This document shows, in pieces, positions 1 to 64,000 of a DNA stretch of 64,000 bases. A model generated the notes under the pieces. That model did not search any database and had not been told where the DNA came from. It was given only the letters and a program-made list of their open reading frames with translations. The position numbers and the translations under genes were made by a program. Numbering within the stretch: the stretch's first letter is position 1; each line of letters starts with the position of its first letter. This DNA comes from an uncultured Propionibacteriaceae bacterium (lineage in GTDB: Bacteria; Actinomycetota; Actinomycetes; Propionibacteriales; Propionibacteriaceae): NCBI GenBank assembly GCA_945911015.1, contig CAMDZW010000009.1, positions 1 to 64,000 of the forward strand, given 5' to 3'.

Positions 1-72
1 ATCCTGTGCCGACCCCGGATCCTGTGCCGACCCCGGATCCTGTGCCGACCCCGGATCCTGTGCCGACCCCGG
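1..72 (+). repeat. 18-bp tandem repeat, four perfect copies, in coding sequence
   Basis: Four identical copies of ATCCTGTGCCGACCCCGG run from the first base of the window to 72, each coding for PDPVPT. The array probably extends upstream. Perfect identity suggests recent slippage, and because the unit is a multiple of three, copy number can change without breaking the frame. Confidence 0.95.
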
Positions 73-566
73 ACCGGGATTCGCCGTTCGCGCGACCGCC
101 GGTGGAACCGCTGGCTGCGGCACGCCTGTTCCGCGACGACCCGGTGCCTGATCTGCTCGACGCGGTGGTCACCGAGCCGGAGCCGGCCTCCACGCCTGAA
201 CCGACGCCGACGCCGACACCTGAAGCGGCCCCGACCCCTGAACCGACGCCGACACCTGCGCCACGCCGGTTCCTGCCCGGGGCGCCGTTCGTGGCCAAGG
301 AGTACGAGGGACCGATCCGCCCGGCTCGCGCGCTGATTGTCGATGATGTCGACGACCACGAGTTCGACCATCCTGACGAGCCTGAGGACGGCGAGGACGA
401 CCAGGACTGGTACCGCGACCACGGCGGCCGACGTGCCGCCGACGTCGGGCACGACCCGTACCGACATCTGTTCCGGTCAGGTGAGGGGCCAGATTCCGGC
501 GATGGGTCAGGGGCCGGTGAGCCGATGGCTGCTGATGCCCCGCGGCCCAAGCGCGCGCTGGACTGA
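1..566 (+). CDS. C-terminal part of a proline/threonine repeat-rich acidic protein (5' end outside window)
   Basis: The frame is open from the window edge to a TGA at 564-566, so the N-terminus is missing. It begins with PDPVPT hexapeptide repeats, continues through a linker with further TPEPTPTPTP runs, and ends with an acidic stretch (DDVDDHEFDHPDEPEDGEDD) and a basic tail. No folded domain is visible; this looks like the disordered tail of a larger protein. It converges on serC with 17 bases between the stop codons. In mycobacteria the neighbour of serC is sepH, whose product also has a long disordered tail, but I see no SepH signature, so the identity is open. Confidence 0.6.
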   Translation, partial: PVPTPDPVPTPDPVPTPDPVPTPDRDSPFARPPVEPLAAARLFRDDPVPDLLDAVVTEPEPASTPEPTPTPTPEAAPTPEPTPTPAPRRFLPGAPFVAKEYEGPIRPARALIVDDVDDHEFDHPDEPEDGEDDQDWYRDHGGRRAADVGHDPYRHLFRSGEGPDSGDGSGAGEPMAADAPRPKRALD

Positions 567-583
567 GCGATTCCCGTACGGGA

Positions 584-1681
584 TCAGTGCTGGAGCACCC
601 AGTCGATGCACTCGCAGAGGGCTTCGATGTCGGCCGGCTCGACGGTCGGATACATCCCGATGCGGAGTTGGTTGCGGCCGAGTTTGCGATAGGGCTCGGT
701 GTCGACGATGCCGTTGGCGCGCAGGGTGGCCGCGATCGCGGCTGCATCGACGGACTCGACGAAGTCGATGGTGCCGACCACGGGAGAACGGAAGTCAGGG
801 GCGACGAACGGGTTCGCGACCGACAGATCCTCGGCCCACCCGTAGAGGGCGGCCGCGGACCGTGCCGAACGGCCCGCCGCAAAGGACAGACCGCCGTTCT
901 CGTTCATCCAGTCGACCTGTTCGGCCAACAGCCACAAGGTGGCGATTGCGGGGGTGTTGAGGGTCTGGTGTTTACGGGAGTTCTCGATCGCGATCTGCAG
1001 CGACAACGAGTCGGGGATCCACCGGTCAGTGGTTGCGATCTGGCCGATCCGTTCGGCCGCGGCCGGTGACATCAGGGCCAACCACAGACCACCGTCGGAG
1101 CCCAGACACTTCTGCGGCGCAAAGTAGTAGACGTCGACCTGGGACAGATCGAGCTCAACACCCCCAGCAGCCGAGGTCCCGTCGATGACGGTCAGGCCGT
1201 CACCGAGGCGGCGGATCGGTGCCAGCGCACCGGTTGAGGTCTCGTTGTGGGCCCACGCGAAGACATCGGCTTCGGCCTGCGGGTCAGGCAACGCCACTGA
1301 GCCCGGGTCGGCCGACACAACGGCTGGCTCGGCCAGGTGCGGTGCGCGCCGGACCGCGGCGGCGAACTTCGAGGAGAACTCGCCGAACACCCCATGTGCG
1401 CTGCGTTCGCGGATCAGCGAGGAGATCGCGGCATCCCAGAACAGGGTTGAACCGCCGTTGCCGAGCACGACCTCGTACCCCTGTGGCAGATCGAACAGTG
1501 CAGCGAGTCCCTCCTGCACGCGCTGCACCAGACCGAGCACGGGTGGCTGTCGGTGTGAGGTGCCGAGCACATGGCGGCCGGGGCCGGCGAGAGAGTCGAT
1601 GGCAGCATCACGGATGCGGGCCGGACCACTGCCGAATCGACCGTCAGTCGGGAGCAGTTCTGAGGGGATCTGGGGCGTCAC
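584..1681 (-). CDS. serC: Phosphoserine aminotransferase
   Basis: PLP-dependent transaminase that makes 3-phosphoserine from 3-phosphohydroxypyruvate and glutamate in cytosolic serine synthesis; in organisms with the DXP-dependent B6 route it also makes 4-phosphohydroxythreonine. The protein is 365 residues. The N-terminal DGRFGSGPARIR is typical of the actinobacterial type, YYFAPQKCLGSDGG carries the PLP-binding lysine, and GNGGSTLFWDAA is the cofactor phosphate region. I chose the GTG at 1681 because TAGCCT (1689-1694) lies exactly 7 bases upstream, as at other starts here, and because it gives a family-like N-terminus. An ATG at 1714 would add 11 unconserved residues. It is divergent from pdxH. 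Confidence 0.92.
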   Translation of the reverse strand: MTPQIPSELLPTDGRFGSGPARIRDAAIDSLAGPGRHVLGTSHRQPPVLGLVQRVQEGLAALFDLPQGYEVVLGNGGSTLFWDAAISSLIRERSAHGVFGEFSSKFAAAVRRAPHLAEPAVVSADPGSVALPDPQAEADVFAWAHNETSTGALAPIRRLGDGLTVIDGTSAAGGVELDLSQVDVYYFAPQKCLGSDGGLWLALMSPAAAERIGQIATTDRWIPDSLSLQIAIENSRKHQTLNTPAIATLWLLAEQVDWMNENGGLSFAAGRSARSAAALYGWAEDLSVANPFVAPDFRSPVVGTIDFVESVDAAAIAATLRANGIVDTEPYRKLGRNQLRIGMYPTVEPADIEALCECIDWVLQH

Positions 1682-1736
1682 AGGCGACAGGCTAGCCCGA
1701 TGTGGCGGGCCCATCCGGCGGTGGCACGATGGTGGG

Positions 1737-2420
1737 ATGACCAGCCCAGAACTGTCCTCGGCACTGTCCTCGGACCGGGTCGATTACCGAGCCGGCTCGC
1801 TTGATGAGAACTCGGTCCCCGCCGACCCGATGGTCCTGTTCGACCAGTGGCTCGCTGACGCTTTCACCGTACGGGATCAGCTGGCGTCTGCTGCGGGGTC
1901 GCTGGGGGTGGTGCTGCTCGAGCCGACCGCGATGACGGTCTCGACTCTGTCGACCGACGGGAGTCGGCCGCGGTCCCGGACGGTGTTGTTGAAGGAACGC
2001 ACCGCTGACGGGTTCGTCTTCTTCACCAACCATGATTCGGCCAAGGGGCAGGAGATCCTGGCGCATCCTCAGCTTGCGCTGCAGTTCGTCTGGACCCCGT
2101 TGCAGCGCCAGGTCCGGGTCGAGGGCACTGCCACACCCGTCGACCGGTCGATTTCCGAGGAGTACTTCGCAACTCGCCCCCGCGGATCACAGCTGGGCGC
2201 TTGGGCGTCGCCGCAGTCGAGTGTGGTCACCACCGCCGAGCTCACCGGTCGATTTGCCGAGGTGGAGGCCAGGTTCGCCGACCAGGCGGTGCCGTGCCCG
2301 CCGCACTGGGGCGGGTTTGTCGTGGCCTGGGACCGGATCGAGTTCTGGCAGGGGAGGCCGTCACGGATGCATGACCGGCTGGTCCATGACCGTACGGGAT
2401 GGGCTCGGCTCGCACCCTGA
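1737..2420 (+). CDS. pdxH: Pyridoxamine/pyridoxine 5'-phosphate oxidase
   Basis: FMN-dependent enzyme that oxidises pyridoxine or pyridoxamine phosphate to PLP, 227 residues. SRTVLLKERTADGFVFFTNH is the FMN-binding strand region, and the C-terminal dimerisation segment runs from IEFWQGRPSRMHDRLVH to the end. The ATG at 1737 gives the usual family length; the frame is open far upstream but that part is antisense to serC. The divergent serC/pdxH pair, with only 55 bases between starts, joins a PLP-requiring enzyme with the last step of PLP synthesis. Confidence 0.92.
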   Translation: MTSPELSSALSSDRVDYRAGSLDENSVPADPMVLFDQWLADAFTVRDQLASAAGSLGVVLLEPTAMTVSTLSTDGSRPRSRTVLLKERTADGFVFFTNHDSAKGQEILAHPQLALQFVWTPLQRQVRVEGTATPVDRSISEEYFATRPRGSQLGAWASPQSSVVTTAELTGRFAEVEARFADQAVPCPPHWGGFVVAWDRIEFWQGRPSRMHDRLVHDRTGWARLAP

Positions 2421-2470
2421 TGCGAGCGGTGTTCAGTCCTGCGATCGATGGGGCTTTGTCCGTCCCTGCG

Positions 2471-3217
2471 CTATCGCAGTCTGGCTTGATCGTTCAGTGC
2501 AATCCGGACCGCATGCACCTGGTCGACGAAGTCTTGCAGCGTCCGCAACCGAGGCTCGCCGACCTGGTGGATGATCGGCGGCTGCCACAGCGCGGCGATG
2601 CTTGTCAGTCGTGGGTCGGCCAAGATCTTTTCGCACATCTCACGATCTCCGCCACACCGCAGGGCCACCATTTCGGTCCGACTCGGCGCGACTCCGCGAC
2701 CGGCTTCGGCGGCTTCGCTGGCAAATCCGGCCAACACTTCGTCAAGCCCGTCAACCAAAACCTTGACAGCATCATCGGCGGCACGATCACCAGCTTTGTC
2801 GGCCTGGTTGGCCCGGCGTCGGGCATATCGCTGCTGGGACCAGCCGCCGGCCTTGGTCCGACCCTGCACATAGCTGGAGCCGACCTTGGAGCGGACCAGC
2901 CGGTTGCCATGGAAGATCCCGGCGGCATGCCCACCGCGGCGGGCCAGCAGGACACCGACAAGTCGGTCGACGGCCATGTGCTCCAGCATCGCCACCACCG
3001 GGTCCCCGACCGTCCGCCCTGCCGCAATGGGCCCGTACGGGGTGCGGATCACTGCCACCGCACCGTCGGGTGAACACAGCGTGACCTCGTCGCCGGACAG
3101 AGCTGTTTCGGGCTCGCCGTGGTGGAGGGCGAAGTTGTCGACCCATCGACCGAGTCGGTCGCGCGGGACCTGAACGGTCGCCGCGCCGACATCGGGACGT
3201 GGTCGGGGCGAGGGCAT
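2471..3217 (-). CDS. acVLRF1-family peptidyl-tRNA hydrolase / release-factor-like protein
   Basis: This 248-residue protein contains KAGGWSQQRYARRR, the hallmark of the actinobacterial Vms1/ANKZF1-like release factor 1 group. In that family the conserved glutamine acts like the GGQ glutamine of release factors to free nascent chains from tRNA on stalled 60S/50S subunits. The N-terminal half is an eRF1-like alpha/beta fold; a helical arginine-rich segment follows the motif. The ATG at 3217 is preferred over an upstream GTG at 3247 because TAGGCT (3225-3230) lies 7 bases before it. It converges on pdxH. The family call is firm from the motif; the ribosome-rescue role is known from the family, not shown here. 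Confidence 0.8.
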   Translation of the reverse strand: MPSPRPRPDVGAATVQVPRDRLGRWVDNFALHHGEPETALSGDEVTLCSPDGAVAVIRTPYGPIAAGRTVGDPVVAMLEHMAVDRLVGVLLARRGGHAAGIFHGNRLVRSKVGSSYVQGRTKAGGWSQQRYARRRANQADKAGDRAADDAVKVLVDGLDEVLAGFASEAAEAGRGVAPSRTEMVALRCGGDREMCEKILADPRLTSIAALWQPPIIHQVGEPRLRTLQDFVDQVHAVRIALNDQARLR

Positions 3218-3371
3218 GCCCAGCAGCCTATGTGGCCCTCTCGCCACGGCAGGCGGTCAACAGGTGACCCCATGGTGTCGAACAGATGACATCTCCTGTC
3301 ATCCCACCCGAGCATGATCCTCAGTCGGACCGGCCACACCGACCGGGTCAACCTCTGGCAGACTCGACCCC

Positions 3372-4259
3372 GTGACTTTCTTTGTTGAGGACGAGATCGC
3401 TTCCCAGCCCGACTGCTGGCAGCGTGCCATTGCTCTGGCCCCCGAGGTCGCCGACCGACTCCCGCAGGCAGGTGAGCGCGTCGCCTTCGTCGGCTGCGGC
3501 ACCTCCTGGTTCATGGCCCAGGTCGCCGCGGCATGGTGGGAGGGCTCGGGCAAGGGCGAGGCCGATGCTTGGACTGCCGACGAGTTCGCCCACACCCGCA
3601 CGTACGACCGGGTCGTCGCGATCACCCGCTCCGGCACCACGACGGAGGTGATCGAGGTCCTCAAACAGCTCGGCGACGGGGTGACCACCACCGTCCTGCT
3701 GGGCGCTCAGGACACTCCGGCCCACGCGGCCGCCACCCACACCGTCGACCTGTCCTTCGCTGATGAGCAGTCCGTGGTGCAGACCCGCTTCGCCACCACC
3801 GTGCTGGCCCTGCTGCGCACCCACATCCTCGGCGACACCGACACCCTGGTGGCCGCCGCCCGTGAAGCTCTGGCCATCGAGCTGCCCGATGCCTGGGTGA
3901 CTGCGGAGCAGGTCACCTTCGTCGGGCGTCACTGGACCGTTGGTCTGGCCAACGAGGCCGCCTTGAAGTTCCGTGAGTCGTCGAGCTCATGGGCCGAGTC
4001 CTACCCGGCTCTGGACTACCGCCACGGGCCGATCAGCATCGCCGCCCCCAACCGGCTGGTGTGGTGTTTCGGTCCGGCACCCGAGGGCCTGGGCAAGCAG
4101 GTCGAGGCGACCGGCGCGACCTTCATCGACCATGACCTCGACGGTCTGGCTGACCTGGTTGCTGCTCAGCGTCTGGCGATCGCCCGCGCGATCCGGCTCG
4201 GTCTGAACCCGGACCAGCCGCGAAACCTGACCCGGTCGGTCGTCCTCGACGAATCGTGA
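3372..4259 (+). CDS. SIS-domain sugar isomerase/deaminase (AgaS-like)
   Basis: A 295-residue protein with two SIS sugar-phosphate-binding halves but no glutaminase domain, so not a full GlmS. Motifs: VGCGTSWFMAQ and TRSGTTTEV in the first half, LKFRESSSSWAESYPALDYRHGP in two overlapping parts of the second (phosphate loop and substrate histidine), ending RNLTRSVVL. In its operon (ROK kinase, NagA-type deacetylase, class II aldolase) the likely role is deamination/isomerisation of glucosamine-6-P or galactosamine-6-P after deacetylation. The aldolase partner argues for the galactosamine branch (AgaS). GTG start; its stop overlaps the next start in GTGA. Confidence 0.8.
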   Translation: MTFFVEDEIASQPDCWQRAIALAPEVADRLPQAGERVAFVGCGTSWFMAQVAAAWWEGSGKGEADAWTADEFAHTRTYDRVVAITRSGTTTEVIEVLKQLGDGVTTTVLLGAQDTPAHAAATHTVDLSFADEQSVVQTRFATTVLALLRTHILGDTDTLVAAAREALAIELPDAWVTAEQVTFVGRHWTVGLANEAALKFRESSSSWAESYPALDYRHGPISIAAPNRLVWCFGPAPEGLGKQVEATGATFIDHDLDGLADLVAAQRLAIARAIRLGLNPDQPRNLTRSVVLDES

Positions 4260-5272
4260 GCGACGCACAACCGGTGACTCAAGACACGGTGGCTCCTGAC
4301 AAGGGGACTCCTGAAAAGGGGACTCCTGAAAAGGGGACTCCTGAAAAGGGGACTCCTGAAACGGTGATCGCCGCCGACCTCGGGGGCACCTTCACCAAGT
4401 TTGGTGAAGTCACCGCCGACGGGACCCTGGTGCGTACTGAGTCCGAGCCGACTCCGGTCGAGCGGGGCGCCACCGGACTGGTGGAGTGGCTCGCCGAGCA
4501 GATCACCAGCCGAGCCTCCTCGGCCGGTGTTGACCGGTTCGGTGTGGCAGTGCCGGGCATCGTTGACGAACGTCGCGGCGTGGTCGTCTACGCCCCCAAT
4601 GTCGGCTGGAAGGATCTTCGGCTGTCCGAACTCCTGCAGCAACTGACCGGGCTCGACGGCACCGTCACCCATGATGTGCGGGCCGGTGGTCGCGCCGAGT
4701 GGCGGGTCGGGGCCGGTGTCGGGGCCGACAATCTGATGGTGGTCCCGATCGGCACCGGTGTGGCGGCCGCAGTCGTTGTCGACGGCCGGATGTTGGTGGC
4801 CGACGGCTATGCCGGCGAGATCGGCCACATTCCGGTCCCGGCAGCCGGTGACACCACCTGTGCCTGTGGCCAGATCGGTTGTCTGGAAACGGTCGCCTCC
4901 GGTCCCGGACTGCGCAAGCTCTACCAGGCCCGGACCGGGATCGAGCTGGCTGACGTGCCGTCGGCCGAACAGCTCGGCACCTCGGCCCGCGAGGGAGACA
5001 AGAAGGTGTTGCGGGTCGTTGAGACCGCCGCGCTTGCCCTGGCCCAGGCGCTGCGTCTGGGCATCACCCTGTACGGCAGCGAACGTGTCGTCATCGGTGG
5101 CGGCGTCTCCGGTCTGTTCGACGTCTTCGCCCCGATGGTCGAGAAGAATCTCGACCAGATGATGACCTTCCAACGTCGTCCCACCCTGGTACGGGCCCAG
5201 CTCGGCTCCCGCGCGGGTGTGGTCGGCGCCGGTCTGACCGCCTGGGAACAGCGACTGGGGGAGAACCAATGA
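4256..5272 (+). CDS. ROK-family sugar kinase
   Basis: A 338-residue ROK kinase with the ATP phosphate loop DLGGTFTK near residue 40, the substrate loop TGVAAAVVVDGRM, and the zinc motif GHIPVPAAG...CACGQIGCLE. There is no N-terminal helix-turn-helix, so it is a kinase, not a NagC-type repressor. The first 36 residues are an unusual low-complexity leader with four GTPEK repeats, absent from ordinary ROK kinases. By context it probably phosphorylates an N-acetylhexosamine for the deacetylase encoded next. It overlaps both neighbours by four bases (GTGA and ATGA), so translation is probably coupled. Confidence 0.85.
   Translation: MSDAQPVTQDTVAPDKGTPEKGTPEKGTPEKGTPETVIAADLGGTFTKFGEVTADGTLVRTESEPTPVERGATGLVEWLAEQITSRASSAGVDRFGVAVPGIVDERRGVVVYAPNVGWKDLRLSELLQQLTGLDGTVTHDVRAGGRAEWRVGAGVGADNLMVVPIGTGVAAAVVVDGRMLVADGYAGEIGHIPVPAAGDTTCACGQIGCLETVASGPGLRKLYQARTGIELADVPSAEQLGTSAREGDKKVLRVVETAALALAQALRLGITLYGSERVVIGGGVSGLFDVFAPMVEKNLDQMMTFQRRPTLVRAQLGSRAGVVGAGLTAWEQRLGENQ
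4301..4360 (+). repeat. 15-bp tandem repeat, four perfect copies, in the ROK kinase leader
   Basis: Four identical copies of AAGGGGACTCCTGAA, each coding for KGTPE, lie between the start codon and the ATP-binding loop of the kinase. The unit preserves the frame, so the array can vary in length; the catalytic domain begins directly after it. Confidence 0.95.
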
Positions 5273-6405
5273 GCTCGTACGAGTCAGCTCACGTGGTGTG
5301 GCCTGACGGCACCCTCAGTCCGGGCCGGGTCAGCATCGATGGCGACCGCATCGTCGCCGCCACACCACTGGCCACGGTTGGTCCCGGGGCTGTCGACGGC
5401 ATCCTCGCCCCGGGCTATGTGGACACCCATGTCCATGCCGGCGGGGGAGGGGACTTCGCCTCGACCGACCTCGAGCAGGTCATGCTCGCCCGCGACTTCC
5501 ACCGCAGTCAGGGCACCACCGGCATCATCGCCAGCATCGTCACCGACACCGTGGACCAGATCCTGGCCGAGACCCGCCTCCTGGCCGAGCTGTGTGATGC
5601 CGCAGAGTTCGACGGGATCCATCTGGAGACGCCGTTTTTGTCGACCCACCGCTGCGGGGCCCATCCGCCGGCCCTGCTGCGTGACCCGGATCCGGCCACC
5701 GTGGAACGACTCCTCGAAGCTGGCCGCGAACATTTGGCGATGATCACCATCGCCCCCGAGCTTCCCGGCGCCCTCGACGCGATCGATCGTTTCGTCGCCG
5801 CAGGAGTCACGGTGGCGGTCGGCCACACCGCCGGAGACTCCGCCATCACGCAGCAGGCTCTGGGCCATGGCGCGACCGTGGCCACGCACCTGTTCAATGC
5901 GATGAACCCGATCCATCATCGCAACCCGGGCCCGGTGCCCGTCCTGCTCACCGACGACCGCGTCGCGGTCGAGCTGGTCTGCGACGGCCACCACCTGGCC
6001 GGCGAGGTGATCACCATGGCGATCGAGACCGCAGGTCTGGACCGTACGGTGTTGGTCACCGATGCGATGTCGGCGGCCGGTCTGCCCGACGGCGACTACC
6101 GACTCGGGACTCTCCAGGTCCGGGTCACCGCTGGCAGGGCAACCCTGGTCAACGCCGACGGCAGCGAGGGGTCCATCGCCGGCTCCACGCTGACCCTGGC
6201 CCAAGCCGTACGAAATGTGGTCTCGTTCACCGGCCGCACCCCGGCCGAGGTGATCGGACTCGCCACTGCGAACCCCGCCAGGATTCACGGACTCACCGAT
6301 CTGGGCCGGATCGAGGCTGGGGCCCGCGCTGACCTGATCGTGCTCGACGACAATCTCCAGGTGACCCGGGTGATGGCCCGTGGTGCCTGGCTCACGGAGG
6401 ACTGA
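5269..6405 (+). CDS. nagA: N-acetylglucosamine/galactosamine-6-phosphate deacetylase
   Basis: Amidohydrolase-superfamily enzyme of 378 residues that removes acetate from an N-acetylhexosamine 6-phosphate. Visible motifs are PGYVDTHVHAGGGG (metal HxH), IHLETPFL with RCGAHPP, GHTAGD, HLFNAMNP and the catalytic TDAMSAAG. The usual HLEGPF reads HLETPF here, a small deviation in the substrate loop. It is the third gene of the amino-sugar operon, coupled by ATGA to the ROK kinase and followed one base later by the aldolase gene. Sequence alone does not separate NagA from AgaA; the aldolase neighbour leans to the galacto epimer. Confidence 0.88.
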   Translation: MSSYESAHVVWPDGTLSPGRVSIDGDRIVAATPLATVGPGAVDGILAPGYVDTHVHAGGGGDFASTDLEQVMLARDFHRSQGTTGIIASIVTDTVDQILAETRLLAELCDAAEFDGIHLETPFLSTHRCGAHPPALLRDPDPATVERLLEAGREHLAMITIAPELPGALDAIDRFVAAGVTVAVGHTAGDSAITQQALGHGATVATHLFNAMNPIHHRNPGPVPVLLTDDRVAVELVCDGHHLAGEVITMAIETAGLDRTVLVTDAMSAAGLPDGDYRLGTLQVRVTAGRATLVNADGSEGSIAGSTLTLAQAVRNVVSFTGRTPAEVIGLATANPARIHGLTDLGRIEAGARADLIVLDDNLQVTRVMARGAWLTED

Positions 6406-6406
6406 G

Positions 6407-7261
6407 ATGACCAGAGCCCGCCTGACCGATCTCCTTGCCGCTGCCCGGGCTGAGAAGGTGGCCGTCGGTGCCTTCAACGTGATCAGCATCGAACATGCCG
6501 AGGCCCTGGTGGCTGGCGCCGAACAGGTCGGTGCCCCGGTCGTGCTGCAGATCTCGGAGAATGCGATCAAGTACCACGGCGCGATCCGCCCGATCACTCT
6601 CGCCACCCAGGCGATTGCCGAGGCCGCCGCCGTGCCGGCTGTGGTGCACCTGGACCACATCACCCGCCGTGACCTGGTCGAGGCCGGGATCGAGCTCGGC
6701 GTCGACTCGATCATGTATGACGCGTCCGTCCTCGACTATGCCGACAATCTGTCCTCGACCGCCGAGGTCGTGCAGGCCTGCCGTGCGCAGGGCATCGACG
6801 TCGAGGCCGAGCTCGGCGAGGTCGGCGGCAAGGACGGGGCCCACGCTCCCGGGGTGCGGACCGATCCGGACGAGGCCGCCGCTTTTGTCGCGGCAACCGG
6901 CGTCGACGCCCTTGCTGTCGCGGTCGGATCATCGCATGCAATGACCGAACGCACCTCGAAGCTCGATCTGGACCTGATCGCCACGCTGGCCGAGAAGGTC
7001 CCGGTGCCGCTGGTGCTCCACGGCTCGTCCGGGGTGGCCGACGACGAGATCGTCCGCGGTGTCCGGGCCGGCATGACCAAGGTCAACATTGCGACCCACC
7101 TCAACAAGGTCTTCACCGGTGTCGTACGGGAGAAGCTGGCCGACCCAGCGCTGGTCGACACCCGCAAGTACCTCGGCCCGGCCCGTGACGCCGTCGCCGA
7201 CGAGGTTGCGCGGCTGCTGACACTGTTGGGCGCGACCACGTTGACTGGCCCCGCGAGATAG
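6407..7261 (+). CDS. Class II fructose/tagatose-bisphosphate aldolase
   Basis: A 284-residue zinc-dependent aldolase of the FbaA/GatY/KbaY family. Motifs include GAFNVISIEHAEA at the N-terminus, VHLDHITRRD (zinc histidine), DASVLDYADN, EAELGEVGGKDGAH, and LHGSSGVADDEI followed by KVNIATHLNKVF (phosphate site). The ATG at 6407 follows GGAGG five bases upstream and sits one base after nagA. Its position in a deacetylase/isomerase operon suggests cleavage of tagatose 1,6-bisphosphate, the end of N-acetylgalactosamine breakdown, rather than glycolysis. No tagatose-6-phosphate kinase is encoded nearby. Confidence 0.85.
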   Translation: MTRARLTDLLAAARAEKVAVGAFNVISIEHAEALVAGAEQVGAPVVLQISENAIKYHGAIRPITLATQAIAEAAAVPAVVHLDHITRRDLVEAGIELGVDSIMYDASVLDYADNLSSTAEVVQACRAQGIDVEAELGEVGGKDGAHAPGVRTDPDEAAAFVAATGVDALAVAVGSSHAMTERTSKLDLDLIATLAEKVPVPLVLHGSSGVADDEIVRGVRAGMTKVNIATHLNKVFTGVVREKLADPALVDTRKYLGPARDAVADEVARLLTLLGATTLTGPAR

Positions 7262-7351
7262 GGTGGCCTTGGCTGGACGGGTGATGCGCCAGCGAGGGCA
7301 GAACGGCAGCGTCGGATGTGATGACGCATCGAGGATGAGGACAGGGACACC

Positions 7352-8044
7352 GTGAGTGAACTGATCGACACCACAGAGATGTATCTCCGCACGATCTTCG
7401 AGCTGGAGGAGGAAGGGATCATCCCCCTTCGCGCCCGGATCGCGGAGCGTCTCCACCAGAGTGGGCCGACGGTGTCGCAGACCGTGGCGCGCATGGAGCG
7501 GGACGGACTGGTGGTGGTCCAGGGGGACCGGCACCTGGAATTGACGCCCGAAGGCCGCACCTTGGCGACCCGGGTGATGCGCAAGCACCGCCTGGTCGAA
7601 CGCCTCCTCATCGATGTGATCGGCCTCGACTGGGAGCTTGTCCACGAGGAGGCCTGTCGGTGGGAGCATGTGGTCTCCGAAAAGGTGGAGGAACGTCTGC
7701 TGACCATCCTCGACAGCCACACCGAGTCGCCCTACGGCAACCCCATCCCGGGCCTGGAAGAGCTCGGTGTCCAGGTTCAGGCCTCGGTCGCCACTCCGGT
7801 CTCGTTGACCCGGGTGATCGGTGACGGGGCGGGGGACAAGCATGCGGTGACCCTGCGTCGCCTCACCGAGGAGATCCAGAAGGACATCGAAACCATGGCT
7901 GTCCTCGAGCAGGCCGGGCTGTTGCCCGGAGCCGAGGTGAAGGTCACCACAGGTGGTCTCGGTGTGCAGTTGCAGGTGGGCGACGGGCCGGTCTGTGAGC
8001 TGAGTCGCGAAGCTGCCGGTCACCTGTTCGTCGACGCCGTCTGA
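7352..8044 (+). CDS. DtxR/IdeR-family metal-dependent repressor
   Basis: A 230-residue regulator with the full three-part DtxR layout: N-terminal winged helix ([18 protein letters not shown]), metal-binding dimerisation domain (KHRLVERLL and [13 protein letters not shown] supply the site 1 and site 2 His, Glu and Cys ligands) and a C-terminal SH3-like domain. Family members bind Fe(II) or Mn(II) and repress iron uptake and storage genes. The length and intact ligands point to an IdeR-type iron regulator. I found no iron-box palindrome in this window, so its targets lie elsewhere. A methyltransferase gene follows 4 bases later. Confidence 0.9.
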
Positions 8045-8048
8045 ACCA

Positions 8049-8813
8049 GTGGCTCGTCCGTCGGACTGGTCCGGATATCTGACCGGGTTCCACCGGGACA
8101 GGGCAGGGGCGATCGAGGCTGTCCTGACCAGGAGCCGGGCCGGCGACGACAACCCGTACCGCTGGTTGGCCCGGGCGGTCTCGCCGTCGTCGAATCTGGT
8201 GGTCGACGTCGCCTCCGGTGCCGGACCTGTCGCCCGCGAACTCGCCCAACCGGGCCGGACCGTGGTGAGTGTGGACCGGGCCCATTCCGAGCTGGCGCTC
8301 GTGGGGGAGTCGGGTGTCGCCGTCCAGGGTGATGCGCTGCACCTGCCCTTGGCTTCCGGGGCTGCAGACGTGGTCACCACCTCGATGGGGCTGGCGGTGA
8401 TCACCCCGGCCGCCCAGGTGTTGGCCGAGATGGCGCGCGTGCTCCGGCCGGGCGGGATGGTGGTGCTGTTGGGGCCGTCGGTGCGCCCGACCTCGGCGCG
8501 GGATGCCCGTGAGCTGGCATTGTTGTTTGCGGCGATGCGGGCCCGGATCAGGTTCCCCGGTGTGCTGGAGCGGATCGGCCTGTCGGCCGTGTTGCCTGCG
8601 GTGGGGTTGCGCAAGGTCGAGGACGCCCGGGAGCGTTACCAGTTCACCGTCTCGGGACGCACTGATGCCGAAATGGTCCTCAACGGCATGTATCTGCCCA
8701 ATGCCGATCCCGAACAGATCGCGGCCGGCGTCTCCCACCTGGTCCGCCGCATCTCACGGCTGGGTCCGCTGACCCTGCCAATCCCCATGCGGCGAGTGAT
8801 CGCCATCAAGTAG
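8049..8813 (+). CDS. Class I SAM-dependent methyltransferase
   Basis: A 254-residue cytosolic methyltransferase. Motif I is VVDVASGAGPVAREL, motif II VVSVDRAHSELAL, then GDALHLPLASGAADVVTTS and EMARVLRPGGMVVLLGP, the usual order of the UbiE/COQ5-like fold. The substrate cannot be read from sequence. It starts with GTG four bases after the DtxR stop, so it is co-transcribed with the metal regulator. Confidence 0.75.
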   Translation: MARPSDWSGYLTGFHRDRAGAIEAVLTRSRAGDDNPYRWLARAVSPSSNLVVDVASGAGPVARELAQPGRTVVSVDRAHSELALVGESGVAVQGDALHLPLASGAADVVTTSMGLAVITPAAQVLAEMARVLRPGGMVVLLGPSVRPTSARDARELALLFAAMRARIRFPGVLERIGLSAVLPAVGLRKVEDARERYQFTVSGRTDAEMVLNGMYLPNADPEQIAAGVSHLVRRISRLGPLTLPIPMRRVIAIK

Positions 8814-8901
8814 GGGGAATACCTGCCGTGGGTGGGCTGTTCCTCCCAGTGCTGGCCAACCCAGCACACGCCGCACCCGACACTGATCGAGAGGGATCAT
8901 C

Positions 8902-9270
8902 ATGGCTGTCTCCAGCATCAACACTGCCGAGTTCGAGAGCACCGTCACCGACAACGACATCGTCCTGGTTGACGTGTGGGCGACCTGGTGTCAGCCCTGT
9001 CTGCGGTTCGCGCCGGTCTACGAGAAGATCTCGGAGAAGCACGAGGACGTCACGTTCACCAAGATCGACTTCGACGAGAACAACGAGCTCGCCACCCAGT
9101 TCGGCATCTCCGCCGTCCCGACCCTGATGGCTTTCCGTGAGGGCGTCATGGTCTTCAACCAGGCCGGCGCGCTGAGTGGTCCGCAGCTCGACGAGGTCGT
9201 CACGAAGGTCAAGGAACTCGACATGGAGGCCATCCATGCTGAGGTCAAGCGGCTGCAGGCCGAGGGCTGA
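8902..9270 (+). CDS. Thioredoxin-family protein with CQPC active site
   Basis: A 122-residue single-domain thioredoxin fold without signal peptide. The active site reads WATWCQPC where classical thioredoxin has WCGPC; the cis-proline motif is SAVPTLMAF. Changing Gly to Gln between the cysteines normally shifts the redox potential, so this may be a specialised disulfide reductase rather than the housekeeping thioredoxin. GAGAGGG precedes the ATG. It lies between the methyltransferase and tRNA-Arg. Confidence 0.85.
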   Translation: MAVSSINTAEFESTVTDNDIVLVDVWATWCQPCLRFAPVYEKISEKHEDVTFTKIDFDENNELATQFGISAVPTLMAFREGVMVFNQAGALSGPQLDEVVTKVKELDMEAIHAEVKRLQAEG

Positions 9271-9320
9271 TCACCTGTACACTCGTCCGGGCTGCCTCGT
9301 GAGGATCACGTGTCGGTCCA

Positions 9321-9393
9321 GCCCTCGTAGCTCAGGGGATAGAGCACCGCTCTCCTAAAGCGGGTGTCGCAGGTTCGAATCCTGCCGAGGGCG
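9321..9393 (+). tRNA. tRNA-Arg (anticodon CCT)
   Basis: Cloverleaf of 73 bases: acceptor GCCCTCG pairs with CGAGGGC, the D arm holds GCTC/GAGC, the anticodon stem CCGCT/AGCGG closes the loop CTCCTAA with anticodon CCT, and the T arm is GCAGG-TTCGAAT-CCTGC. The CCA end is not encoded. It reads AGG arginine codons, rare in such GC-rich genomes. Confidence 0.95.
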
Positions 9394-9565
9394 CTCATCA
9401 TCGTCCCTAGTCAGGCCGGGTTGTGAGGTCTGATGATCCAGAATCGGTCCATAGTGGTTCCCTCTCGGGGTCATTCATCCCCAGACGGCGACGCAGGTGC
9501 ATTCCCCTCCTGTTGTGGGTGGCCTAGCCTCGTGTGTGTAGGCGATCAATGAGAGGACCGCAGAC

Positions 9566-11212
9566 ATGGAGACCAACGACCTGACGTTCCACGGCAAGCA
9601 GCGCAGAAGCTTCTTGCGGCAAGCAGGCGGTTTGGGGGTGGCTGGACTCGGCGCAGGAGGTCTGGCCAGTTGCCGTACCGATGAGATCCCACCCGAGGGC
9701 GAGGCCAATGCTGGCGTGGTCCTGCCGACCTACCGCAAACTCGAGGCCGTCGAACCCGACCTTCCCGGAGACGCTGACGGAGTGCCGGACGGATTCTTCA
9801 AGTACCCGAAGAATCCTGAACCGGTCAGCGACGGCCCGCCCGGCACCGGCGGCACCGTGACTGGGTTGATGTCGTTGGCTGGCGCCGCACCGCCCACCGG
9901 CATGAGCCGGAACGCGTGGTGGCAAGGATTGAACGAGCGGCTCGGAGTGGAGCTGGCCGTCACGCTGGTGGGTGACGACTACGAAGCCAAGGTCTCGACG
10001 GTCGTTGCCGGCGGAGACATCCCCGACCTGGTCCAGATGCCAGCCGTGCCCAGGATGCCGGATCTGCTGGCCTCACAGTTCGAGGACCTCACCGAGTACC
10101 TGTCCGGAGATGCGGTGTTGGAATACCCGGGCCTGGCATCGGTGCCGGAGTACATGTGGCGCACCGCCGTCCACCGTGGAGGTATCCGCGCGATCCCGCC
10201 GGGCAACATCGTCGGATCCCCGACCTGGGTGGTGCGCAACGATGTCGTCGAGCGCATGGGGGCCGACTTCGCCGCCGCCAGCGACGCTGACGAAGTCCTC
10301 AGCATGTTCACGGAGGTCTCCGACCCCACGACCAACCAGTATGCGGTCGCCAGCCCGGCCGGCGTCATCAATCTGGTGGCCACCATGCACGGGGCGCCGA
10401 ACGTGTGGGCCGAGGACGGTGGTCGCTTCACCCACTACTACGAGACCGACGAGTACGTGGCGGGGCTCGAGTACGGGGCACGGCTGTGGGAAGCAGGGGT
10501 GATCCATCCAGACACCTTCGGAGGCGCCAACGGGCCCGAACTCTTTCGGGGCGGCAAGTGCGTGTTCTTCTCCTGGGGCGGAGTCGGCTACCGTTCGCTG
10601 CTCCGCGCCGGGATTCCCGACCTCGAGCTCGGCTTCTGGGGGGTCCCGAAGGCGACCGGTGGTGGCGTGGCGTCCAAGTGGCTCGGCACCGGCACCTTCC
10701 AACTGTGTGCCATCCGCAAGCAGGACTCCCCGGACCGGGTCCGTGAACTGCTACGGATCCTCAACTACCTGGCTGCACCGTTCGGGTCCCAGGAGAACCT
10801 CTACTTCCAGCATGGTGAGGAGGGTGTGCACCACACGTGGGATGACAAGTTGTCTGCGCCGGTGAACACCGACCTGCTCGGCGCCGAACGGTTTGCCACC
10901 TCGTACTTCGCCAGCCTGCCGTACACATTGTTCGATCCAGGGTTCCCCCAGGCCACCAAGGACATGTACGAACACCAGGTGGCGACCATCCCGACGGGGC
11001 TGCGGAATCCGGCCGCGAGTCTGTACTCGGCGACCGACGATCAGCTCGGGGCGTCGCTGACCGCGAACGCGGAAGACGTCGCCCATCAGATCATCCAGGG
11101 ACGTACATCGCTGAGTGCCTGGGACGACGTGGTGGCTGAATGGAAGTCCTCGGGTGGGGACACGATCCGCGGAGAGTATGAACAGTCCTTCGCCGAGGTC
11201 GAGGATGGCTGA
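9566..11212 (+). CDS. Twin-arginine lipoprotein, extracellular solute-binding protein
   Basis: A 548-residue family 1 type ABC-transporter binding protein. The N-terminus has RRSFLRQAGG followed by a hydrophobic stretch and the lipobox LASC, so it should be exported folded by Tat and anchored outside the membrane. The body shows the binding-protein pattern (DIPDLVQMPAVPRMPDLLA, GGKCVFFSWGG, WLGTGTFQLCAI). Binding proteins of this size usually serve oligosaccharide or complex ligand importers. No permease or ATPase lies nearby; instead the ceramidase-like gene overlaps its 3' end by 8 bases. Confidence 0.85.
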   Translation: METNDLTFHGKQRRSFLRQAGGLGVAGLGAGGLASCRTDEIPPEGEANAGVVLPTYRKLEAVEPDLPGDADGVPDGFFKYPKNPEPVSDGPPGTGGTVTGLMSLAGAAPPTGMSRNAWWQGLNERLGVELAVTLVGDDYEAKVSTVVAGGDIPDLVQMPAVPRMPDLLASQFEDLTEYLSGDAVLEYPGLASVPEYMWRTAVHRGGIRAIPPGNIVGSPTWVVRNDVVERMGADFAAASDADEVLSMFTEVSDPTTNQYAVASPAGVINLVATMHGAPNVWAEDGGRFTHYYETDEYVAGLEYGARLWEAGVIHPDTFGGANGPELFRGGKCVFFSWGGVGYRSLLRAGIPDLELGFWGVPKATGGGVASKWLGTGTFQLCAIRKQDSPDRVRELLRILNYLAAPFGSQENLYFQHGEEGVHHTWDDKLSAPVNTDLLGAERFATSYFASLPYTLFDPGFPQATKDMYEHQVATIPTGLRNPAASLYSATDDQLGASLTANAEDVAHQIIQGRTSLSAWDDVVAEWKSSGGDTIRGEYEQSFAEVEDG

Positions 11213-12548
11213 CGGTCTGTGGGCCGGGGCCGGCGAGGTCGACATCACCCCTGCCCTGGGCACACCTCTGGCCGGGCTGTTCGACCTGCGACATGCCGAT
11301 CGCATCGAGCGGCGCCTCCACGCCAAGGCGCTCGCCCTCAGCTGCGACGGTGTCACCGTGTTGTTGATCTCGTGTGATCTGATCATGATGCGGGCCTGCG
11401 ACATCGTCGACGAGGCCAAGCAGCGCATCACCGCCAGGACCGGACTCCCGCCGTCCCAGGTGATGGTCTCGGCCACGCACACCCACAGCGGTCCGGGCAC
11501 GGTGCCCAACCATGGGACCCATCGGGTCGATCCGGACTACATCGAGCGGGTGATCGAGGCGATCGCCCACGCTGCAACCGATGCCGTCACGACCCAGATC
11601 CCTGCCCGCATCGGGTACGGACAAGCACCGGCCTCGGGCGTTGCGTTCAACCGTCGCTACAGACGGACCGACGGCCAAGTGCAGACCAACCCGGGGCGTG
11701 GCCGGTCCGATCTCGCCGGACCGGCGGGACCGGTCGATCCCACCGTGACCGGACTGATCGTGGAGTCCCGCGACGGCAGGCCACTGGCCACCTGGGCGAA
11801 CATGTCACTGCACTATGTTGCCACCGAGCCACCGGGGGCGATCAGCTCCGACTACTTCGGAGCAACCGGGGAGGCCCTGCAGCGGCTGCTCGGCACACCG
11901 ATCCACGCCCAACTGACCAATGCGTGCTCCGGCGACATCAACAATGTCGACCTTGATGAGGCAGTTCCCGACAGTGGTCTGGCCCGCATCGAGTTGGTCG
12001 CGACCGCTGTGGCCGGCGCGGTGGCCGCAGGGACGATGATGGCGCCCCGCCACACCGAGGTCGCCCTCGCCTCCACCCTGCTCAGCGTGCCTCTCGACCG
12101 GGTGCAGGTCACCGAGGAAGACCGAGAGATTGCGGCAGCGGTGGTGGCCGGAGAGCGAGAGGATGCACCGTTCTCGTTCTTCACGGGCCTGCCGATCCCG
12201 GCGCACCTGCGTCAACGCTATGCCCAACGGATCGAACAGATCCACGAACTTCCCCCGCGCAGGTCGGTGCCCGTCATGGTGATGACCATCGGCGACCTCT
12301 GCCTGGTCGGGCTGCCGGGAGAGATCTTTGTGGAACTGGGGCTGGCGATTCGTGCCGGATCCCGCTACCCGGTGACGGCCGTGGTGGGACTGGCCAACGA
12401 TCACATCGGCTACGTCCCCACCGCTCGGGCCTGGTCCGAAGGTGGCTTTGAGACGTGGCGGACCACCGTGTCGTGGACCGCGCCCGGTGCCGGTGAGCGG
12501 CTGGTCGAAGCGGCCCTCGAGGTGATGGGACTGCCCGGAGGCCGATGA
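11205..12548 (+). CDS. Neutral/alkaline ceramidase N-terminal-domain protein
   Basis: A 447-residue protein with the fold of the neutral ceramidase catalytic domain: EVDITPALGTPLAG at the start, VSATHTHSGPG with zinc histidines, NMSLHYVATE as a further ligand region and NACSGDINN. It lacks the C-terminal domain and signal peptide of secreted ceramidases, so it is probably cytosolic. Many bacterial homologues of this short form sit in sugar-uptake loci and have no proven ceramidase activity; the likely reaction is amide hydrolysis of an unknown substrate. Overlap with the binding-protein gene implies a ligand imported by that system. Confidence 0.75.
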   Translation: MADGLWAGAGEVDITPALGTPLAGLFDLRHADRIERRLHAKALALSCDGVTVLLISCDLIMMRACDIVDEAKQRITARTGLPPSQVMVSATHTHSGPGTVPNHGTHRVDPDYIERVIEAIAHAATDAVTTQIPARIGYGQAPASGVAFNRRYRRTDGQVQTNPGRGRSDLAGPAGPVDPTVTGLIVESRDGRPLATWANMSLHYVATEPPGAISSDYFGATGEALQRLLGTPIHAQLTNACSGDINNVDLDEAVPDSGLARIELVATAVAGAVAAGTMMAPRHTEVALASTLLSVPLDRVQVTEEDREIAAAVVAGEREDAPFSFFTGLPIPAHLRQRYAQRIEQIHELPPRRSVPVMVMTIGDLCLVGLPGEIFVELGLAIRAGSRYPVTAVVGLANDHIGYVPTARAWSEGGFETWRTTVSWTAPGAGERLVEAALEVMGLPGGR

Positions 12549-12633
12549 TCGACCCACCTGGGTCATGGCGGTACCGGGATCGCTGTGCCCACCGGATGTG
12601 CCCGACTGCTCGTCAGCTGGGTCGGTGAGGGGG

Positions 12634-13293
12634 TCAGGTGCTGGTCGAGCGCTGGTGTTGATGGATGATGTGCTCCCAGATCGCATCGGCCCAGACGGTG
12701 TGACCATGCTCGTTGGGGTGGAAGCGGTCGCCGGCGAAGGTGCGCAGGTAGCCGGCGAGGGGGAGATTCTTCGTGGCAGCGTGGATGTCGGCGACCGCGT
12801 GACCGTCGGACTCGGCCGCTGCGCTGATCGCCTCGTTGGCCTTGCGCGCCCGAGCTTGGTAGGGCCAGTGCACGAAATGGGGTACGAGTCCCACGATGGA
12901 CCTCTCGGGCAATCGGCTGGTGATGGCCCGCATCGTCTCGGTGAAGTCACGGGTGCGGAAGATCCTTGCCCAGGCCACGTCGTTGCTGCCGATGACACAG
13001 GTGAGCACGTCGGGTGGGGGTGTGGCGAGGAGCTGGGGTGTCTGGATGTCCAGGACGTCGTGTGCTCGCGCTCCGCTGACCGAGAGATTGATGGTGCTCA
13101 CAGACCTCCCCGTGGTTGCCGCAAGGCGCTCGGCGATGACACCGACGTAGCCCTGCCGAGGGTCGCCGACGCCGACGCCGACGCCGGCCGAGTCGCCGAG
13201 CGCCACATAGGTCAGCGTCCCCGTCTTCGGCCGGGCCCAGTACGCGGCATGGTGACGGGCTTGGAGCCTGCTGTCTCGCGCTGCGCTTCCCAT
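12634..13293 (-). CDS. SGNH/GDSL-family hydrolase
   Basis: A 219-residue protein with all SGNH blocks: VALGDSAGVG (nucleophile Ser), SVSGARAHD (Gly), GSNDVAW (Asn) and DRFHPNEHGH (catalytic Asp-His). Such enzymes are esterases or lipases of broad range; without a signal peptide this one is probably cytosolic. I chose the ATG at 13293 because TATGAT lies 6 bases upstream, giving a leaderless start; a GTG at 13347 is possible. The palindrome at 13303-13319 touches this promoter. Confidence 0.82.
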   Translation of the reverse strand: MGSAARDSRLQARHHAAYWARPKTGTLTYVALGDSAGVGVGVGDPRQGYVGVIAERLAATTGRSVSTINLSVSGARAHDVLDIQTPQLLATPPPDVLTCVIGSNDVAWARIFRTRDFTETMRAITSRLPERSIVGLVPHFVHWPYQARARKANEAISAAAESDGHAVADIHAATKNLPLAGYLRTFAGDRFHPNEHGHTVWADAIWEHIIHQHQRSTST

Positions 13294-13302
13294 GCCGCGA
13301 TC

Positions 13303-13319
13303 ATACCCCCTTGGGGTAT
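13303..13319. promoter_or_regulatory. Palindrome ATACCCC-N3-GGGGTAT over the SGNH hydrolase promoter
   Basis: ATACCCCCTTGGGGTAT is an exact 7+7 inverted repeat with a three-base centre. On the minus strand it runs into the TATGAT -10 element of the SGNH hydrolase gene. Its layout resembles operators of the copper sensor CsoR in actinobacteria. No copper gene is seen nearby, so the regulator is inferred from the motif only. Confidence 0.5.
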
Positions 13320-13380
13320 TGGTGTCAGCATTTGCTCTGGCCGTCACGCCAGCTCTGCCGTGCAGAACCCACCCGCGGCT

Positions 13381-14355
13381 TCACCGTAGGAGCGCCTCCA
13401 TCCGCGCGTAGCTGTCCTCCATGCCGCTGACCATCCCGGTGGCCAGCACCATCTCGCGCATCTCCGCGCTCGCATAGGTGACCACCAGGGTCAGCAGGGT
13501 GCCGCCGTCGACCGGCAGGAAACCCAGCTCGTTGAGGGTGGGATCCCCGGGCATTCCTTCCATCGCCTCGGTGGTGACCTCGCGGTACTGCGGGTGCTGT
13601 TCGACCAGTTCCCCGGTGAAGGCAAAGGCATCCCCGGTCCCGGGTTCGACCGGGTCCCATGCATAGCGGTAGGAGTCGCCGACCTGCTGGGGGAGCCGGC
13701 ACTCACTCATCCGCCAGCCGTCCGGGCCGAGCATCCACTGCCGGACCAGTTCCTCCTCGTGGTGGGCCCGCCAGACCTGGTCGAGGGTGCCGGCAATGAC
13801 GCGACTGATCCGGACCTGGGTGTCGCCCAGCAGTTGGCTCTGGGTGATCTCGGTGGCGTGGAAGGACGCGAGGTCGGCCAACACCTGGTCGATCTGGCCA
13901 AAGGCCTCGACGATCCCCTCCTCCATGCCCATCGCGACCAGCTGCTCCATGTCCTCCAGTGAGTCGAAGCAGGTGGTGGTGACCAGACGTGAGCCCTGGT
14001 CGGTGGGGTCGAAGCGGAAGGTGATTCGAGTGGTCGGCAGATCGGTGTTGGGGCTGCCGTCGGCGTGGGCGAAGCTGTCGACCACCTCGAAGGCACGACC
14101 GGGTTCGACGCCGAGGAACTCCCACCGACCGTCGAAGCGTCGGCCGTCAGGCCCGGACATGAAGTAGCTGGAATGGCCTTCGGGGGTGACGTCGTGACGG
14201 GTGAAGGTGGCCGGATAGCCCGGTGGGCCCCAGAACCGTTCGAGTTGGCGGGGGTCGACGTGGGCTGCCCAGAGCCGTTCGACCGGAGCGGTGAAGTCGG
14301 CGGTCACGGTCAGGGTGAGGTTCTCGGGATCGCTGGCGACGTTGGTGACGGGCAT
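13381..14355 (-). CDS. Tandem AHSA1/SRPBCC-domain protein
   Basis: A 324-residue protein with two START-like AHSA1 domains. The first half (FTAPVERLWAAHVDPRQLERFWGPPG, read in two parts) and the second (ISRVIAGTLDQVWRAHHEEE, then WMLGPDGW) each begin with the family pattern V-x-R-x-(F/I)-x-A-P/T-x-x-x-V/L-W. These small-ligand-binding domains have no fixed chemistry. The ATG at 14355 lies 28 bases after the ArsR stop; ArsR plus AHSA1 is a very common actinobacterial pair in which ArsR controls the operon. Confidence 0.82.
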   Translation of the reverse strand: MPVTNVASDPENLTLTVTADFTAPVERLWAAHVDPRQLERFWGPPGYPATFTRHDVTPEGHSSYFMSGPDGRRFDGRWEFLGVEPGRAFEVVDSFAHADGSPNTDLPTTRITFRFDPTDQGSRLVTTTCFDSLEDMEQLVAMGMEEGIVEAFGQIDQVLADLASFHATEITQSQLLGDTQVRISRVIAGTLDQVWRAHHEEELVRQWMLGPDGWRMSECRLPQQVGDSYRYAWDPVEPGTGDAFAFTGELVEQHPQYREVTTEAMEGMPGDPTLNELGFLPVDGGTLLTLVVTYASAEMREMVLATGMVSGMEDSYARMEALLR

Positions 14356-14383
14356 GGTGGGGTCCCTGCTTTCGAGTCGTGGG

Positions 14384-14728
14384 TCAGTCCTCGGCGAGCA
14401 GTTCGTCGAGTTGGGTGATGCGGGCACGCCAGATCTGTTCATAGGCGGCCAGGAGTTCCTGGGCGCGTCGGATCATGGCCACATTGCCCCGGACGAGACG
14501 TTCTCGCCCGGATCGGTGCTTGGTCACCAGCCCGGCTCCTTCCAGGACGGCGACGTGTTTCTGTACGGCGGCGAAGGACATGGCATAGGTGGCGGCCAGG
14601 GTTGAGACCGATGCCTGGGCGGTCAACGTCCGCCGGACGATGTCTCGTCGGGTGGCGTCGGCCAAGGCACGAAAGATTCGGTCCACCTCGGCGTCGGTGA
14701 GGTCCTGCTGCCTGTCATGAACAACCAT
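14384..14728 (-). CDS. ArsR-family transcriptional regulator
   Basis: A 114-residue winged-helix repressor: IFRALADATRRDIVRR, then SVSTLAATYAMSFAAVQKHV as recognition helix, then the wing KHRSGRERLV. There is no cysteine metal site, so it belongs to the metal-independent group usually paired with AHSA1 proteins. Its ATG overlaps the palindrome at 14721-14736, and a TAACGT -10 element lies 8 bases upstream, so the transcript is probably leaderless and self-repressed. Confidence 0.88.
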   Translation of the reverse strand: MVVHDRQQDLTDAEVDRIFRALADATRRDIVRRTLTAQASVSTLAATYAMSFAAVQKHVAVLEGAGLVTKHRSGRERLVRGNVAMIRRAQELLAAYEQIWRARITQLDELLAED

Positions 14729-14736
14729 TTGGTTGT
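14721..14736. promoter_or_regulatory. ArsR operator palindrome ACAACCA-TT-TGGTTGT
   Basis: A perfect 7+7 inverted repeat with a two-base centre. It spans the arsR start codon (14726-14728) and abuts the TAACGT -10 element at 14737-14742 on the minus strand. A dimer bound here would block transcription initiation of arsR and the AHSA1 gene. Confidence 0.75.
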
Positions 14737-14894
14737 ACGTTAGTGTGCGGTGGCCGATCGGTCAACAGCTGAGGATCACTATTTTTGGCCCGGGGATGCG
14801 CCAAATTGCTGCCCACAAGGGCCCACGGTGCGATAGTGTCCTGTTGGCAATGACATCTCTCGTGGGCCTGCTCCGCGAAGGAAGGGATCTGAAG

Positions 14895-15368
14895 ATGCAA
14901 CCGATCGATGCCATCAAGACCTGTTTCAGCAAGTACGTCAACTTCAACGGCCGCGCACGCCGCTCCGAGTTCTGGTGGTGGTACCTGTTCCTCGTCGTGG
15001 TGCAGATTGTGACCCAGCTGATTGACCGCCTGCTGGGCTTCGGGAGCACCGACGTCAGCACCGGGACCGGGTCGATCTCCGTCGCCTCCAGCGGTGGGCC
15101 CATCTCGGCCATCGCCATGCTCGCCCTGCTGCTGCCGACCATTGCCGTGGCAGTGCGCCGTCTGCACGACACCAACAAGTCCGGCTGGTTTGTCCTGCTC
15201 TACCTGATCCCGTGTGTCGGCCTCATCCTGATGATCGTGTTCAGCGTCAAGGATTCCGATCCGGACAACCAGTACGGTCCGAACCCGAAGAACCCGGGCA
15301 TGGGCGGCGCCCCCGGCGGCTACGGACAGCCAGGCCAGCAGTACCCCGGTGGTCCCACCTACCAGTGA
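14895..15368 (+). CDS. DUF805 membrane protein
   Basis: A 157-residue integral membrane protein of the DUF805 family. The N-terminal IDAIKTCFSKYVNFNGRARR is the family signature; about four hydrophobic helices follow (WWWYLFLVVVQIVTQLI, ISAIAMLALLLPTIAVAV, WFVLLYLIPCVGLILMIV), with RRLHDTNKSGW between the second and third. The tail is rich in Gly, Pro and Gln and probably cytosolic. Function is unknown in the family. The ATG at 14895 has GAAGGGA upstream; a perfect terminator follows. Confidence 0.88.
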   Translation: MQPIDAIKTCFSKYVNFNGRARRSEFWWWYLFLVVVQIVTQLIDRLLGFGSTDVSTGTGSISVASSGGPISAIAMLALLLPTIAVAVRRLHDTNKSGWFVLLYLIPCVGLILMIVFSVKDSDPDNQYGPNPKNPGMGGAPGGYGQPGQQYPGGPTYQ

Positions 15369-15397
15369 ACATTCACTGATCGGTGACGCACTGATCT

Positions 15398-15439
15398 GAC
15401 GCAAACGGGCCGCCCCAGTCGGGGCGGCCCGTTTGCGTC
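15398..15439. terminator. Bidirectional rho-independent-like terminator, 19-bp perfect stem
   Basis: GACGCAAACGGGCCGCCCC pairs perfectly with GGGGCGGCCCGTTTGCGTC around an AGTC loop. It sits between the convergent DUF805 gene and the flavin oxidoreductase gene; the AAAC/GTTT pairs give a short T-run on either strand. It should stop transcription in both directions. Confidence 0.92.
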
Positions 15440-15442
15440 GGG

Positions 15443-16597
15443 TCACAGACTCGAGTCCCGCTCAACCCCGTCAAGGGTGCGTTCGCTCTCCTTGGTGTAC
15501 TGGCGGAGCTGATCGGTCTCGCCGGACAACACCCGCGCACCCCAAGTCGGATCGGCCAACACCGCCCGCCCGACCGCAATCAGATCGAACTCGCCCGCCG
15601 CGATCCGGCCGGCAGCATCGGAGACCCTGGTGGTCGGGTCCCCGCCGGCGGCATCGCCGATGGGTTCGCCAAACAGCTTGTCGATCCCGACCGAACCGAC
15701 CGCGACGGTCGGCACACCGGTGAGCTTCTTGGCCCACCCCGCCAGGGTGAGCTCGGAGTCGGCAAAGGCAGGCTCCCAGAACCGGCGGGTCGACGCATGG
15801 AAGGCATCCACCCCGGCCTCAGCCAGCGGCCGCAGCAGCGCCGCCAGCTCGTCCGGCGTCGACGCGATCCGTGCTCGGTAGTCGGTGGCCTTCCACTGCG
15901 AGAACCGGTACAGCACCGGCAGTTGGCCGGCGGCTGCCCGTAGGGTGGCCACCACCTCGGCCGGGAAGCGGGACCGCCCGGCCGCGTCGCCGCCGTAATG
16001 ATCGGTGCGGCGGTTCGTCGCCGACCACATGAAGCTGTCCAGCAGGTAGCCGTGGGCACCGTGGATCTCGACCGCATCGAAGCCGACCTCGCGCGCTGCG
16101 ACCGTGGCTCGGGCGTAGGCATCCAGCAACTCGGCCAGGTCGTCGGTGGTCGCGGCTCGGCCGTGCGGTTCGCCGGGGCCGGTGATCCCCGACGGTGAGA
16201 GGGCCGGGAATCCCGGGTGGAGGGGACTGTCGTCGGTGCGGGCCAGACCCAGATGCCACAGCTGCACCGCGATGCGGCCACCCTCGGCGTGGACGGCCTC
16301 GACCACGCGGCGCCACCCGGTCAGGACGGCGTCACCGGCGAGGCGGGGAACCGTCGTCACCGATCCAGAGCTCGGATGGTCGAGGTAGGTCCCTTCGGTG
16401 ATCAGCAGGCCGAGATGGGCTCGGCGGGCGTAGTAGTCGGCGACCGCCTGGGTGGGGATGCCGTCCGGGCTGAACCGCCGCGTCATCGGCGCCATCGCCA
16501 ACCGGTTGGGCAACTGCAGATCACGCAGCTGGAACGGCTCGGCAAGGGCGGCGAGATGGGGCACGGTCAGGTGAGGGACTGCAGTCATGGCGGGCAT
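15443..16597 (-). CDS. NADH:flavin oxidoreductase (old yellow enzyme family)
   Basis: A 384-residue TIM-barrel flavoprotein using FMN to reduce activated C=C bonds. Seen: LQLPNRLAMAPMTRRFS at the first strand, the FMN region ITEGTYLDH, VQLWHLGLA, the substrate pair EIHGAHGYLLDSFMWSATN (His and Asn/Tyr equivalents) with NRRTDHYGGD, and FDLIAVGRAVLADP for FMN phosphate. It is a classical OYE without the Fe-S domain of 2,4-dienoyl-CoA reductases. Its physiological substrate is unknown. A second in-frame ATG lies at 16588. Confidence 0.88.
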   Translation of the reverse strand: MPAMTAVPHLTVPHLAALAEPFQLRDLQLPNRLAMAPMTRRFSPDGIPTQAVADYYARRAHLGLLITEGTYLDHPSSGSVTTVPRLAGDAVLTGWRRVVEAVHAEGGRIAVQLWHLGLARTDDSPLHPGFPALSPSGITGPGEPHGRAATTDDLAELLDAYARATVAAREVGFDAVEIHGAHGYLLDSFMWSATNRRTDHYGGDAAGRSRFPAEVVATLRAAAGQLPVLYRFSQWKATDYRARIASTPDELAALLRPLAEAGVDAFHASTRRFWEPAFADSELTLAGWAKKLTGVPTVAVGSVGIDKLFGEPIGDAAGGDPTTRVSDAAGRIAAGEFDLIAVGRAVLADPTWGARVLSGETDQLRQYTKESERTLDGVERDSSL

Positions 16598-16665
16598 CGG
16601 CTCCAGGCTCGACGGGTCACGGTGAACGTGCCTGATCCTACGGTGAGGGCCGCTAGGCTCGGTTC

Positions 16666-17367
16666 GTGCCCAACGCCGTCTTCGACTCGCTCTTCGTCAC
16701 GGGCGCCAGAGCGGTGCTCGAGGGTCGGCACCGCCGCGACACGGTGCCAGAGGAAGGCGGCCGGTGGCCGGTCTCGTTGATCCATCGCCCGGCCATCGCC
16801 GAGCAGCTCCACACGGTCACCGAAGCCTTGATCCCGTACGCAGGCCACGGTCACTTCCGTACCGGGGATGCCGATGCGGTCCATTGCACCGTAAGGGCGC
16901 TCGAACCGCGTCACGAAGCTGCGGCAGCCGACGACCCGATCACCGCCCTGTGGTGTGGCGCGATCGACCGCGTCGCCGAGCAAGCGAGGCCGTTCGACCT
17001 GATCTGGACCGGACTCACCCTGACCCCAGTGGGGGTGCTCGCCCAGCTCGAGACACCCGACGGCGCGGGGTGGGACTTCCTGGATCTCGTCCGGGCCGAG
17101 CTCGGCCCGTACTCCTGGTACGAGGAACGCTCGTGGCAGCGTCGCAACATCTGGTACGCCACCTTGGTGCACTTCGCTGGTCCCATTGCTGACCCGGCTG
17201 GGCTGGTCGACCAGGTGCGCAGGCTGCGCACGATGCCGCCGGTGACATTCAGCCTGGACCATCTGACCCTGTCGCGATTCGACCACTCGCCACAGCATCA
17301 GGCCATGGTGCCGACGGCGTTTCATCGATGGGACCTGCGACCATGGACCGGTGAGCGATTCGGTTGA
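16666..17367 (+). CDS. 2H phosphoesterase-like protein
   Basis: A 233-residue protein with two spaced H-x-T motifs, VHCTVRAL near residue 68 and DHLTLSRFDH near 205, the signature of the 2H phosphoesterase superfamily (RNA 2',3'-cyclic phosphodiesterases and relatives). It carries no signal peptide and no extra domain. TAGGCT lies 6 bases before the GTG start, fitting a leaderless transcript. It overlaps the next gene by 17 bases, so a joint role in RNA or tRNA metabolism is possible; the substrate is unproven. Confidence 0.65.
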   Translation: MPNAVFDSLFVTGARAVLEGRHRRDTVPEEGGRWPVSLIHRPAIAEQLHTVTEALIPYAGHGHFRTGDADAVHCTVRALEPRHEAAAADDPITALWCGAIDRVAEQARPFDLIWTGLTLTPVGVLAQLETPDGAGWDFLDLVRAELGPYSWYEERSWQRRNIWYATLVHFAGPIADPAGLVDQVRRLRTMPPVTFSLDHLTLSRFDHSPQHQAMVPTAFHRWDLRPWTGERFG

Positions 17368-18148
17368 CGTCTTGGCGCCGCTGCGCCACCGGTATGCACA
17401 TTGGCTCGGCATGGACGCCGCCCAGGTGCAGGCTGAGCGGGAGGAGGCGGCCGAGGACATCCGTGCCCTGCAGTTGGTCCTGCGGCTGGAGCGGGGCCGC
17501 TCCCCGAGCTGGCGCCGTGCGGTCGAGCTCGCTGCAACTGCGACGATCCGGATCTGTCTCGATCCTCGCGCGACCAGTCCGTACGGGGAATGGCACCAGG
17601 CGCTGGTCGACTACTGCCAGGGGCACATCCGCAAGGTCACTCGTCGGGCACGGGCCTCGGCCTGGGATGCGGTGCAGGACCTGCCCGGGATCACCCTCGC
17701 CGATGCTGACACCCAGGTGAGGGCGTGCGTGCCGGGACGGGTGAGCGAGGTCGACAAGCGGATCGCGAAACTTCAGGTCGGCGGCACCGATGCCCCGTAC
17801 GACGAGGGTGATGTACCCAACGATGAGCGTGCATTGCAGCTGTGGTTCCCGCCGGCTCCGGTGATGACTCTGGGCAAGTCGATGGCGCAGGCCGGACACG
17901 GCTCGATGCTGGCCGCGGCACTGATGGCCGACGAGCCGGCGCTGGCCGAGTGGGCTGCTGGCGGTTTCTGCTGTCGGGCCAGTCGGGTCGACCAGTCGAC
18001 CTGGGACGCTTTGGTTGCCCGGGTTGCCGATCCGCTCCACGGGTGGCGTGACGAACGTCTGGTGGCGGTCCGCGATGCCGGGTTCACCGAGATCGATCCG
18101 GGTACTGTCACCGTCATCGCCCGGGCCCCGGGTGCGGTCCGGGGATGA
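17351..18148 (+). CDS. PTH2-type peptidyl-tRNA hydrolase family protein
   Basis: A 265-residue protein. A central segment, MTLGKSMAQAGHGSMLAAAL, matches the substrate/phosphate site of PTH2 hydrolases, and the last third has the matching alpha/beta fold. The first ~150 residues form a helical, arginine-rich extension not found in the 120-residue archaeal enzyme but usual in actinobacterial homologues. Cleavage of peptidyl-tRNA is the family reaction. With the 2H phosphoesterase and the acVLRF1 protein it is one of several RNA-linked enzymes in the window. Confidence 0.7.
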   Translation: MSDSVDVLAPLRHRYAHWLGMDAAQVQAEREEAAEDIRALQLVLRLERGRSPSWRRAVELAATATIRICLDPRATSPYGEWHQALVDYCQGHIRKVTRRARASAWDAVQDLPGITLADADTQVRACVPGRVSEVDKRIAKLQVGGTDAPYDEGDVPNDERALQLWFPPAPVMTLGKSMAQAGHGSMLAAALMADEPALAEWAAGGFCCRASRVDQSTWDALVARVADPLHGWRDERLVAVRDAGFTEIDPGTVTVIARAPGAVRG

Positions 18149-18149
18149 C

Positions 18150-18182
18150 GATGGCGTGACCCCCTGGAGGGGCCACGCCATC
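18150..18182. terminator. Hairpin terminator between convergent genes
   Basis: GATGGCGTG and CACGCCATC form a perfect outer stem, with an inner CCCC/GGGG stem and a CTGGA-type loop. It lies just after the PTH2-like stop and before the convergent SDR stop. There is no strong T-run, so termination strength is uncertain. Confidence 0.75.
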
Positions 18183-18196
18183 GACAAGGTCTCGGC

Positions 18197-18904
18197 TCAG
18201 AGTCGGACGACCAGGTTCTCGCTGTCGACGTACCGCCCGACCGGGCTGGTCAGCATGTCGATCGCAGCCGCGACGTCCTCGGGCTGCATGATCGTGCTGG
18301 GGTCCTCGTCGGGGGCGAGCTTGCGCCGCAACGCGGTGGCGCAGCGTCCCGGCGAGATCGTCACCACCCGGGTGCCGTAGATCGCCAGCTCCTCCTTCAG
18401 CACCTGGCTCATCGCAATCAGCGCGGCCTTGGAGCTGGAGTAGGTGAGCCAGCCGGAGCGACCGGTGATGCCGGCGGTCGAGGCGACGTTGACGATGTAG
18501 TCGAACTGGTTTCCCAGGTGGAGCAGCTTCTGCACGATGATGAACGGCGCATAGAGGTTGACACCGATGGTGCGTTCGAAGTCAGAGAATTCGATCTCGT
18601 GGATCGGTGCGGGAGCGGTGAAGCCCGCGTTGTTGACCAGCAGGTCGACCGATCCGTGCCGCTCCATGATCTCGGTCATCAGCGGCTCGATGGCGTCCCG
18701 GTCGAACAGGTCGATCTGGTAGCAGGTGAGCGTTTTGCCGTGGGGGTTGTTGGCGCGCAGTTCGGCCTCGGCCTCGGTGAACTCATCGGAGGCACGGGCG
18801 AGCAGGACGAAATCGGTGATGTCGTTGTCGGCCTGGAAGAACCGCTCGACCGTTGCCAGCCCGATGCCCTTGGAGGCTCCGGTGACCATCAGGGTCTTAC
18901 TCAT
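18197..18904 (-). CDS. Short-chain dehydrogenase/reductase (possible ribulose-5-phosphate reductase)
   Basis: A 235-residue classical SDR: TGASKGIGLATVERF (cofactor loop), NNAGF, catalytic Ser-Tyr-Lys as NVASTAGI...LTYSSSKAAL, and ISPGRCATAL. It starts within the end of the cytidylyltransferase gene (8-base overlap), so the two are translated together. In Haemophilus Bcs1 an IspD-like cytidylyltransferase is fused to an SDR that reduces ribulose 5-phosphate, together making CDP-ribitol; this pair looks like the split form. The function is inferred from pairing; the sequence shows only an SDR. Confidence 0.75.
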   Translation of the reverse strand: MSKTLMVTGASKGIGLATVERFFQADNDITDFVLLARASDEFTEAEAELRANNPHGKTLTCYQIDLFDRDAIEPLMTEIMERHGSVDLLVNNAGFTAPAPIHEIEFSDFERTIGVNLYAPFIIVQKLLHLGNQFDYIVNVASTAGITGRSGWLTYSSSKAALIAMSQVLKEELAIYGTRVVTISPGRCATALRRKLAPDEDPSTIMQPEDVAAAIDMLTSPVGRYVDSENLVVRL

Positions 18905-19580
18905 CTTCGTCATCTCCCGCCAGCAGGTATCCGGCGAGCCGGACGTCGGTCTTGGTGGTGATCTTGAAATTGCTGTCCTTGCCCGGCAGGAAGAACACGT
19001 CCGCACCGGCGACCGCGCACAAGGTGGCGTCCTCGGTGAAGGTCAGGTCCTTCGCGGTGGCATAGGCATGCCCGTCGACCAGGGTCTGCTTGCGGAACTT
19101 CTGGGGCAGCTGGACGTTGCGCAACAGCGAACGCTCCAAGGATCCGGTGACCCGTCGGGACTCCGGATTGACCGGTGCCACAGTGAACGGGATGTCGAGC
19201 ATGTAGCTGACATTCTCGTGCTCGTCCGCGATCAACTGACGGAAATCGTCGGCGGTGACCAGCGGCCGGGCCGTCTCGTGCACGATCACGTGGTCGTTGG
19301 AGCACAGGTCGAGCATCTTCGACACCGATTCGTGGCGGGTGGCGCCGGCCTCGGCATAGGTGATGGGGGTCTTGATGGCGTAGTCGGCGACGACCTTCTC
19401 GATCGCGTCACGCCACCCGTCGGGGTAGTTCAGGACGATCTGGTCGATCTCGTCGATCTCGTCGACTGCGATCAGCGGATACACCATCGCGGGGATGTGG
19501 TTGACGCGAATGAGCTGCTTCGGCTGGCCTGCGGCCACTCGAGAGCCCACCCCGCCGTTCAGGAGGGCAAGCGTGTACAT
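18897..19580 (-). CDS. IspD/TarI-family cytidylyltransferase
   Basis: A 227-residue nucleotidyltransferase. The start MYTLALLNGGVGSRVAAGQPKQLI (read in two parts) contains the CTP-binding G-x-G-x-R-x-x-x-x-x-P-K-Q pattern; VHETARPLV replaces the usual H(D/E)(A/G)(A/V)RP motif, and FKITTKTDVRLA is the C-terminal ligand loop. The family makes CDP-methylerythritol (IspD) or CDP-ribitol (TarI). Overlap with an SDR and a nearby polyol-phosphate transferase locus favours TarI. ATG at 19580 has TAGGGT 7 bases upstream (leaderless pattern). Confidence 0.78.
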   Translation of the reverse strand: MYTLALLNGGVGSRVAAGQPKQLIRVNHIPAMVYPLIAVDEIDEIDQIVLNYPDGWRDAIEKVVADYAIKTPITYAEAGATRHESVSKMLDLCSNDHVIVHETARPLVTADDFRQLIADEHENVSYMLDIPFTVAPVNPESRRVTGSLERSLLRNVQLPQKFRKQTLVDGHAYATAKDLTFTEDATLCAVAGADVFFLPGKDSNFKITTKTDVRLAGYLLAGDDEDE

Positions 19581-19653
19581 GGAGATGACCCTAACCTGTG
19601 GAGCGCGGTTCGCAGTCCCGTGCGGCGGAGGTGTCGGCACTCAGCTCGGTAGC

Positions 19654-20622
19654 TCACCAGGCGTAGCACTCCGGGGCCGGCCCACCAGGGCCTGGGAAGA
19701 TCTCGTCGATTTGGGCCTGGATGTCCTTGGTGAGCCGGATCTTGAGTGCGCCGACCGCCCCTTCGAGCTGCTCGATGGTGCGTGGGCCGACGATCGGAGC
19801 GGTGACTCCTTCACGGGTGAGTTGCCACGCCAGCGCAACATCGCCGGGATTGCGTCCAAGATCCTTGCAGAGCTTTTCCCAGCGGGCCAGCTGCGGCTTG
19901 AGCTCGCCCAACCGCTCCTGGTTGCGCTGTTGGGACCGGCGACCGTTCTTGGCCTTGGCGACGGCGCCGGCGAGCAGGCCCCCTTCGAGTGGTGACCAGG
20001 TGATCACGCCGACGCCGTAGGCCTGTGCCGCGGGGAGCACTTCGGCTTCGATGTCGCGGGTCAGCAGGCTGTACTTCGACTGCTCGCTCACCAGCCCGAG
20101 GGTGTGGCGTCGTGCGGCTGCCTCGCAGGCTTGGGCGATGTGCCAGCCGGCGAAGTTCGAGGAGCCGACATAGAGGACCTTGCCCTGGGTGACGAGCTGG
20201 TCCATCGCCTGCCACAGCTCCTCCCACGGGACGGAGCGGTCGATGTGGTGCATCTGGTAGAGATCGATGTAGTCGGTCTTCAGCCGGCGGAGTGAGTCCT
20301 CGACGGCTCGGCGGATGTGCTTGGCATTGACGCCCTTGCCGTTGGGGTGTTTGGCCATCTCTCCGTAGACCTTGGTTGCCAGCACGATCTCGTCGCGGCG
20401 TCCGGTCTGTTCCAACCAGTAGCCGACGATCTCTTCGGTCCAGCCGGCGCGCTCGGGCATCCCGTAGCGGTTGGCGGTGTCGAAGAAGTTGATGCCGGCA
20501 TCGGCTGCGGCATCCATGATGGCGAAGCTGTCCTCCTCGCTCGTCTGGGGGCCGAAGTTCATCGTCCCCAACACCAGGCGCGAGACTGTGACGCCAGTGC
20601 GACCGAGGGTGGTGTAGTCCAT
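19654..20622 (-). CDS. Aldo/keto reductase
   Basis: A 322-residue NADPH-dependent oxidoreductase with the AKR barrel: TLGRTGVTVSRLVLGTMNFG, catalytic Asp-Tyr in NFFDTANRYG, Lys in LATKVYG, His in LYQMHHID, and the cofactor region SPLEGGLLAG followed by PIVGPRTIEQLEGA. It resembles the YajO/YakC-like group. Substrate not predictable. AGGAG precedes the ATG, so it has a leadered start, unlike many neighbours. Confidence 0.88.
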   Translation of the reverse strand: MDYTTLGRTGVTVSRLVLGTMNFGPQTSEEDSFAIMDAAADAGINFFDTANRYGMPERAGWTEEIVGYWLEQTGRRDEIVLATKVYGEMAKHPNGKGVNAKHIRRAVEDSLRRLKTDYIDLYQMHHIDRSVPWEELWQAMDQLVTQGKVLYVGSSNFAGWHIAQACEAAARRHTLGLVSEQSKYSLLTRDIEAEVLPAAQAYGVGVITWSPLEGGLLAGAVAKAKNGRRSQQRNQERLGELKPQLARWEKLCKDLGRNPGDVALAWQLTREGVTAPIVGPRTIEQLEGAVGALKIRLTKDIQAQIDEIFPGPGGPAPECYAW

Positions 20623-20754
20623 GCTGTGCTCCTGCTCATCGAAGATCGCCGCCGGCCGTGGCAGCGTTTCGCAGGGTCCAACCTACGCCCACCACCCACA
20701 CGGAAGTGAATGAGCGGAAGGAAAGAGACTCGTCAGGGTGGGATGGGTCGATTG

Positions 20755-21972
20755 TCAGTCGTGGGTGGGGTCCAGTGACATCTCTGCCAGTCGTTGGCCG
20801 ATCTGCAGGGATGCGGTGGCGGCCGGGGACGGTGCGTTGACCACGTGCAGGATCGGCCCGTCTCCGTGCAGCACGAAGTCATCGCTCGGCTTGCCGTCAC
20901 GGGCAAGGGCCTGGGCACGCACTCCTGCTGGGTGGCGGACCAGATCGCTGCGGGTCAGCTCGGGCAGCATCTGTTGGGCTGCCTTCACCATCAGGGCCGG
21001 GATGGCTGATCGAGCCATTTCACCAAGGCCGGTGCCGATGTTGTCGGCCGCCATCCGCCACAGACCAGGGAAGCTCAACGCATCGGCCAGGTCGGGAAGC
21101 GACAGGTCTCGCCACCGGTAACCCTCCCGCCGCAGTGCGAAGACGGCATTGGGGCCGATGTGGACATGATCGTGGACGTCGCGGGTCAGATGGACCCCCA
21201 GGAACGGAAGGTCGGGGTCCGGCACCGGGTAGACCAGGCCGTTCACCAGATCGGTCTTGTCAGGTCGCAGCGCCCAGTACTCGCCACGGAACGGCACGAT
21301 CCGGGTCTGTCGCCGGGTCTGCTTGTCGAGCAGGCGGTCGCTGTGCAGGCCGGAGCAGTTGACGACGTGGCCGGCCACCACCTCCCCGGCCGTGGTCAGC
21401 ACCCGGACCCGGCCATCCTCGCGCACCAGCCCCAGGACCTTGGTCGCCAGACGGAGTTCGGCACCGGCATCAGCAAGTCGAGCCGCGATCGCTTCGGCCA
21501 AGGCGGTGAAGTCGACGACTCCGGTGGATGCGACGTGGAGCGCCCCGACACAGCGGACGTGCGGCTCCTGCTCGCGTGCCTGGTCCGGCGAGATCTCGAC
21601 GACGGGCACGCCATTGGCCTCGCCGCGGGCAAGAAGGCCCCGCATGCGCCCGAGTTCACTGTCCCGTTGGGCGACGACCAATTTGCCGGTGACGCGGTAG
21701 GGGACGCCCCAATCTGCACACAGCTCAGGTAGTTCTTGTGCGGCTTGGGTCGCCATGGTGGCCTTGAGGCTGCCGGGGCGGTAGTACAGGCCTGAGTGGA
21801 TGACACCGGAATTGTGGCCCGACTGGTGTGCGGCCCAGCGGTCCTCCTTCTCGCAGACCAGGACGCCGACTCCTCGCTCGGTCAGGGCGCGGGCGGTGGC
21901 CAAACCGACCAGCCCGCCACCGATCACGACGGTGTCAACGGTGCGCGGCAGGCTGCCAGAGGTCTCAGTCAC
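20755..21972 (-). CDS. lhgO: L-2-hydroxyglutarate oxidase/dehydrogenase
   Basis: A 405-residue FAD-dependent enzyme of the DAO fold, oxidising L-2-hydroxyglutarate to 2-oxoglutarate. Seen: VVIGGGLVGLATARAL (FAD dinucleotide loop), the LhgO-specific AHQSGHNSGVIHSGLYYRPG in two overlapping parts, VNCSGLHSDRL, and LGVHLTRDVHDHVHIGPNAV. Electrons usually pass to the respiratory chain. The GTG start has TATCAT 6 bases upstream, covered by a palindromic operator. The GntR gene lies 35 bases upstream on the same strand, an arrangement like the LhgR/LhgO unit of pseudomonads. Confidence 0.9.
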   Translation of the reverse strand: MTETSGSLPRTVDTVVIGGGLVGLATARALTERGVGVLVCEKEDRWAAHQSGHNSGVIHSGLYYRPGSLKATMATQAAQELPELCADWGVPYRVTGKLVVAQRDSELGRMRGLLARGEANGVPVVEISPDQAREQEPHVRCVGALHVASTGVVDFTALAEAIAARLADAGAELRLATKVLGLVREDGRVRVLTTAGEVVAGHVVNCSGLHSDRLLDKQTRRQTRIVPFRGEYWALRPDKTDLVNGLVYPVPDPDLPFLGVHLTRDVHDHVHIGPNAVFALRREGYRWRDLSLPDLADALSFPGLWRMAADNIGTGLGEMARSAIPALMVKAAQQMLPELTRSDLVRHPAGVRAQALARDGKPSDDFVLHGDGPILHVVNAPSPAATASLQIGQRLAEMSLDPTHD

Positions 21973-21979
21973 ACGCTAA

Positions 21980-21996
21980 TGATATGTAACATGTCA
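21980..21996. promoter_or_regulatory. GntR-type operator TGA-N-ATGT-N-ACAT-N-TCA at the lhgO promoter
   Basis: TGATATGTAACATGTCA is an inverted repeat with 7-base arms (one free base each) and a single central base. It overlaps the TATCAT -10 element of lhgO on the minus strand and lies directly after the GntR stop codon. FCD-type GntR repressors bind sites of this shape, so it is the likely operator for the neighbouring regulator. Confidence 0.7.
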
Positions 21997-22007
21997 CCGA
22001 GGTCTTG

Positions 22008-22709
22008 TCAGGCTCGCTGATCGGACCATCCCAGGGCCCAGTCCGGGTCGACTCCGGAGCCGGTGGTCTGGGTGGCGAGGGCGTCAGCGGTGTTGATCAG
22101 ATGGCGCGACATTGCGGCAGCAGCTCGGGCCGGATCTGACTCCTGGACCGCAGCCAACAACTCCTGGTGCTCGGCGACCAGGTCGCTCCAGGTGCGTTCC
22201 TTGCCCGAAGCGGAGACTCCTCGGCTGAAGATCGCATCGCGGGCGACGCTCACCGCTTCGCGGGCGCGCTTGTTCGCCGCCAGCTCGAGCAGGGCGTCGT
22301 GGAAGGCTCGGTCAGCCTCCATGAAGGCACGTCGGTCCTCGGCCTCGGCCGCCGCGGCCATGGCTGCCATGTGCTCAGCCATCGCGCCGCTGCCGCCCAG
22401 ATGTGCGGCTCGACGGGCCGCTGCGGTCTCGATCGCCAGCCGGAGCTGGAAGATCTCGAGCAATTCTGCCTGGGACACATTGGCGATGGTGAACCCGCGG
22501 TTGCGGTGCACCTCGATCAGCCCCAGTTCGCTGAGCTGCAACAGGGCCTCGCGCACCGGCGTGCGTGACACACCGAGCTCGGTGGCGATCACATTCACCG
22601 AGTACAGCGTGCCGGTGGTGAGACGTCCCGAGGTGATGTCACCGCGGAGACGATCACGCACTTGGGCAACCACGGAGCGGCGTTCGATGGGCGGCGGGGC
22701 CTCTGTCAT
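22008..22709 (-). CDS. GntR-family regulator, FCD subfamily
   Basis: A 233-residue repressor: N-terminal winged helix (LGVSRTPVREALLQLSELGL) and an all-helical FCD effector domain with the metal ligands spaced as D/H in AFHDALLELA, SDLVAEHQELLAAV and AMSRHLINTADAL. Such regulators sense small carboxylates. Next to lhgO and its operator it is a candidate L-2-hydroxyglutarate sensor. ATG at 22709 has TAGGCT 7 bases upstream. It is also divergent from the amidohydrolase pair with 61 bases between starts, but no matching palindrome is seen in that gap. Confidence 0.85.
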   Translation of the reverse strand: MTEAPPPIERRSVVAQVRDRLRGDITSGRLTTGTLYSVNVIATELGVSRTPVREALLQLSELGLIEVHRNRGFTIANVSQAELLEIFQLRLAIETAAARRAAHLGGSGAMAEHMAAMAAAAEAEDRRAFMEADRAFHDALLELAANKRAREAVSVARDAIFSRGVSASGKERTWSDLVAEHQELLAAVQESDPARAAAAMSRHLINTADALATQTTGSGVDPDWALGWSDQRA

Positions 22710-22756
22710 GGCGCACAGCCTATCGAGACCGGATCTGTGGCGCCGGCCGCCACGGC

Positions 22757-22762
22757 TACGAT
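22757..22762 (+). promoter_or_regulatory. -10 element TACGAT for a leaderless amidohydrolase transcript
   Basis: TACGAT ends 8 bases before the ATG at 22771, leaving no room for a Shine-Dalgarno site on the mRNA. The same arrangement occurs before many genes of the window. Confidence 0.55.
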
Positions 22763-22770
22763 CAGAAGTC

Positions 22771-23583
22771 ATGGACTTCTCTGTTCCCGAGATCCCCGGC
22801 GGGATCGTCGATGCTCACGTGCACGCCAGGCAGAACGGCGCGTGGCGCACCGATGATTCGGTGACCGACCTGGTCACCGACGCTCGACGGGTCGGCATCT
22901 CCGCAGTCCTCACCTCGGTGCTCGGGCTCCGGGGCTATCTGGCCACGCCGACCGAGGAGGATCTGGTCGCGGCCAACAGCTGGGCAGCCGAGATCTCCGA
23001 GGCCCATCCCGAGGTCGCCGGCGTGGTCTACTGCTCGCCCGATCACATTGATCTGTCGCTGGACCTGATGCGGCGCCACATCGCCGAGGGGTCCTTTGTC
23101 GGGATCAAGCTGTGGATCGCCCGCAAAGCGACCGACCCGGCACTCGACCCCATCGTCGACTATGCCGCCGAGCTCGGCGTGCCGATCCTGCAGCACGCCT
23201 GGTACAAGACTGTCGGCCAGCTCCCCGGTGAGTCCGACCCCTCGGATGTGGCGCACCTTGCTGCCCGACACCCCGATGCAACCATCCAGATGGCCCATCT
23301 GTCCGGCTGTGGCGAGCGAGGCGTGCTCGACATCGCTGACCTGCCCAATGTCGTCGTCGACACCTGTGGTGGCGACCCGGAGGACGGGATGGTCGAGTTC
23401 GCCCTCGAACATCTCGGCCCTGAACGGATCCTGTACGGCTCTGATGCGCCCGGACGTGACTTCGGGATCCAGCTCAGTCGAGTCCTCGCCGTCGGATTGC
23501 CCGGCGATGACCTTCACGCGATCCTCGCCGGCAACGCCCGTCGCCTCTACACCCGTCTTCCCAAGCCCAACCTGGAGCAGTGA
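22771..23583 (+). CDS. Amidohydrolase-2 family metal-dependent hydrolase
   Basis: A 270-residue TIM-barrel amidohydrolase of the ACMSD/gamma-resorcylate decarboxylase-like group: VDAHVHARQ (metal HxH), VGIKLWIA, LQHAWYKT, IQMAHLSG and YGSDAPGRDF (catalytic Asp). The reaction may be hydrolysis or decarboxylation. The next gene encodes a related protein and overlaps by one base, so the two probably form a complex or act in sequence. Substrate unknown. Confidence 0.8.
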   Translation: MDFSVPEIPGGIVDAHVHARQNGAWRTDDSVTDLVTDARRVGISAVLTSVLGLRGYLATPTEEDLVAANSWAAEISEAHPEVAGVVYCSPDHIDLSLDLMRRHIAEGSFVGIKLWIARKATDPALDPIVDYAAELGVPILQHAWYKTVGQLPGESDPSDVAHLAARHPDATIQMAHLSGCGERGVLDIADLPNVVVDTCGGDPEDGMVEFALEHLGPERILYGSDAPGRDFGIQLSRVLAVGLPGDDLHAILAGNARRLYTRLPKPNLEQ

Positions 23584-24323
23584 TGTACGACACCTCGGCC
23601 TTCGTCGGGCAGTGGCCCTTTCGCAACCTCCGGTACGGCGATCCTGAGCTTCTGCAGCAGCGACTCGAACGGGTTGGGATCACCCATGCTTTCGTCTCCC
23701 CGGCCGAGACCGTCCTGCAGCGCAGCCCCCAGGCCGCCAACCGCCGGTGGGCCGACCAGCTGGCCGACAATCCGTGGTTCAGCTTCGTCCCGGTGGTCAA
23801 CCCGGCACAGTCCGCAGCAGCAGCGGTGTTCGACCAGACACCGTCAGCAGCGATCCGACTGATGCCCGGACCCCACGGATATGGTCTCGATCGGGCACGT
23901 GAGCTCATCGGCGAAGCGGGGGAGCGCGACATCGCGGTGATCCTGCAGTGGCGGATGATCGATGTCCGCATGGCTCACCCCGACGTCGTCCACCGCGAGC
24001 TCACCGCTGCCGAGATCCGGGGTGTGGCCGACGCCCACCCGAACACCCGGTTCCTGGTGGCCGGTGCTCGGCCGCCCGAGATCGACCAGGTGCTCGACGG
24101 AGCTCCGGGCAACGTCTGGTGCGACATCTCCCACGCCGAGGCGCCGGTGGTGGTGCGCAAGCTGATCGCCAGCCACGGGGTTGTGAGTCTGGTCTGTGGC
24201 ACCCACGCACCGATCCATGTGCCCGAGGCGCTCGTGGCCAAGCTGGCCGCCTCCGATCTGACCGAGGACGAGTTGGCGGCCATCGGCGAGGGCAACGCCC
24301 GGAGACTGTTCGCGCTCGCCTGA
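23583..24323 (+). CDS. Amidohydrolase-like partner protein
   Basis: A 246-residue protein with the same barrel style as the upstream enzyme: N-terminal MYDTSAFVGQWPFRNL where HxH should be, PNTRFLVAGARPPE, and a C-terminal IGEGNARRLFAL matching the family ending. The HxH metal motif and the final catalytic Asp context (YGSD) are not visible, the latter reading CGTHAP, so it may be a non-catalytic subunit. The start ATG shares its A with the previous TGA stop. Confidence 0.65.
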   Translation: MYDTSAFVGQWPFRNLRYGDPELLQQRLERVGITHAFVSPAETVLQRSPQAANRRWADQLADNPWFSFVPVVNPAQSAAAAVFDQTPSAAIRLMPGPHGYGLDRARELIGEAGERDIAVILQWRMIDVRMAHPDVVHRELTAAEIRGVADAHPNTRFLVAGARPPEIDQVLDGAPGNVWCDISHAEAPVVVRKLIASHGVVSLVCGTHAPIHVPEALVAKLAASDLTEDELAAIGEGNARRLFALA

Positions 24324-24339
24324 TCAGTTGGATCCGGCC

Positions 24340-24345
24340 TACGAT
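24340..24345 (+). promoter_or_regulatory. -10 element TACGAT for the leaderless UDP-sugar pyrophosphorylase gene
   Basis: TACGAT lies 6 bases before the ATG at 24352, in a 28-base gap after the amidohydrolase stop. It gives the glycopolymer genes downstream their own promoter. Confidence 0.55.
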
Positions 24346-24351
24346 CAGGGC

Positions 24352-25695
24352 ATGAGCGAGTCCGGACTCCAGCAGGCCCAGGACAAGATGCGTGATGCCG
24401 GCGTCAGCCGTGCCGCGATCGATGTCTTCACCCACTACTACCACCAGCTGGAGGAGGGGGCGACCGGTCTGATCCCGGAGGACTCGATCACTCCCCTGAC
24501 CGATCCGCCCCGCCTCGACGCCGTCGAAGTCTCGCGCGAGTCTGCGGACCAGGCCCTCAGCAAAACGGTCATCATCAAGCTCAACGGCGGCCTGGGCACC
24601 TCCATGGGCATGGACCGGGCCAAGTCATTGCTGCCGGTCCGTGACGGCAAGACCTTCCTCGACCTGATCGTCGGTCAGGTCCGAGCTGCCCGTGCCGGCA
24701 GCGGCGCTCCACTGCCCCTGCTCTTCATGAACTCCTTCCGCACTCGGGACGACACGCTCGCTGCGCTGGCCCCGTACGAGGACCTGGCCGTGGACGGGTT
24801 GCCGCTGGACTTCATGCAGAACTCCGAGCCCAAACTGCTCGCCTCCGACCTCACCCCCGTGTCGTGGCCGGCTGACCCGAGCCTGGAGTGGTGCCCACCC
24901 GGTCACGGTGACATCTACACCGCACTCGAGGGATCTGGGATCCTGGATCTCCTGCTGGAGAAGGGATTCCGCTATGCCTCGGTCTCCAACTCCGACAATC
25001 TGGGCGCAGCGCCCAACGCCGAGATTGCCGGCTGGTTCGCAGCCAGTGGCGCCCCCTATGCCGCGGAACTGTGCCGCCGCACCGCCAACGACCGCAAGGG
25101 CGGCCATCTGGCGGTCCGCAAGGCGGACGGCCAGCTGATCCTGCGCGACACCGCACAGACCTCCGACGAGGAGATGCACTTCTTCACCGACGAGCACCGC
25201 CACCCCTACTTCCACACCAACAACCTGTGGTTCGACCTGCAGGTTTTGCGCGATGCCCTCGCCGAGCGTGACTCGGTCCTCGGGTTGCCCCTGATCAAGA
25301 ACACCAAGACCGTCGATCCCAGCGACTCTTCCTCACCCGAGGTGATCCAGATCGAGACCGCCATGGGCGCCGCGATCGAGGTCTTTCCCGGTGCCACTGC
25401 GATCGTGGTGGGTCGAGACCGGTTCCTGCCGGTCAAGACCACCAACGAGTTGTTGCTGCTGCGCTCCGACGTCTTCGACATCGACGAGTCCGGCCGGCTG
25501 AGGCAGGCCACTGACAGGGTGCCGACGATCGACCTGGATCCGGCTCACTACAAGACGATCGATGATTTTGAAGCCCGGTTCCCGCACGGCGCGCCGAGCC
25601 TGCGTAACGCTCAGTCCCTCACAGTGAGAGGCGATGTGGTGTTCGCGATGGCCACCCCGACCGAACTGGACGAACGGAGAATGACGTGTCGGTGA
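24352..25695 (+). CDS. UTP-glucose-1-phosphate uridylyltransferase, eukaryotic-type UDPGP family
   Basis: A 447-residue enzyme of the UDPGP type 1 family (not GalU-like). Seen: IIKLNGGLGTSMGMDRAKSL (UTP-binding loop), NSFRTRDDT, FMQNSEPKL, WCPPGHGDIYTAL (uridine site), SNSDNLGAAPN and FHTNNLWFDL. It makes UDP-glucose or a related UDP-sugar from UTP and sugar-1-phosphate. It is followed by a pyruvyl transferase and polyol-phosphate transferases, so it probably supplies UDP-sugar for a wall polymer. It may replace galU, which is missing from its usual place near 51 kb. Confidence 0.9.
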   Translation: MSESGLQQAQDKMRDAGVSRAAIDVFTHYYHQLEEGATGLIPEDSITPLTDPPRLDAVEVSRESADQALSKTVIIKLNGGLGTSMGMDRAKSLLPVRDGKTFLDLIVGQVRAARAGSGAPLPLLFMNSFRTRDDTLAALAPYEDLAVDGLPLDFMQNSEPKLLASDLTPVSWPADPSLEWCPPGHGDIYTALEGSGILDLLLEKGFRYASVSNSDNLGAAPNAEIAGWFAASGAPYAAELCRRTANDRKGGHLAVRKADGQLILRDTAQTSDEEMHFFTDEHRHPYFHTNNLWFDLQVLRDALAERDSVLGLPLIKNTKTVDPSDSSSPEVIQIETAMGAAIEVFPGATAIVVGRDRFLPVKTTNELLLLRSDVFDIDESGRLRQATDRVPTIDLDPAHYKTIDDFEARFPHGAPSLRNAQSLTVRGDVVFAMATPTELDERRMTCR

Positions 25696-25752
25696 CGATC
25701 CGTTATCCTTGCCGGGTTGTCCTGCTGTGTCCCTCAACGGAAAGACCCTGTC

Positions 25753-27261
25753 ATGACCCGCATCCTGTTGCATGCCGGGAAGCACCCGCTGACCGCGCTG
25801 TCCCATGAGCAGAGCCTTGCCGTGTCGGCGGCTGGCGTCTTCGGCTCCAACTCGGGCAACGCCCTGTTCTACTCGGGCGTGTGTCGTGCCCTCAGCACGC
25901 CGGACACCAAGATCGTTCCGGACGGCTACCAGACGAGGCGGCGCGAGCCCAAGCCTGAGCATGCGGCAGTCATCAACGACTCGTATGATCGCTTCGTGCT
26001 GCCGATGGCCAACGCCTTCAAGATGAGCTATCTGCAGCAGCTCCGCTGGCTCGCCGGACTCATCAAGCAGCTGACCATTCCGGTTTCGGTGATCGGTGTC
26101 GGCGCGCAGATGCCTTACGGACGGTCGTTCGACGACATCGACGATGAGTACAAGAAGGTCGTGAGCAACTTCGCCGCAGCCGTCCTCGAACACTCGCCGT
26201 CCATCGGCGTTCGGGGCGAGTACACGGCCGACCTGATGATCCACCTCGGCTTCGATGCGGAACAGGTCAGGGTCATTGGCTGTCCGTCGTTGTTCACCTT
26301 TGGTGCAGCCAAGGAACCTCGCCGCAAGGTAGCCGAGCTCACCGCTGACAGCAGGATCGCCTTCAACGCGACGCCGAGCGTGAAGGGCATCGCCGAGTTC
26401 CTCGAGGAGAACATGGCGAAGTACCCCAACAGCGTCGTGGTTGCTCAGGAGGTGGAACGACTCGCACTCATGCTGTGGGGCCAGAATTCGGTCAAGAAGG
26501 AGAACCGGCGCCTGCCGGTCCACAAGGACCATCCGATCTATCTCCAGGACCGTCTGCGGATGTACGTCGACCCGCACATCTGGTTCAAGGAGCTGGGAGA
26601 ATCGTACGACTTCTGTGTCGGCACTCGGATTCACGGCAACGTGGCAGGCATGCTGGGGGGCACCCCATCGCTGGTCCTTGCCCATGATTCGCGGACCACC
26701 GAGCTGGCACGCTTCACGGGAATTCCTTATCGGATGTTCTCCGAGGTGCAGGACAAGCCGCTTGCTGAGCTGTACGCCGAGGCCGACTACTCCCAGTTCG
26801 AGCGACGGCAGGCGGCGAACCTCGAAAACTACAAGAGCTTCCTCGACAGCCATGGTCTGGACCACATCTTCACCCCGGGCAATGAGAACCCGGAGTACGA
26901 CGAGCGGCTCGCTTCCGACAATTACCCCGGTGCGGTCCACACACTCGCTGCGACTGGCGAGGTCGGTGTATCGCAGCTCATCGATCGACTGGCATGGCTT
27001 CGGCAGGGCCACAAGGGCGATTTTGCACGGCCCGCTTATGCCTATCGGCCACCGGTGGGTGGCCCGAAGCTGATTGAGTTCGACAAATTGCGTCAACAGA
27101 TCCAAGAGCTGCAGCGCGAAGTGACCACGCTGAAGGGCACTGTTTCGAAGCACTCCAAGCTCGCCAAGGCTGCGGCGCAGAAGACAAAGCCCAAGTCCAA
27201 CCCGGTTCGCCGGGTCCTTGGCCGCATCAAGCGCACGATCGGCAAGTCGTCCTCCCGATGA
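25753..27261 (+). CDS. Polysaccharide pyruvyl transferase family protein
   Basis: A 502-residue cytosolic enzyme. The GT-B-like core shows VFGSNSGNALFYSG near the N-terminus, VIGVGAQMPYG, IGVRGEYTADLM with IGCPSLFTFG, and the family signature CVGTRIHGNVAGMLGG followed by PSLVLAHDSRTTELARF. These enzymes add pyruvate from PEP to sugars as a ketal. The C-terminal ~60 residues are a predicted coiled coil (LRQQIQELQREVTTLKG) and a basic tail, perhaps for membrane or partner binding. It lies between the UDP-sugar enzyme and the polymerase modules, implying a pyruvylated wall glycopolymer. Confidence 0.85.
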   Translation: MTRILLHAGKHPLTALSHEQSLAVSAAGVFGSNSGNALFYSGVCRALSTPDTKIVPDGYQTRRREPKPEHAAVINDSYDRFVLPMANAFKMSYLQQLRWLAGLIKQLTIPVSVIGVGAQMPYGRSFDDIDDEYKKVVSNFAAAVLEHSPSIGVRGEYTADLMIHLGFDAEQVRVIGCPSLFTFGAAKEPRRKVAELTADSRIAFNATPSVKGIAEFLEENMAKYPNSVVVAQEVERLALMLWGQNSVKKENRRLPVHKDHPIYLQDRLRMYVDPHIWFKELGESYDFCVGTRIHGNVAGMLGGTPSLVLAHDSRTTELARFTGIPYRMFSEVQDKPLAELYAEADYSQFERRQAANLENYKSFLDSHGLDHIFTPGNENPEYDERLASDNYPGAVHTLAATGEVGVSQLIDRLAWLRQGHKGDFARPAYAYRPPVGGPKLIEFDKLRQQIQELQREVTTLKGTVSKHSKLAKAAAQKTKPKSNPVRRVLGRIKRTIGKSSSR

Positions 27262-27271
27262 GGCACTGGTT

Positions 27272-30200
27272 GTGTCCAGATTGAGAAACCAGTGGTGGCC
27301 GCTCCTGCATGGAGCGATCTCGGTCGCCGCAGTGGTGCTCCTGCTGTCTGGTCACAGCCAGACTGGACGTCAGTTCGTCGGCCCTTCGTTGTGGTGGCTG
27401 GCTTGGCTGACACTGGCTGCGTCCATGCTTCTCAGCGGGCGACGTTGGTCTCTCACCGACGCCACCGGGACCTGGCTACCGTCGCGAGTCATCTTGCTCG
27501 TCGGGGTCGCTGGCCCCCTCATGACATACGATCTCAGGCTGGAGTCTCGTGCCTGGGTGACTATCGGAATTGCGATCGTGGCGGTTCGTGCAACTGTCAT
27601 CATCCGCGGACTGGGCGCTAGTGATCGGATCAGACTGGGCAACGTCGCGGGCGTGGTGCAGGCGGATCATCGACGATTCCGCGGCGCTGTTGCAACGGTG
27701 GACCTTCTGACCCCAGCAGTTCTGTTTGGTTGCGCAATGCTTGGCCTGCCGGGGGAGGTGTGGATCGCCTTCGCGACGATCGATCTACTTGTTGTCGTCG
27801 TCGCCGTGACCACATGGTGGGTGGTTCGCGGGCAACCGGATCCGGGGCCGGATGAGTTGCGGGCGACAGTCGACCGGATTGCGCCGAAATTCATCCTCTA
27901 TTGGGATGCCCCGAAGTCGACGGTCTTTCAGATCGCCATGTGGCTTCCGTATCTGCGCAGAATTGGTTTTTCGTTCGTGATCTTGGTGCGGACCCCTGCT
28001 GCTTTCAGCCAAGCCATGAGTGTCGCAGACGGGATTCCGGTCGTGATGGTGCGGCGTCGGAGTGACCTGGACGACGCCCTTCCCAGCACAGCGTCGACGG
28101 TGTTCTACGTCAACAACGCCGCCACCAACAGTCAACTTGTCGCTCACATCGAACTCACACACGTACAGCTTCTCCACGGCGACAGTGACAAGGCACCCAG
28201 CTGGAACCCGGTCACCGCGATGTATGACCGAATCTATGTGGCGGGTCAGGCCGGTATCGATCGCTACATCGATCACGGTGTATCGATCCCACCGGAGAAG
28301 TTCGAGATCGTTGGGCGGCCACAGGTCGACCAAGTGGTCGTCGCTACGGAACGGACCACCCAGGCAGCTCCGGTGGTGCTCTACACCCCCACGTGGCGCG
28401 GCTACTTTGCCGACTCGGAGTACAGCTCGCTGCCGAAAGCGCATCTACTGTTCGACCAACTGCTGGCCCGCAACTGCGCGATCGTGTTCCGGCCTCACCC
28501 CTACTGTTACAAGGACCGCGAGTTCCGTAAGGTGATGGCCGAGCTACGCGACAGACTCGACGAACACAGCCGCCGCACTGGAGTGATCCACCTCCACAGC
28601 CAGATGGCAGAGAAAGACATGACTGTCTTCGATTGCTTCAACGCGTCCGACCTGATGATCTCGGACGTCTCGAGTGTCGTTGCCGACTATCTGTGCTCGG
28701 AGAAGCCGTTCGCGGTGATGACTGACCTGGACGAGGACAGCTTCGTTGCCCAATTCCCGCTGGCGCGTGCAGCGTACGTGATGGGCTCGGACGACCGGAC
28801 CTGGTCGGCCTCACTGGATGCCATGCTTGGGGATGACCCCATGCGAGACCGTCGCCGGGAACTGAAGGTCCACTACCTGGGTGGCTTCGATCACGAGCAT
28901 TACGCCGACGCCTTCGTAGATGCTGCCCGTGCAGAGGTACGCGGCGCCCGTCCTGCCGCATCAGCCGAGGTGGACGATTCCGAGCAGGTTACTGAGGTCG
29001 TCATCGAGACCGCTGATGCGCCGGAGAGTCACGCACGTCTGCCGGAGATCGGCCGGATTTTTCACGCCGGACTGTGCGCGACCGGTTCGTTGCTCATGTT
29101 GGCCGGCCATCTGTGGTCTGGGCTTGCCCTGTGGGTGGTTGCATGGTTCTACATGGCGCAACGGACCGCTTCGGTCGGGCGTCGGCGCGGATTCAACGAA
29201 CGTCTGGGCAGCTGGACCACGGTCCGCCTGATCCTCGCTGCAGGCTTGGCCGGACCGCTGTTGCATGGTCCCTTGATCGGCAATCCGATGACTCCAGGGA
29301 CTCCGGAGGCCTGGCTCACCTGGATCGGGTGGGGCTTGGTGATCATCGCGATCCCCGCTGAAGCGATCGTGCGTCGAGCGGGACGCTATCGAGGTCTGCT
29401 GACTGCCAACGTCAGTCAGGGCGGAGCGGCAGAGGCCTCCGGGAGACTCTCAGCCGCAGTCGCCGTTGTTGAGTTCCTCGCTGCGCCGATCTTGTTGGTC
29501 CTCGGTCTGGCTGGGATCAACGGTTGGCCGTGGGTCGCTGTTCTGCTGCCGTCCACGTTGTTGGCGCTCGTGATTGGCCTGCGGGCGCACCGCCGACGCG
29601 CCCGCACCAGGGCGGCTGACACATGGGTGCCCGAATTGATGGCCGAACTGAGGCCGGAGTTCGTCCTGTACTGGGACGGAATCAGAGGCAATGCTGATCA
29701 GGTCGGGATGTGGATCCCCTATCTCAAGCGCATCGGACGGCCGTTCTTCGTCATGGTCCGGACCCCGAGTACTTTCCGGGAGGTCGTCAGGGTGTGTGAA
29801 GACGTTCCTGTCATCCTGTGTCGCACCATTCCCGACCTGGACCGGTGCATCACCGACAGCATCACCACCATCTTCTATGTCAACCACGGCTCGAAGAACG
29901 CGCATGCCGTCCGTTACGCCGAGCTGACCCATGTCCAGCTCATGCATGGTGACAACGAACGGCCAGCGAACTTCAACCCTGTCACGGCCATGTACGACAA
30001 GATATTCGTCGCCGGCCAAGCTGCGATTGACCGCTACACCGCTCACGGCGTGGACATTCCGCTCGATCGGTTTGAGATCGTCGGACGGCCACAGCTCGCA
30101 GGCATTGACGGTCCGCAGGGCCAAGGCGGGTCGCCTCACGTGCCGTGCGTGTTCTATCGGCCCGGCCTGTGCGTGAGCTCGTTGCCGCAAGGACTGGAGT

Positions 30201-30724
30201 TGGTGTCGGACCTGCTCGAGCGGGGCTGCTCGATCCTCTTCCGCCCCCACCCCGCAGCCCGCAGGTCTGCGGAGCTCGGTGGCCAGGTCCGTAAGATCGA
30301 GCGGCTACTCGCCGATCACGCGGCGCGGACCGGGATCGCCCATGTGCATGGGGACATCGCTGACCAGATGACGCGTTTCGAGTGCTACAACGCTGCCGAC
30401 GCGATGATTACGGACGGAGTGGGGGCAGTCGCGGAGTTTCTGTTCGCCGACAAGCCCGTCGCTGTGATGACCAACGGGCGAAGCGCTGAGGAGATTGTCG
30501 ATGCTGCGCCGGCCGCAGAAGCGGCGCACCTTCTTGGCAGCAGCCGCGATCAGTGGGCAGAAGCGCTGACTGACCTGCTCGGCGGGGATGGCCTACGCTC
30601 ACGACGCGCGACGCTTCGCAGATATTTCTATGGGCCGTTCGACCGAGCGGGTTATGCAGATGTCTTTGTGGACACCGCCCGTGAGGTGGTCCTTGCTCGG
30701 GCTCGCAGCGCTACGATCACCTGA
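27272..30724 (+). CDS. Double-module membrane polyol-phosphate transferase (TagF-like), second module degenerate
   Basis: A 1150-residue protein with two repeats of one layout: about five membrane helices, then a CDP-glycerol/ribitol glycerophosphotransferase domain. Module 1 keeps the family residues: HGDSDKA (catalytic His region, ~28174), PTWRGYFADS, FRPHPYCYKD (~28490) and SDVSSVVADYL. Module 2 (from ~29040) keeps HGD and FRPHP but reads HGDNERP, YRPGLCVSS and TDGVGAVAEFL at the other sites. The TWRG motif and the serines that bind the CDP phosphate are lost, so this half is probably non-catalytic. I prefer the GTG at 27272, after the upstream stop, to an ATG at 27218 that overlaps the previous gene. 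Confidence 0.82.
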   Translation: MSRLRNQWWPLLHGAISVAAVVLLLSGHSQTGRQFVGPSLWWLAWLTLAASMLLSGRRWSLTDATGTWLPSRVILLVGVAGPLMTYDLRLESRAWVTIGIAIVAVRATVIIRGLGASDRIRLGNVAGVVQADHRRFRGAVATVDLLTPAVLFGCAMLGLPGEVWIAFATIDLLVVVVAVTTWWVVRGQPDPGPDELRATVDRIAPKFILYWDAPKSTVFQIAMWLPYLRRIGFSFVILVRTPAAFSQAMSVADGIPVVMVRRRSDLDDALPSTASTVFYVNNAATNSQLVAHIELTHVQLLHGDSDKAPSWNPVTAMYDRIYVAGQAGIDRYIDHGVSIPPEKFEIVGRPQVDQVVVATERTTQAAPVVLYTPTWRGYFADSEYSSLPKAHLLFDQLLARNCAIVFRPHPYCYKDREFRKVMAELRDRLDEHSRRTGVIHLHSQMAEKDMTVFDCFNASDLMISDVSSVVADYLCSEKPFAVMTDLDEDSFVAQFPLARAAYVMGSDDRTWSASLDAMLGDDPMRDRRRELKVHYLGGFDHEHYADAFVDAARAEVRGARPAASAEVDDSEQVTEVVIETADAPESHARLPEIGRIFHAGLCATGSLLMLAGHLWSGLALWVVAWFYMAQRTASVGRRRGFNERLGSWTTVRLILAAGLAGPLLHGPLIGNPMTPGTPEAWLTWIGWGLVIIAIPAEAIVRRAGRYRGLLTANVSQGGAAEASGRLSAAVAVVEFLAAPILLVLGLAGINGWPWVAVLLPSTLLALVIGLRAHRRRARTRAADTWVPELMAELRPEFVLYWDGIRGNADQVGMWIPYLKRIGRPFFVMVRTPSTFREVVRVCEDVPVILCRTIPDLDRCITDSITTIFYVNHGSKNAHAVRYAELTHVQLMHGDNERPANFNPVTAMYDKIFVAGQAAIDRYTAHGVDIPLDRFEIVGRPQLAGIDGPQGQGGSPHVPCVFYRPGLCVSSLPQGLELVSDLLERGCSILFRPHPAARRSAELGGQVRKIERLLADHAARTGIAHVHGDIADQMTRFECYNAADAMITDGVGAVAEFLFADKPVAVMTNGRSAEEIVDAAPAAEAAHLLGSSRDQWAEALTDLLGGDGLRSRRATLRRYFYGPFDRAGYADVFVDTAREVVLARARSATIT

Positions 30725-30745
30725 AGCCTGACTGAAGGGATCGCA

Positions 30746-32449
30746 ATGCCAGGTCGTGAAGTGTTCCGGTTGTTCCGAACCGGCACCTGTGTGACGGCCT
30801 CGCTACTCCTACTTGCAGGGCAGCTGTGGGTGGGAGTGCTGCTCTGGACTCTGGTTAGCCTCCTCGTGGCACACGAAGTGGTCACGGTTGCCCGTAAAAA
30901 AGGCTTCGGCAGTCGCTTGGGTACTTGGGCGACGATACGGTTGATTCTCATCGTTGGCATTGCCGGCCCACTTGTCCACCACCATGGCATCAGCCAGGAA
31001 TGGGCGGCTTGGCTCGGTCTCGGGCTTGCGATGCTGGCGGTCCGGTCCGAGCCTTTGGTCGCCAGAGCCTCTGGCTACCAAGGCCTGCAAGTCGCCAACC
31101 TCGTAGGTTGGGGTGCTGGACGGGAGTCGACGTCGCTGCACCACGTACTCGCCGCTCTCGAGTTCCTCTCGATCCCAGTGCTGATGGTCTTTGCAATCGT
31201 CGGAGTTCCCGGCTGGGTATGGCCGTTGGTGCTGACCCCATCGGCGGCGATTGCCATCATCATCGGCCTGCAGGCTCGGGCGCGGCACACACGTACGCGG
31301 GATGCAGACACATGGGTTCCGGAGATGATGACCCAGCTGGCCCCCAAGTTCGTTCTCTACTGGGACGCACCAAGCGGCACTGCCTACCAGATCGGGATGT
31401 GGATCCCGTTCCTCAAGCGCGTCGGGCAGCCGTTCTTCGTGATGGTGCGCAATCCGAGCACCTTCACCCAAGCTGTGTCGGTGTGCGAAGACGTTCCGGT
31501 CATCCTATGTCGGACCATGGCGGACATGGACCGCTGCGTGCCCGAAACGCTCACCACCGCGTTCTACGTCAACAACGGCGCCAAGAATGCACACTTTGTA
31601 CGCTATCCGCAGTTGACTCACGTCCAGTTACTGCACGGTGACAGCGACAAGGCCTCCAGTTTCAACCCGATCACCGTCATGTTCGACAAGATTTACGTGG
31701 CCGGACAGGCCGGAATCAACCGATATGCAGACCATGGCGTCGACATCCCCGCTCACAAGTTCGAGATCGTCGGACGACCGCAGGTTGAGGGCGTCCGTGC
31801 CGCCGATGGACGGCTGGCCGACATCCCAAACCCGCGGATCCTGTATGCCCCCACCTGGCGTGGAAACTACTCCGACGCGTCCTACAGCTCACTTCCGCAG
31901 GCAGAGGTGCTATTCGAGGAACTGCTGGCACGGGGTTGCTCGATCGTCTTTCGGCCGCATCCGTACTGCCGTAAGGATCCCGAGTTCCGCGAGATTATCA
32001 AGAAGCTCAATGCCCGGCTTGCCCAGCACACCGGACAGACCGGCGTCGAACACGTCTACGGCGCCGCTGCCGAGATCGAGATGAGCGTCGTCGACTGTTT
32101 CAACAGCTCCGACGCGATGATCTCCGACGTGTCCAGTGTGGTGGTCGACTACCTCCACTCCGAGAAACCGTTCGCGCTGATCGCGGCCGGGCGAACATCA
32201 GCCTCCTTCATCGAGGAATTCCCACTCGCCGTCGCGGCCTACGTGCTCAGCGGAAGGGCCGAGACTTGGGCACTGCTGATGGACAAGATGTTCGGTGAGG
32301 ACCCTCTGGCAGAGACCCGCCGTAAGTTGCGGGTCCATTATCTTGGTGACTTCGAACGGGACACCTACTCCGACGGCTTCGTCTCAGCAGCTGCGACACA
32401 GGTCGAGCGGCGTAAGACGCTGCCGACCGCGCCCAGAGTCCGGTGGTGA
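30746..32449 (+). CDS. Membrane polyol-phosphate transferase (TagF-like), single module
   Basis: A 567-residue paralogue of the modules in the preceding gene, 21 bases downstream. Four to five N-terminal membrane helices (residues ~10-180) precede a complete transferase domain: THVQLLHGDSDKASSFNP, YVAGQAGINRY, YAPTWRGNYSDASYSSLP, FRPHPYCRKD and SDVSSVVVDYLHSEKPF. The family moves glycerol-3-phosphate or ribitol-5-phosphate from the CDP form onto a lipid-linked teichoic acid chain. With two catalytic modules in the locus, one may prime and the other elongate, or each use a different polyol; sequence does not decide. Confidence 0.85.
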   Translation: MPGREVFRLFRTGTCVTASLLLLAGQLWVGVLLWTLVSLLVAHEVVTVARKKGFGSRLGTWATIRLILIVGIAGPLVHHHGISQEWAAWLGLGLAMLAVRSEPLVARASGYQGLQVANLVGWGAGRESTSLHHVLAALEFLSIPVLMVFAIVGVPGWVWPLVLTPSAAIAIIIGLQARARHTRTRDADTWVPEMMTQLAPKFVLYWDAPSGTAYQIGMWIPFLKRVGQPFFVMVRNPSTFTQAVSVCEDVPVILCRTMADMDRCVPETLTTAFYVNNGAKNAHFVRYPQLTHVQLLHGDSDKASSFNPITVMFDKIYVAGQAGINRYADHGVDIPAHKFEIVGRPQVEGVRAADGRLADIPNPRILYAPTWRGNYSDASYSSLPQAEVLFEELLARGCSIVFRPHPYCRKDPEFREIIKKLNARLAQHTGQTGVEHVYGAAAEIEMSVVDCFNSSDAMISDVSSVVVDYLHSEKPFALIAAGRTSASFIEEFPLAVAAYVLSGRAETWALLMDKMFGEDPLAETRRKLRVHYLGDFERDTYSDGFVSAAATQVERRKTLPTAPRVRW

Positions 32450-34207
32450 TCAGTTGAAGACGACCGCGAGTCGTCCAGTCGAAGCGTTCCATACGATCTT
32501 GCCGTTCTCGAATGCGGCCTTGCGACCTCCGGAGGTGGCGTAGTCCGGTTTGAGGAGCTTGCCGAGTTTGGCTTCACTCTTGTCGGTGAGCTTCACCCAG
32601 CGGCCCGCGATCTCATCGGTCAAATGATGGGTGTCGGCATCGCCATACGACACGATCAGGCCGTGCTCGAATCGGGCCCACTGAGATCCGGAGATCTCGC
32701 CTCGGGTGACGTTGGTCCTGGGTAGACCCAGGAGGCCGCCAGGGCCGCCGGCGGTGGCTCGGTAGTACTGGTAGACGGCGCCGTGGATGGCCTTGGTGGG
32801 CGTACTGCCGGAGCGGTAGATTGCGCCGTTGGTGAAGCCCTGTCCTCGGCCTCCGGTCACGTCGTGCACATCGCTGCGCGGCCAGCCGAGCGGGTGTGCG
32901 GGCCCTCCCAGATCTTGGTACAGCGTTTCGATCGGACCGCGGGTCTCGTGTGACCCGGTACTGGGATGCCACCACAGCGACTTCGGTTTGCTGGAGCGCA
33001 GCAGGCCGAGATGGCGGCCCCCCTCGACCGCAGTCTCACCGACATGGGGGTGTCCAAAGTCGGCCGCACCACCGCGTCGGGCCCAGTCCTTGCCAATAGC
33101 GCTCGGAGGGCCCATCCTGTCCTCGACAGCATCGCGCAGACCGCTCATCCTTGACCTGATGTTCTTGCCAGGACAGGCTGTGGCCATCACGTCGCCGTGA
33201 CCGAAGATGACGTTGACGGTCTTGCCGGCCAGCTTCAGTTTTCCCTTGGCCTGCCGCTGGAAGGCGTCGAGCTTCCAGGCGATCAGATCCGCGCCAGCGT
33301 CCAACATCACCGACGGGGGATTGGCGGTCTCGTAGTTGCCCATGAAGGACATCCCCATGGTGTTGGTGTTCCAGTCAGCGGCGTGGGCGCCGTGAACCGG
33401 GAGGTTGACGCCGCCCCAGCGACCCTCGAACACCTGACCGTACTTGTCGACCAGGAAGTTGTAGCCAATGTCGCACCAGCCCAAGGTCTTGGTGTGGTAC
33501 GCATAGATGTCGCGGATGATGGAGGCTGACTGTGTTTTCGAGTAGCTGTTGCTTCCCGCCGTGTGATGGACAACAGCCGCCTTGACGGTGGTGCCCATCT
33601 TGTCCTCGTTGCAGCGCCAGGACTCGTCGGCACCCCAACCTTTTCTCGTGATGATCTCCGGCCGTGGCGCCAAGTCTGATGCGGACTGGGCCGACAGGGT
33701 CTGCGGGTCGGCATCGGAGGCCACCACAGGCGACTTCATCAGGACCACCTGCGCATCGCGTAGGTGGGTGTCGGACCCGCCAACGAGACGCACGGCGACG
33801 CCATCGCTGTCCCCGACCCAGATGGGATCGGTCGCGAGCCGCTGGTCGCCGGTGTTGATTGCCGGACCATCAGTGATCGTTTGCCAGTCGGACCAGCCGT
33901 CACTGGATCGGGTCCGGACCTGGACCTCGGGCTCGGTGCCCGCGCTCTCAGCTGACCACGTCACTCCGACCGAGGAGAAGCCCTCGGTGTTGCGCTCGCC
34001 GAGTTCGGCAACTACTCGGTTCAGCTCTGTGCTACGCCGATCGGAATTGTTGGTCCCGATCCGTGGTCGGTCGGGGTTCGTCGCGACCGACAGCGTGGTG
34101 ATGGAAGTTGTGGGTGCTGTGTCGGCATGCGCGTGTGGTGGGGCGAGCAGAGCCACTCCGGCGACGAGGAGGGCAGCAACAGCCAGTCGGGGGGATGTCC
34201 TGGACAC
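32450..34207 (-). CDS. Secreted N-acetylmuramoyl-L-alanine amidase (PGRP fold) with LGFP repeats
   Basis: A 585-residue exported protein. The Sec signal peptide (basic start, LAVAALLVAGVALLAPPHAHA) is followed by a ~160-residue beta-rich region, then an amidase_2/PGRP domain: RKGWGADESWR, VVHHTAGSNSYS, CDIGYNFLVDKYGQVFEGR (two parts), NTMGMSFMGNY and FGHGDVMATACPG, giving the zinc His-His-Cys set. The C-terminus has several LGFP-type repeats (GGPAHPLGWPRSDV, GGPGGLLGLPRTNV), which bind the cell wall in corynebacterial homologues. It is tail to tail with the transferase genes, stop codons adjacent; a wall-remodelling partner is plausible. Confidence 0.9.
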   Translation of the reverse strand: MSRTSPRLAVAALLVAGVALLAPPHAHADTAPTTSITTLSVATNPDRPRIGTNNSDRRSTELNRVVAELGERNTEGFSSVGVTWSAESAGTEPEVQVRTRSSDGWSDWQTITDGPAINTGDQRLATDPIWVGDSDGVAVRLVGGSDTHLRDAQVVLMKSPVVASDADPQTLSAQSASDLAPRPEIITRKGWGADESWRCNEDKMGTTVKAAVVHHTAGSNSYSKTQSASIIRDIYAYHTKTLGWCDIGYNFLVDKYGQVFEGRWGGVNLPVHGAHAADWNTNTMGMSFMGNYETANPPSVMLDAGADLIAWKLDAFQRQAKGKLKLAGKTVNVIFGHGDVMATACPGKNIRSRMSGLRDAVEDRMGPPSAIGKDWARRGGAADFGHPHVGETAVEGGRHLGLLRSSKPKSLWWHPSTGSHETRGPIETLYQDLGGPAHPLGWPRSDVHDVTGGRGQGFTNGAIYRSGSTPTKAIHGAVYQYYRATAGGPGGLLGLPRTNVTRGEISGSQWARFEHGLIVSYGDADTHHLTDEIAGRWVKLTDKSEAKLGKLLKPDYATSGGRKAAFENGKIVWNASTGRLAVVFN

Positions 34208-34319
34208 GTTCGATCCTTCCGTTGTCCTCGGACCCTAGCGATCACTATTCGGTTGAGGCAACCCGCGCACGACAGCCGGCTGTGAGGTGTTGGCTTCTTT
34301 GCGGCCCGTTGACTCTGGC

Positions 34320-34763
34320 TCAGGCAGTGTCGGTGTTGAACCGGCGCAGTCCGTCACGCAACCGCGCCAGATCGTCGTCACTCCACCCGTCGAACCGCTC
34401 GCGATAGGCCTGGACCCACTGCGTGCGAGCCTCGGCGAGCAGGTCCTGAGCCTTCTCGGTGAGCGTCAACAGCTGGATCCGACCATCCTCCGGTGAGGGA
34501 TCGGCCTGCACCAGGCCGACCTCGCGGAGCTTGGTGATCTGTCGGCTCAGGGTGGCTTTGTCGACATCCAGTCGGGTGCTGAGCTCGGTCGCGTTGACCG
34601 GAGCCCGGTGCATCACGGCGTGCAGGACGACCAGATTCATCCCCTTGAGCTCGGGCACCAGGTTCGACACCAGACGATCCCATTGGACCCTGGAGCGGGC
34701 CATGGTGCTCGACATCTCGGTGACGATGCTGCCGATCAGCTCTTCCTCATCCGGTGTGTTCAT
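34320..34763 (-). CDS. MarR-family repressor
   Basis: A 147-residue winged-helix regulator: NATELSTRLDVDKATLSRQITKL (recognition helix, in two parts) and the wing SPEDGRIQLLTLT. It overlaps the end of the MFS transporter gene in ATGA, so it is second in the operon and probably represses the transporter's promoter through the twin GTTGA-N6-TCAAC sites at 36532-36575. Confidence 0.9.
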   Translation of the reverse strand: MNTPDEEELIGSIVTEMSSTMARSRVQWDRLVSNLVPELKGMNLVVLHAVMHRAPVNATELSTRLDVDKATLSRQITKLREVGLVQADPSPEDGRIQLLTLTEKAQDLLAEARTQWVQAYRERFDGWSDDDLARLRDGLRRFNTDTA

Positions 34764-36472
34764 CGCAGGTCCCTGGCATCGAGTGCGGGGTCGTCCCCGG
34801 CCTGTCGGGTTGGGTCATAGGCGTTGATCGGTTGGTCGGCACCGACCAGGGCGGACCGTGCGGTGCCGTCGCCAGAGCCGGTCATGGGGGAGTCGGTTCC
34901 GTGGGGATCGATCCGGCGCTCGGCCATCCGCTCAGCATTGGACTTGTTGCTCAGTGGGATGTTCGGCAGGAAGGCGATCGCGATGATGGTGAGCACGGCG
35001 ACCGGAGTGACCGCGAGGAAGACATTGCCGATCGCGTGACCGTAGGCGGACTCGACGACCAGACGCAGCGCTTCCGGCAGGTCGGCCAGCTTCGGGATGG
35101 TGCCGTTCTGCAGGGCTTCGGCCCCGGCCAGCGCGGACGGATCCTTGGCGGCCAGCTCCTTGATCCCATCGCTCATGTAGTCCATGACCTGCTTGCCGAG
35201 GAGAGTGCCCATCACCGACATGCCGGCGCTACCTCCGATCGTACGGAAGAAGGTCACTGCCGAGCTGGCGACGCCGATCTGATGTGGATCGACGGTGTTC
35301 TGCACCACCAGGACAAGGTTCTGCATGGTCATGCCGACACCACAGCCGAGGATGAACATCGAAACCCCGACGTAGACGTACGAAGTGTCGTAGCGCAGCT
35401 GCCCGAGCATGATCAGACCGGCTAGCAGGGCAAACGAACCGACCACCATGTAACGCTTCCACGGTCCGAACCGGGTGATCAGCTGACCGACCACGGTCGA
35501 CGCACCGAGCAGACCGAGCATCATCGGCAGCGTCAACAGGCTGGACTCGATGACCGTACGACCACGGGCCAGCTGCATGTACTGGCCGAGGTAGACCGCG
35601 GTGGCGAACATGGCGATGCCGACGCTGATCGAGGCGAGCACCGACATGGTGAAGGTGCGGTTCTTGAACAGGGTCAGCGGGATCATCGGCTCCTTGGCCC
35701 TGAGCTCCACGATGACCGCGATCACCAGCAGGATGACGCCGCCACCGGCCATCAGCAGGGTCTGCCACGACGCCCAGTCGAACTCGGTGCCGGCCAGGGT
35801 GACCCAGATCAGGATCAGTGAGAAGCCGGCGGAGATGAAGACCGCTCCGGCGTAGTCGATGGTGATCTTGTGACGTTCGGTGTGGAGGTGCAGGGTGAAC
35901 TGCATCAGGATGATCGCGGCGATCGCCAGCGGGACACCGACGTAGAAGTTCCAACGCCAGCCGATGGTGTCGGTCAGGGTGCCGCCCAGCAGGGGGCCGC
36001 CAACGGTGGCGACCGCCATGATGGCACCCAGGATGCCCATGTACTTGCCGCGCTCACGCGGGCTGACGATCTCGGCCAGCACGATCTGGTTCAGAGCGCC
36101 CAGACCACCGGCGCCGATGCCCTGCAACACGCGGCAGGCGATCAGCCAGGTGGCGCTGTGCGACATGCCGGCCAGGATCGAGCCCGACGCGAAGACGACC
36201 AGCGCAATCTGGATCAGTGCCTTCTTGCTGGTCAGGTCAGCGAGTTTGCCCCAGATCGGCGTGCCGATGGCCGAAGCCAACGACGTGGCCACAACGACCC
36301 AGGTGTAACTGGCCTGGGTGCCGCCGATGTCGGCGATGATGATCGGCATCGAGGTGCCGACGACGTTCATCGAGATCATGGAGACGAACATGCTGAGGAA
36401 GAGCCCGGCCAGGGCCAGGTTCTTCGCTCGTCCGGTCAACAGACCAGACGACAGTGCAGCGGTGGAGGGCAT
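34760..36472 (-). CDS. MFS multidrug efflux transporter, DHA2 (14-helix) family
   Basis: A 570-residue inner-membrane proton antiporter of the EmrB/QacA group. Motif A is GKLADLTSKKALIQ after helix 2, motif C-like GAIMAVATVGGPLLGG lies in helix 5, and RVLQGIGAGGLGALNQ in helix 4. The C-terminal ~60 residues are a hydrophilic tail. It is first in an operon with marR, so export of a toxic compound under MarR control is the likely role; the substrate is unknown. GAAGGACC precedes the ATG, a leadered start. Confidence 0.9.
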   Translation of the reverse strand: MPSTAALSSGLLTGRAKNLALAGLFLSMFVSMISMNVVGTSMPIIIADIGGTQASYTWVVVATSLASAIGTPIWGKLADLTSKKALIQIALVVFASGSILAGMSHSATWLIACRVLQGIGAGGLGALNQIVLAEIVSPRERGKYMGILGAIMAVATVGGPLLGGTLTDTIGWRWNFYVGVPLAIAAIILMQFTLHLHTERHKITIDYAGAVFISAGFSLILIWVTLAGTEFDWASWQTLLMAGGGVILLVIAVIVELRAKEPMIPLTLFKNRTFTMSVLASISVGIAMFATAVYLGQYMQLARGRTVIESSLLTLPMMLGLLGASTVVGQLITRFGPWKRYMVVGSFALLAGLIMLGQLRYDTSYVYVGVSMFILGCGVGMTMQNLVLVVQNTVDPHQIGVASSAVTFFRTIGGSAGMSVMGTLLGKQVMDYMSDGIKELAAKDPSALAGAEALQNGTIPKLADLPEALRLVVESAYGHAIGNVFLAVTPVAVLTIIAIAFLPNIPLSNKSNAERMAERRIDPHGTDSPMTGSGDGTARSALVGADQPINAYDPTRQAGDDPALDARDLR

Positions 36473-36531
36473 GCAGTGATGGTCCTTCGCAAGGGAGTGG
36501 GAGTCCGGGGTCGCAGGGGGCCCAACAGATC

Positions 36532-36575
36532 GTTGACGTTGCTCAACTATATATGTTGTTGACGAAAATCAACAA
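36532..36575. promoter_or_regulatory. Twin MarR operators GTTGA-N6-TCAAC upstream of the MFS/marR operon
   Basis: Two inverted repeats of the same form: GTTGA-CGTTGC-TCAAC (36532-36547) and TTGTTGA-CGAAAA-TCAACAA (36556-36575). Their centres are 26 bases apart, and the AT-rich TATATA stretch between them can serve as the -10 region on the minus strand. The second site runs over the stop codon of nanE. Confidence 0.75.
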
Positions 36576-37252
36576 TCGCCGTTGCTGGCGTCCCGCAGCA
36601 GGGCCTGGGTGATCCGCTCCGGATGGGTGACCGCTGACCCGACACACACGGCGAAGGCACCGGCCCTGCGGGCAGCACGAAGGTGTTCGGGCCTGGCGTA
36701 GCGGCCCTCGGCAATCACCGGGACCTCCACCTGGGCACAGATCTCGGCCAGCACTGCCAGATCGGGGCCGTCGGTCAGTGGCCGCTCATCGGTGTAGCCG
36801 GCCAGTGTTGTGCCGAGCACATCGGCCCCGGCCTCCACGGCCGCGATCGCGTCGGCTGTCGACCCACAGTCGGCCATCACCACGATCTCGGGCCACGATC
36901 GACGCAGCCCGGTGATCGTCTCGGCCAGGGTGCGACCGTCGGGTCGGGTCCGTCGGGTGCCGTCGAGGGCCACGATCTCGCAGCCGGTCGCCGCGACCGC
37001 CAGAGCGTGGTCCAGTGTCGGGGTGATGAAGACGCCGTCGCTGCCGACCTTGACCAGCCCGATCAACCCAGTCTCGACCACATCCCGTACGGCGACCAGA
37101 TCAGTAATGCCCTCGGCGCGGATCGCACAGGCGCCGCCCCGGACCGCGGACTGGGCCACGGCCGCCATGATCTCGGGGCGATTCATCGGCTCGTCGCCGT
37201 AGGCCTGACACGAGACGATCAAGCCATCGGCCAACTGGTCGAGCACAGACAT
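36569..37252 (-). CDS. nanE: N-acetylmannosamine-6-phosphate 2-epimerase
   Basis: A 227-residue TIM-barrel enzyme converting ManNAc-6-P to GlcNAc-6-P in sialic acid or ManNAc use. Seen: LIVSCQAYGDEPMNRPE, GACAIRAEGI, IGLVKVG, IVALDGTRRTRP, VMADCGSTADA, LGTTLAGYTDE and VIAEGRYARPEHLRAA, the conserved order of the NanE family with the catalytic Lys and Glu present. It is divergent from a BadF-type kinase with a 23-base gap holding both promoters. No NanA lyase is in the window; the product could enter the NagA pathway at 5.3 kb. Confidence 0.9.
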   Translation of the reverse strand: MSVLDQLADGLIVSCQAYGDEPMNRPEIMAAVAQSAVRGGACAIRAEGITDLVAVRDVVETGLIGLVKVGSDGVFITPTLDHALAVAATGCEIVALDGTRRTRPDGRTLAETITGLRRSWPEIVVMADCGSTADAIAAVEAGADVLGTTLAGYTDERPLTDGPDLAVLAEICAQVEVPVIAEGRYARPEHLRAARRAGAFAVCVGSAVTHPERITQALLRDASNGDC

Positions 37253-37275
37253 GATGGGTACGTTACCGTGGCGCC
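37253..37275. promoter_or_regulatory. Overlapping divergent leaderless promoters for nanE and the BadF kinase
   Basis: On the plus strand TACCGT (37264-37269) lies 6 bases before the kinase ATG; on the minus strand TAACGT (37260-37265) lies 7 bases before the nanE ATG. The two -10 hexamers overlap by two bases, so only one polymerase can occupy the gap at a time. Confidence 0.6.
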
Positions 37276-38142
37276 ATGACGATCCTGGCGATGGATGTGG
37301 GTCAGAGCTCCACCCGCCTCCGATCCGGCGACATGCCTGGTCCCGACCTTCCGGCCCTGCGCGGCAATGCCCTGATCGCCGACCAACTCATCGAGCTCAC
37401 CCGGGCCGGGATCGCCGCTTTCCCTGCCACCACACAGATCTGCATCGGTGCCACCGGCGCCGAGGACCCGACACTGGCCGCCCGGATCCACCATGCCGTG
37501 GGTGTGGCGACACGGGTTGCCCATGACTCGGTCACCAGCCACCTCGGTGCGCTCGGCGGCCGTCTCGGAGTGGTGATCGCGGCCGGCACCGGCGCGGTCG
37601 CGCTCGCGGTCGGCCGCAGCGTCGCCAGGGTCGACGGATGGGGGTCGCTGGTCGGCGATGCCGGCTCCGGGCACTGGATCGGGCGGGCCGGCATCGAGGC
37701 CGTGCTGCGCGCCCAGGACGGGCGGGGGAGTGCCACCGCCCTCACCGACAAGGTTGCCGAGCGCTTCGGTGGGCTCGACCGGCTCGGGCTACGGCTCCAA
37801 CTCGACCCCGACCACGTACGGGCCGTTGCTGCGGTCGCCGAAGATGTCGCCGAACTGGCCGAGACCGACCAGGTCGCCGCGGCGATCACCGATGCCGCCG
37901 CAGCCGAGCTCGCCCACACCGCCACCATTGCCGCTGCCCGAGTCGGACTGACCGGCCACGATGTCGCGCCAGTGGGCAATGTCTTCGCCAGCCCCGTCCT
38001 GGCCGCACGCTTCGAATCCGCGCTCACCCTGGGGACGACAGTCGTCAGTCCGGCCGGGGACAGCCTGGCCGGGGCCGCCGCGCTCGCCGACCTTGGCGAA
38101 CACCATCCGTTGCGCAGTGAGGTGTGGGTCGCACCCCTGTGA
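37276..38142 (+). CDS. BadF/BadG-type ATPase, probable N-acetylhexosamine kinase
   Basis: A 288-residue ASKHA-fold protein: LAMDVGQSSTRLR (phosphate loop 1), CIGATGAEDP, GRLGVVIAAGTGAVALAVG (phosphate 2), WGSLVGDAGSGHWIGRAGI and a C-terminal adenosine region. The GDAGSGHWIG motif is typical of GlcNAc-kinase-like members rather than benzoyl-CoA reductase activators. Paired divergently with nanE it probably phosphorylates ManNAc or GlcNAc. It may be regulated together with nanE through the shared 23-base promoter gap. Confidence 0.78.
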   Translation: MTILAMDVGQSSTRLRSGDMPGPDLPALRGNALIADQLIELTRAGIAAFPATTQICIGATGAEDPTLAARIHHAVGVATRVAHDSVTSHLGALGGRLGVVIAAGTGAVALAVGRSVARVDGWGSLVGDAGSGHWIGRAGIEAVLRAQDGRGSATALTDKVAERFGGLDRLGLRLQLDPDHVRAVAAVAEDVAELAETDQVAAAITDAAAAELAHTATIAAARVGLTGHDVAPVGNVFASPVLAARFESALTLGTTVVSPAGDSLAGAAALADLGEHHPLRSEVWVAPL

Positions 38143-38230
38143 CCAGCCGCTGGTTGTGATCGGTAGGCCGCCGCGATCCGACACAGTGCTGACAGGTGCA
38201 CACCGCACCTGCCACTGGAAAGGATCTGTC

Positions 38231-38689
38231 ATGGGACTGTTCGACCGCGCCAAGAATGCCTTCGGAGCCGGAGCGAGCGACCTCGCTGCACAGGCACAGG
38301 CCGCCCAGCAACTGATGGGGGAGGAGATGCGCAAAGCCGGTTACACCGACGGCAGCATGCCGACCATGGCCGGTGCCGGAGCGCTCCAGGCACAGGCACA
38401 GGCCGACCACGACGTGCTCAACGCCTACGGCCAGGAGATCAACCGCATCTTCCAGATCGGCGAGATCGGCAGCGGCGTGCTGCGCTCGGTGGTCGACACC
38501 GGGGAACGCACCGCCGGGCAGGCCTGGTATCAACTCGAGGTCGAGGTTTCCCTGCCTGGCAAGGAAACCTACACGGTCAGCAAGCGCGAGATGGTGCCGG
38601 AGATGTCGCTGGCGCTGTATGCCGTCGGCAGCACCCACGAGGTGCGCGTGGACCCGGCTGATCCCACCAAGATCGCGATCACGAGCTGA
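38231..38689 (+). CDS. Small conserved protein, MGLF paralogue A
   Basis: A 152-residue soluble protein I cannot name. The first ~60 residues are Ala/Gln-rich and helical; the last ~80 (GEIGSGVLRSVVDTGERTAG to VRVDPADPTKIAI) form a small beta-rich domain found in many actinobacterial proteins of unknown role, with the pattern G-x-G-x-V-L-x6-T-G and V-R-V-D-P-x-D-P. The next gene encodes a protein with the same two-part layout, two bases downstream. AAGGATC precedes the ATG. Confidence 0.7.
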   Translation: MGLFDRAKNAFGAGASDLAAQAQAAQQLMGEEMRKAGYTDGSMPTMAGAGALQAQAQADHDVLNAYGQEINRIFQIGEIGSGVLRSVVDTGERTAGQAWYQLEVEVSLPGKETYTVSKREMVPEMSLALYAVGSTHEVRVDPADPTKIAITS

Positions 38690-38691
38690 CC

Positions 38692-39117
38692 ATGGGCCTG
38701 TTCAGCGACATCTGGCGGCTGATGAGGGCCGCGGACCGGGCCGACCGCGAGGAGGAGGACGACGGGGAGGAGATGATGCGCGACGCCGCCGAGTGGGCCC
38801 AGATGTATGCCGCCGGGCTGGGGCAGCCGCTCGGGACCCACGGCGCGATGACGGCAAATCCGTACGCGAATCTCGCCTTCATGAACAGTGCGATCCCCGC
38901 AGCAGGGATCGTGCTGGACCTGTGGGAGACCGAGCAGCGCTTGGACAATGTGCCGATCTACCAGGTGGCACTGGAGATCCGCCGCGACGACTGCCCGCCG
39001 TACCAGACCTTCTACCAGACCGTGATTGCTGCCGCAGCACTGCCGAACTGGCAGCCCGGGAAGGCGCTGACCTTCCGCGTCTCCCCGGACGACCCTCATT
39101 CACTCATGTTGGGTTGA
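38692..39117 (+). CDS. Small conserved protein, MGLF paralogue B
   Basis: A 141-residue soluble protein of unknown function that starts MGLFSDIWRLMRAADRADRE, has an acidic helical N-terminus and ends with the same beta domain as its neighbour (AAGIVLDLWETEQRL to FRVSPDDPHSLML). The two genes are two bases apart and look like a diverged duplication; a heteromer is possible. They converge on the binding-protein gene. Confidence 0.65.
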   Translation: MGLFSDIWRLMRAADRADREEEDDGEEMMRDAAEWAQMYAAGLGQPLGTHGAMTANPYANLAFMNSAIPAAGIVLDLWETEQRLDNVPIYQVALEIRRDDCPPYQTFYQTVIAAAALPNWQPGKALTFRVSPDDPHSLMLG

Positions 39118-39134
39118 TCAGTTGGTGGGCCTGA

Positions 39135-40421
39135 TCAGTCGGTCGCGTCGTCGACTTCCTTCAGCATGGCATCGGCGGCCTCGGCCGGAGTGCGCTGCTT
39201 GAACAGGACCTCGCCGAGGTAGCGTTTGATGATCTGCTGCGCCGCACCCGCTCCGGGCGGAGGAGGCGGCGGGCTCGGCTTGATCTCGGTCCGCAACTGG
39301 TCGAGGTAGTCGATCACGGTCTGGTCATGCTCGCCCAGGTCCGACTTGATCGCGGCCAGGGTGTCGGGGTTCACCGGGACACCGCGGTCGACCAGCATGA
39401 AGCTCGCGGCATCGGTGTCGTTGGCCAGGTAGTTGACCAGGGTCGAGGCCTCCTCGATCTGCTTCGACCGGGCGTTGATCGACCAGAACATGCTCGACTT
39501 CAAGAACATGCCGTTCTCGGTGACCTGGCCGTTCTGGGATGGCACCCGCAACATCACCACATCATTCTCGGTCAGCGTGTGCACCGTGGCGAAGTGGTTG
39601 GTCCACCACCAGCTGAGCGCAGTCTGCTTCACGGCGAACGGCAGCTGCTCGGTGTTGGCGGTCAAGGCCTCCTGGTACTGCGCCGCACTCAGGCCAGCGC
39701 CGCTGTCGGAGATCTCGAGGATGTGCTCGAACCAGGTCGCGGTGGTCTGCGGGGTGCAGGCCAGCGACCCGTCCTCGGCAAAGAGCATCTCGCCGAACTG
39801 GCGCAGCCACACCTGCAGATCCGCATCCTGTCCGGTGCCGTAGTCGGTGCCCAGAATGTCTCCACCGGACTTCTCGGTGATCTCCTTGGCCAGCGCCAGA
39901 TAGTCGTCCCAGGTCCAGGTGGTGTCGTCGGGCAGGTCGATGCCCAGATCGTCGAACATCGTCTTGTTCGCCATCACCTGGTAGGCGTTCTGGCCGGTCG
40001 GCAAGGCATAGAGGGTGCCCTCGACGGTGCCGGTGCCCAGTGCGTCCTCGGGGAACTTCGACAGATCCAGACCCGGCGCCTCCCGCAGATCGAGCAAGGC
40101 CCCACGCTTGCCGTACTCGGCCACATAACGTTCTTCATTGGCGAAGGCATCGGGCGCATCGGAGCCGGCAAACTGGGTCGCCAATCGGGTCCAGTAGTCG
40201 GTGAAGTCTCCGGTCTCGGTCTCCACGTCGATCGGGAACTTGCTGCTGAAGTCCTTCAACATCGCGTGGGTGGCCTCATGCCTGGGGGCTGAGCCCCACC
40301 AGCTGAAGCGAATCTTGGACCGGCCGTCCTCGCCGGGGCCGTCGTCGGACTTGCAGCCACTCAGCAGGCTGCCGCCCAGGGTTGCCCCGGCCGCCAGCCC
40401 CATCAGGGTCCTTCTTTTCAT
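39135..40421 (-). CDS. Sugar-type ABC transporter substrate-binding lipoprotein
   Basis: A 428-residue family 1 binding protein. The N-terminus MKRRTLMGLAAGATLGGSLL, then SGC, combines a twin-arginine-like pair with a lipobox. The body has FSWWGSAPRHEATHAML, FANEERYVAEYGKRGALLDL and WTWDDYLALAKEI, as in extracellular sugar-binding proteins. A polyproline stretch (PSPPPPPPG) near the C-terminus is unusual. No permease genes lie nearby, so it is an orphan component. It is divergent from the tartrate dehydratase gene around a GntR-like palindrome and may bind a sugar acid. Confidence 0.85.
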   Translation of the reverse strand: MKRRTLMGLAAGATLGGSLLSGCKSDDGPGEDGRSKIRFSWWGSAPRHEATHAMLKDFSSKFPIDVETETGDFTDYWTRLATQFAGSDAPDAFANEERYVAEYGKRGALLDLREAPGLDLSKFPEDALGTGTVEGTLYALPTGQNAYQVMANKTMFDDLGIDLPDDTTWTWDDYLALAKEITEKSGGDILGTDYGTGQDADLQVWLRQFGEMLFAEDGSLACTPQTTATWFEHILEISDSGAGLSAAQYQEALTANTEQLPFAVKQTALSWWWTNHFATVHTLTENDVVMLRVPSQNGQVTENGMFLKSSMFWSINARSKQIEEASTLVNYLANDTDAASFMLVDRGVPVNPDTLAAIKSDLGEHDQTVIDYLDQLRTEIKPSPPPPPPGAGAAQQIIKRYLGEVLFKQRTPAEAADAMLKEVDDATD

Positions 40422-40457
40422 GTGTCTGACACCTCCACGTGCCTGTGGGTTGATATG

Positions 40458-40467
40458 TCTTATAAGA
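40458..40467. promoter_or_regulatory. GntR-like palindrome TCTTATAAGA between the binding-protein and dehydratase genes
   Basis: A perfect 10-base palindrome in the 80-base divergent gap, with partial matches outside it (TATGTCTTATAAGATACA). FCD-type GntR regulators of sugar-acid genes bind sites with this core. It could control both directions; the nearest GntR gene is at 41.9 kb. Confidence 0.55.
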
Positions 40468-40501
40468 TACAGGACAACAGTCTCTCACGAAAGGGTCGCC
40501 C

Positions 40502-41665
40502 ATGCCTCGTATCACCGCCATCCATGAACGTACGGTTCCGATCAGCTCGGACATCGGGAACGCCTACATCAACTTCTCCTCCATGACCCTGACCGTCGTG
40601 GCCGTGGTGACCGATGTGATCCGTGAGGGCAAGCCAGTGATCGGCTACGGCTTCAACTCCAACGGACGCTATGGCCCCGGCTGGCTGGTCCGTGACCGAC
40701 TCGTACCGCGCCTGGTCAATGCCACCGCCGCCGACCTCAGCACCGACGACGGCACCAACCTCGACCCGACAAAGGTCTGGGACACGATGATGAGCAATGA
40801 GAAGCCCGGCGGACACGGGGAACGAGCCGTCGCCGTCGGCTGTGTCGACATGGCGGTGTGGGATGCCACCGCCAAGATCGCCGGCAAGCCGCTCTTCCAG
40901 CTCCTCGCCGACCAGGAGGGACGAGTCGCTGACCCCTCGGTCTTCGTCTACGCCGCCGGCGGGTACTACCAGCCGGGCAAGGGAATCCCGGGCCTGCTCG
41001 ACGAGATGCGGTCCTATCTCGATCGCGGCTACTCGGTGGTCAAGATGAAGATCGCCGGCGCCCCATTGGCCGAGGACATCGAGCGGATCGAGGCCGTTCT
41101 CGACATCCTGGGTCCCGGCCAGCAGCTGGCCGTCGACGCCAACGGTCGCCTCAACCGTGACGAGGCCCTGGCCTACTCGGCCGCGCTCGCGCAGTACCCG
41201 TTGTTCTGGTACGAGGAGCCGGTCGACCCGCTGGACTACCAACTCCACGCCGAGGTCGCCGCCCACAGCACGCTGCCGATCGCGACCGGTGAGAACCTGA
41301 TGTCCTTCGCCGATGCCCGCAACCTGATCCGGCACGGCGGTCTGCAGCCCGAACGGGACTGGCTGCAGTTCGACTGCGCCCTGTCGTACGGGCTGGTCGA
41401 GTATCGCCGCACCCTGGAGATGTTGCGCGAGAACGGCTGGTCCTGGACCCGCTGCATCCCACACGGCGGCCACCAGCTGTCGCTCAACATTGCCGCCGGC
41501 CTCGGTCTGGGCGGCAACGAGTCCTACCCCGATCTCTTCCAGCCCTACGGCGGATTCCCCGACGGGGTCGAGGTCATCGACGGCCATGTCACCTTGCCGG
41601 AGCTGCCGGGCATCGGATTCGAGGCCAAGTCCGACCTCTGGGCGGTGCTGAAGGATCTCGCCTGA
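40502..41665 (+). CDS. D(-)-tartrate dehydratase (enolase superfamily)
   Basis: A 387-residue enolase-superfamily enzyme matching the D-tartrate dehydratase group over its full length. Seen: GYGFNSNGRYG near residue 45, NEKPGGHGERAVAVG, VFVYAAGGYY, catalytic KMK in SVVKMKIAGAP, metal ligands in AVDANGRLN, WYEEPVDPLDY and ATGENL, the His loop CIPHGGHQLSLNIAAGLG and GNESYPDLFQPYGGFPDG. It converts D-tartrate to oxaloacetate. CGAAAGGG precedes the ATG. The divergent binding lipoprotein may deliver the substrate, though such acids are more often taken up by other carrier types. Confidence 0.88.
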   Translation: MPRITAIHERTVPISSDIGNAYINFSSMTLTVVAVVTDVIREGKPVIGYGFNSNGRYGPGWLVRDRLVPRLVNATAADLSTDDGTNLDPTKVWDTMMSNEKPGGHGERAVAVGCVDMAVWDATAKIAGKPLFQLLADQEGRVADPSVFVYAAGGYYQPGKGIPGLLDEMRSYLDRGYSVVKMKIAGAPLAEDIERIEAVLDILGPGQQLAVDANGRLNRDEALAYSAALAQYPLFWYEEPVDPLDYQLHAEVAAHSTLPIATGENLMSFADARNLIRHGGLQPERDWLQFDCALSYGLVEYRRTLEMLRENGWSWTRCIPHGGHQLSLNIAAGLGLGGNESYPDLFQPYGGFPDGVEVIDGHVTLPELPGIGFEAKSDLWAVLKDLA

Positions 41666-41911
41666 GCAACGGGCCCGGGTTGGGGAGGGTCTGTAAACCG
41701 ACCGGTGTGCGGTGACCGGTTCCTTTGCAGGGTCAGACGTCGGCGTCTGGGGGGTGTCCCGAACCGTCGATCCCGATTTCTTGGTGGGACCCCGGTTGCC
41801 GCAGCAGCGCAGACGGTTGCAAATTGGATCGACGGTACACGGGCGGGCCCGAATCCAGCAGCACCGGGCCAGGGGGACCGGACAGGTTGCGCGGATGAGG
41901 CGTGGGACAGG

Positions 41912-42562
41912 TCAGGCGCCGGCGATCTCGGGCCAGGCTGCGCCGAGGGACTGCTCGATGTGGGCAGCCATCAGTGCCTCGGCGCGGTCCGGGTCGGAAT
42001 CCCGGACGGCTTCGGCGAGCAGGACGTGCTGTTCGTGGTCCTTCAGCCTCGACTCGCCGGCCGCCGAACTCCGCAGAGCGAAGTAGCGATAGCGATCCGC
42101 CTTGTCCCACAGGCGTTCGAGCAGCTCGACCATGATCGGCGAGTGGCTCGCCACATACAGCGACCGGTGGAACTGTCGGTGCGCGGCGATCGCCTCGCGT
42201 CCCGCTCCGGCAATCATCGGCTTCAGCCGGTGCAAGGTCTCATCGATCGCGGCGAGGTCGGTATCGGTCCGCTCGGTCGCGGCCATCCTGACCGCCAGCG
42301 GGTCGAGTCGAGTGCGGATCTCCACCAGCAGCGCAGCCTCGTCGGCCTCCAGCGGTGCGACCTGCAAGGTGTTGTGCATCTGTCCGACGATCAGGTTCTC
42401 GGCCTGCAGCCGACGCACCGCCTCTCGCAACGGGGAGACACTGATCCCGAGCTCAAGGGCGAGGCGGTCCTGATTGACCGCGGCCCCCGGCTCGAGATCG
42501 CCCGCGAGCACCATGGTCCGAAGCTGCTCATAGGCGAACTGGGCCTTCGTCATGGGAGTCAC
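41912..42562 (-). CDS. GntR-family regulator, FCD subfamily
   Basis: A 216-residue repressor: ELGISVSPLREAVRRLQAENL as winged helix, then an FCD helical domain with AHRQFHRSLYVASH, DHEQHVLLAEAVR and LMAAHIEQS supplying metal/effector ligands. It follows lutC by 24 bases on the same strand and probably controls lutABC in response to lactate. It is also the closest candidate for the palindrome at 40458. GAGG lies 8 bases before the GTG; an in-frame ATG at 42553 is the alternative. Confidence 0.85.
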   Translation of the reverse strand: MTPMTKAQFAYEQLRTMVLAGDLEPGAAVNQDRLALELGISVSPLREAVRRLQAENLIVGQMHNTLQVAPLEADEAALLVEIRTRLDPLAVRMAATERTDTDLAAIDETLHRLKPMIAGAGREAIAAHRQFHRSLYVASHSPIMVELLERLWDKADRYRYFALRSSAAGESRLKDHEQHVLLAEAVRDSDPDRAEALMAAHIEQSLGAAWPEIAGA

Positions 42563-42586
42563 GAGGTCATCCTCGCACCAAAGGCC

Positions 42587-43201
42587 TCATCGGACGACGA
42601 GAACGACCAGAGTTCTCGGGCCATGAACACCTTCCACCCGGTTGAGCTCGATGTCGCTGGTCGCGCTCGGCCCCGAGATCCAGGTCAATGGGCGGGTGGG
42701 ATTCAGCCTCCGTACCGCCTCGGGCACCGACCCGACGATGTCGTCGACCCGCACCACACAGACATGGAGATCGGGAACCAGGGTGATCAGCCGCCGCCCC
42801 TGCAGTTCACCGCCGTCGAGGATGATCGTCCCGGTCAACGCGATCGCCACCGCCGAGCCGGTCACCACCGCATCGATCCCCTCCAGATCAGCCGCGGTCA
42901 CCTCCTCGCTGTCGTGGACCAGCCGAGCATGGGTGGTCTTCAACCAGGCCCCGTCGAGGTCGGCCGGCACCACCAGCGAGTTGACCTTGTGGGCGCCGAG
43001 CACCTCACCGATCCGCAACGTCAGGTCGGCCTCGTCGATGACATGGACCTCGGCGCGGTAGTCATCGACCCGCTCCACGAACAACTCGACCAGATCCGGG
43101 TCACCGGCCAGGGTGGTGTCGTGGTTGCGGGTGACGACCGGCTCGCCGGCCTCGTGGATCGCTGACCGTACGGCGGCCAGGACCCGTTCACGGCTGTCCA
43201 T
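42587..43201 (-). CDS. lutC: LUD-domain lactate utilization protein C
   Basis: A 204-residue LUD-domain protein, third member of the L-lactate oxidation complex. Seen: LGAHKVNSLVVPADL, GIDAVVTGSAVAIALTGTII and the signature LVPDLHVCVVRVDDIVGSVPEA in two parts. LutC has no iron-sulfur motif; its exact role is unsettled. The ATG at 43201 overlaps the end of lutB by 14 bases, so the genes are co-translated. Confidence 0.88.
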   Translation of the reverse strand: MDSRERVLAAVRSAIHEAGEPVVTRNHDTTLAGDPDLVELFVERVDDYRAEVHVIDEADLTLRIGEVLGAHKVNSLVVPADLDGAWLKTTHARLVHDSEEVTAADLEGIDAVVTGSAVAIALTGTIILDGGELQGRRLITLVPDLHVCVVRVDDIVGSVPEAVRRLNPTRPLTWISGPSATSDIELNRVEGVHGPRTLVVLVVR

Positions 43202-44681
43202 CAGGTTCCTCTCGCTCCCGCTCGGCCGAGGCACGCTGGGCCCACCAGTCCCGGAAGGACTGTTCGGGGATCGGCGGCACAGCCCGGGACCGGGTCCAGC
43301 CGCCCGGCATCCCCGGCAGCCAACGAATCCGGGCGATCAGGCCCCGCAGCCGGATGGCGATCCGCTCGGCGAAGCGGAGCCGTTTCGGCGAGTCCAGCAC
43401 CCAGGCAGCGGCCTTCATCGCGACCCGTTCCGGATCGGGGCCGACATGGGAGGCCTTCTCCCGTACGGCCTCGGCACGTTGGTCGATCAGCACCGTGGGG
43501 ATGTCGATCGCGACCGGGCAGGCCTCATAGCAGGCACCGCACAGACTCGAGGCAAAGGGCAGTGCCGCATCATGCTCGTCGGCGACCCCGTGCAGCAACG
43601 GGTTCAAGATGGCGCCGATCGGTCCGGGATAGACCGAGCCGTAGGCGTGGCCACCGACCCGCTCATAGACCGGGCAGACATTCAGACAGGCCGAGCACCG
43701 GATGCAGCGCAGCGCCTGCCGCCCGACGCGGTCGGCCAGGGCTCTGGTCCGACCGTTGTCGAGCAGGATGATGTGGACCTCCTGAGGCCCGTCACCGGGC
43801 GTCACCCCGGTCCACATCGTGGTGTACGGATTCATCCGCTCCGCGGTCGAGGACCGGGGCAGCAGCTGCATGAAGACCTCGAGATCTTCGAAGCGGGGCA
43901 CGATCTTCTCGATCCCGACGACCGAGACCAGCACCTCCGGCAGGGTGAGGCACATCCGGCCGTTGCCCTCGGACTCGACCACCACCAAGGTGCCGGTCTC
44001 GGCGACGGCGAAGTTTGCGCCGGAGAACGCAACCTTGGCCCGGAGGAATTTCTCCCGCAGGTGCAACCGGGCCGCTTCGGCCAGCCGGGCCGGGTCCGCC
44101 GTCAGATCATCGGGAGCCGCGCGGCCGACCTCGCCCATCCGGCGGGTGAAGATCTCGGCGATCTCGTGACGGTTGCGGTGGATCGCTGGCACCAGGAAGT
44201 GGCTGGGTGTGTCACCGCCGAGCTGGACGATCAGCTCGGCCAGATCGGTTTCCCAGGCATCGATCCCGGCCGCTTCCAGAGCCTCGTTGAGCTCGATCTC
44301 CTGGGTCGCCATCGACTTGACCTTGACCACCTCGTCGACCTGGTGCTGTCGGGCGATCGCCACGCCGATCGCGCAGGCTTCCTCGGCGTCGGCGGCCCAG
44401 TGCACCGTCGCACCGGCCGCTGTCGCCGCCGCCGCGAACTGTTCCAGGTAGTCGTCCAGGTGGGCCAGGGTGTGGTCCTTGATCGAGGCGCCCGAGATCC
44501 GCAGCTCCTCCCAGTCCGCCAGCTCTGAGACCGCGTTGAGTCGTTTGGTGCGGATGGTCGAGGTGGCGTGCCCGAGGTTGCGGCGCAACTGTTCGTCACC
44601 CAGTGCCGTCCGCGCTGCTTCGGGGAAGGGTGGCATGCCGAGGAACTTCACCCCGGGCTGTGGTTGGAGTCCGACGGTCAT
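43188..44681 (-). CDS. lutB: Iron-sulfur lactate utilization protein B
   Basis: A 497-residue protein with an N-terminal LUD domain (VVKVKSMATQEIELN, FSGANFAVAETGTLVVVESE in two parts) and a C-terminal ferredoxin-like domain with two 4Fe-4S motifs, CIRCSACLNVCPVY and CGACYEACPV. It is the electron-transfer core of the LutABC complex that oxidises L-lactate to pyruvate. ATG at 44681 overlaps lutA in ATGA. The arginine-rich C-terminal 60 residues are common in actinobacterial forms. Confidence 0.9.
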   Translation of the reverse strand: MTVGLQPQPGVKFLGMPPFPEAARTALGDEQLRRNLGHATSTIRTKRLNAVSELADWEELRISGASIKDHTLAHLDDYLEQFAAAATAAGATVHWAADAEEACAIGVAIARQHQVDEVVKVKSMATQEIELNEALEAAGIDAWETDLAELIVQLGGDTPSHFLVPAIHRNRHEIAEIFTRRMGEVGRAAPDDLTADPARLAEAARLHLREKFLRAKVAFSGANFAVAETGTLVVVESEGNGRMCLTLPEVLVSVVGIEKIVPRFEDLEVFMQLLPRSSTAERMNPYTTMWTGVTPGDGPQEVHIILLDNGRTRALADRVGRQALRCIRCSACLNVCPVYERVGGHAYGSVYPGPIGAILNPLLHGVADEHDAALPFASSLCGACYEACPVAIDIPTVLIDQRAEAVREKASHVGPDPERVAMKAAAWVLDSPKRLRFAERIAIRLRGLIARIRWLPGMPGGWTRSRAVPPIPEQSFRDWWAQRASAEREREEPDGQP

Positions 44682-45391
44682 TGGCTGGCCAGGATTTCTG
44701 CGAGATGGATCGTACGAAGGCTGGCCGGTCGTCGGGCAGCCCGGTCCTGGTGGTCCACGACCCCGCGCATGTGCATCAGGCAGGACGCATCGGAGGCGCA
44801 CAGGTAGTCGGCGCCGGTCTCACGGGCATGGCCGACCTTGTCGGTGCCCATCGCTGCGGAGGTGTCGGCATTCTTGATCGCGAAGGTCCCACCGAAGCCG
44901 CAGCACTGGTCGGCCTCGGGCAGCTCGATCAGGCTGAGCCCCTCGACGGCCTGCAGCAGCCGGGTGGGACGGTCCCCGACACCGAGCAGCCGGGACGAGT
45001 GGCAGGTCGGGTGGTAGGTGACGCTGTGGTCGAAGCGGGCACCAACATCGGTCACCCCCAGCACATCGACCAGGAATTCGCTCAGCTCATGGACCGGCGG
45101 CACCGCCACTCCGGGGGCGACGGTCGCGCCGTGGTGGCGCAACATCGCAGCACAGGAACCGGACGGCATCACCACCGCATCGGCACCGGCGAAGGTGTCG
45201 GCGAAGCTGCGGACCAACGTCCCGGCTTCATCGGGATAGCCGGAGTTCATGTGCATCTGGCCGCAGCAGGTCTGCGCGGCAGGGAAGTCGACGGTGCAGC
45301 CGAGCCGTTCCAGGACGGTCACCGTGGCCTTGCCGACGTCCGGGAAGAGTGCGTCCGCCAAACAGGTGACGAACAGGCTCACGTGGGTCAC
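44678..45391 (-). CDS. lutA: Cysteine-rich lactate utilization protein A
   Basis: A 237-residue protein with two CCG domains (QTCCGQMHMNSGY and DQCCGFGGTFAIK), like GlcF and heterodisulfide reductase subunits. It heads the lutABC operon. Its GTG at 45391 has TAGGTT 6 bases upstream, a leaderless pattern, in a 29-base gap shared with the divergent small gene. No lactate permease is seen in the window. Confidence 0.9.
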   Translation of the reverse strand: MTHVSLFVTCLADALFPDVGKATVTVLERLGCTVDFPAAQTCCGQMHMNSGYPDEAGTLVRSFADTFAGADAVVMPSGSCAAMLRHHGATVAPGVAVPPVHELSEFLVDVLGVTDVGARFDHSVTYHPTCHSSRLLGVGDRPTRLLQAVEGLSLIELPEADQCCGFGGTFAIKNADTSAAMGTDKVGHARETGADYLCASDASCLMHMRGVVDHQDRAARRPASLRTIHLAEILASQ

Positions 45392-45420
45392 GAGGCCAAC
45401 CTACCCGTACTCTTCGGTCC

Positions 45421-45774
45421 ATGAGTTACCGCCTCTGGCACCGTGTCCTGGTCCATGCGTTGACCGGTGTGGACGATCCGTCGTTGGGGGAGCAGGACAC
45501 CGTCGACGCCGCCGGTGTCGACGCCATCCTGGCCGGTCGCCGCGACGAGATCATCGCCTGTTGGCATGACCGGCTCGACCATGATCTGCCGTGGCCGGTG
45601 CCGCCGACCGAGGAGCTTGCGATCGGTCTGCCCTGGGGGCAGTGGGCCACCGCCGTGCACCGGCTCCGGGTCCGCCACGAGCTGCTCGGCGCGCCGACCC
45701 TGACCACCCGCTCGGCACCCCGCGATGATCCACAGACCCGTGCCCTGATGGCAGACCGCCCGCCCCACTGGTGA
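45421..45774 (+). CDS. Hypothetical protein
   Basis: A 117-residue soluble protein I do not recognise, with one N-terminal helix (YRLWHRVLVHALTG), a Trp-rich middle and a polar tail. TACTCT lies 7 bases before the ATG, consistent with a leaderless promoter back to back with that of lutA. Length, codon usage and promoter position support a real gene, but no domain or homologue comes to mind. Confidence 0.55.
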   Translation: MSYRLWHRVLVHALTGVDDPSLGEQDTVDAAGVDAILAGRRDEIIACWHDRLDHDLPWPVPPTEELAIGLPWGQWATAVHRLRVRHELLGAPTLTTRSAPRDDPQTRALMADRPPHW

Positions 45775-45837
45775 GTGAGACGGGCGGCTGAGTGCGACGG
45801 GTGGCTGAGTGCGACGGGTGGCTGAGTGCGACGGGCG
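45770..45837 (+). repeat. 17-bp tandem repeat, about four copies, intergenic
   Basis: Copies of GCTGAGTGCGACGGGTG at 45787-45803 and 45804-45820 are identical; the first (45770) and last (45821-45837) differ by a few bases. The unit is not a multiple of three and lies between the convergent stops of the hypothetical gene and mscL. No function is evident. Confidence 0.85.
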
Positions 45838-45861
45838 AGAAGCACCGGATGCGGGCTGGCC

Positions 45862-46227
45862 TCAGCGGGTCTTGAGCAGATCGCGGATCTCGGCGAGCAG
45901 TTCCTCGCTGGTGGCGACAGCCTCGGGCTCCTCGACCTTCTTGCGCTCCTTGAAACGCTCGTACGGCTTGACGATGGCGAAGTAGACCACGGCCGCCAGC
46001 AGCACGAACGAGACGATCGAGTTGAAGAATGGCGCGATGTCGACCTGGTGTCCCTCGGGGCCGACCAGGATGGTGCCGAACTCGGGCGAGCCGATGAGCG
46101 CACCGATGATGCTCAGGATCAGGCCGGTGAAGGCCGTGACCACCGCAGCGAATGCGGTGCCGACGATGAAGGCAACGGCAAGCTCGATGAGGTTGCCTTG
46201 CATCAGGAATTCCTTGAAACCCTTCAT
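45862..46227 (-). CDS. mscL: Large-conductance mechanosensitive channel
   Basis: A 121-residue membrane protein that opens under membrane tension to release solutes on osmotic downshock. MKGFKEFLMQGNLIELAVAF is the N-terminal amphipathic helix and start of TM1, with the Gly/Ala-rich gate (IVGTAFAAVVTAF); TM2 is FNSIVSFVLLAAVVYFAIV; the C-terminal bundle ends LLAEIRDLLKTR. AAGGAG lies ahead of the ATG. Length and motifs are standard. Confidence 0.95.
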   Translation of the reverse strand: MKGFKEFLMQGNLIELAVAFIVGTAFAAVVTAFTGLILSIIGALIGSPEFGTILVGPEGHQVDIAPFFNSIVSFVLLAAVVYFAIVKPYERFKERKKVEEPEAVATSEELLAEIRDLLKTR

Positions 46228-46311
46228 GGATTGGTGCTCCTTGGATGACGTGTGCGGGGATTCGGCCTGAAATTACCATCGAATCGCCGCCACATCGGGC
46301 ATTTGACCGAT

Positions 46312-46971
46312 TCAGTGCCACACCACCGACAGCGGACCGTTCACCGCAGCCGCCGCCAGGGCCGCAGCCACCTCAGGACTGACCTCCACCAAGACCAGTT
46401 GGCTGGCCGAGCCACCACCCAACATCCCACCGGATTCACTCGCCGGGATGGCGCTGATCCGGGCTCCCTGAGCGATCACGGTGCTGGTGCCGGTCCGAGG
46501 GTCGGCGGCCAGCACATCGATCTCGTCACCGACCTGCAACAGGGCCACGACCTCGGCATCGGCCAACCGCACCGGGGTGGTCACCAGTCCATCGGGTCGC
46601 GACTTCGGCCGTACGAGATCGGGTGCGGTGAGGAACTGGCCACGGGTCAACGCACCGGTCAACGTACGACCCACCGCCTGGTCAGGATCGGTGATCGCCT
46701 CGTCAGGGACCAGCCCGACCGGCACCGCCACCACATGCAGGTCGGCAGCGCTCAGCTGGTGGCCCGGCGGCAGGGTCGTGGCCGCCGCGACGACATCAGT
46801 GGTCGGCGGCGGCGTCGGGGAGACCGCGGTGACCACAGCCACGACGGCAACCGCCGCGGCCAGGGCACCGATCTTGCGGCGGTGCCACGACAGCGCACGG
46901 CGCAGTGACACCCACCACCGGGTGCAAGGACGAGACGAATCGGTCGTACGTGAGGAGCGCAACATGTCCAC
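46312..46971 (-). CDS. SAF-domain protein, CpaB/RcpC-like
   Basis: A 219-residue protein with one N-terminal membrane helix (KIGALAAAVAVVAVVTAV), a Pro/Thr linker and a SAF domain (AAATTLPPGHQLSAADLHVV, then GRTLTGALTRGQFLT), followed by a region like the periplasmic part of CpaB/RcpC (LLQVGDEIDVLAADP). CpaB proteins act in Flp/Tad pilus assembly, but no other pilus genes are in view. An in-frame ATG at 46965 is an alternative start. Confidence 0.75.
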   Translation of the reverse strand: MDMLRSSRTTDSSRPCTRWWVSLRRALSWHRRKIGALAAAVAVVAVVTAVSPTPPPTTDVVAAATTLPPGHQLSAADLHVVAVPVGLVPDEAITDPDQAVGRTLTGALTRGQFLTAPDLVRPKSRPDGLVTTPVRLADAEVVALLQVGDEIDVLAADPRTGTSTVIAQGARISAIPASESGGMLGGGSASQLVLVEVSPEVAAALAAAAVNGPLSVVWH

Positions 46972-47094
46972 ACCATGGGTGGGTGCGGACCGGATCTGTC
47001 ACTTGTCCACAGATCTGGTCGGGGCCGACGAGCTGGACCCGACCCTGTGGACAAGTTGTCCCTGGAGCGCTGGTGACCCTGGAGCGCTGGTGAC

Positions 47095-47448
47095 TCAGGA
47101 GGCCGTGCTGGCCGCAGCCTTCGGCTTCGTGTCGGAGCTGGTGCTCGTCGTGGTGGAGCTGCTGCCCGAGTCCGAGCTGCCCGAGGTCGAGCCGCCCGAG
47201 TCCGAGCCAGTCGTTGACGAGCTCGTCTCATTGGACTTGTCCCCGGACGCACCGGTCGAGGACGAGGAGGCGTTGCGTGAATCGGTCCGGTAGAAACCGG
47301 AACCCTTGAAAACCACACCGACGGCGTTGAACACCTTCTTCAGCCGGCCCGAGCACTCCGGGCACTCGGTCAGGCTCGCGTCAGTGAACTTCTGTACGAC
47401 CTCGAGCGCGCGTCCACACGCGGTGCAGTTGTACTGATAGGTGGGCAT
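47095..47448 (-). CDS. FmdB-family zinc-ribbon protein with Ser/Thr-rich tail
   Basis: A 117-residue protein: an N-terminal zinc ribbon (MPTYQYNCTACGRALEVV...TECPECSGRLKKVF, four Cys) of the FmdB/CxxC_CxxC_SSSS family, a conserved NAVGVVFKGSGFYRTDSR segment, and a 60-residue tail of Ser, Thr, Gly and Asp. Function in the family is poorly known; the tail is probably disordered. GAAGGGAAA lies upstream of the ATG, a leadered start. Confidence 0.88.
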   Translation of the reverse strand: MPTYQYNCTACGRALEVVQKFTDASLTECPECSGRLKKVFNAVGVVFKGSGFYRTDSRNASSSSTGASGDKSNETSSSTTGSDSGGSTSGSSDSGSSSTTTSTSSDTKPKAAASTAS

Positions 47449-47496
47449 GGTTGATCTGTTTCCCTTCGACAGCCGGGCCAAGGATAGACCATTGAG

Positions 47497-47502
47497 TAAC
47501 CT
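47497..47502 (+). promoter_or_regulatory. -10 element TAACCT for a leaderless penicillin acylase gene
   Basis: TAACCT lies 7 bases before the GTG at 47510, and this start directly precedes the membrane anchor of the protein. An upstream in-frame start near 47441 would add residues antisense to the zinc-ribbon gene. Confidence 0.6.
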
Positions 47503-47509
47503 GACCTGC

Positions 47510-50119
47510 GTGCGTCACATACCCCGATGGTTGCTCTTCGTGGTCTTCGTGCTCGTCCTGGCCGTGGGCGGGCTGTCCTCGCTTGCCGTGGTGACGATGC
47601 GGGAGAGCTTCCCCCAGACCAACGGCCAGGTCACCGTACCGGTGCTCGGCGGGACCGCGACCGTGCTGCGTGACGATTACGGCATCCCCCAGATCTATGC
47701 CGACACCCCCGAGGACCTGTTCGCCGCCCAGGGCTTCGTCCACGCCCAGGACCGCTTCTTCGAGATGGACTTCCGCCGCCACATCGTCTCGGGCCGGCTC
47801 TCCGAGCTCTTCGGTGACTCCCAGATCGAGACCGACATCTTCGTCCGGACCCTGGGCTGGCGCCGCATCGCCGAGCAGGAGGCCAACCAGCTCACCGGCA
47901 AGACCCGACGATGGATGGAGGCCTACGCCGCCGGAGTCAACGCCTACCTCCAGTCGCCGGCCCAGTCCCGCACCGGGGGTGACCTCAGCCTGGAGTACTC
48001 GATCCTCGGACTGATCGGCGGCGACGCGGACTACCAGCCCGAACCGTGGACCGTGGTCGACAGCATCGGCTGGTTCAAGGCCATGGCCTGGGATGTCGAC
48101 GGCAACCGGGTCGATGAGCTCGAACGCGCCCTGCTCACCCAGGCCCTCGGGGCGGACAAGGTGGCTGACCTCTTCCCGGACAAGGACCTGAGCCAGATCA
48201 CCCCGATCGTCGGCCGTGGTGCCGTCGTCGACGGCGTGTTCGACCCGAAGGCGAGGCCGCCGGGCGGCAGTGGGGGGCCGGCCCCGGCTGATTCCGGACC
48301 GGATGAGGCTGATCCCGTACCGGATGAGGCTGATTCCGTACCTGAGGAGGCCGATCCCGTACCTGAGGAGGCACTGGAGGCGCTGCGGTCGATCGTGGGG
48401 ATCGACGACGGACTGTCCCAGGTGCTCGGCGATCCGCGTAGCCGGATCGGCGGGTCGAACTCGTGGGCCATCGCACCGTCCAAGACCGACACCGGCTCGG
48501 CGATCCTGAGCAACGATCCGCACCTGCCGACCTCGATGCCGGGCATCTTCACCCAGGTCGGGCTGCACTGCACCGTGCAGAGTGAGGCCTGCCCGTTCGA
48601 TGTCGTCGGCTACTCGTTCGCCGGGGTGCCGGGGGTGATCATCGGCCAGAATGCCGACCTCGCCTGGGGACTGACCACCCCGTACGTCGACACCCAGGAC
48701 CTGTTCATCGAGGAACTCAGCGGCAACCAGGTCCGCCGCGGTGATCGGTGGGAGATGCTCGATGTCCGCGAGGAACAGCTTCGCGTCCGCGGCGAACCGA
48801 TCCCGCGCACCATCACCATCCGCAGCACCTCCCATGGGCCGCTGCTGTCGGATGTGCAGGCCAACCTGTCCGGACTCGACACCGGTGAAGGAGAGTACGG
48901 GGTCGCGCTGGCCTGGACCGCACTGCAGCCGGGGACCATCGCCGAGGCGTTGTTCGGCCTGAACAGTGCCTCGAACTTCGACGAGTTCCGTGAGGCGGCG
49001 CAACTGATGACCTCGCCCTCGCAGAACCTGGTCTACGCCGACCGGTACGGCAACATCGGCTACCAGCTGCCCGGGCTGATCCCGATGCGAGCCAAGGGCG
49101 ACGGCAATCTTCCGCGTCCTGGCTGGGATCCGGAGTGGGACTGGCAGGGGATGATCCCCTTCGAGGAACTGCCGTGGGACTTCAATCCGCCCGAGGGGAT
49201 GATCGTCGCCGCCAACCAGCCGATCGTCGATGAGTCCTATCCGCACCATCTCGGCTCCAGCTCGTCCTACGGCTGGCGCAGCGAGATGATCCGGATGCGG
49301 TTGGCCGAGGCGGTGCCGGTGGCGCCGGCGAACTCGGCGGACCTGTTCAACGACACCACGATGGGGATGGCGCGTGACATCGTCCCCCGCCTGCTGCGAG
49401 TCAACGTCTCCGATCCGTGGGTACGGGAAGGCCAACAAACCCTGGTCGGATGGGACTACCGGGCCGAGCCCGATTCGGCTGCGGCCGCCTGGTTCAGCGT
49501 GGTCTCGGAACAGCTGATCGAGCAGATCTTCGGATCACGACGGCCCGAGGGCGTGTCCTTCGGCGGGGGCGACCGGTGGTATGCGGTGCTCACTGCGTTG
49601 ATGGACGACCCGACGAACCCGCTGTGGGACGATCCCGAGACCGAAGTCGTCGAGGACCGCGATGCGGCACTGGTCCGGGCCATGACGGCAGCCCGCCGGG
49701 TCATCACGGCCAAGCTGAGCAGGGATGTCAGCGGATGGAGCTGGGGCAAGCTGCACACCGTCACCCTGCAGCACCAGACTGTGGGCAGTGTCGGAATCGC
49801 CCCGCTGGACTGGATCTTCAACCGCGGACCCCTGCCCATCGGTGGGTCGACCGCCGTCATCAATGCCATGGCCTGGCAGGTCGGCGAGGGTGACTTCACC
49901 GTCACCGCCGGGCCCGCGATGCGGATGGTGGTCGACTTCGATGACCCCGACCAGTCCCTGTGGATCAACCAGTCCGGCGTCTCCGGCCATGCCACCCACC
50001 AGCACTATGACGACCAGTTCGCCCTCTGGGCCCGCGGAGAGCTGATCCCGATGGTGGTCAGCCGGGTCAGCATCGAAGAGCGTGCCGTCGACGAACTGCA
50101 GCTGGTCCCCGTCGCCTGA
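47510..50119 (+). CDS. Penicillin acylase family N-terminal-nucleophile hydrolase
   Basis: An 869-residue protein. An N-terminal membrane anchor (RWLLFVVFVLVLAVGGLSSL) leads into the alpha chain (LRDDYGIPQIYADTPEDLFA, FVHAQDRFFEMD), a spacer, and the beta chain beginning at the nucleophile in RIGGSNSWAIAP (Ser at about residue 316). Autocatalytic cleavage at Gly-Ser would free the active enzyme outside the cell. Later motifs (NDPHLPTSMPG, GVPGVIIGQN, WGLTTPYVD) are typical. Substrates of such enzymes include beta-lactam side chains and acyl-homoserine lactones; the true one is unknown. The spacer carries about three and a half DEADPVP repeats (48303-48376). Confidence 0.88.
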   Translation: MRHIPRWLLFVVFVLVLAVGGLSSLAVVTMRESFPQTNGQVTVPVLGGTATVLRDDYGIPQIYADTPEDLFAAQGFVHAQDRFFEMDFRRHIVSGRLSELFGDSQIETDIFVRTLGWRRIAEQEANQLTGKTRRWMEAYAAGVNAYLQSPAQSRTGGDLSLEYSILGLIGGDADYQPEPWTVVDSIGWFKAMAWDVDGNRVDELERALLTQALGADKVADLFPDKDLSQITPIVGRGAVVDGVFDPKARPPGGSGGPAPADSGPDEADPVPDEADSVPEEADPVPEEALEALRSIVGIDDGLSQVLGDPRSRIGGSNSWAIAPSKTDTGSAILSNDPHLPTSMPGIFTQVGLHCTVQSEACPFDVVGYSFAGVPGVIIGQNADLAWGLTTPYVDTQDLFIEELSGNQVRRGDRWEMLDVREEQLRVRGEPIPRTITIRSTSHGPLLSDVQANLSGLDTGEGEYGVALAWTALQPGTIAEALFGLNSASNFDEFREAAQLMTSPSQNLVYADRYGNIGYQLPGLIPMRAKGDGNLPRPGWDPEWDWQGMIPFEELPWDFNPPEGMIVAANQPIVDESYPHHLGSSSSYGWRSEMIRMRLAEAVPVAPANSADLFNDTTMGMARDIVPRLLRVNVSDPWVREGQQTLVGWDYRAEPDSAAAAWFSVVSEQLIEQIFGSRRPEGVSFGGGDRWYAVLTALMDDPTNPLWDDPETEVVEDRDAALVRAMTAARRVITAKLSRDVSGWSWGKLHTVTLQHQTVGSVGIAPLDWIFNRGPLPIGGSTAVINAMAWQVGEGDFTVTAGPAMRMVVDFDDPDQSLWINQSGVSGHATHQHYDDQFALWARGELIPMVVSRVSIEERAVDELQLVPVA

Positions 50120-50172
50120 CGGCGGGGCTTGCCCGTCGCCGGTCCCGTATGCCTGACGCCGGTCCCGCATGC

Positions 50173-50277
50173 CTTCGGGCCGGTCCCGTTCGAGGGCCAG
50201 CACACGTACGGGTGGCCCAGCAGGTCTTCGGGCCGGTCCTGTACGAGGCCAGCCCATGTACGGGTGGGTCAGCACAT
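50173..50277 (+). repeat. Imperfect 53-bp direct repeat in a gene-free 270-base stretch
   Basis: CTTCGGGCCGGTCC recurs at 50173 and 50226, with the following ~35 bases also similar (GAGGCCAGC, TACGGGTGG, CAGCA). The whole gap from 50120 to 50389, between convergent penicillin acylase and 5-FCL genes, holds no credible gene. A 14-base repeat (CCGGGTCAGACGGG) at 50371 and 50385 runs into the 5-FCL coding end. Confidence 0.6.
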
Positions 50278-50389
50278 CTGCGGGGGCGTGCTGTCCAACA
50301 TCGGGAGGGGCGGTCCAACACTGGGGTGTGCTGGCCTCAGCGCACCGAAGCGGACCGGACCGGTAGCCGGCCGGGTCAGACGGGCCGGG

Positions 50390-50995
50390 TCAGACGGGCG
50401 GCTTGGTGGCGACGACGGTCCGCGCCTCGGTGATGATCACGTCGACGTGCTGATCGGTCGGTTCGGTCGGGATGACGTCGAGGATTTCGTCATCGTTGAG
50501 CAGGAGCAGCCGTACGGCATCGGTCCCGGTGAGGGCGCGGTCATACCAACCGCCGCCACGGCCGAGGCGGTCGCCGGCTTCGTTGCCAGCGAGCCCGGGC
50601 AGGATCACCAGATCGGCATCCTTGACCAGGTCCGGGCTGGCGGCACCAGTCGGCTCGGGGATGCCGAACCGGCCGGTCGCGAGGTCATCGGGGCCGGTGT
50701 ACTCAGCCCAGCAGGGCTCGTCACGACCGGCACCGGTCAGGACCGGCAGCAGGACCCGAGCGCCCACCGAGGACAGCCAGGCCACGAGTTCGAGTGTGCC
50801 GGGCTCGGTGCCGACCGAGACCGACAGTGCCACGGTCGTGCCGGGCCGGGCATTGGCGCCGATGAACTCCTGCACCCGCTTCGCCCGCTGCGTGTCCGCT
50901 TGCGGGTTGCTGCCGCGGATGTCGCGTCGAGTGAGGATTGCGGTGCGGAGCGCCTGTTTGGCCGAGGCGATGGCACGCCGATCTGCTTCGTTCAC
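50390..50995 (-). CDS. 5-formyltetrahydrofolate cyclo-ligase
   Basis: A 201-residue ATP-dependent enzyme converting 5-formyl-THF to 5,10-methenyl-THF. Seen: AKQALRTAILTRRD at the N-terminus, LSVSVGTEPGTLEL (substrate loop), LLPVLTGAGR and the phosphate-binding motif LGRGGGWYDRAL. The GTG at 50995 gives the normal family length; a longer form would overlap the divergent gene's start. Its place beside the gephyrin-like, rimJ and sepX genes matches mycobacteria, where galU also belongs to this cluster. Confidence 0.85.
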   Translation of the reverse strand: MNEADRRAIASAKQALRTAILTRRDIRGSNPQADTQRAKRVQEFIGANARPGTTVALSVSVGTEPGTLELVAWLSSVGARVLLPVLTGAGRDEPCWAEYTGPDDLATGRFGIPEPTGAASPDLVKDADLVILPGLAGNEAGDRLGRGGGWYDRALTGTDAVRLLLLNDDEILDVIPTEPTDQHVDVIITEARTVVATKPPV

Positions 50996-51043
50996 CCTGC
51001 CCAGTGTCCTGTGTCGGAGCAGCGTCCGCAATGCCGGTGCGAT

Positions 51044-51049
51044 TACTGT
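51044..51049 (+). promoter_or_regulatory. -10 element TACTGT for the leaderless gephyrin-like gene
   Basis: TACTGT lies 7 bases before the ATG at 51057. The intervening GGGGGCC is too close to the start to act as a normal ribosome site if transcription begins at the expected distance. Confidence 0.5.
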
Positions 51050-51056
51050 GGGGGCC

Positions 51057-52406
51057 ATGGCCTTGTTTGGACGACGGAAGCGCGCCGCGAGCACGGCGGA
51101 GACCGAACCGCCCCAGCCCTCCGAGGAGAGGGTCGAGGAGGAGACCGGACCGACCCTGCCCCCGGTTGACGCCGAAGGGCGCCGCAGCGTCGATGACCAT
51201 CGTGAATTCGTACTGTCCCTGATCGATGAGCTGCCGCCCTTCGGTCAGCAGATCCTTGACGCGCTCGACCTCAGCCTGTGCGAGGACGTCATCAGCCAGG
51301 TTGACCTGCCGTCCTTCGACCATGCTCGGGTCGCCGGTTATGCGGTGCAGTCGGCCGACGTCGAGGGGGCCAAGGATGCCGATCCGGTCGTCCTGGCCGT
51401 CGTCGGCCAGGTCCACCCCGGTCAGGTGTCGCCGACCCCGTTGTCCCCGGGGACCGCCATGCTCCTCGCCGAAGGTGCGCCGATCCCGGAGAATGCCGAT
51501 GCGGTCGTGGCGCTGGTCGACACCGACGAGGGGACCGACGACGTCCTGGTCTATGCCGAGGCGCCGATCGGGACGAACATCCGCCATCGCGGGGAGGACC
51601 TTGCCGCCGGCACCCAGGTCTTTGCCGCCGGTGAGCGACTGGGCCCTGGCGCGATCGGCCTGCTGGCCGCGATTGGCCACGACAAGGCACTGGTACGGCC
51701 TCGGCCGCGCGTCGTGGTGATCTCGGCCGGGTCCGACCTGGTCGAGCCCGGCGTTGCCCTGAGCCAGCCGGGCCAGTCCTACGATGCCGCCTCCCGGCTG
51801 CTGGCTGCCGCGGCCCGACGTGCCGGGGCGGTCGTCTACCAGGTGTCCACACCGACCGACGACGCCCTCACCGTGACCCAGGCGATCCACGACCAGCTGG
51901 TCCGCGCGGATCTGTTGGTGATGGTGGACCGCAGTGGTTCGCTCGGCGCGGCGTCCTCGGCCGAGATCGGTGTGCTGCGTCGGGTGCTGGGCAACTTGGG
52001 CTGGAACAACATCGCCGAGATCGCGATGACACCAGGCGGCACCCACGGGATCGGTCTGATCGGTGCCGACGAGACTCCGGTGTTGCTGATCCCCGGTGAC
52101 CCGGTGGCGACCCGGGCCGCGTTCGAAGCGTTCATCCGTCCCGTGATCCGCAAGCTGCGTGGCGTCACCCCGGTCGTACGGGAAGCTGCCGCCGCCGTCG
52201 TACGCAGCGACATCTCCTCGACGCAGGGGCTGAGGGAGTTCGTACCCGGCATCGTGGCGAGCACCGACGACCAGCGTCGGGTCATGGTGGCCGCCGGCTT
52301 TGCCGAATCCATCGGACAGTCCAACGCGTTGATCCTGCTCGACGAGGAGACCGACCGCGTCAGCGGCGGCGACATCGTCCCGGTCTGGTTGCTCGACGAG
52401 GACTGA
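51057..52406 (+). CDS. glp: Gephyrin-like MoeA homologue (Glp), divergent active site
   Basis: A 449-residue protein with MoeA domain order after an ~35-residue acidic N-terminal extension. The key MoeA motif D-x-S-x-x-D-G-Y-A reads FDHARVAGYAV, so the aspartate before GYA that is needed for molybdenum insertion is Ala. The TGDEL-like motif reads SAGSDLV and the SGG-VS-G loop reads VDRSGSLGAAS; PGDPV is kept. The 5-FCL, RimJ and SepX/GlpR neighbours match the corynebacterial locus where Glp binds FtsZ and the membrane protein GlpR in cell division. I therefore call it Glp; a Moco role is unlikely. Confidence 0.8.
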   Translation: MALFGRRKRAASTAETEPPQPSEERVEEETGPTLPPVDAEGRRSVDDHREFVLSLIDELPPFGQQILDALDLSLCEDVISQVDLPSFDHARVAGYAVQSADVEGAKDADPVVLAVVGQVHPGQVSPTPLSPGTAMLLAEGAPIPENADAVVALVDTDEGTDDVLVYAEAPIGTNIRHRGEDLAAGTQVFAAGERLGPGAIGLLAAIGHDKALVRPRPRVVVISAGSDLVEPGVALSQPGQSYDAASRLLAAAARRAGAVVYQVSTPTDDALTVTQAIHDQLVRADLLVMVDRSGSLGAASSAEIGVLRRVLGNLGWNNIAEIAMTPGGTHGIGLIGADETPVLLIPGDPVATRAAFEAFIRPVIRKLRGVTPVVREAAAAVVRSDISSTQGLREFVPGIVASTDDQRRVMVAAGFAESIGQSNALILLDEETDRVSGGDIVPVWLLDED

Positions 52407-52409
52407 ACC

Positions 52410-53066
52410 GTGCGCCGAGCGTGGGGGACCGTCGACACCCAGTGGCCGGTCACCCTGACCGAAGGGCAGATTGTGCTGCGGCCCCTGCACCGCCGCGACG
52501 AGTCTGCCTGGCACCGCATCCGCACGATGAACCGTGCCTGGCTGACGCCGTGGGATGCGACCCTTCCTCCCGGTGGTGGAGCGGGCCCGGCAAGTTTTCG
52601 GGAGATGGTGCGCGCCCTTGACCGACAGGGCCGAGAGGGGCGGATGCTGCCTTGGGCGGTGTGCTGGGCCTCCAGCCCGCTACGGATCGAGCTCGCCGGT
52701 CAGGTGACTGTGTCGGGACTGGTTGGTGGGTCCGCCTCGATGGGATCGATCGGCTACTGGATCGACGAACGCTTTGCAGGCAAGGGAATCATCCCGACCG
52801 CTGTTGCCATGGCGGCTGACTACTGCTTCGACGTCGTCGGCATCCACCGGATCGAGATTGCGATCCGTCCCGAGAACGCGAAAAGCCTGCGGGTGGTGGA
52901 AAAGCTCGGATTTCGCGAGGAGGGCATGCGGCCCCGCTACCTCCACATCAATGGCGACTGGCGGGACCACCGGGTGTTCGCGTTGAACGCCGACGAGATT
53001 CCCGGCGGCCTACTCGCCCGATGCCGCCGATCCGATGAGCTTGATCCGGGGACACACCGAGGTTGA
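52410..53066 (+). CDS. rimJ: GNAT N-acetyltransferase, RimJ-like
   Basis: A 218-residue acetyltransferase, 3 bases after glp. GNAT motifs: LRPLHRRDESAWHRIRTMN (N-terminal helix pair), MGSIGYWIDERFAGKGIIPTAV (acetyl-CoA loop, in two parts) and IHRIEIAIRPENAKSLRVVEKLGF, the usual RimJ/RimL ending. RimJ acetylates the N-terminus of ribosomal protein S5 in E. coli; the actinobacterial protein's target is unproven. Its fixed place between moeA/glp and sepX is shared by mycobacteria. Confidence 0.85.
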   Translation: MRRAWGTVDTQWPVTLTEGQIVLRPLHRRDESAWHRIRTMNRAWLTPWDATLPPGGGAGPASFREMVRALDRQGREGRMLPWAVCWASSPLRIELAGQVTVSGLVGGSASMGSIGYWIDERFAGKGIIPTAVAMAADYCFDVVGIHRIEIAIRPENAKSLRVVEKLGFREEGMRPRYLHINGDWRDHRVFALNADEIPGGLLARCRRSDELDPGTHRG

Positions 53067-53105
53067 TCAGGCACACGATCGTGACCAACACGTAACGTGT
53101 CCGAT

Positions 53106-53891
53106 GTGTTGCCGGGTCTGATCTTCGCTCTCATTGCCATTGGGTGGTTGGCATATCTCGTACCGCTGTTGTTGCGGTCACGAGACGCTTCGACCTCCCG
53201 CGATGAGTCGACCGAAGGCCTCACCGACTCCATGCGTGTCATCTCGCGGGGGACCGCTGCCCTGGTTGACCAGGACGGTGCTCCGATCCGCAGTGTCGAA
53301 GTCTCCACGCCGCTGACCCGACGTGCTGCCGTACGGGATCTGGCGCGGCTGGAGCGTCTGGCCGCTGCCCGACGCCGTCGGGTACTCGTCGTCCTCGCCG
53401 CACTGGCCAGTGCAGTGATTGCTGTGTGTGCACTGGGATATCTGCCCTGGCCGGTCGTGGCAGCACCCGGTGTGCTGCTGGTCGGGTTCGTGGTCGTCGC
53501 CCGCTTCAGTGTGAAGGTGCTACGGCGTGACCTCGATGCGCGTCATCGCGAGATCATGGCCAGCTCCGACGAGTCGACCGTCCTGCTGCAACGAGTCGAG
53601 GTCGACCACGGTGACGAGAAGTCGGTCGGTCTGCAGCTGAAGGCGCCGGTGCCCGCATCCGGTGCCCTGTGGGATCCGCTCCCGATCACCAAGCCGACCT
53701 ACGTCTCCAAGCCACTCACTCCGCGTACGGTCCGCACCATCGATCTCACCGGGCCCGCCCCCGAGCATGCCGCGGACGGGATGCCGGTCACCGCCGACGG
53801 TCCCGCCCTGGAGGCCATCGAACAGCCCGACACCACTCTCGCGCCGATCCCGGTCGCCGCCGAGACCGACAGCCAGCGCGACGTTGGGTGA
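53106..53891 (+). CDS. sepX: Divisome membrane protein SepX/GlpR
   Basis: A 261-residue membrane protein. The N-terminal helix LPGLIFALIAIGWLAYLVPLLL is followed by a basic cytosolic segment with SMRVISRG, then two helices (VLVVLAALASAVIAVCAL, WPVVAAPGVLLVGFVVVARF) and a long Pro-rich cytosolic tail ending in an acidic stretch. This layout and its place after rimJ fit the actinobacterial division protein called SepX in Streptomyces and GlpR in corynebacteria, the membrane receptor of Glp. The GTG at 53106 has TAACGT 7 bases upstream; a GTG at 53097 would overlap that element. Confidence 0.8.
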   Translation: MLPGLIFALIAIGWLAYLVPLLLRSRDASTSRDESTEGLTDSMRVISRGTAALVDQDGAPIRSVEVSTPLTRRAAVRDLARLERLAAARRRRVLVVLAALASAVIAVCALGYLPWPVVAAPGVLLVGFVVVARFSVKVLRRDLDARHREIMASSDESTVLLQRVEVDHGDEKSVGLQLKAPVPASGALWDPLPITKPTYVSKPLTPRTVRTIDLTGPAPEHAADGMPVTADGPALEAIEQPDTTLAPIPVAAETDSQRDVG

Positions 53892-53906
53892 GACCAGCAC
53901 TGCGTG

Positions 53907-54520
53907 CTAGGATTCTGGTCGCTGGAAACAGCATGGGGCTATGGCGCAGTTGGTAGCGCGTCTCGTTCGCAATGAGAAGGTCAGGGGTTCGAATCCCCTT
54001 AGCTCCACCCCGCGCACAAGGCTCGAACCCTTGCCAACAGAATCGTTGGCTGGGGTTCGGGCCTTGTCGTCGTTCTGGGTCCAGTTGAGGGCGTTGGCGT
54101 TGACCTCGGGATCGAGCAGCATCTCGAAGGGCCGGTTGTTCTCGACGCGCAGCTGGTCGTCCTCGTCGATGTAGACCTTGGTGAAGAAGGCCTGGTTGCA
54201 CAGGCGCCGGTTGGTGTCGTCGCATCGCTGGTAGATGTCGGCGCAGTCGGTGAGCAGGTTCAGCGCATCGTTGAGGTGGGCGCGGGCGTCGGCGTAGTCG
54301 CCTTGGTGGGCGTCGATACGACGGTTTACGCCATCGAGTTCGCCGAGGATGCGGTCTTGTTCTCGTCGGAGCACGGGCAGCGGGATGGCGTCGGCGTAGT
54401 GGGCTTGCATGAGCCGGTCTTCGAGGACGGCGGTGTCTGGCAGCGCCACCTCAACCACGTCGCCGATGGCGAACTGCCCTTCGACTGCCCGAACTGCGGC
54501 GAGCATCTCCTCCTTGACCT
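53907..54520 (-). pseudogene. C-terminal remnant of a large serine recombinase
   Basis: About 200 residues remain of a phage/ICE-type serine integrase: the coiled-coil and C-terminal segment (RREQDRILGELDGVNRRIDA, YQRCDDTNRRLCNQAFFTKV, YIDEDDQLRVE). The catalytic domain is gone: an in-frame TAG lies just before the surviving part, shortly upstream of the ATG at 54506. The reading frame runs on through the antisense of tRNA-Ala, giving a tail (GFEPLTFSLRTRRATNC) that is only tRNA sequence; such overlap of integrase end and tRNA is usual at attachment sites. Confidence 0.75.
53935..54007 (+). tRNA. tRNA-Ala (anticodon CGC)
   Basis: Cloverleaf of 73 bases: acceptor GGGGCTA/TAGCTCC (one G-U pair), D arm GCGC/GCGC, anticodon stem TCTCG/TGAGA with loop TTCGCAA (anticodon CGC), T arm AGGGG-TTCGAAT-CCCCT. 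CCA is not encoded. The decaying element begins at its 3' end, so it probably served as the attachment site. Confidence 0.93.
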
Positions 54521-54587
54521 AGTGGGTCCTGGCTTCCTGCTCAGCAATTTCAGCGATGCCTCAGTTGGCTCGACACAGGTAGAGATC

Positions 54588-54740
54588 ATGTCTCCCGCCG
54601 ACTCAATCGAGTCTCGGTTGATCGGACTCGCGCAGGCGAATGGGCGCGAGCAGGTCACGGTCAAGTTGCAGCATCTGTTCGGCCATGCTCGCTGCCCTTC
54701 TTGCGGCGGGGAGTTCAGAGTCCCCGAAGCTTTGAGTTGA
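54588..54740 (+). CDS. Possible small zinc-ribbon-like peptide
   Basis: A 50-residue frame from ATG 54588, helical at first (ADSIESRLIGLAQANGRE) and ending with CPSCGGEFRVPEALS, half of a zinc ribbon. The frame continues upstream through another CPNC motif into the recombinase remnant, where it is antisense. It may be the tail of a gene lost at the recombinase breakpoint, or chance. It overlaps the end of the minus-strand hypothetical gene. Confidence 0.3.
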   Translation: MSPADSIESRLIGLAQANGREQVTVKLQHLFGHARCPSCGGEFRVPEALS

Positions 54741-55026
54741 CCGACCCCGCCGGCCTACTCCAGTTGGGCCTCCGGGGTCCACCAGTTCGGCTCCGAGATG
54801 GTCCACTCGGCGCGAACCTTCTTTCTGTGCCCGCTTCGATGAATCGAATGAGGGCCTCTTGGGCAACGGCCTCGACCTCGTCGGGCTCGATCTCGGTCAG
54901 GCGACCGTCCATGACGCTATCCGCGTAGATGGCATACCGCCACCCAGTGGGAGTGCGATAGAGCACGAGCGAACTGAGTTGCGCCATGGGACCGCGAACG
55001 GACTCCGGCCACAGCTGATCGCTCAT
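54715..55026 (-). CDS. Hypothetical protein, possibly 3'-truncated
   Basis: A 103-residue frame starting MSDQLWPESVRGPMAQLSSL, with LYRTPTGWRYAIYADSVMDG as a likely beta-sheet core and an acidic helix (EPDEVEAVAQEALIRFIEAG). The last 25 residues are Pro/Arg/Ser-rich and look random, so the true end may have been lost at the junction. Its start overlaps the DUF2716 stop (ATGA), showing that the two once formed an operon. No known domain is recognised. Confidence 0.5.
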   Translation of the reverse strand: MSDQLWPESVRGPMAQLSSLVLYRTPTGWRYAIYADSVMDGRLTEIEPDEVEAVAQEALIRFIEAGTERRFAPSGPSRSRTGGPRRPNWSRPAGSVNSKLRGL

Positions 55027-55529
55027 GCCGAGCTCCGCGGATGCCGTGGGAGCCAGGTGAGGAGTTCAGCCCCGAGCGTGGCGATGAGGTCGTCGCCCCA
55101 GATCGTGAACGTCTGCTGCCACGGGTGCCCGAAGGTGCCCCAGCCGAGGTCGGGCGTCATGTGCGCGAAGTAGTCGCCGTTGGGGAAGACAGGGATGGCT
55201 GGGATGCCGTCGGAGAGTGCCTGGCGTCCCGGCGAGTAGCGGTAGGCGGGGTGCTGCCAGTCGAGGGCGACGAGCTCATCGTCCTCGGCGAGCCAGACGA
55301 AGGCACGCAGTGCGGCGGCGTTGATCGCTGCTTCCCCGGCGGCGAACCGTGGACCGTTGTGCTCGAACACCGGGCCAAGGTCGATGACGAGCGAGCCGGG
55401 CGGGAACTGGCTCGCGGGGAGATCGCGCTCGTAGTAGTTGGCGACGAACCCGAAGCGTTCGTTGAATGGCGTCCACGCTGAGTCGTAGTCGACCTCGCGC
55501 CACACGTCGTTCGTCTCTTCCACGGCCAC
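55023..55529 (-). CDS. DUF2716 family protein
   Basis: A 168-residue soluble protein. WREVDYDSAWTPFNERFGF at the N-terminus and PVFPNGDYFAHMTPDLGWGT followed by FGHPWQQTFTIWGDDLI near the C-terminus match the DUF2716 pattern of small actinobacterial proteins of unknown function. The start is uncertain: GTG at 55529 or 55523 fits, since the frame further upstream is antisense to recombinase debris. It shares ATGA with the next gene. Confidence 0.65.
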   Translation of the reverse strand: MAVEETNDVWREVDYDSAWTPFNERFGFVANYYERDLPASQFPPGSLVIDLGPVFEHNGPRFAAGEAAINAAALRAFVWLAEDDELVALDWQHPAYRYSPGRQALSDGIPAIPVFPNGDYFAHMTPDLGWGTFGHPWQQTFTIWGDDLIATLGAELLTWLPRHPRSSA

Positions 55530-55533
55530 GACG

Positions 55534-55662
55534 TTAGTGGCTTCGTTCGGCGGCGTAGCCGGTCCCGCCGGCGTGTTCGGCCCAACGGGTTGCGGTCGCG
55601 ACGTCGATGCCGATGAGGCTGGCGAACACGGCGGGCGGGACGGTCGCGGCGAGGTGCAGCAT
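55534..55662 (-). pseudogene. C-terminal remnant of a tyrosine recombinase
   Basis: A 42-codon frame, MLHLAATVPPAVFASLIGID followed by VATATRWAEHAGG and a TAA at 55534, resembles the C-terminal end of actinobacterial tyrosine-type recombinases, where a helix pattern A-x-V-P-x-x-V-x-A-x-L-L-G-I precedes R-W. The catalytic part would lie upstream but IS3 sequence begins there. It also overlaps the upstream region of the DUF2716 gene. Identification rests on a short remembered pattern. Confidence 0.45.
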
Positions 55663-55702
55663 TGTGGTGGGGACTGCTGCACGGATAGGTGACAGGTTGT
55701 AG

Positions 55703-56500
55703 TCACGCCGCCAGTGCGACGGTCGTGCTCATGATGGTCTCGTACTCGATGGGCGTCAAACGGCCCAGACGGCGCTGGCGTCGGCGGCGGTGGTAGGTCC
55801 GCTCGATCCAGGTCACCATCGCGATCCGCAGTTGCTCGCGGGTGGTCCACGACCGGCGGTCGAGGACGTTGTTCTGCAGCAGCGCGAAGAACGACTCCAT
55901 GGCTGCGTTGTCCCGCTCGAGCCGACGCGACCCATGGATCCGACCATGCGGTGGCGCGTCAACGCGCGGATCATCTTTCGGCTCCGAAATTGCGATCCTC
56001 GGTCCGAATGGACCACGCAGCCGGCGACGTCGCCGCGCATCGCGACGGCGTTCTCGATCGCTTGGACGGCCAGGTGCGACTTCATCCGCGAGTCGATCGA
56101 GTGCCCCACGATCCGGCCCGAGAACACGTCCTTGATCGCGCAGAGGTAGAGCTTGCCTTCCGCGGTCTTGTGCTCGGTGATGTCGGTCAGCCACAGCTCG
56201 TTCGGTGCATCCGCAGCGAACACATGACGGGTTCGGCCGTGCTCGTCGACGACGGCACACCGGTCGTCGTGCACCGGCGGCCCAGGCTTGCGGTGCTTGC
56301 CGTGTTTGGGTTTGCCGCACACACTGAACCAGCCGTTGTCCGAGGTGATCTTCCACGCGATCCGCTCCGACATCGCTTCACCGTTGCTGCGGGCCTCGTC
56401 AGCCAGGAGCCGGTGCCCGAACTCAGGGTCGTCGCGGTGCGCGTCGAACAGGGCGTTCGCGCGATACGCCTGCACCACCTCGCTGTCGGTGACGGGATGG
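55703..56500 (-). pseudogene. IS3-family transposase OrfB remnant, frameshifted
   Basis: The DDE transposase core is recognisable: VTDSEVVQAYRANALFDAHR, NELWLTDITEHKT (first Asp), VVHSDRGSQF (second Asp) and, in another frame, NAAMESFFALLQNNVLDRR (Glu) to the end. The frame breaks at 55912-55914, where a run of three G (minus strand) should be four (VGSSGDNAAMES). The N-terminal quarter is missing: the match stops near 56500, where sequence of a second IS3 on the other strand begins. Confidence 0.85.
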
Positions 56501-56771
56501 TTCCGCGACATCGACCACGCCCGCGACTGGGCCAACGCCACGATCAACGCCTACAACACCGGCCATCACCACAGCGGGCTCGAGGGCCACACCCCGGCCA
56601 GCGTCCACGACGGCACCTGGATCGAAGCCCACCACCGCCGCCAGACCACCATGGGACCGAGTCGTCGCCGCGCACCCCGAACGCTACCCCCACGGCCACA
56701 CCGTGAAGCCACCCTTCGCCGCCGTCGTGCTCAACCACCCAAAAACAGCGCACCGTCTCCAATCAGCTTGA
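56498..56771 (+). pseudogene. C-terminal fragment of a second IS3-family OrfB, opposite strand, frameshifted
   Basis: The plus strand reads WFRDIDHARDWANATINAYN, then HHHSGLEGHTPASVHDGTWI, the usual C-terminus of IS3-group integrase domains. At 56653-56655 an extra G (ATGGGACC for ATGGACC) shifts the frame; in the shifted frame it goes on VVAAHPERYPHGHTVKPPF to VLNHPKTAHRLQSA and a stop at 56769-56771. Only this last third of the transposase is present, wedged between orfA and orfB pieces of the minus-strand element. Confidence 0.8.
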
Positions 56772-56779
56772 CAGGTTCC

Positions 56780-56919
56780 GTCCACGCATACAAGGTCGTG
56801 AAGTGGACACCGAAGTCCTTCGCGATCTGGGAGAGCTCGACTCCGGGCTCACGGTTCCTCGCGACGCGGACCACATCATCGCGGAACTCCTTGGGATACG
56901 GCTTCGTCACGGCAGACAT
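56780..56919 (-). pseudogene. IS3-family OrfA N-terminal remnant
   Basis: MSAVTKPYPKEFRDDVVRVA followed by ELSQIAKDFGVHFTTLYAW is the helix-turn-helix start of an IS3 OrfA. After about 46 residues the match ends at the border of the inserted plus-strand fragment. It lies on the same strand as the 55.7-56.5 kb OrfB remnant and was probably its upstream partner before the interruption. Confidence 0.8.
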
Positions 56920-56977
56920 CCTTCCAGCCCAACCCTCGGTTAGGCAGATCGATTGTCACCCATCCGTGCAGCAGTCC

Positions 56978-57112
56978 CCTCGCGGCGAACCGGAGCGCGT
57001 CGGCCCAGTCGTTACCGGTGACGAGCCGCTCGACCGCGCCGGTGAGCTTCTCGTGGAGCTCGTCGAGCCTCGCCTCCCGCGACTGGCGGGCCTCCTCTTG
57101 CCTCGTCGCCAT
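56978..57112 (-). pseudogene. N-terminal fragment of an ArdC-like ssDNA-binding protein
   Basis: MATRQEEARQSREARLDELH, then EKLTGAVERLVTGNDWADAL and RFAAR, matches the start of ArdC-like/antirestriction proteins common in actinobacterial plasmids and integrative elements. The expected continuation (R-F-R-S-R-S-F-N-N) is replaced by unrelated codons leading into the IS3 region, so only about 45 residues are left. Confidence 0.6.
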
Positions 57113-57279
57113 CGTCCGGCCTCCTCCCGGAGGGCCAGCCACCAGGGGCGGCAGCTGGCCCCTGTACCTGCGAGGTGAGCCAGGCATATCCGGCGAGTCG
57201 AGACGGTCAGCGAACTACGGGATCGGTAGGTTGGCCGTCAGGACAACTTGTGGTCGTGCCTGACGTAGGACACACCGGT

Positions 57280-58296
57280 CTACCAGCACTCCCGTCGACG
57301 GTGGGCGGGAAGCGGTGGTGTCCGGTCGGACGCCGGACGAAGTGAGGGTTTACCGGACCACGGTGCCGTTCTCGGGTGATCCGTGGTGACGGGGCGCATG
57401 GCGCGGTAGCGGCTCGGACTGAGCCCGGTGTGTTCGATGAACGCTTCCGTCGCCCGCGATCGGCTCGACCAGCCCACGCGCCGACCGGCGGCAGCGACCG
57501 GCACGTCGCTCTCGCCCAGCGTCCACGAATGCGCAACCTGCTCGTGGAGGGCTTCGCGCGCGAGCATCGCTTCACGGCGCAGCGGCGCGAACCGCCGGGT
57601 ACGCGGCAACACGGGACGCGAGCGCGCCCGCTGCAACGGCGTCAACCGCACCGGCGAGATACGGATGTGTGGGGCGACGGCATCCATCACCGCGAACCAG
57701 GGGGCCTGCAACCGGTTGAACCGCTGCGGGAAACAGCCCTCAATACTGAGGGCGACCATCTCGTCCAGCCACGGCGTCACCATGCCCGCCCGGTCTCTGC
57801 CCAGGCGCAGGACCTGGGCCGGCTCGGAGTAGACCTTCTCGGCAAACCCTTGCGCGTCGAGCCGATCGTGCAGGACGGTCGAGTGCTGCCAGAAGAACTG
57901 ATCGAGCGCGAAGTCGGTATCGACGTAGATCGCGGTGAGAGTGACGTAGTCTTCGGGTTCGGCGCTGAACAACACGTTCGGGCCGATCAGGATCGCATCA
58001 CCGACGCTGACCGGCTGGTGCCCGAACTCGCTGAACACGATCGCGGACCCCGACCTGACGAACACGAGCTTGAGACAGTCGTAGATTATCGGCCCGACCG
58101 GACGACGGATTGAGCGGGTGCGGGCCAGGACTGGCAGAAACCGTCCGCGGTCAGGAGCCTTTACCATCCGCACCGGTCGGCGCTGATCCGCAGAGCGAGC
58201 AATGGCTCGACGCTGTCCGCGCTCGGCGTGGAGAGCAGAGCCCACGCCGCAGATATCATCTTCTTTGAAGCGCCGCGAATGAGTGTTCTGACCCAT
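57280..58296 (-). CDS. AraC-family regulator, apparently lacking one helix-turn-helix
   Basis: A 338-residue protein: an N-terminal cupin-like sensing part (CLKLVFVRSGSAIVFSEFGH, VSVGDAILIGPNVLFSAEPE) and a C-terminal AraC region. The latter reads LHEQVAHSWTLGES and goes directly to VAAAGRRVGWSSRSRATEAF and GLSPSRYRAM. In family members I recall, about 45 residues with the first HTH lie between WTLGE and this second HTH, so DNA binding is probably impaired. The start (ATG 58296, 8 bases after the previous stop) is uncertain. AraC genes of this type often accompany actinobacterial conjugative elements. Confidence 0.6.
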   Translation of the reverse strand: MGQNTHSRRFKEDDICGVGSALHAERGQRRAIARSADQRRPVRMVKAPDRGRFLPVLARTRSIRRPVGPIIYDCLKLVFVRSGSAIVFSEFGHQPVSVGDAILIGPNVLFSAEPEDYVTLTAIYVDTDFALDQFFWQHSTVLHDRLDAQGFAEKVYSEPAQVLRLGRDRAGMVTPWLDEMVALSIEGCFPQRFNRLQAPWFAVMDAVAPHIRISPVRLTPLQRARSRPVLPRTRRFAPLRREAMLAREALHEQVAHSWTLGESDVPVAAAGRRVGWSSRSRATEAFIEHTGLSPSRYRAMRPVTTDHPRTAPWSGKPSLRPASDRTPPLPAHRRRECW

Positions 58297-58304
58297 CGAG
58301 CCGA

Positions 58305-58886
58305 TCAGTCGTCGAGCAGAGGGTTGTACTTCATACTCAGGCTGCGTTCGAGCCCGGCGGCTCCGGCCAGGATGATGAGTGCCACGTTCGTCCAGCCCGG
58401 TAGCGTCAGTGCCGGGACCTCGAACGACGGCAGTCCGACGAGCGGCGTCAGGTTCCCGGCGAGGTTGATCAGCTGGGGAAGCTCGATCCCGAGCACAGCC
58501 AGTAGGACGACGAGCGAGACCCAACCGACGACTCGGCTCGCGGTAGGGTGAGCGGTACCGACCCGCGCCCGCCATGCCTCGGCCGTTCCGTCGGCCGGCG
58601 GAAGTTGCTTCGTGTCGCCGGCTTTGCCTTTTCGCAGTCGGACGTACTTCATGCCGACCTTAGCGACCGCAGCCTCGATCCGCGCGTCACCGCCGATGTG
58701 GAACGTGGCACGCCTGCGAGCGGTGTCGACGAGTCGCCCATCCCGGTAGAGGCGGATGCGCTCGTCCAGGTCGAGGTAGTGAGCGTCGACGACGTAGGTC
58801 GCCCCGTCGTGCTCGGTCTCGAAACGGCCCCGGACCAGCCCCTCCCCGCGCCGCAGCGGCCGCAGGACCTCGGAGTCATCCGCCAT
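58305..58886 (-). CDS. Two-helix membrane protein of unknown function
   Basis: A 193-residue protein. The first ~90 residues are beta-rich (VRGRFETEHDGATYVVDAHY, DERIRLYRDGRLVD, ATFHIGGDARIEAAV); two membrane helices follow (VVGWVSLVVLLAVLGIELPQ, WTNVALIILAGAAGLERSL). Its start overlaps the end of the TetR gene by 11 bases, so it is the likely regulated partner. I do not recognise the family. Confidence 0.7.
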   Translation of the reverse strand: MADDSEVLRPLRRGEGLVRGRFETEHDGATYVVDAHYLDLDERIRLYRDGRLVDTARRRATFHIGGDARIEAAVAKVGMKYVRLRKGKAGDTKQLPPADGTAEAWRARVGTAHPTASRVVGWVSLVVLLAVLGIELPQLINLAGNLTPLVGLPSFEVPALTLPGWTNVALIILAGAAGLERSLSMKYNPLLDD

Positions 58887-59523
58887 GGCCGCCCTCCGTG
58901 TCGTCAGTCGTGCTCTTGCCGAGCCCGCAGGCCAGCGCCGCGTCTAGGACCCGGTGTGCCTCGTCGGCCCCGAGATGGCCGTGCAGGACTTCACTCGCGA
59001 GCCCGCCGGTCGTCGCAAGCAATCCATCAGAGATCATCTCCGGGGACGTGATGCCGGCTGCTTCCAGCGCGGAACCGGGTCTGCGTAAGACGAGCGCAAC
59101 CTGATCGACCAGCAGCATGCGCAGCTCTGCGTGACCCTCCAGCAGTGCCCGCCCCAACGCCGGCTCGGTGAGCGCCAAGGTCTCAAACATGGTGACCACA
59201 CGGAGATCTCTGAAGTCCTCGGGGCTCCGCGGGATCATCGTGCGCAGAATCGCCGCGACCACCTCCGCAGGGCTCAGCTCGACTTTCGCGAGCGTCGCCT
59301 CCACACGAGAACGCGCCCTATCCTGCACAGCATCGAAGCAGGCCTGCACCAGCCTGGCGCGGTCGGTGAAGTAGTGCTGGACCCGTCCCGGGGATACATC
59401 CGCGGCAGCAGCGACCCGACGGAACGTCAGCGACTCGAGGCCCCCCTGCTCGACCGCGGCGCCCGCTGCATCGATGATCGCTTGCCGGACCACATCGTGA
59501 TCGCGTCCGCGCCCTCGCGCCAC
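58876..59523 (-). CDS. TetR-family repressor
   Basis: A 215-residue regulator with the HTH LTFRRVAAAADVSPGRVQHYF near residue 40 and a helical ligand domain. GTG at 59523 is preferred because AAGGGAG lies upstream and the protein then begins with a basic arm (ARGRGRDHD), as usual. The palindrome ATACA-AG-TGTAT at 59552-59563 lies 28 bases upstream, and a better version occurs at 61060-61077, suggesting control of itself and of the acyltransferase. Confidence 0.88.
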   Translation of the reverse strand: MARGRGRDHDVVRQAIIDAAGAAVEQGGLESLTFRRVAAAADVSPGRVQHYFTDRARLVQACFDAVQDRARSRVEATLAKVELSPAEVVAAILRTMIPRSPEDFRDLRVVTMFETLALTEPALGRALLEGHAELRMLLVDQVALVLRRPGSALEAAGITSPEMISDGLLATTGGLASEVLHGHLGADEAHRVLDAALACGLGKSTTDDTEGGHGG

Positions 59524-59551
59524 AGCCCATCTCCCTTCCTTCCGCAGTGTA

Positions 59552-59563
59552 ATACAAGTGTAT
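59552..59563. promoter_or_regulatory. TetR operator candidate ATACA-AG-TGTAT
   Basis: A 5+5 inverted repeat just upstream of tetR. Its right half, with following bases, reads TGTATCG, the half-site also seen in the palindrome at 61060-61077. Confidence 0.65.
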
Positions 59564-59760
59564 CGAAGTAAATACGCGGTGTCCATCCCTTCTGGCAGGC
59601 GGGCGACGGCGGCAGGCCGACATTGGCGCTCTACGGTCACTTGGCGATTTCAGTGCCGTGGGAGCGACCGGACGCCAGGCGCGGTGTCAGGGTTCGGCCA
59701 CGGCCGAGCCTTGAACCCCGGTCGCGAAGGGTGCCGGGCATTGGGGAGCGGAGAAAGCTG

Positions 59761-60900
59761 TCACATAATCTTCTTGACTCCTGGGATCGTGCGCACGACT
59801 GCAGCGAGCAGCCAGCAGGCCGGTACTGCCAGGAGGAGCAGGACGCCGAACTTCGCGATCGCCGGAGCCGTGACGTCCCGAAGCATCAGTGCAAGACCGA
59901 CCAGGATTGCGGGATGAATGACGTAGACGGTGAACGCGTTCGCCGACAGAAACCTCCGGATCGGTCCGGTGTCCGGCACGAGTCGTCTGAATATCACCAG
60001 CACTACCACGCTGAGCCCGACGCCGAGCGCGGCCGTGAGAACTCCCGCCGCGACCGCAGACACGCGAGGGTCGGGCGACATCATCCCAGGTGCGAGCACT
60101 GAAAGCGTGACTGCGGACAGGGCTGCGGTCATCGCGGCGACTGAGGTGGGCACGCGTTCCAGCCATCGATGCCGGGACGCGAGCACGCCAGCGGCAAACA
60201 TCAACGCGTACTGCGGAAGAAAGGACGGCGTCGGCAGACCCACGACCGGCCAATGAGTGCCATCGGGAACAATGAGCCGCCAGGCCGCTCCCGTTGCAGC
60301 CATGACGGCCATGAGCGCGAGGAGTTGGACGACGGCAACTCCGGGGCGAAGTTCGGAAGCGGTGTCCCGGCCAGGTGGAGGGGTTCTGCATGCGGTGCGG
60401 TAGATGGCGTAGATCAATGAGAACACCAGCAGCACTTCGAGGAACCAGGCCGGTCCCGCATCGATAGTGCGAAGGTAGTGCAGAGCGTAGGGCGGCCGGT
60501 CCGAGTCGAGTAGCCAGGAGTGGAAGTTGGCAAGTGGCCGCACGATCAGCACGAAGCTGAGCAATGGGAGACCCAGACGGATGAGCCGATCCTGGGCGAA
60601 TGTGCGCGGCCCGTGTCGGTCGACCGACACAGGAACGAAGTAGCCCGAGATGAGGAAGAATAAACCCATGAACCAGGTCTGGTTCAGCACAACCAGCGCG
60701 TCTAGCGCGTAGGCCGACGGATCCTGTGGGGGCTCGTTGTAGAACCAGACGGGGATGTTCCCGTAGGTGACCGCGCAGTGGTGCGCTATGACCAGGACGG
60801 TAACTGCCACCCGGACCGTGTCAATCCACGGCAGTCGAGGACGAGCAGCGGCCTCGGCGCGGTGCAGCCCCCGCAAGTTCGGTTGAGACTCTCTATGCAT
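59761..60900 (-). CDS. Acyltransferase-3 (OafA/YrhL-like) membrane protein
   Basis: A 379-residue integral membrane protein with about ten helices. The N-terminal PWIDTVRVAVTVLVIAHHC carries the family R-x(7-10)-H pattern, followed by NQTWFMGLFFLISGYFVPVS and DRLIRLGLPLLSF. Members transfer acetyl or other acyl groups to sugars or lipids on the outer face. The gene looks intact. A TetR-type palindrome lies 160 bases upstream of its ATG. The gap back to tetR (59524-59760) holds no gene, only the tetR operator. Confidence 0.85.
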   Translation of the reverse strand: MHRESQPNLRGLHRAEAAARPRLPWIDTVRVAVTVLVIAHHCAVTYGNIPVWFYNEPPQDPSAYALDALVVLNQTWFMGLFFLISGYFVPVSVDRHGPRTFAQDRLIRLGLPLLSFVLIVRPLANFHSWLLDSDRPPYALHYLRTIDAGPAWFLEVLLVFSLIYAIYRTACRTPPPGRDTASELRPGVAVVQLLALMAVMAATGAAWRLIVPDGTHWPVVGLPTPSFLPQYALMFAAGVLASRHRWLERVPTSVAAMTAALSAVTLSVLAPGMMSPDPRVSAVAAGVLTAALGVGLSVVVLVIFRRLVPDTGPIRRFLSANAFTVYVIHPAILVGLALMLRDVTAPAIAKFGVLLLLAVPACWLLAAVVRTIPGVKKIM

Positions 60901-61059
60901 CAGATTGGCATCCTGTCTTTGTTCTCGGCGGTGAACTGTCGCGGCATAGCCGAGTTGGTTCGCGTTGCTGTGGCGTGGGCAGAGACCCTGCAGGGCTTTG
61001 CCCGCCGAGGCCTAACCTCGGTTTGGGGCTGCGGGCTTACCCCCGGGCGTCACAGCAAT

Positions 61060-61077
61060 ACGATACAATTGTATCGT
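61060..61077. promoter_or_regulatory. TetR operator candidate, perfect 18-bp palindrome ACGATACAATTGTATCGT
   Basis: A perfect 9+9 palindrome containing the half-site TGTATCG also found ahead of tetR. It abuts the stop of the methyltransferase remnant (61078) and lies upstream of the acyltransferase gene in a 177-base gap without any gene. Confidence 0.75.
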
Positions 61078-61515
61078 TCAGGGTGTGAAGTTGATGGTTG
61101 CATCGTCGGGGTTGCGTGCATCGGGGGTTGCTCCTTCCGGGGTGGGGCGGACTGCGGGTGCGGAGAGCAGGCTGCGGACGTTCTCGATGACGACGAGCTC
61201 GGGTTGTAGCGCGTCGATCGCGGCCGCCATGTGCGACCAGAGCCCGGAGCGCGTGCCGGGTGCGAGGCCGGCGCCTTTGCCGACCATGCTCACGTCCACC
61301 GGCAGCACCGTCGCCCACTCGACGGATGTGATGTCGCCGAGGTCCGGGAAGCCCGGCCAGTGGTGGGCGAAGACGCGGATGGAGGTGTTGGTCTCGGAGA
61401 ACCAGATCGTCTCGCCACCGGTGGCGTACTCGACGGCAAGGTCGAGGCCGCCGTAGCCGGAGGAGAGCGACCCGACGTGGAGAGGGCTGCCGCGAAGGGG
61501 ATGGTCGTCGCGCAT
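61078..61515 (-). pseudogene. Truncated DNA cytosine-5 methyltransferase lacking the catalytic PCQ loop
   Basis: The N-terminal third of a Dcm-type enzyme: VGSLSSGYGGLDLAVEYATG (motif I, SAM binding), WFSETNTSIRVFAHHWPGFP (motif II/III), DITSVEWATVLPVDV, then directly SMVGKGAGLAPGTRSGLW and VIENVRSLLSAPAVRPTPEG (motif VI, ENV). The stretch normally between PVDV and S-x-V-G-K-R, containing G-F-P-C-Q with the catalytic cysteine, is absent without loss of frame. The protein ends at 145 residues, far short of 350 or more. It cannot be an active methyltransferase. Confidence 0.8.
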
Positions 61516-61831
61516 GAAGTGGCTCCGCAGGCTTCGTGAACTCGGGATCTCGACGCGACCGAACGGGCGCCGACGCTCCGGGCTGAACACCTGCCAGGTG
61601 TGCCACCAGACGACCGGCGCGTATCGAATGACCGCGACCCGAAGCGTCTTCGGCCGACTGCCTCCTCGAACCCGCGGCAGCGCGCGACTCGACCTCCTTC
61701 GTGACCCCCGCTCTCGCCGCCCCAACGAGCCGCCACACGTCTTTCAAGCGAGGCCCCTGCCGTCAACCTAAGTTGACAACGGGAGGTTGAGACGCTTCGC
61801 CGTTGAGATGCCGTCGGCTCACCTGGTCGGT
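61516..61831. other. Gene-free stretch between divergent remnants, with a 16-bp inverted repeat
   Basis: I see no credible gene in these 316 bases; the methyltransferase frame is open further upstream but without recognisable sequence. At 61762-61777 GTCAAC-CTAA-GTTGAC is a perfect 6+6 inverted repeat, 55 bases before the relaxase start, with GGGAGG (61781-61786) following. It is probably the operator and promoter zone of the relaxase operon. Confidence 0.6.
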
Positions 61832-64000
61832 ATGACGGTCTCGATGCGAGTGATGAGCGCCGGCGACGGCTACGAGTACCTGCTGCGCACCGTCGCCGCC
61901 GGTGACGGCGACCGCTCGCTCTCGACCCCGTTGACGAGGTATTACACGGAGGAGGGAACTCCTCCCGGGTTTTGGATGGGGTCGGGCCTGCCGTACCTCG
62001 GCGGCGGCGAGCTCACCGAGGGCGTCCGGGTCTCCGAGGCTCAGCTTCAGCTCCTGGTCGGGATGGGTCGCGACCCGATCACGGGTGAGCCGCTGGGTGA
62101 GGCGTATCGGCAATACGCGAGCGTGCAGGAGCGCGTCGATCAGCGGGTCGCTGACCTTGACTCGGAGCTGGGGCCGGTGTCTCGTGCGGAGCAGGTCGCG
62201 GCGATCGAGGCGGAGGAGGCTGAGCGCGGCACCCGCCGGGCGGTTGCGGAGGTGGTTGCGTTCCTCGAACGCGAGGTTGCGACCACGCGCGTCGGTGCCG
62301 CCGGGCCGGAGGGCGCGGTCGCGCATGTCGATGTCGCCGGCGTCCTCGCAACCGCGTTCGACCACTACGACTCACGCAGTGGTGATCCGCAGTTGCACAC
62401 GCACGTCGTGGTCAGCAACAAAGTGCTGACGGTGCAAGATCAGAAATGGCGCACCCTCGCCGGTCGCCCGGTGCACGCCTCGGTCGTCGCGCTGTCCGAG
62501 CTGTACAACGCGATCCTCGCTGATCGGATCACGAGCATGTTCGGGATCGAGTGGGAGGCCAGGGAGCGGGGCCGGGATCGGAACCCGGCATGGGAGCTTG
62601 CGCCGGTGCCGGACGAGCTGATCTCGGAGTTCTCATCGCGGTCGCGGCAGATCGAGGAGGAGAAGACTCGCCTGATCGACACTTACCGGGCCAAGCATGG
62701 CCGTGAGCCGTCGGCGAAGACGATCCTGAAGCTCCGCGCCCAGGCGACCCTCGCGACTCGTCCGGAGAAGCGGGTGCAGTCGCTCGCTGCCCTTACCGCC
62801 AACTGGCGCCACCGCGCCGGCGAGGTCCTCGGTGAGGACGCGACCGGCTGGGCGCGCACTCTCACCGGCACCGGGGAGCAGGCGGCGCTGTTGCGCGCCG
62901 ACGATGTACCCCTGGACACCATCACCGACCTCGGCCAGTCCGTCGTCGCGGCGGTGGGTGAGAAACGGTCGACGTGGCGGCGCTGGAACCTCCACTCCGA
63001 GGCGAGCCGGCAGCTCATGGGCATCCGGTTCGCGACCGCCGCTGACAGGGAGGCGATCACCGGCATGGTCACCGACGCCGCGGAACAGGCGTCGCTGCGG
63101 TTGACGCCGCCGGAGCTGGCATCGAGCCCGATCGTGTTCCGCCGCCCCGACGGATCAAGCCGCTTCCGCCACCCCAGCGCCGTCCCTTTACTCCACCGAA
63201 GAACTGCTGGCCGCGGAAGACCGCCTCCTCGACCGCTCCCACGCCACGACCGGGCCGACCGTGGAACTGGCCACCGTCGAGAAGATCACCAGCAGACCGG
63301 ATACGGAGGGCCGCTGGCTCGGCCCCGAACTGGTCGACATACACCGGTTCACCCATCAATGGGAGAAGGCCAACTCGCTGGCCCTGCGGCACGGCCGTAC
63401 CCCGGCCATCGACACGCTCATCGAGCACGACCGAGTGCGCGGCGGGGAACAGGACGCGATGATCGATGCCGCCTACACCGCCTGGCGGGCCGACGTGCAA
63501 GCGGGGTGGGCGTCGATCCTCGTCGCCGAAACCCGCGAGACCGTCACCCAGCTCAACGAGCGGGCCCGCGCCGACCTCATCCTCGACCGCACGATCACCC
63601 CCAGCCGAGAAGTCACCCTGCACGACGGCACCCAGGCATCCAAGGGTGACCGGGTCATCACAAGGGAGAACGACCGGCGCCTGCGGTCGAAGAACGGCAA
63701 GAACTGGGTGCGCAACGGCGACTGCTGGACCATCACCGCAGTTTCCAGCGATGGGTCGATCACCGTCCGCCCCGCCGGACGACGCTTCAGCGGCTCACTC
63801 GTGCTCCCCGCGGCCTACGTCACCGAACAGGTCGAACTCGGGTATGCGATCACCGGGCACCGCGCCCAAGGCGTCACGGTCGATACCGCGCACACGGTCG
63901 TGACGGCGACGACCACGCGGGAGAACTTCTACGTCGCGATGACCCGCGGCCGGCACGGGAACTACGCCTACGTCGCCACCGACACCACAGACGACGCGCA
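61832..64000 (+). pseudogene. MobF (TrwC/TraI-type) relaxase-helicase, frameshifted and internally deleted; 3' end outside window
   Basis: The first segment opens MTVSMRVMSAGDGYEYLLRT with TRYYTEEGTPPG (tyrosine region), and has GDPQLHTHVVVSNKVL, the histidine metal motif. At 62240-62248 RRAVA is followed directly by EVVAFL, whereas family members I recall carry about 40 residues there with F-T-F-S-x-P-K-S-V-S. An extra C in the run at 63184-63186 shifts the frame; the next frame reads YSTEELLAAEDRLLDRSHAT and on to the window end with HRAQGVTVDTAHTVV and NFYVAMTRGR (helicase motifs). Near 63325 the Walker A/B part appears missing (EGRWLG then PELVDIHRFTHQ). It would nick and unwind DNA in conjugation if intact. 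Confidence 0.8.

Follow-up and report, generated by a model that had tools for sequence, protein, structure and literature searches.

Three tandem membrane TagF-like modules in an uncultured Propionibacteriaceae bacterium, the middle one with a degenerate donor site

Introduction

GT-B transferases generally bind the nucleotide donor with their C-terminal Rossmann half. TagF of S. epidermidis (3L7I-3L7M) and TarL of S. aureus (8VA1) are wall teichoic acid polyol-phosphate polymerases of the family PF04464, and to our knowledge the way in which polymerases of this type set chain length is unresolved. TagF-like domains also occur in the capsule polymerases Cps3D (8QOY), Cps7D and Bcs3, where they are fused to another transferase. 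For Cps3D CgoT, the listed CDP-glycerol contacts are A573, R607, S647, S648, D652, H479 and G480 (PMC11666461). Cps7A, the transition transferase of A. pleuropneumoniae, is a TagF-family GT-B enzyme which, when catalytically inactive, still promotes the synthesis of long chains by the polymerase Cps7D (PMC11666461).

Here we describe a locus in a 64,000-nucleotide stretch of DNA (the window) from an uncultured Propionibacteriaceae bacterium, a gut-type actinobacterium. The locus holds a lineage-specific variant of this known enzyme family, made up of two modules (m1 and m2) in the protein P0001 and a third (m3) in P0002. Like TagF and TarL, m1 and m3 carry the HG, PTWRG, RPHP and SD-SS motifs, and the GT-B fold of m2 spans the whole soluble domain. 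Unlike TagF and TarL, the modules bear an N-terminal six-helix membrane domain, P0001 has two modules per chain, and m2 is without the donor-site residues. The fusion partner in Cps3D, Cps7D and Bcs3 is a GT-A/GT-B sugar or ribose-phosphate transferase, whereas in P0001 it is a second, degenerate copy of the module.

Results

P0001 (27272..30724, forward strand, GTG start) was translated as a 1150-aa bimodular membrane TagF-like protein. Its first module, m1 (27272..29023), has membrane helices and an intact TagF-like GT-B domain, and its second, m2 (29024..30721), has membrane helices and a TagF-like GT-B domain with a degenerate donor site. P0002 (30746..32449, same strand) is a separate single-module gene with a 567-aa ORF, and its module m3 (30746..32446) has intact motifs. 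Translation and alignment bore out the claim of a preliminary description that three modules stand in tandem, two of them fused in a 1150-aa protein. The modules aligned end to end with identities of 37% (m1-m2), 44% (m1-m3) and 48% (m2-m3). No stop codon separates m1 from m2, which share one open frame, and the 566 codons of m2 are uninterrupted. An internal GTG at 28970 precedes m2, so that m2 could also be initiated separately. A scan for consensus promoters and terminators gave no signal above shuffled sequences.

Five motifs (HGDSDKA, PTWRG, SSLP, FRPHPYC and SDVSSVV) are common to m1 and m3. On the forward strand, HGDSDKA lies at 28175..28195 in m1 and 31634..31654 in m3, PTWRG at 28388..28402 and 31850..31864, and SDVSSVV at 28661..28681 and 32123..32143, respectively. 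The m2 counterparts are HGDNERP, YRPGL, FRPHPAA and TDGVGAV, and every motif quoted earlier for the three modules was found as written. HGDNERP (29945..29965, forward strand, as are the others) keeps His-Gly, while Ser is changed to Asn and the invariant Lys to Arg. YRP (30155..30163) is the remnant of YAPTWRG, with TWRG and the next three residues deleted. Arg and His are kept in FRPHPAA (30239..30259), and TDGVGAV (30410..30430) stands where SDVSSVV is expected.

Against PF04464 (Pfam), P0001, which contains m1, scored 59 bits and m3 scored 43.3 bits, both above the gathering cut-off of 22.1, whereas m2 remained below it (11.6 bits, E=0.13). The residues that mark a TagF-like enzyme, namely the His of HG, the PTW loop, the His of RPHP and SD-SS, are all present in m1 and m3. 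With its two catalytic histidines, its GT-B fold and the 48% identity to m3, m2 is homologous to the family; at the donor site, the Lys, the Thr-Trp loop and Ser-Ser are all gone.

An AF2 model of m2 built from a 40-sequence alignment was confident (pLDDT 91.5, pTM 0.87). The model showed a membrane domain of six helices (m2 residues 2-209; 29027..29650, forward strand), the last of which continues into the GT-B domain, and not the five helices per module described before. Superposition of the model gave Z scores of 17.8 for TagF, 17.3 for Bcs3 and 16.9 for TarL, and UDP-GlcNAc 2-epimerases scored higher still (18.8). Since the model resembles both kinds of enzyme, the fold alone does not discriminate function. 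The AF2 model of full P0001, with 10 input sequences, was unusable (pLDDT 56, pTM 0.37).

We compared the modules with 147 aligned modules outside the window, drawn from same-order genomes, GTDB contigs and the family. The Lys of HGDSDK and the Thr-Trp of PTW were each invariant in 147/147 relatives; m2 has Arg at the former and has the latter deleted. The first Ser of SDVSS, present in 145 of the 147, is Val in m2. None of the 147 aligned relatives showed losses of the m2 type, and a further scan of many added modules and fragments found none with them. At the 42 family-conserved positions (at least 90% conserved among 64 representatives), m2 was changed at 10 and m1 and m3 at 1 each, with a maximum of 6 elsewhere. 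The donor site of m2 is thus degraded beyond that of every aligned relative.

The CgoT contacts were transferred to m2 via the sequence match to the Cps3D structure 8QOY (E=2e-5), for which an offset of three residues was inferred. A573, S647, S648 and D652 were changed in m2, while H479, G480, R607 and H609 were kept. The lost residues map onto the CDP-glycerol contacts of Cps3D/CgoT (PMC11666461), in agreement with their earlier assignment to the CDP-polyol site. However, the claim that the middle module loses its catalytic motifs was overstated: the losses at the donor site are real, but m2 retains both TagF-essential histidines (HG and RPHP) and the Asp of SD. Judged from these residues, m2 has a disrupted donor (CDP/pyrophosphate) pocket alongside two intact catalytic histidines and probably cannot transfer polyol phosphate.

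The identity between m2 and m3 was not uniform along the module. In the TagF-like domain it was 68% in the N-terminal half and 36% in the C-terminal half, where m1 and m3 were 54% identical; in the membrane domain it was 44%, and other within-genus pairs showed 26-32%. Outside the motif stretches of the C-terminal half, m2-m3 identity was 33% and m1-m3 identity 49%, so the effect is wider than the motifs. The dN between m2 and m3 was 0.19 in the N-terminal half and 0.60 in the C-terminal half, and dS was 1.75 and 1.45, similar in both halves and saturated, so that the rates are rough. With this saturated dS, dN/dS was about 0.1 in the N-terminal and about 0.4 in the C-terminal half.

On a fixed topology, the m2 branch measured 0.65, 0.33 and 1.52 in the membrane domain, N-terminal half and C-terminal half, against 0.41, 0.11 and 0.43 for m3, and the 1.52 was the longest C-terminal-half branch in the set. 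Relative-rate tests of m2 against m3 gave p=0.79 for the membrane domain, p=0.035 for the N-terminal half and p=4e-5 for the C-terminal half. The difference between the two halves was significant with three outgroup choices (p=0.009, 0.003 and 0.04). Loss of conserved positions counted by half (2/15 versus 8/27) was not significant by Fisher's test (p=0.29). Because the C-terminal half is generally the donor half in GT-B enzymes, the pattern indicates that m2 specifically gave up the donor side. Gene conversion behind the N-terminal similarity of m2 and m3 was not favoured, as dS in that half was not below dS in the C-terminal half (both saturated).

One clade (100/91) of the core tree united m1, m2 and m3 with the single module of Candidatus Avipropionibacterium avicola. 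Most likely m2 is the sister of m3. The large tree, for which only the TagF core with its degenerate half was used, placed m2 outside m3+(m1, A. avicola). The AU test on the membrane domain rejected this placement (p=0.006) and favoured m2+m3, and the AU test on the N-terminal half was compatible with it (p=0.10). Taken together, we read the placement in the large tree as a long-branch effect.

A. avicola carries its module at the syntenic site (L038/L052; 9360-11081 of L038), among UGPase, pyruvyltransferase, MarR and MFS genes. The module resembles those of the window in its UGPase/pyruvyltransferase/MFS neighbourhood, and along its full length it is 46-49% identical to m1 and m3. It differs in being single and in the gene order, with the module followed by the pyruvyltransferase. 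No second or third module of the m1-m2-m3 clade was found in the A. avicola genome, which is 90% complete, and the degenerate m2 is known from one genome only.

Bimodular membrane TagF-like proteins with both modules intact were found in Arthrobacter, Microlunatus, Mumia, Brevibacterium, Friedmanniella and one Propionibacteriaceae MAG. Those of the five named genera, like P0001, hold two modules of membrane plus TagF-like domain in a single frame of 1040-1270 aa. As in the window, the bimodular gene is followed by a gene for a third module in Arthrobacter, Microlunatus and the MAG. Their N-modules and C-modules formed two separate clades (100/100 each) in the core tree; the window modules fall outside both, so the window fusion is independent of the widespread one, and neither module of these other proteins is degenerate. 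The architecture had been thought to be without described parallel, but the two-module chain is not unique, since these genera and others carry a separate fusion. A related-locus search with P0001 alone as query gave no match. In the literature searched, we found no paper on bimodular membrane TagF-like proteins; the family appears to be undescribed there, and it is widespread in Actinomycetota and accompanied by CDP-ribitol-type synthesis genes. Elsewhere in the TagF-like family, two orthologs of another member in a sister genus (G009 and G169) have lost the catalytic His yet are full length, which shows that sporadic inactivation occurs in this family.

Directly upstream of P0001 lies a polysaccharide pyruvyltransferase gene (PF04230; 25717..27261, forward strand), and a pyruvyltransferase also adjoins the A. 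avicola module and occurs in about 20 other loci that hold family members. The pyruvyltransferase gene of the window is preceded by a UTP-glucose-1-phosphate uridylyltransferase family gene (PF01704; 24328..25695, forward strand), syntenic in A. avicola. On the reverse strand, an IspD-family, TarI-like cytidylyltransferase gene (18897..19640), the second IspD paralogue of the genome, is paired with an SDR reductase gene (18197..18898), a candidate ribulose-5-phosphate reductase. In Flexivirga, Glycomyces and many Micromonospora, such a pair (split or fused) is found immediately upstream of family genes, and the one fused protein that we scanned was above the NCBIfam cut-off for D-ribitol-5-phosphate cytidylyltransferase. 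No match to a TagD-type glycerol-3-phosphate cytidylyltransferase was found in the host genome. Based on the gene pair, the fused relative and the lack of TagD, CDP-ribitol would be the likeliest donor of the window modules; the window IspD-like protein scored below the ribitol-5-phosphate cytidylyltransferase cut-off (80.8 versus 166), which leaves room for another polyol. Actinobacteria are documented to contain pyruvylated teichoic acids, poly(ribitol phosphate) and poly(mannitol phosphate) among them (PMC6801904). The putative CDP-polyol synthesis pair and the nearby pyruvyltransferase suggest that the product is a teichoic acid with pyruvyl groups, probably of the ribitol-phosphate type.

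Discussion

The three modules would be membrane-anchored TagF/TarL-type polyol-phosphate transferases that arose by tandem duplication in the Avipropionibacterium lineage, with m1 and m2 now in one chain. By their motifs, m1 and m3 are most likely membrane-bound polyol-phosphate polymerases. Both would probably extend a polymer of the wall-teichoic-acid type with polyol phosphate (most likely ribitol phosphate, donated by CDP-ribitol), and the neighbouring pyruvyltransferase would pyruvylate this polymer. Having lost its binding pocket for the CDP/pyrophosphate of the donor, m2 would probably carry out no transfer, while it keeps its fold, its membrane domain and the acceptor-side N-terminal half with its two catalytic histidines. 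We infer that m2 most likely assists m1, and perhaps m3, without catalysing transfer itself, and would hold the acceptor chain or fill a subunit position. Our best reading is a tandem triplication within the genus, with m2 retained, donor-dead, as a partner on the acceptor or membrane side; we give it about even credence. Cps7A offers a precedent in that an inactive TagF-family protein aids long-chain synthesis (PMC11666461), although its inactivity was engineered and the protein is separate, whereas the presumed inactivity of m2 is natural and the module is fused.

A function for m2 is favoured by the low N-terminal dN, the intact frame and a membrane domain that shows no acceleration. The absence of m2 from the congener and the mild acceleration of its N-terminal half favour decay, and the N-terminal rate (p=0.035), together with catalytic histidines that would be superfluous in a dead enzyme, counts against a partner role. 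If m2 became redundant after the tandem duplication, its donor site could be decaying under relaxed selection while the module persists through in-frame fusion to m1. The presence of m2 in a single genome, the strong acceleration of the C-terminal half beside the mild one of the N-terminal half, and the full-length degeneration seen in the G009 and G169 orthologs would all fit such neutral decay. However, the 566-codon frame of m2 is uninterrupted despite a saturated synonymous distance, the N-terminal dN/dS is about 0.1, the membrane domain is not accelerated and the fold is retained in the AF2 model, and we regard neutral decay as rather unlikely, if a serious contender. The single syntenic module of A. 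avicola does mean that m2 is not a conserved component of a system. A distinct, conserved active-inactive system, as proposed in the preliminary description, is not upheld: the ortholog survey it had named as a check found the middle module absent from A. avicola, the sole other member of the genus, and in the other bimodular proteins examined both modules are intact.

The retained His-Gly, Arg-x-His and Asp, and a C-terminal dN/dS that stays below 1 at about 0.4 (with saturated dS), would also suit an m2 that is active with a different donor or phosphate-binding mode. But the Thr-Trp loop and the Lys (147/147 elsewhere each) and the phosphate-contacting Ser (145/147) are gone, which leaves no known grip on the CDP pyrophosphate, and no compensating conserved motif is recognisable from the single sequence of m2; a changed donor seems improbable to us but stays in contention. 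The two modules in like order followed by a third gene in Arthrobacter, Microlunatus and RYN_202 could suggest that m2 is the degraded second module of the widespread bimodular architecture. The core tree rejects such a relic by placing m1, m2, m3 and the A. avicola module in their own clade (100/91), apart from the N- and C-module clades, and we hold it to be very improbable.

A stronger form of the partner role is that m2 is an evolved pseudo-polymerase, which would have abandoned donor binding, hold the acceptor at the membrane and hand it to the active module, and so set processivity or polymer length. We consider this form unlikely as it stands. If true, m2 would be the wall-teichoic-acid counterpart of regulatory pseudoenzymes. 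An intact and a donor-dead module in one natural chain would allow the handling of the acceptor to be told apart from catalysis, and P0001 makes the chain-length question of TagF/TarL-type polymerases testable. A further difference from TagF and CroT lies in the HG motif, which reads HGDS where a Pro or Gly position has been discussed for those enzymes.

Histidine loss and module arrangement in related TagF-like proteins

Two full-length TagF-like membrane proteins from sister-genus genomes had lost their catalytic histidines. In the G009 protein (L162 9064-10863), DPDNAD replaced HGDSDK and RPHP was cut to RP, and in the G169 protein (L181 1444-3291), SG replaced HG and RPDP replaced RPHP. 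Because the majority of same-genus orthologs were intact, these losses are sporadic inactivations, independent of each other.

Genome G019 carried two tandem TagF-like genes (L035 8048-15411), each bimodular, that is, with two membrane and TagF-like modules in one chain, and motifs were intact in all four modules. A recurrent cassette, in which a bimodular TagF-like gene was followed by a shorter third module gene that showed PTWRG with DVSS or DVGS variants, was found at L066, L067, L072, L089, L108, and L130.

Genes associated with the TagF-like modules

The third module gene of the window is adjoined by a reverse-strand gene (32450-34207) for a cell-wall hydrolase, an Amidase_2 protein with LGFP repeats, for which no counterpart was seen at the Candidatus Avipropionibacterium avicola locus. 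Elsewhere in the window's own genome (G000), on contig 12 (L034 6568-9044), a CDP-alcohol phosphatidyltransferase-family gene has a family-2 glycosyltransferase and a further single TagF-like module as neighbors.

The reverse-strand IspD-like and SDR pair at 18197-19640 is probably a CDP-polyol synthesis unit, with ribitol as the likeliest polyol. A counterpart of its IspD-like gene, 81% identical, was found at the A. avicola contig edge, and many Micromonospora carried the pair as a fusion upstream of TagF-like genes. A third IspD-family match (G000:C9:93525-94043) lies on the window's own contig, approximately 30 kb past the window, within a 526-aa frame that is possibly a fused form.
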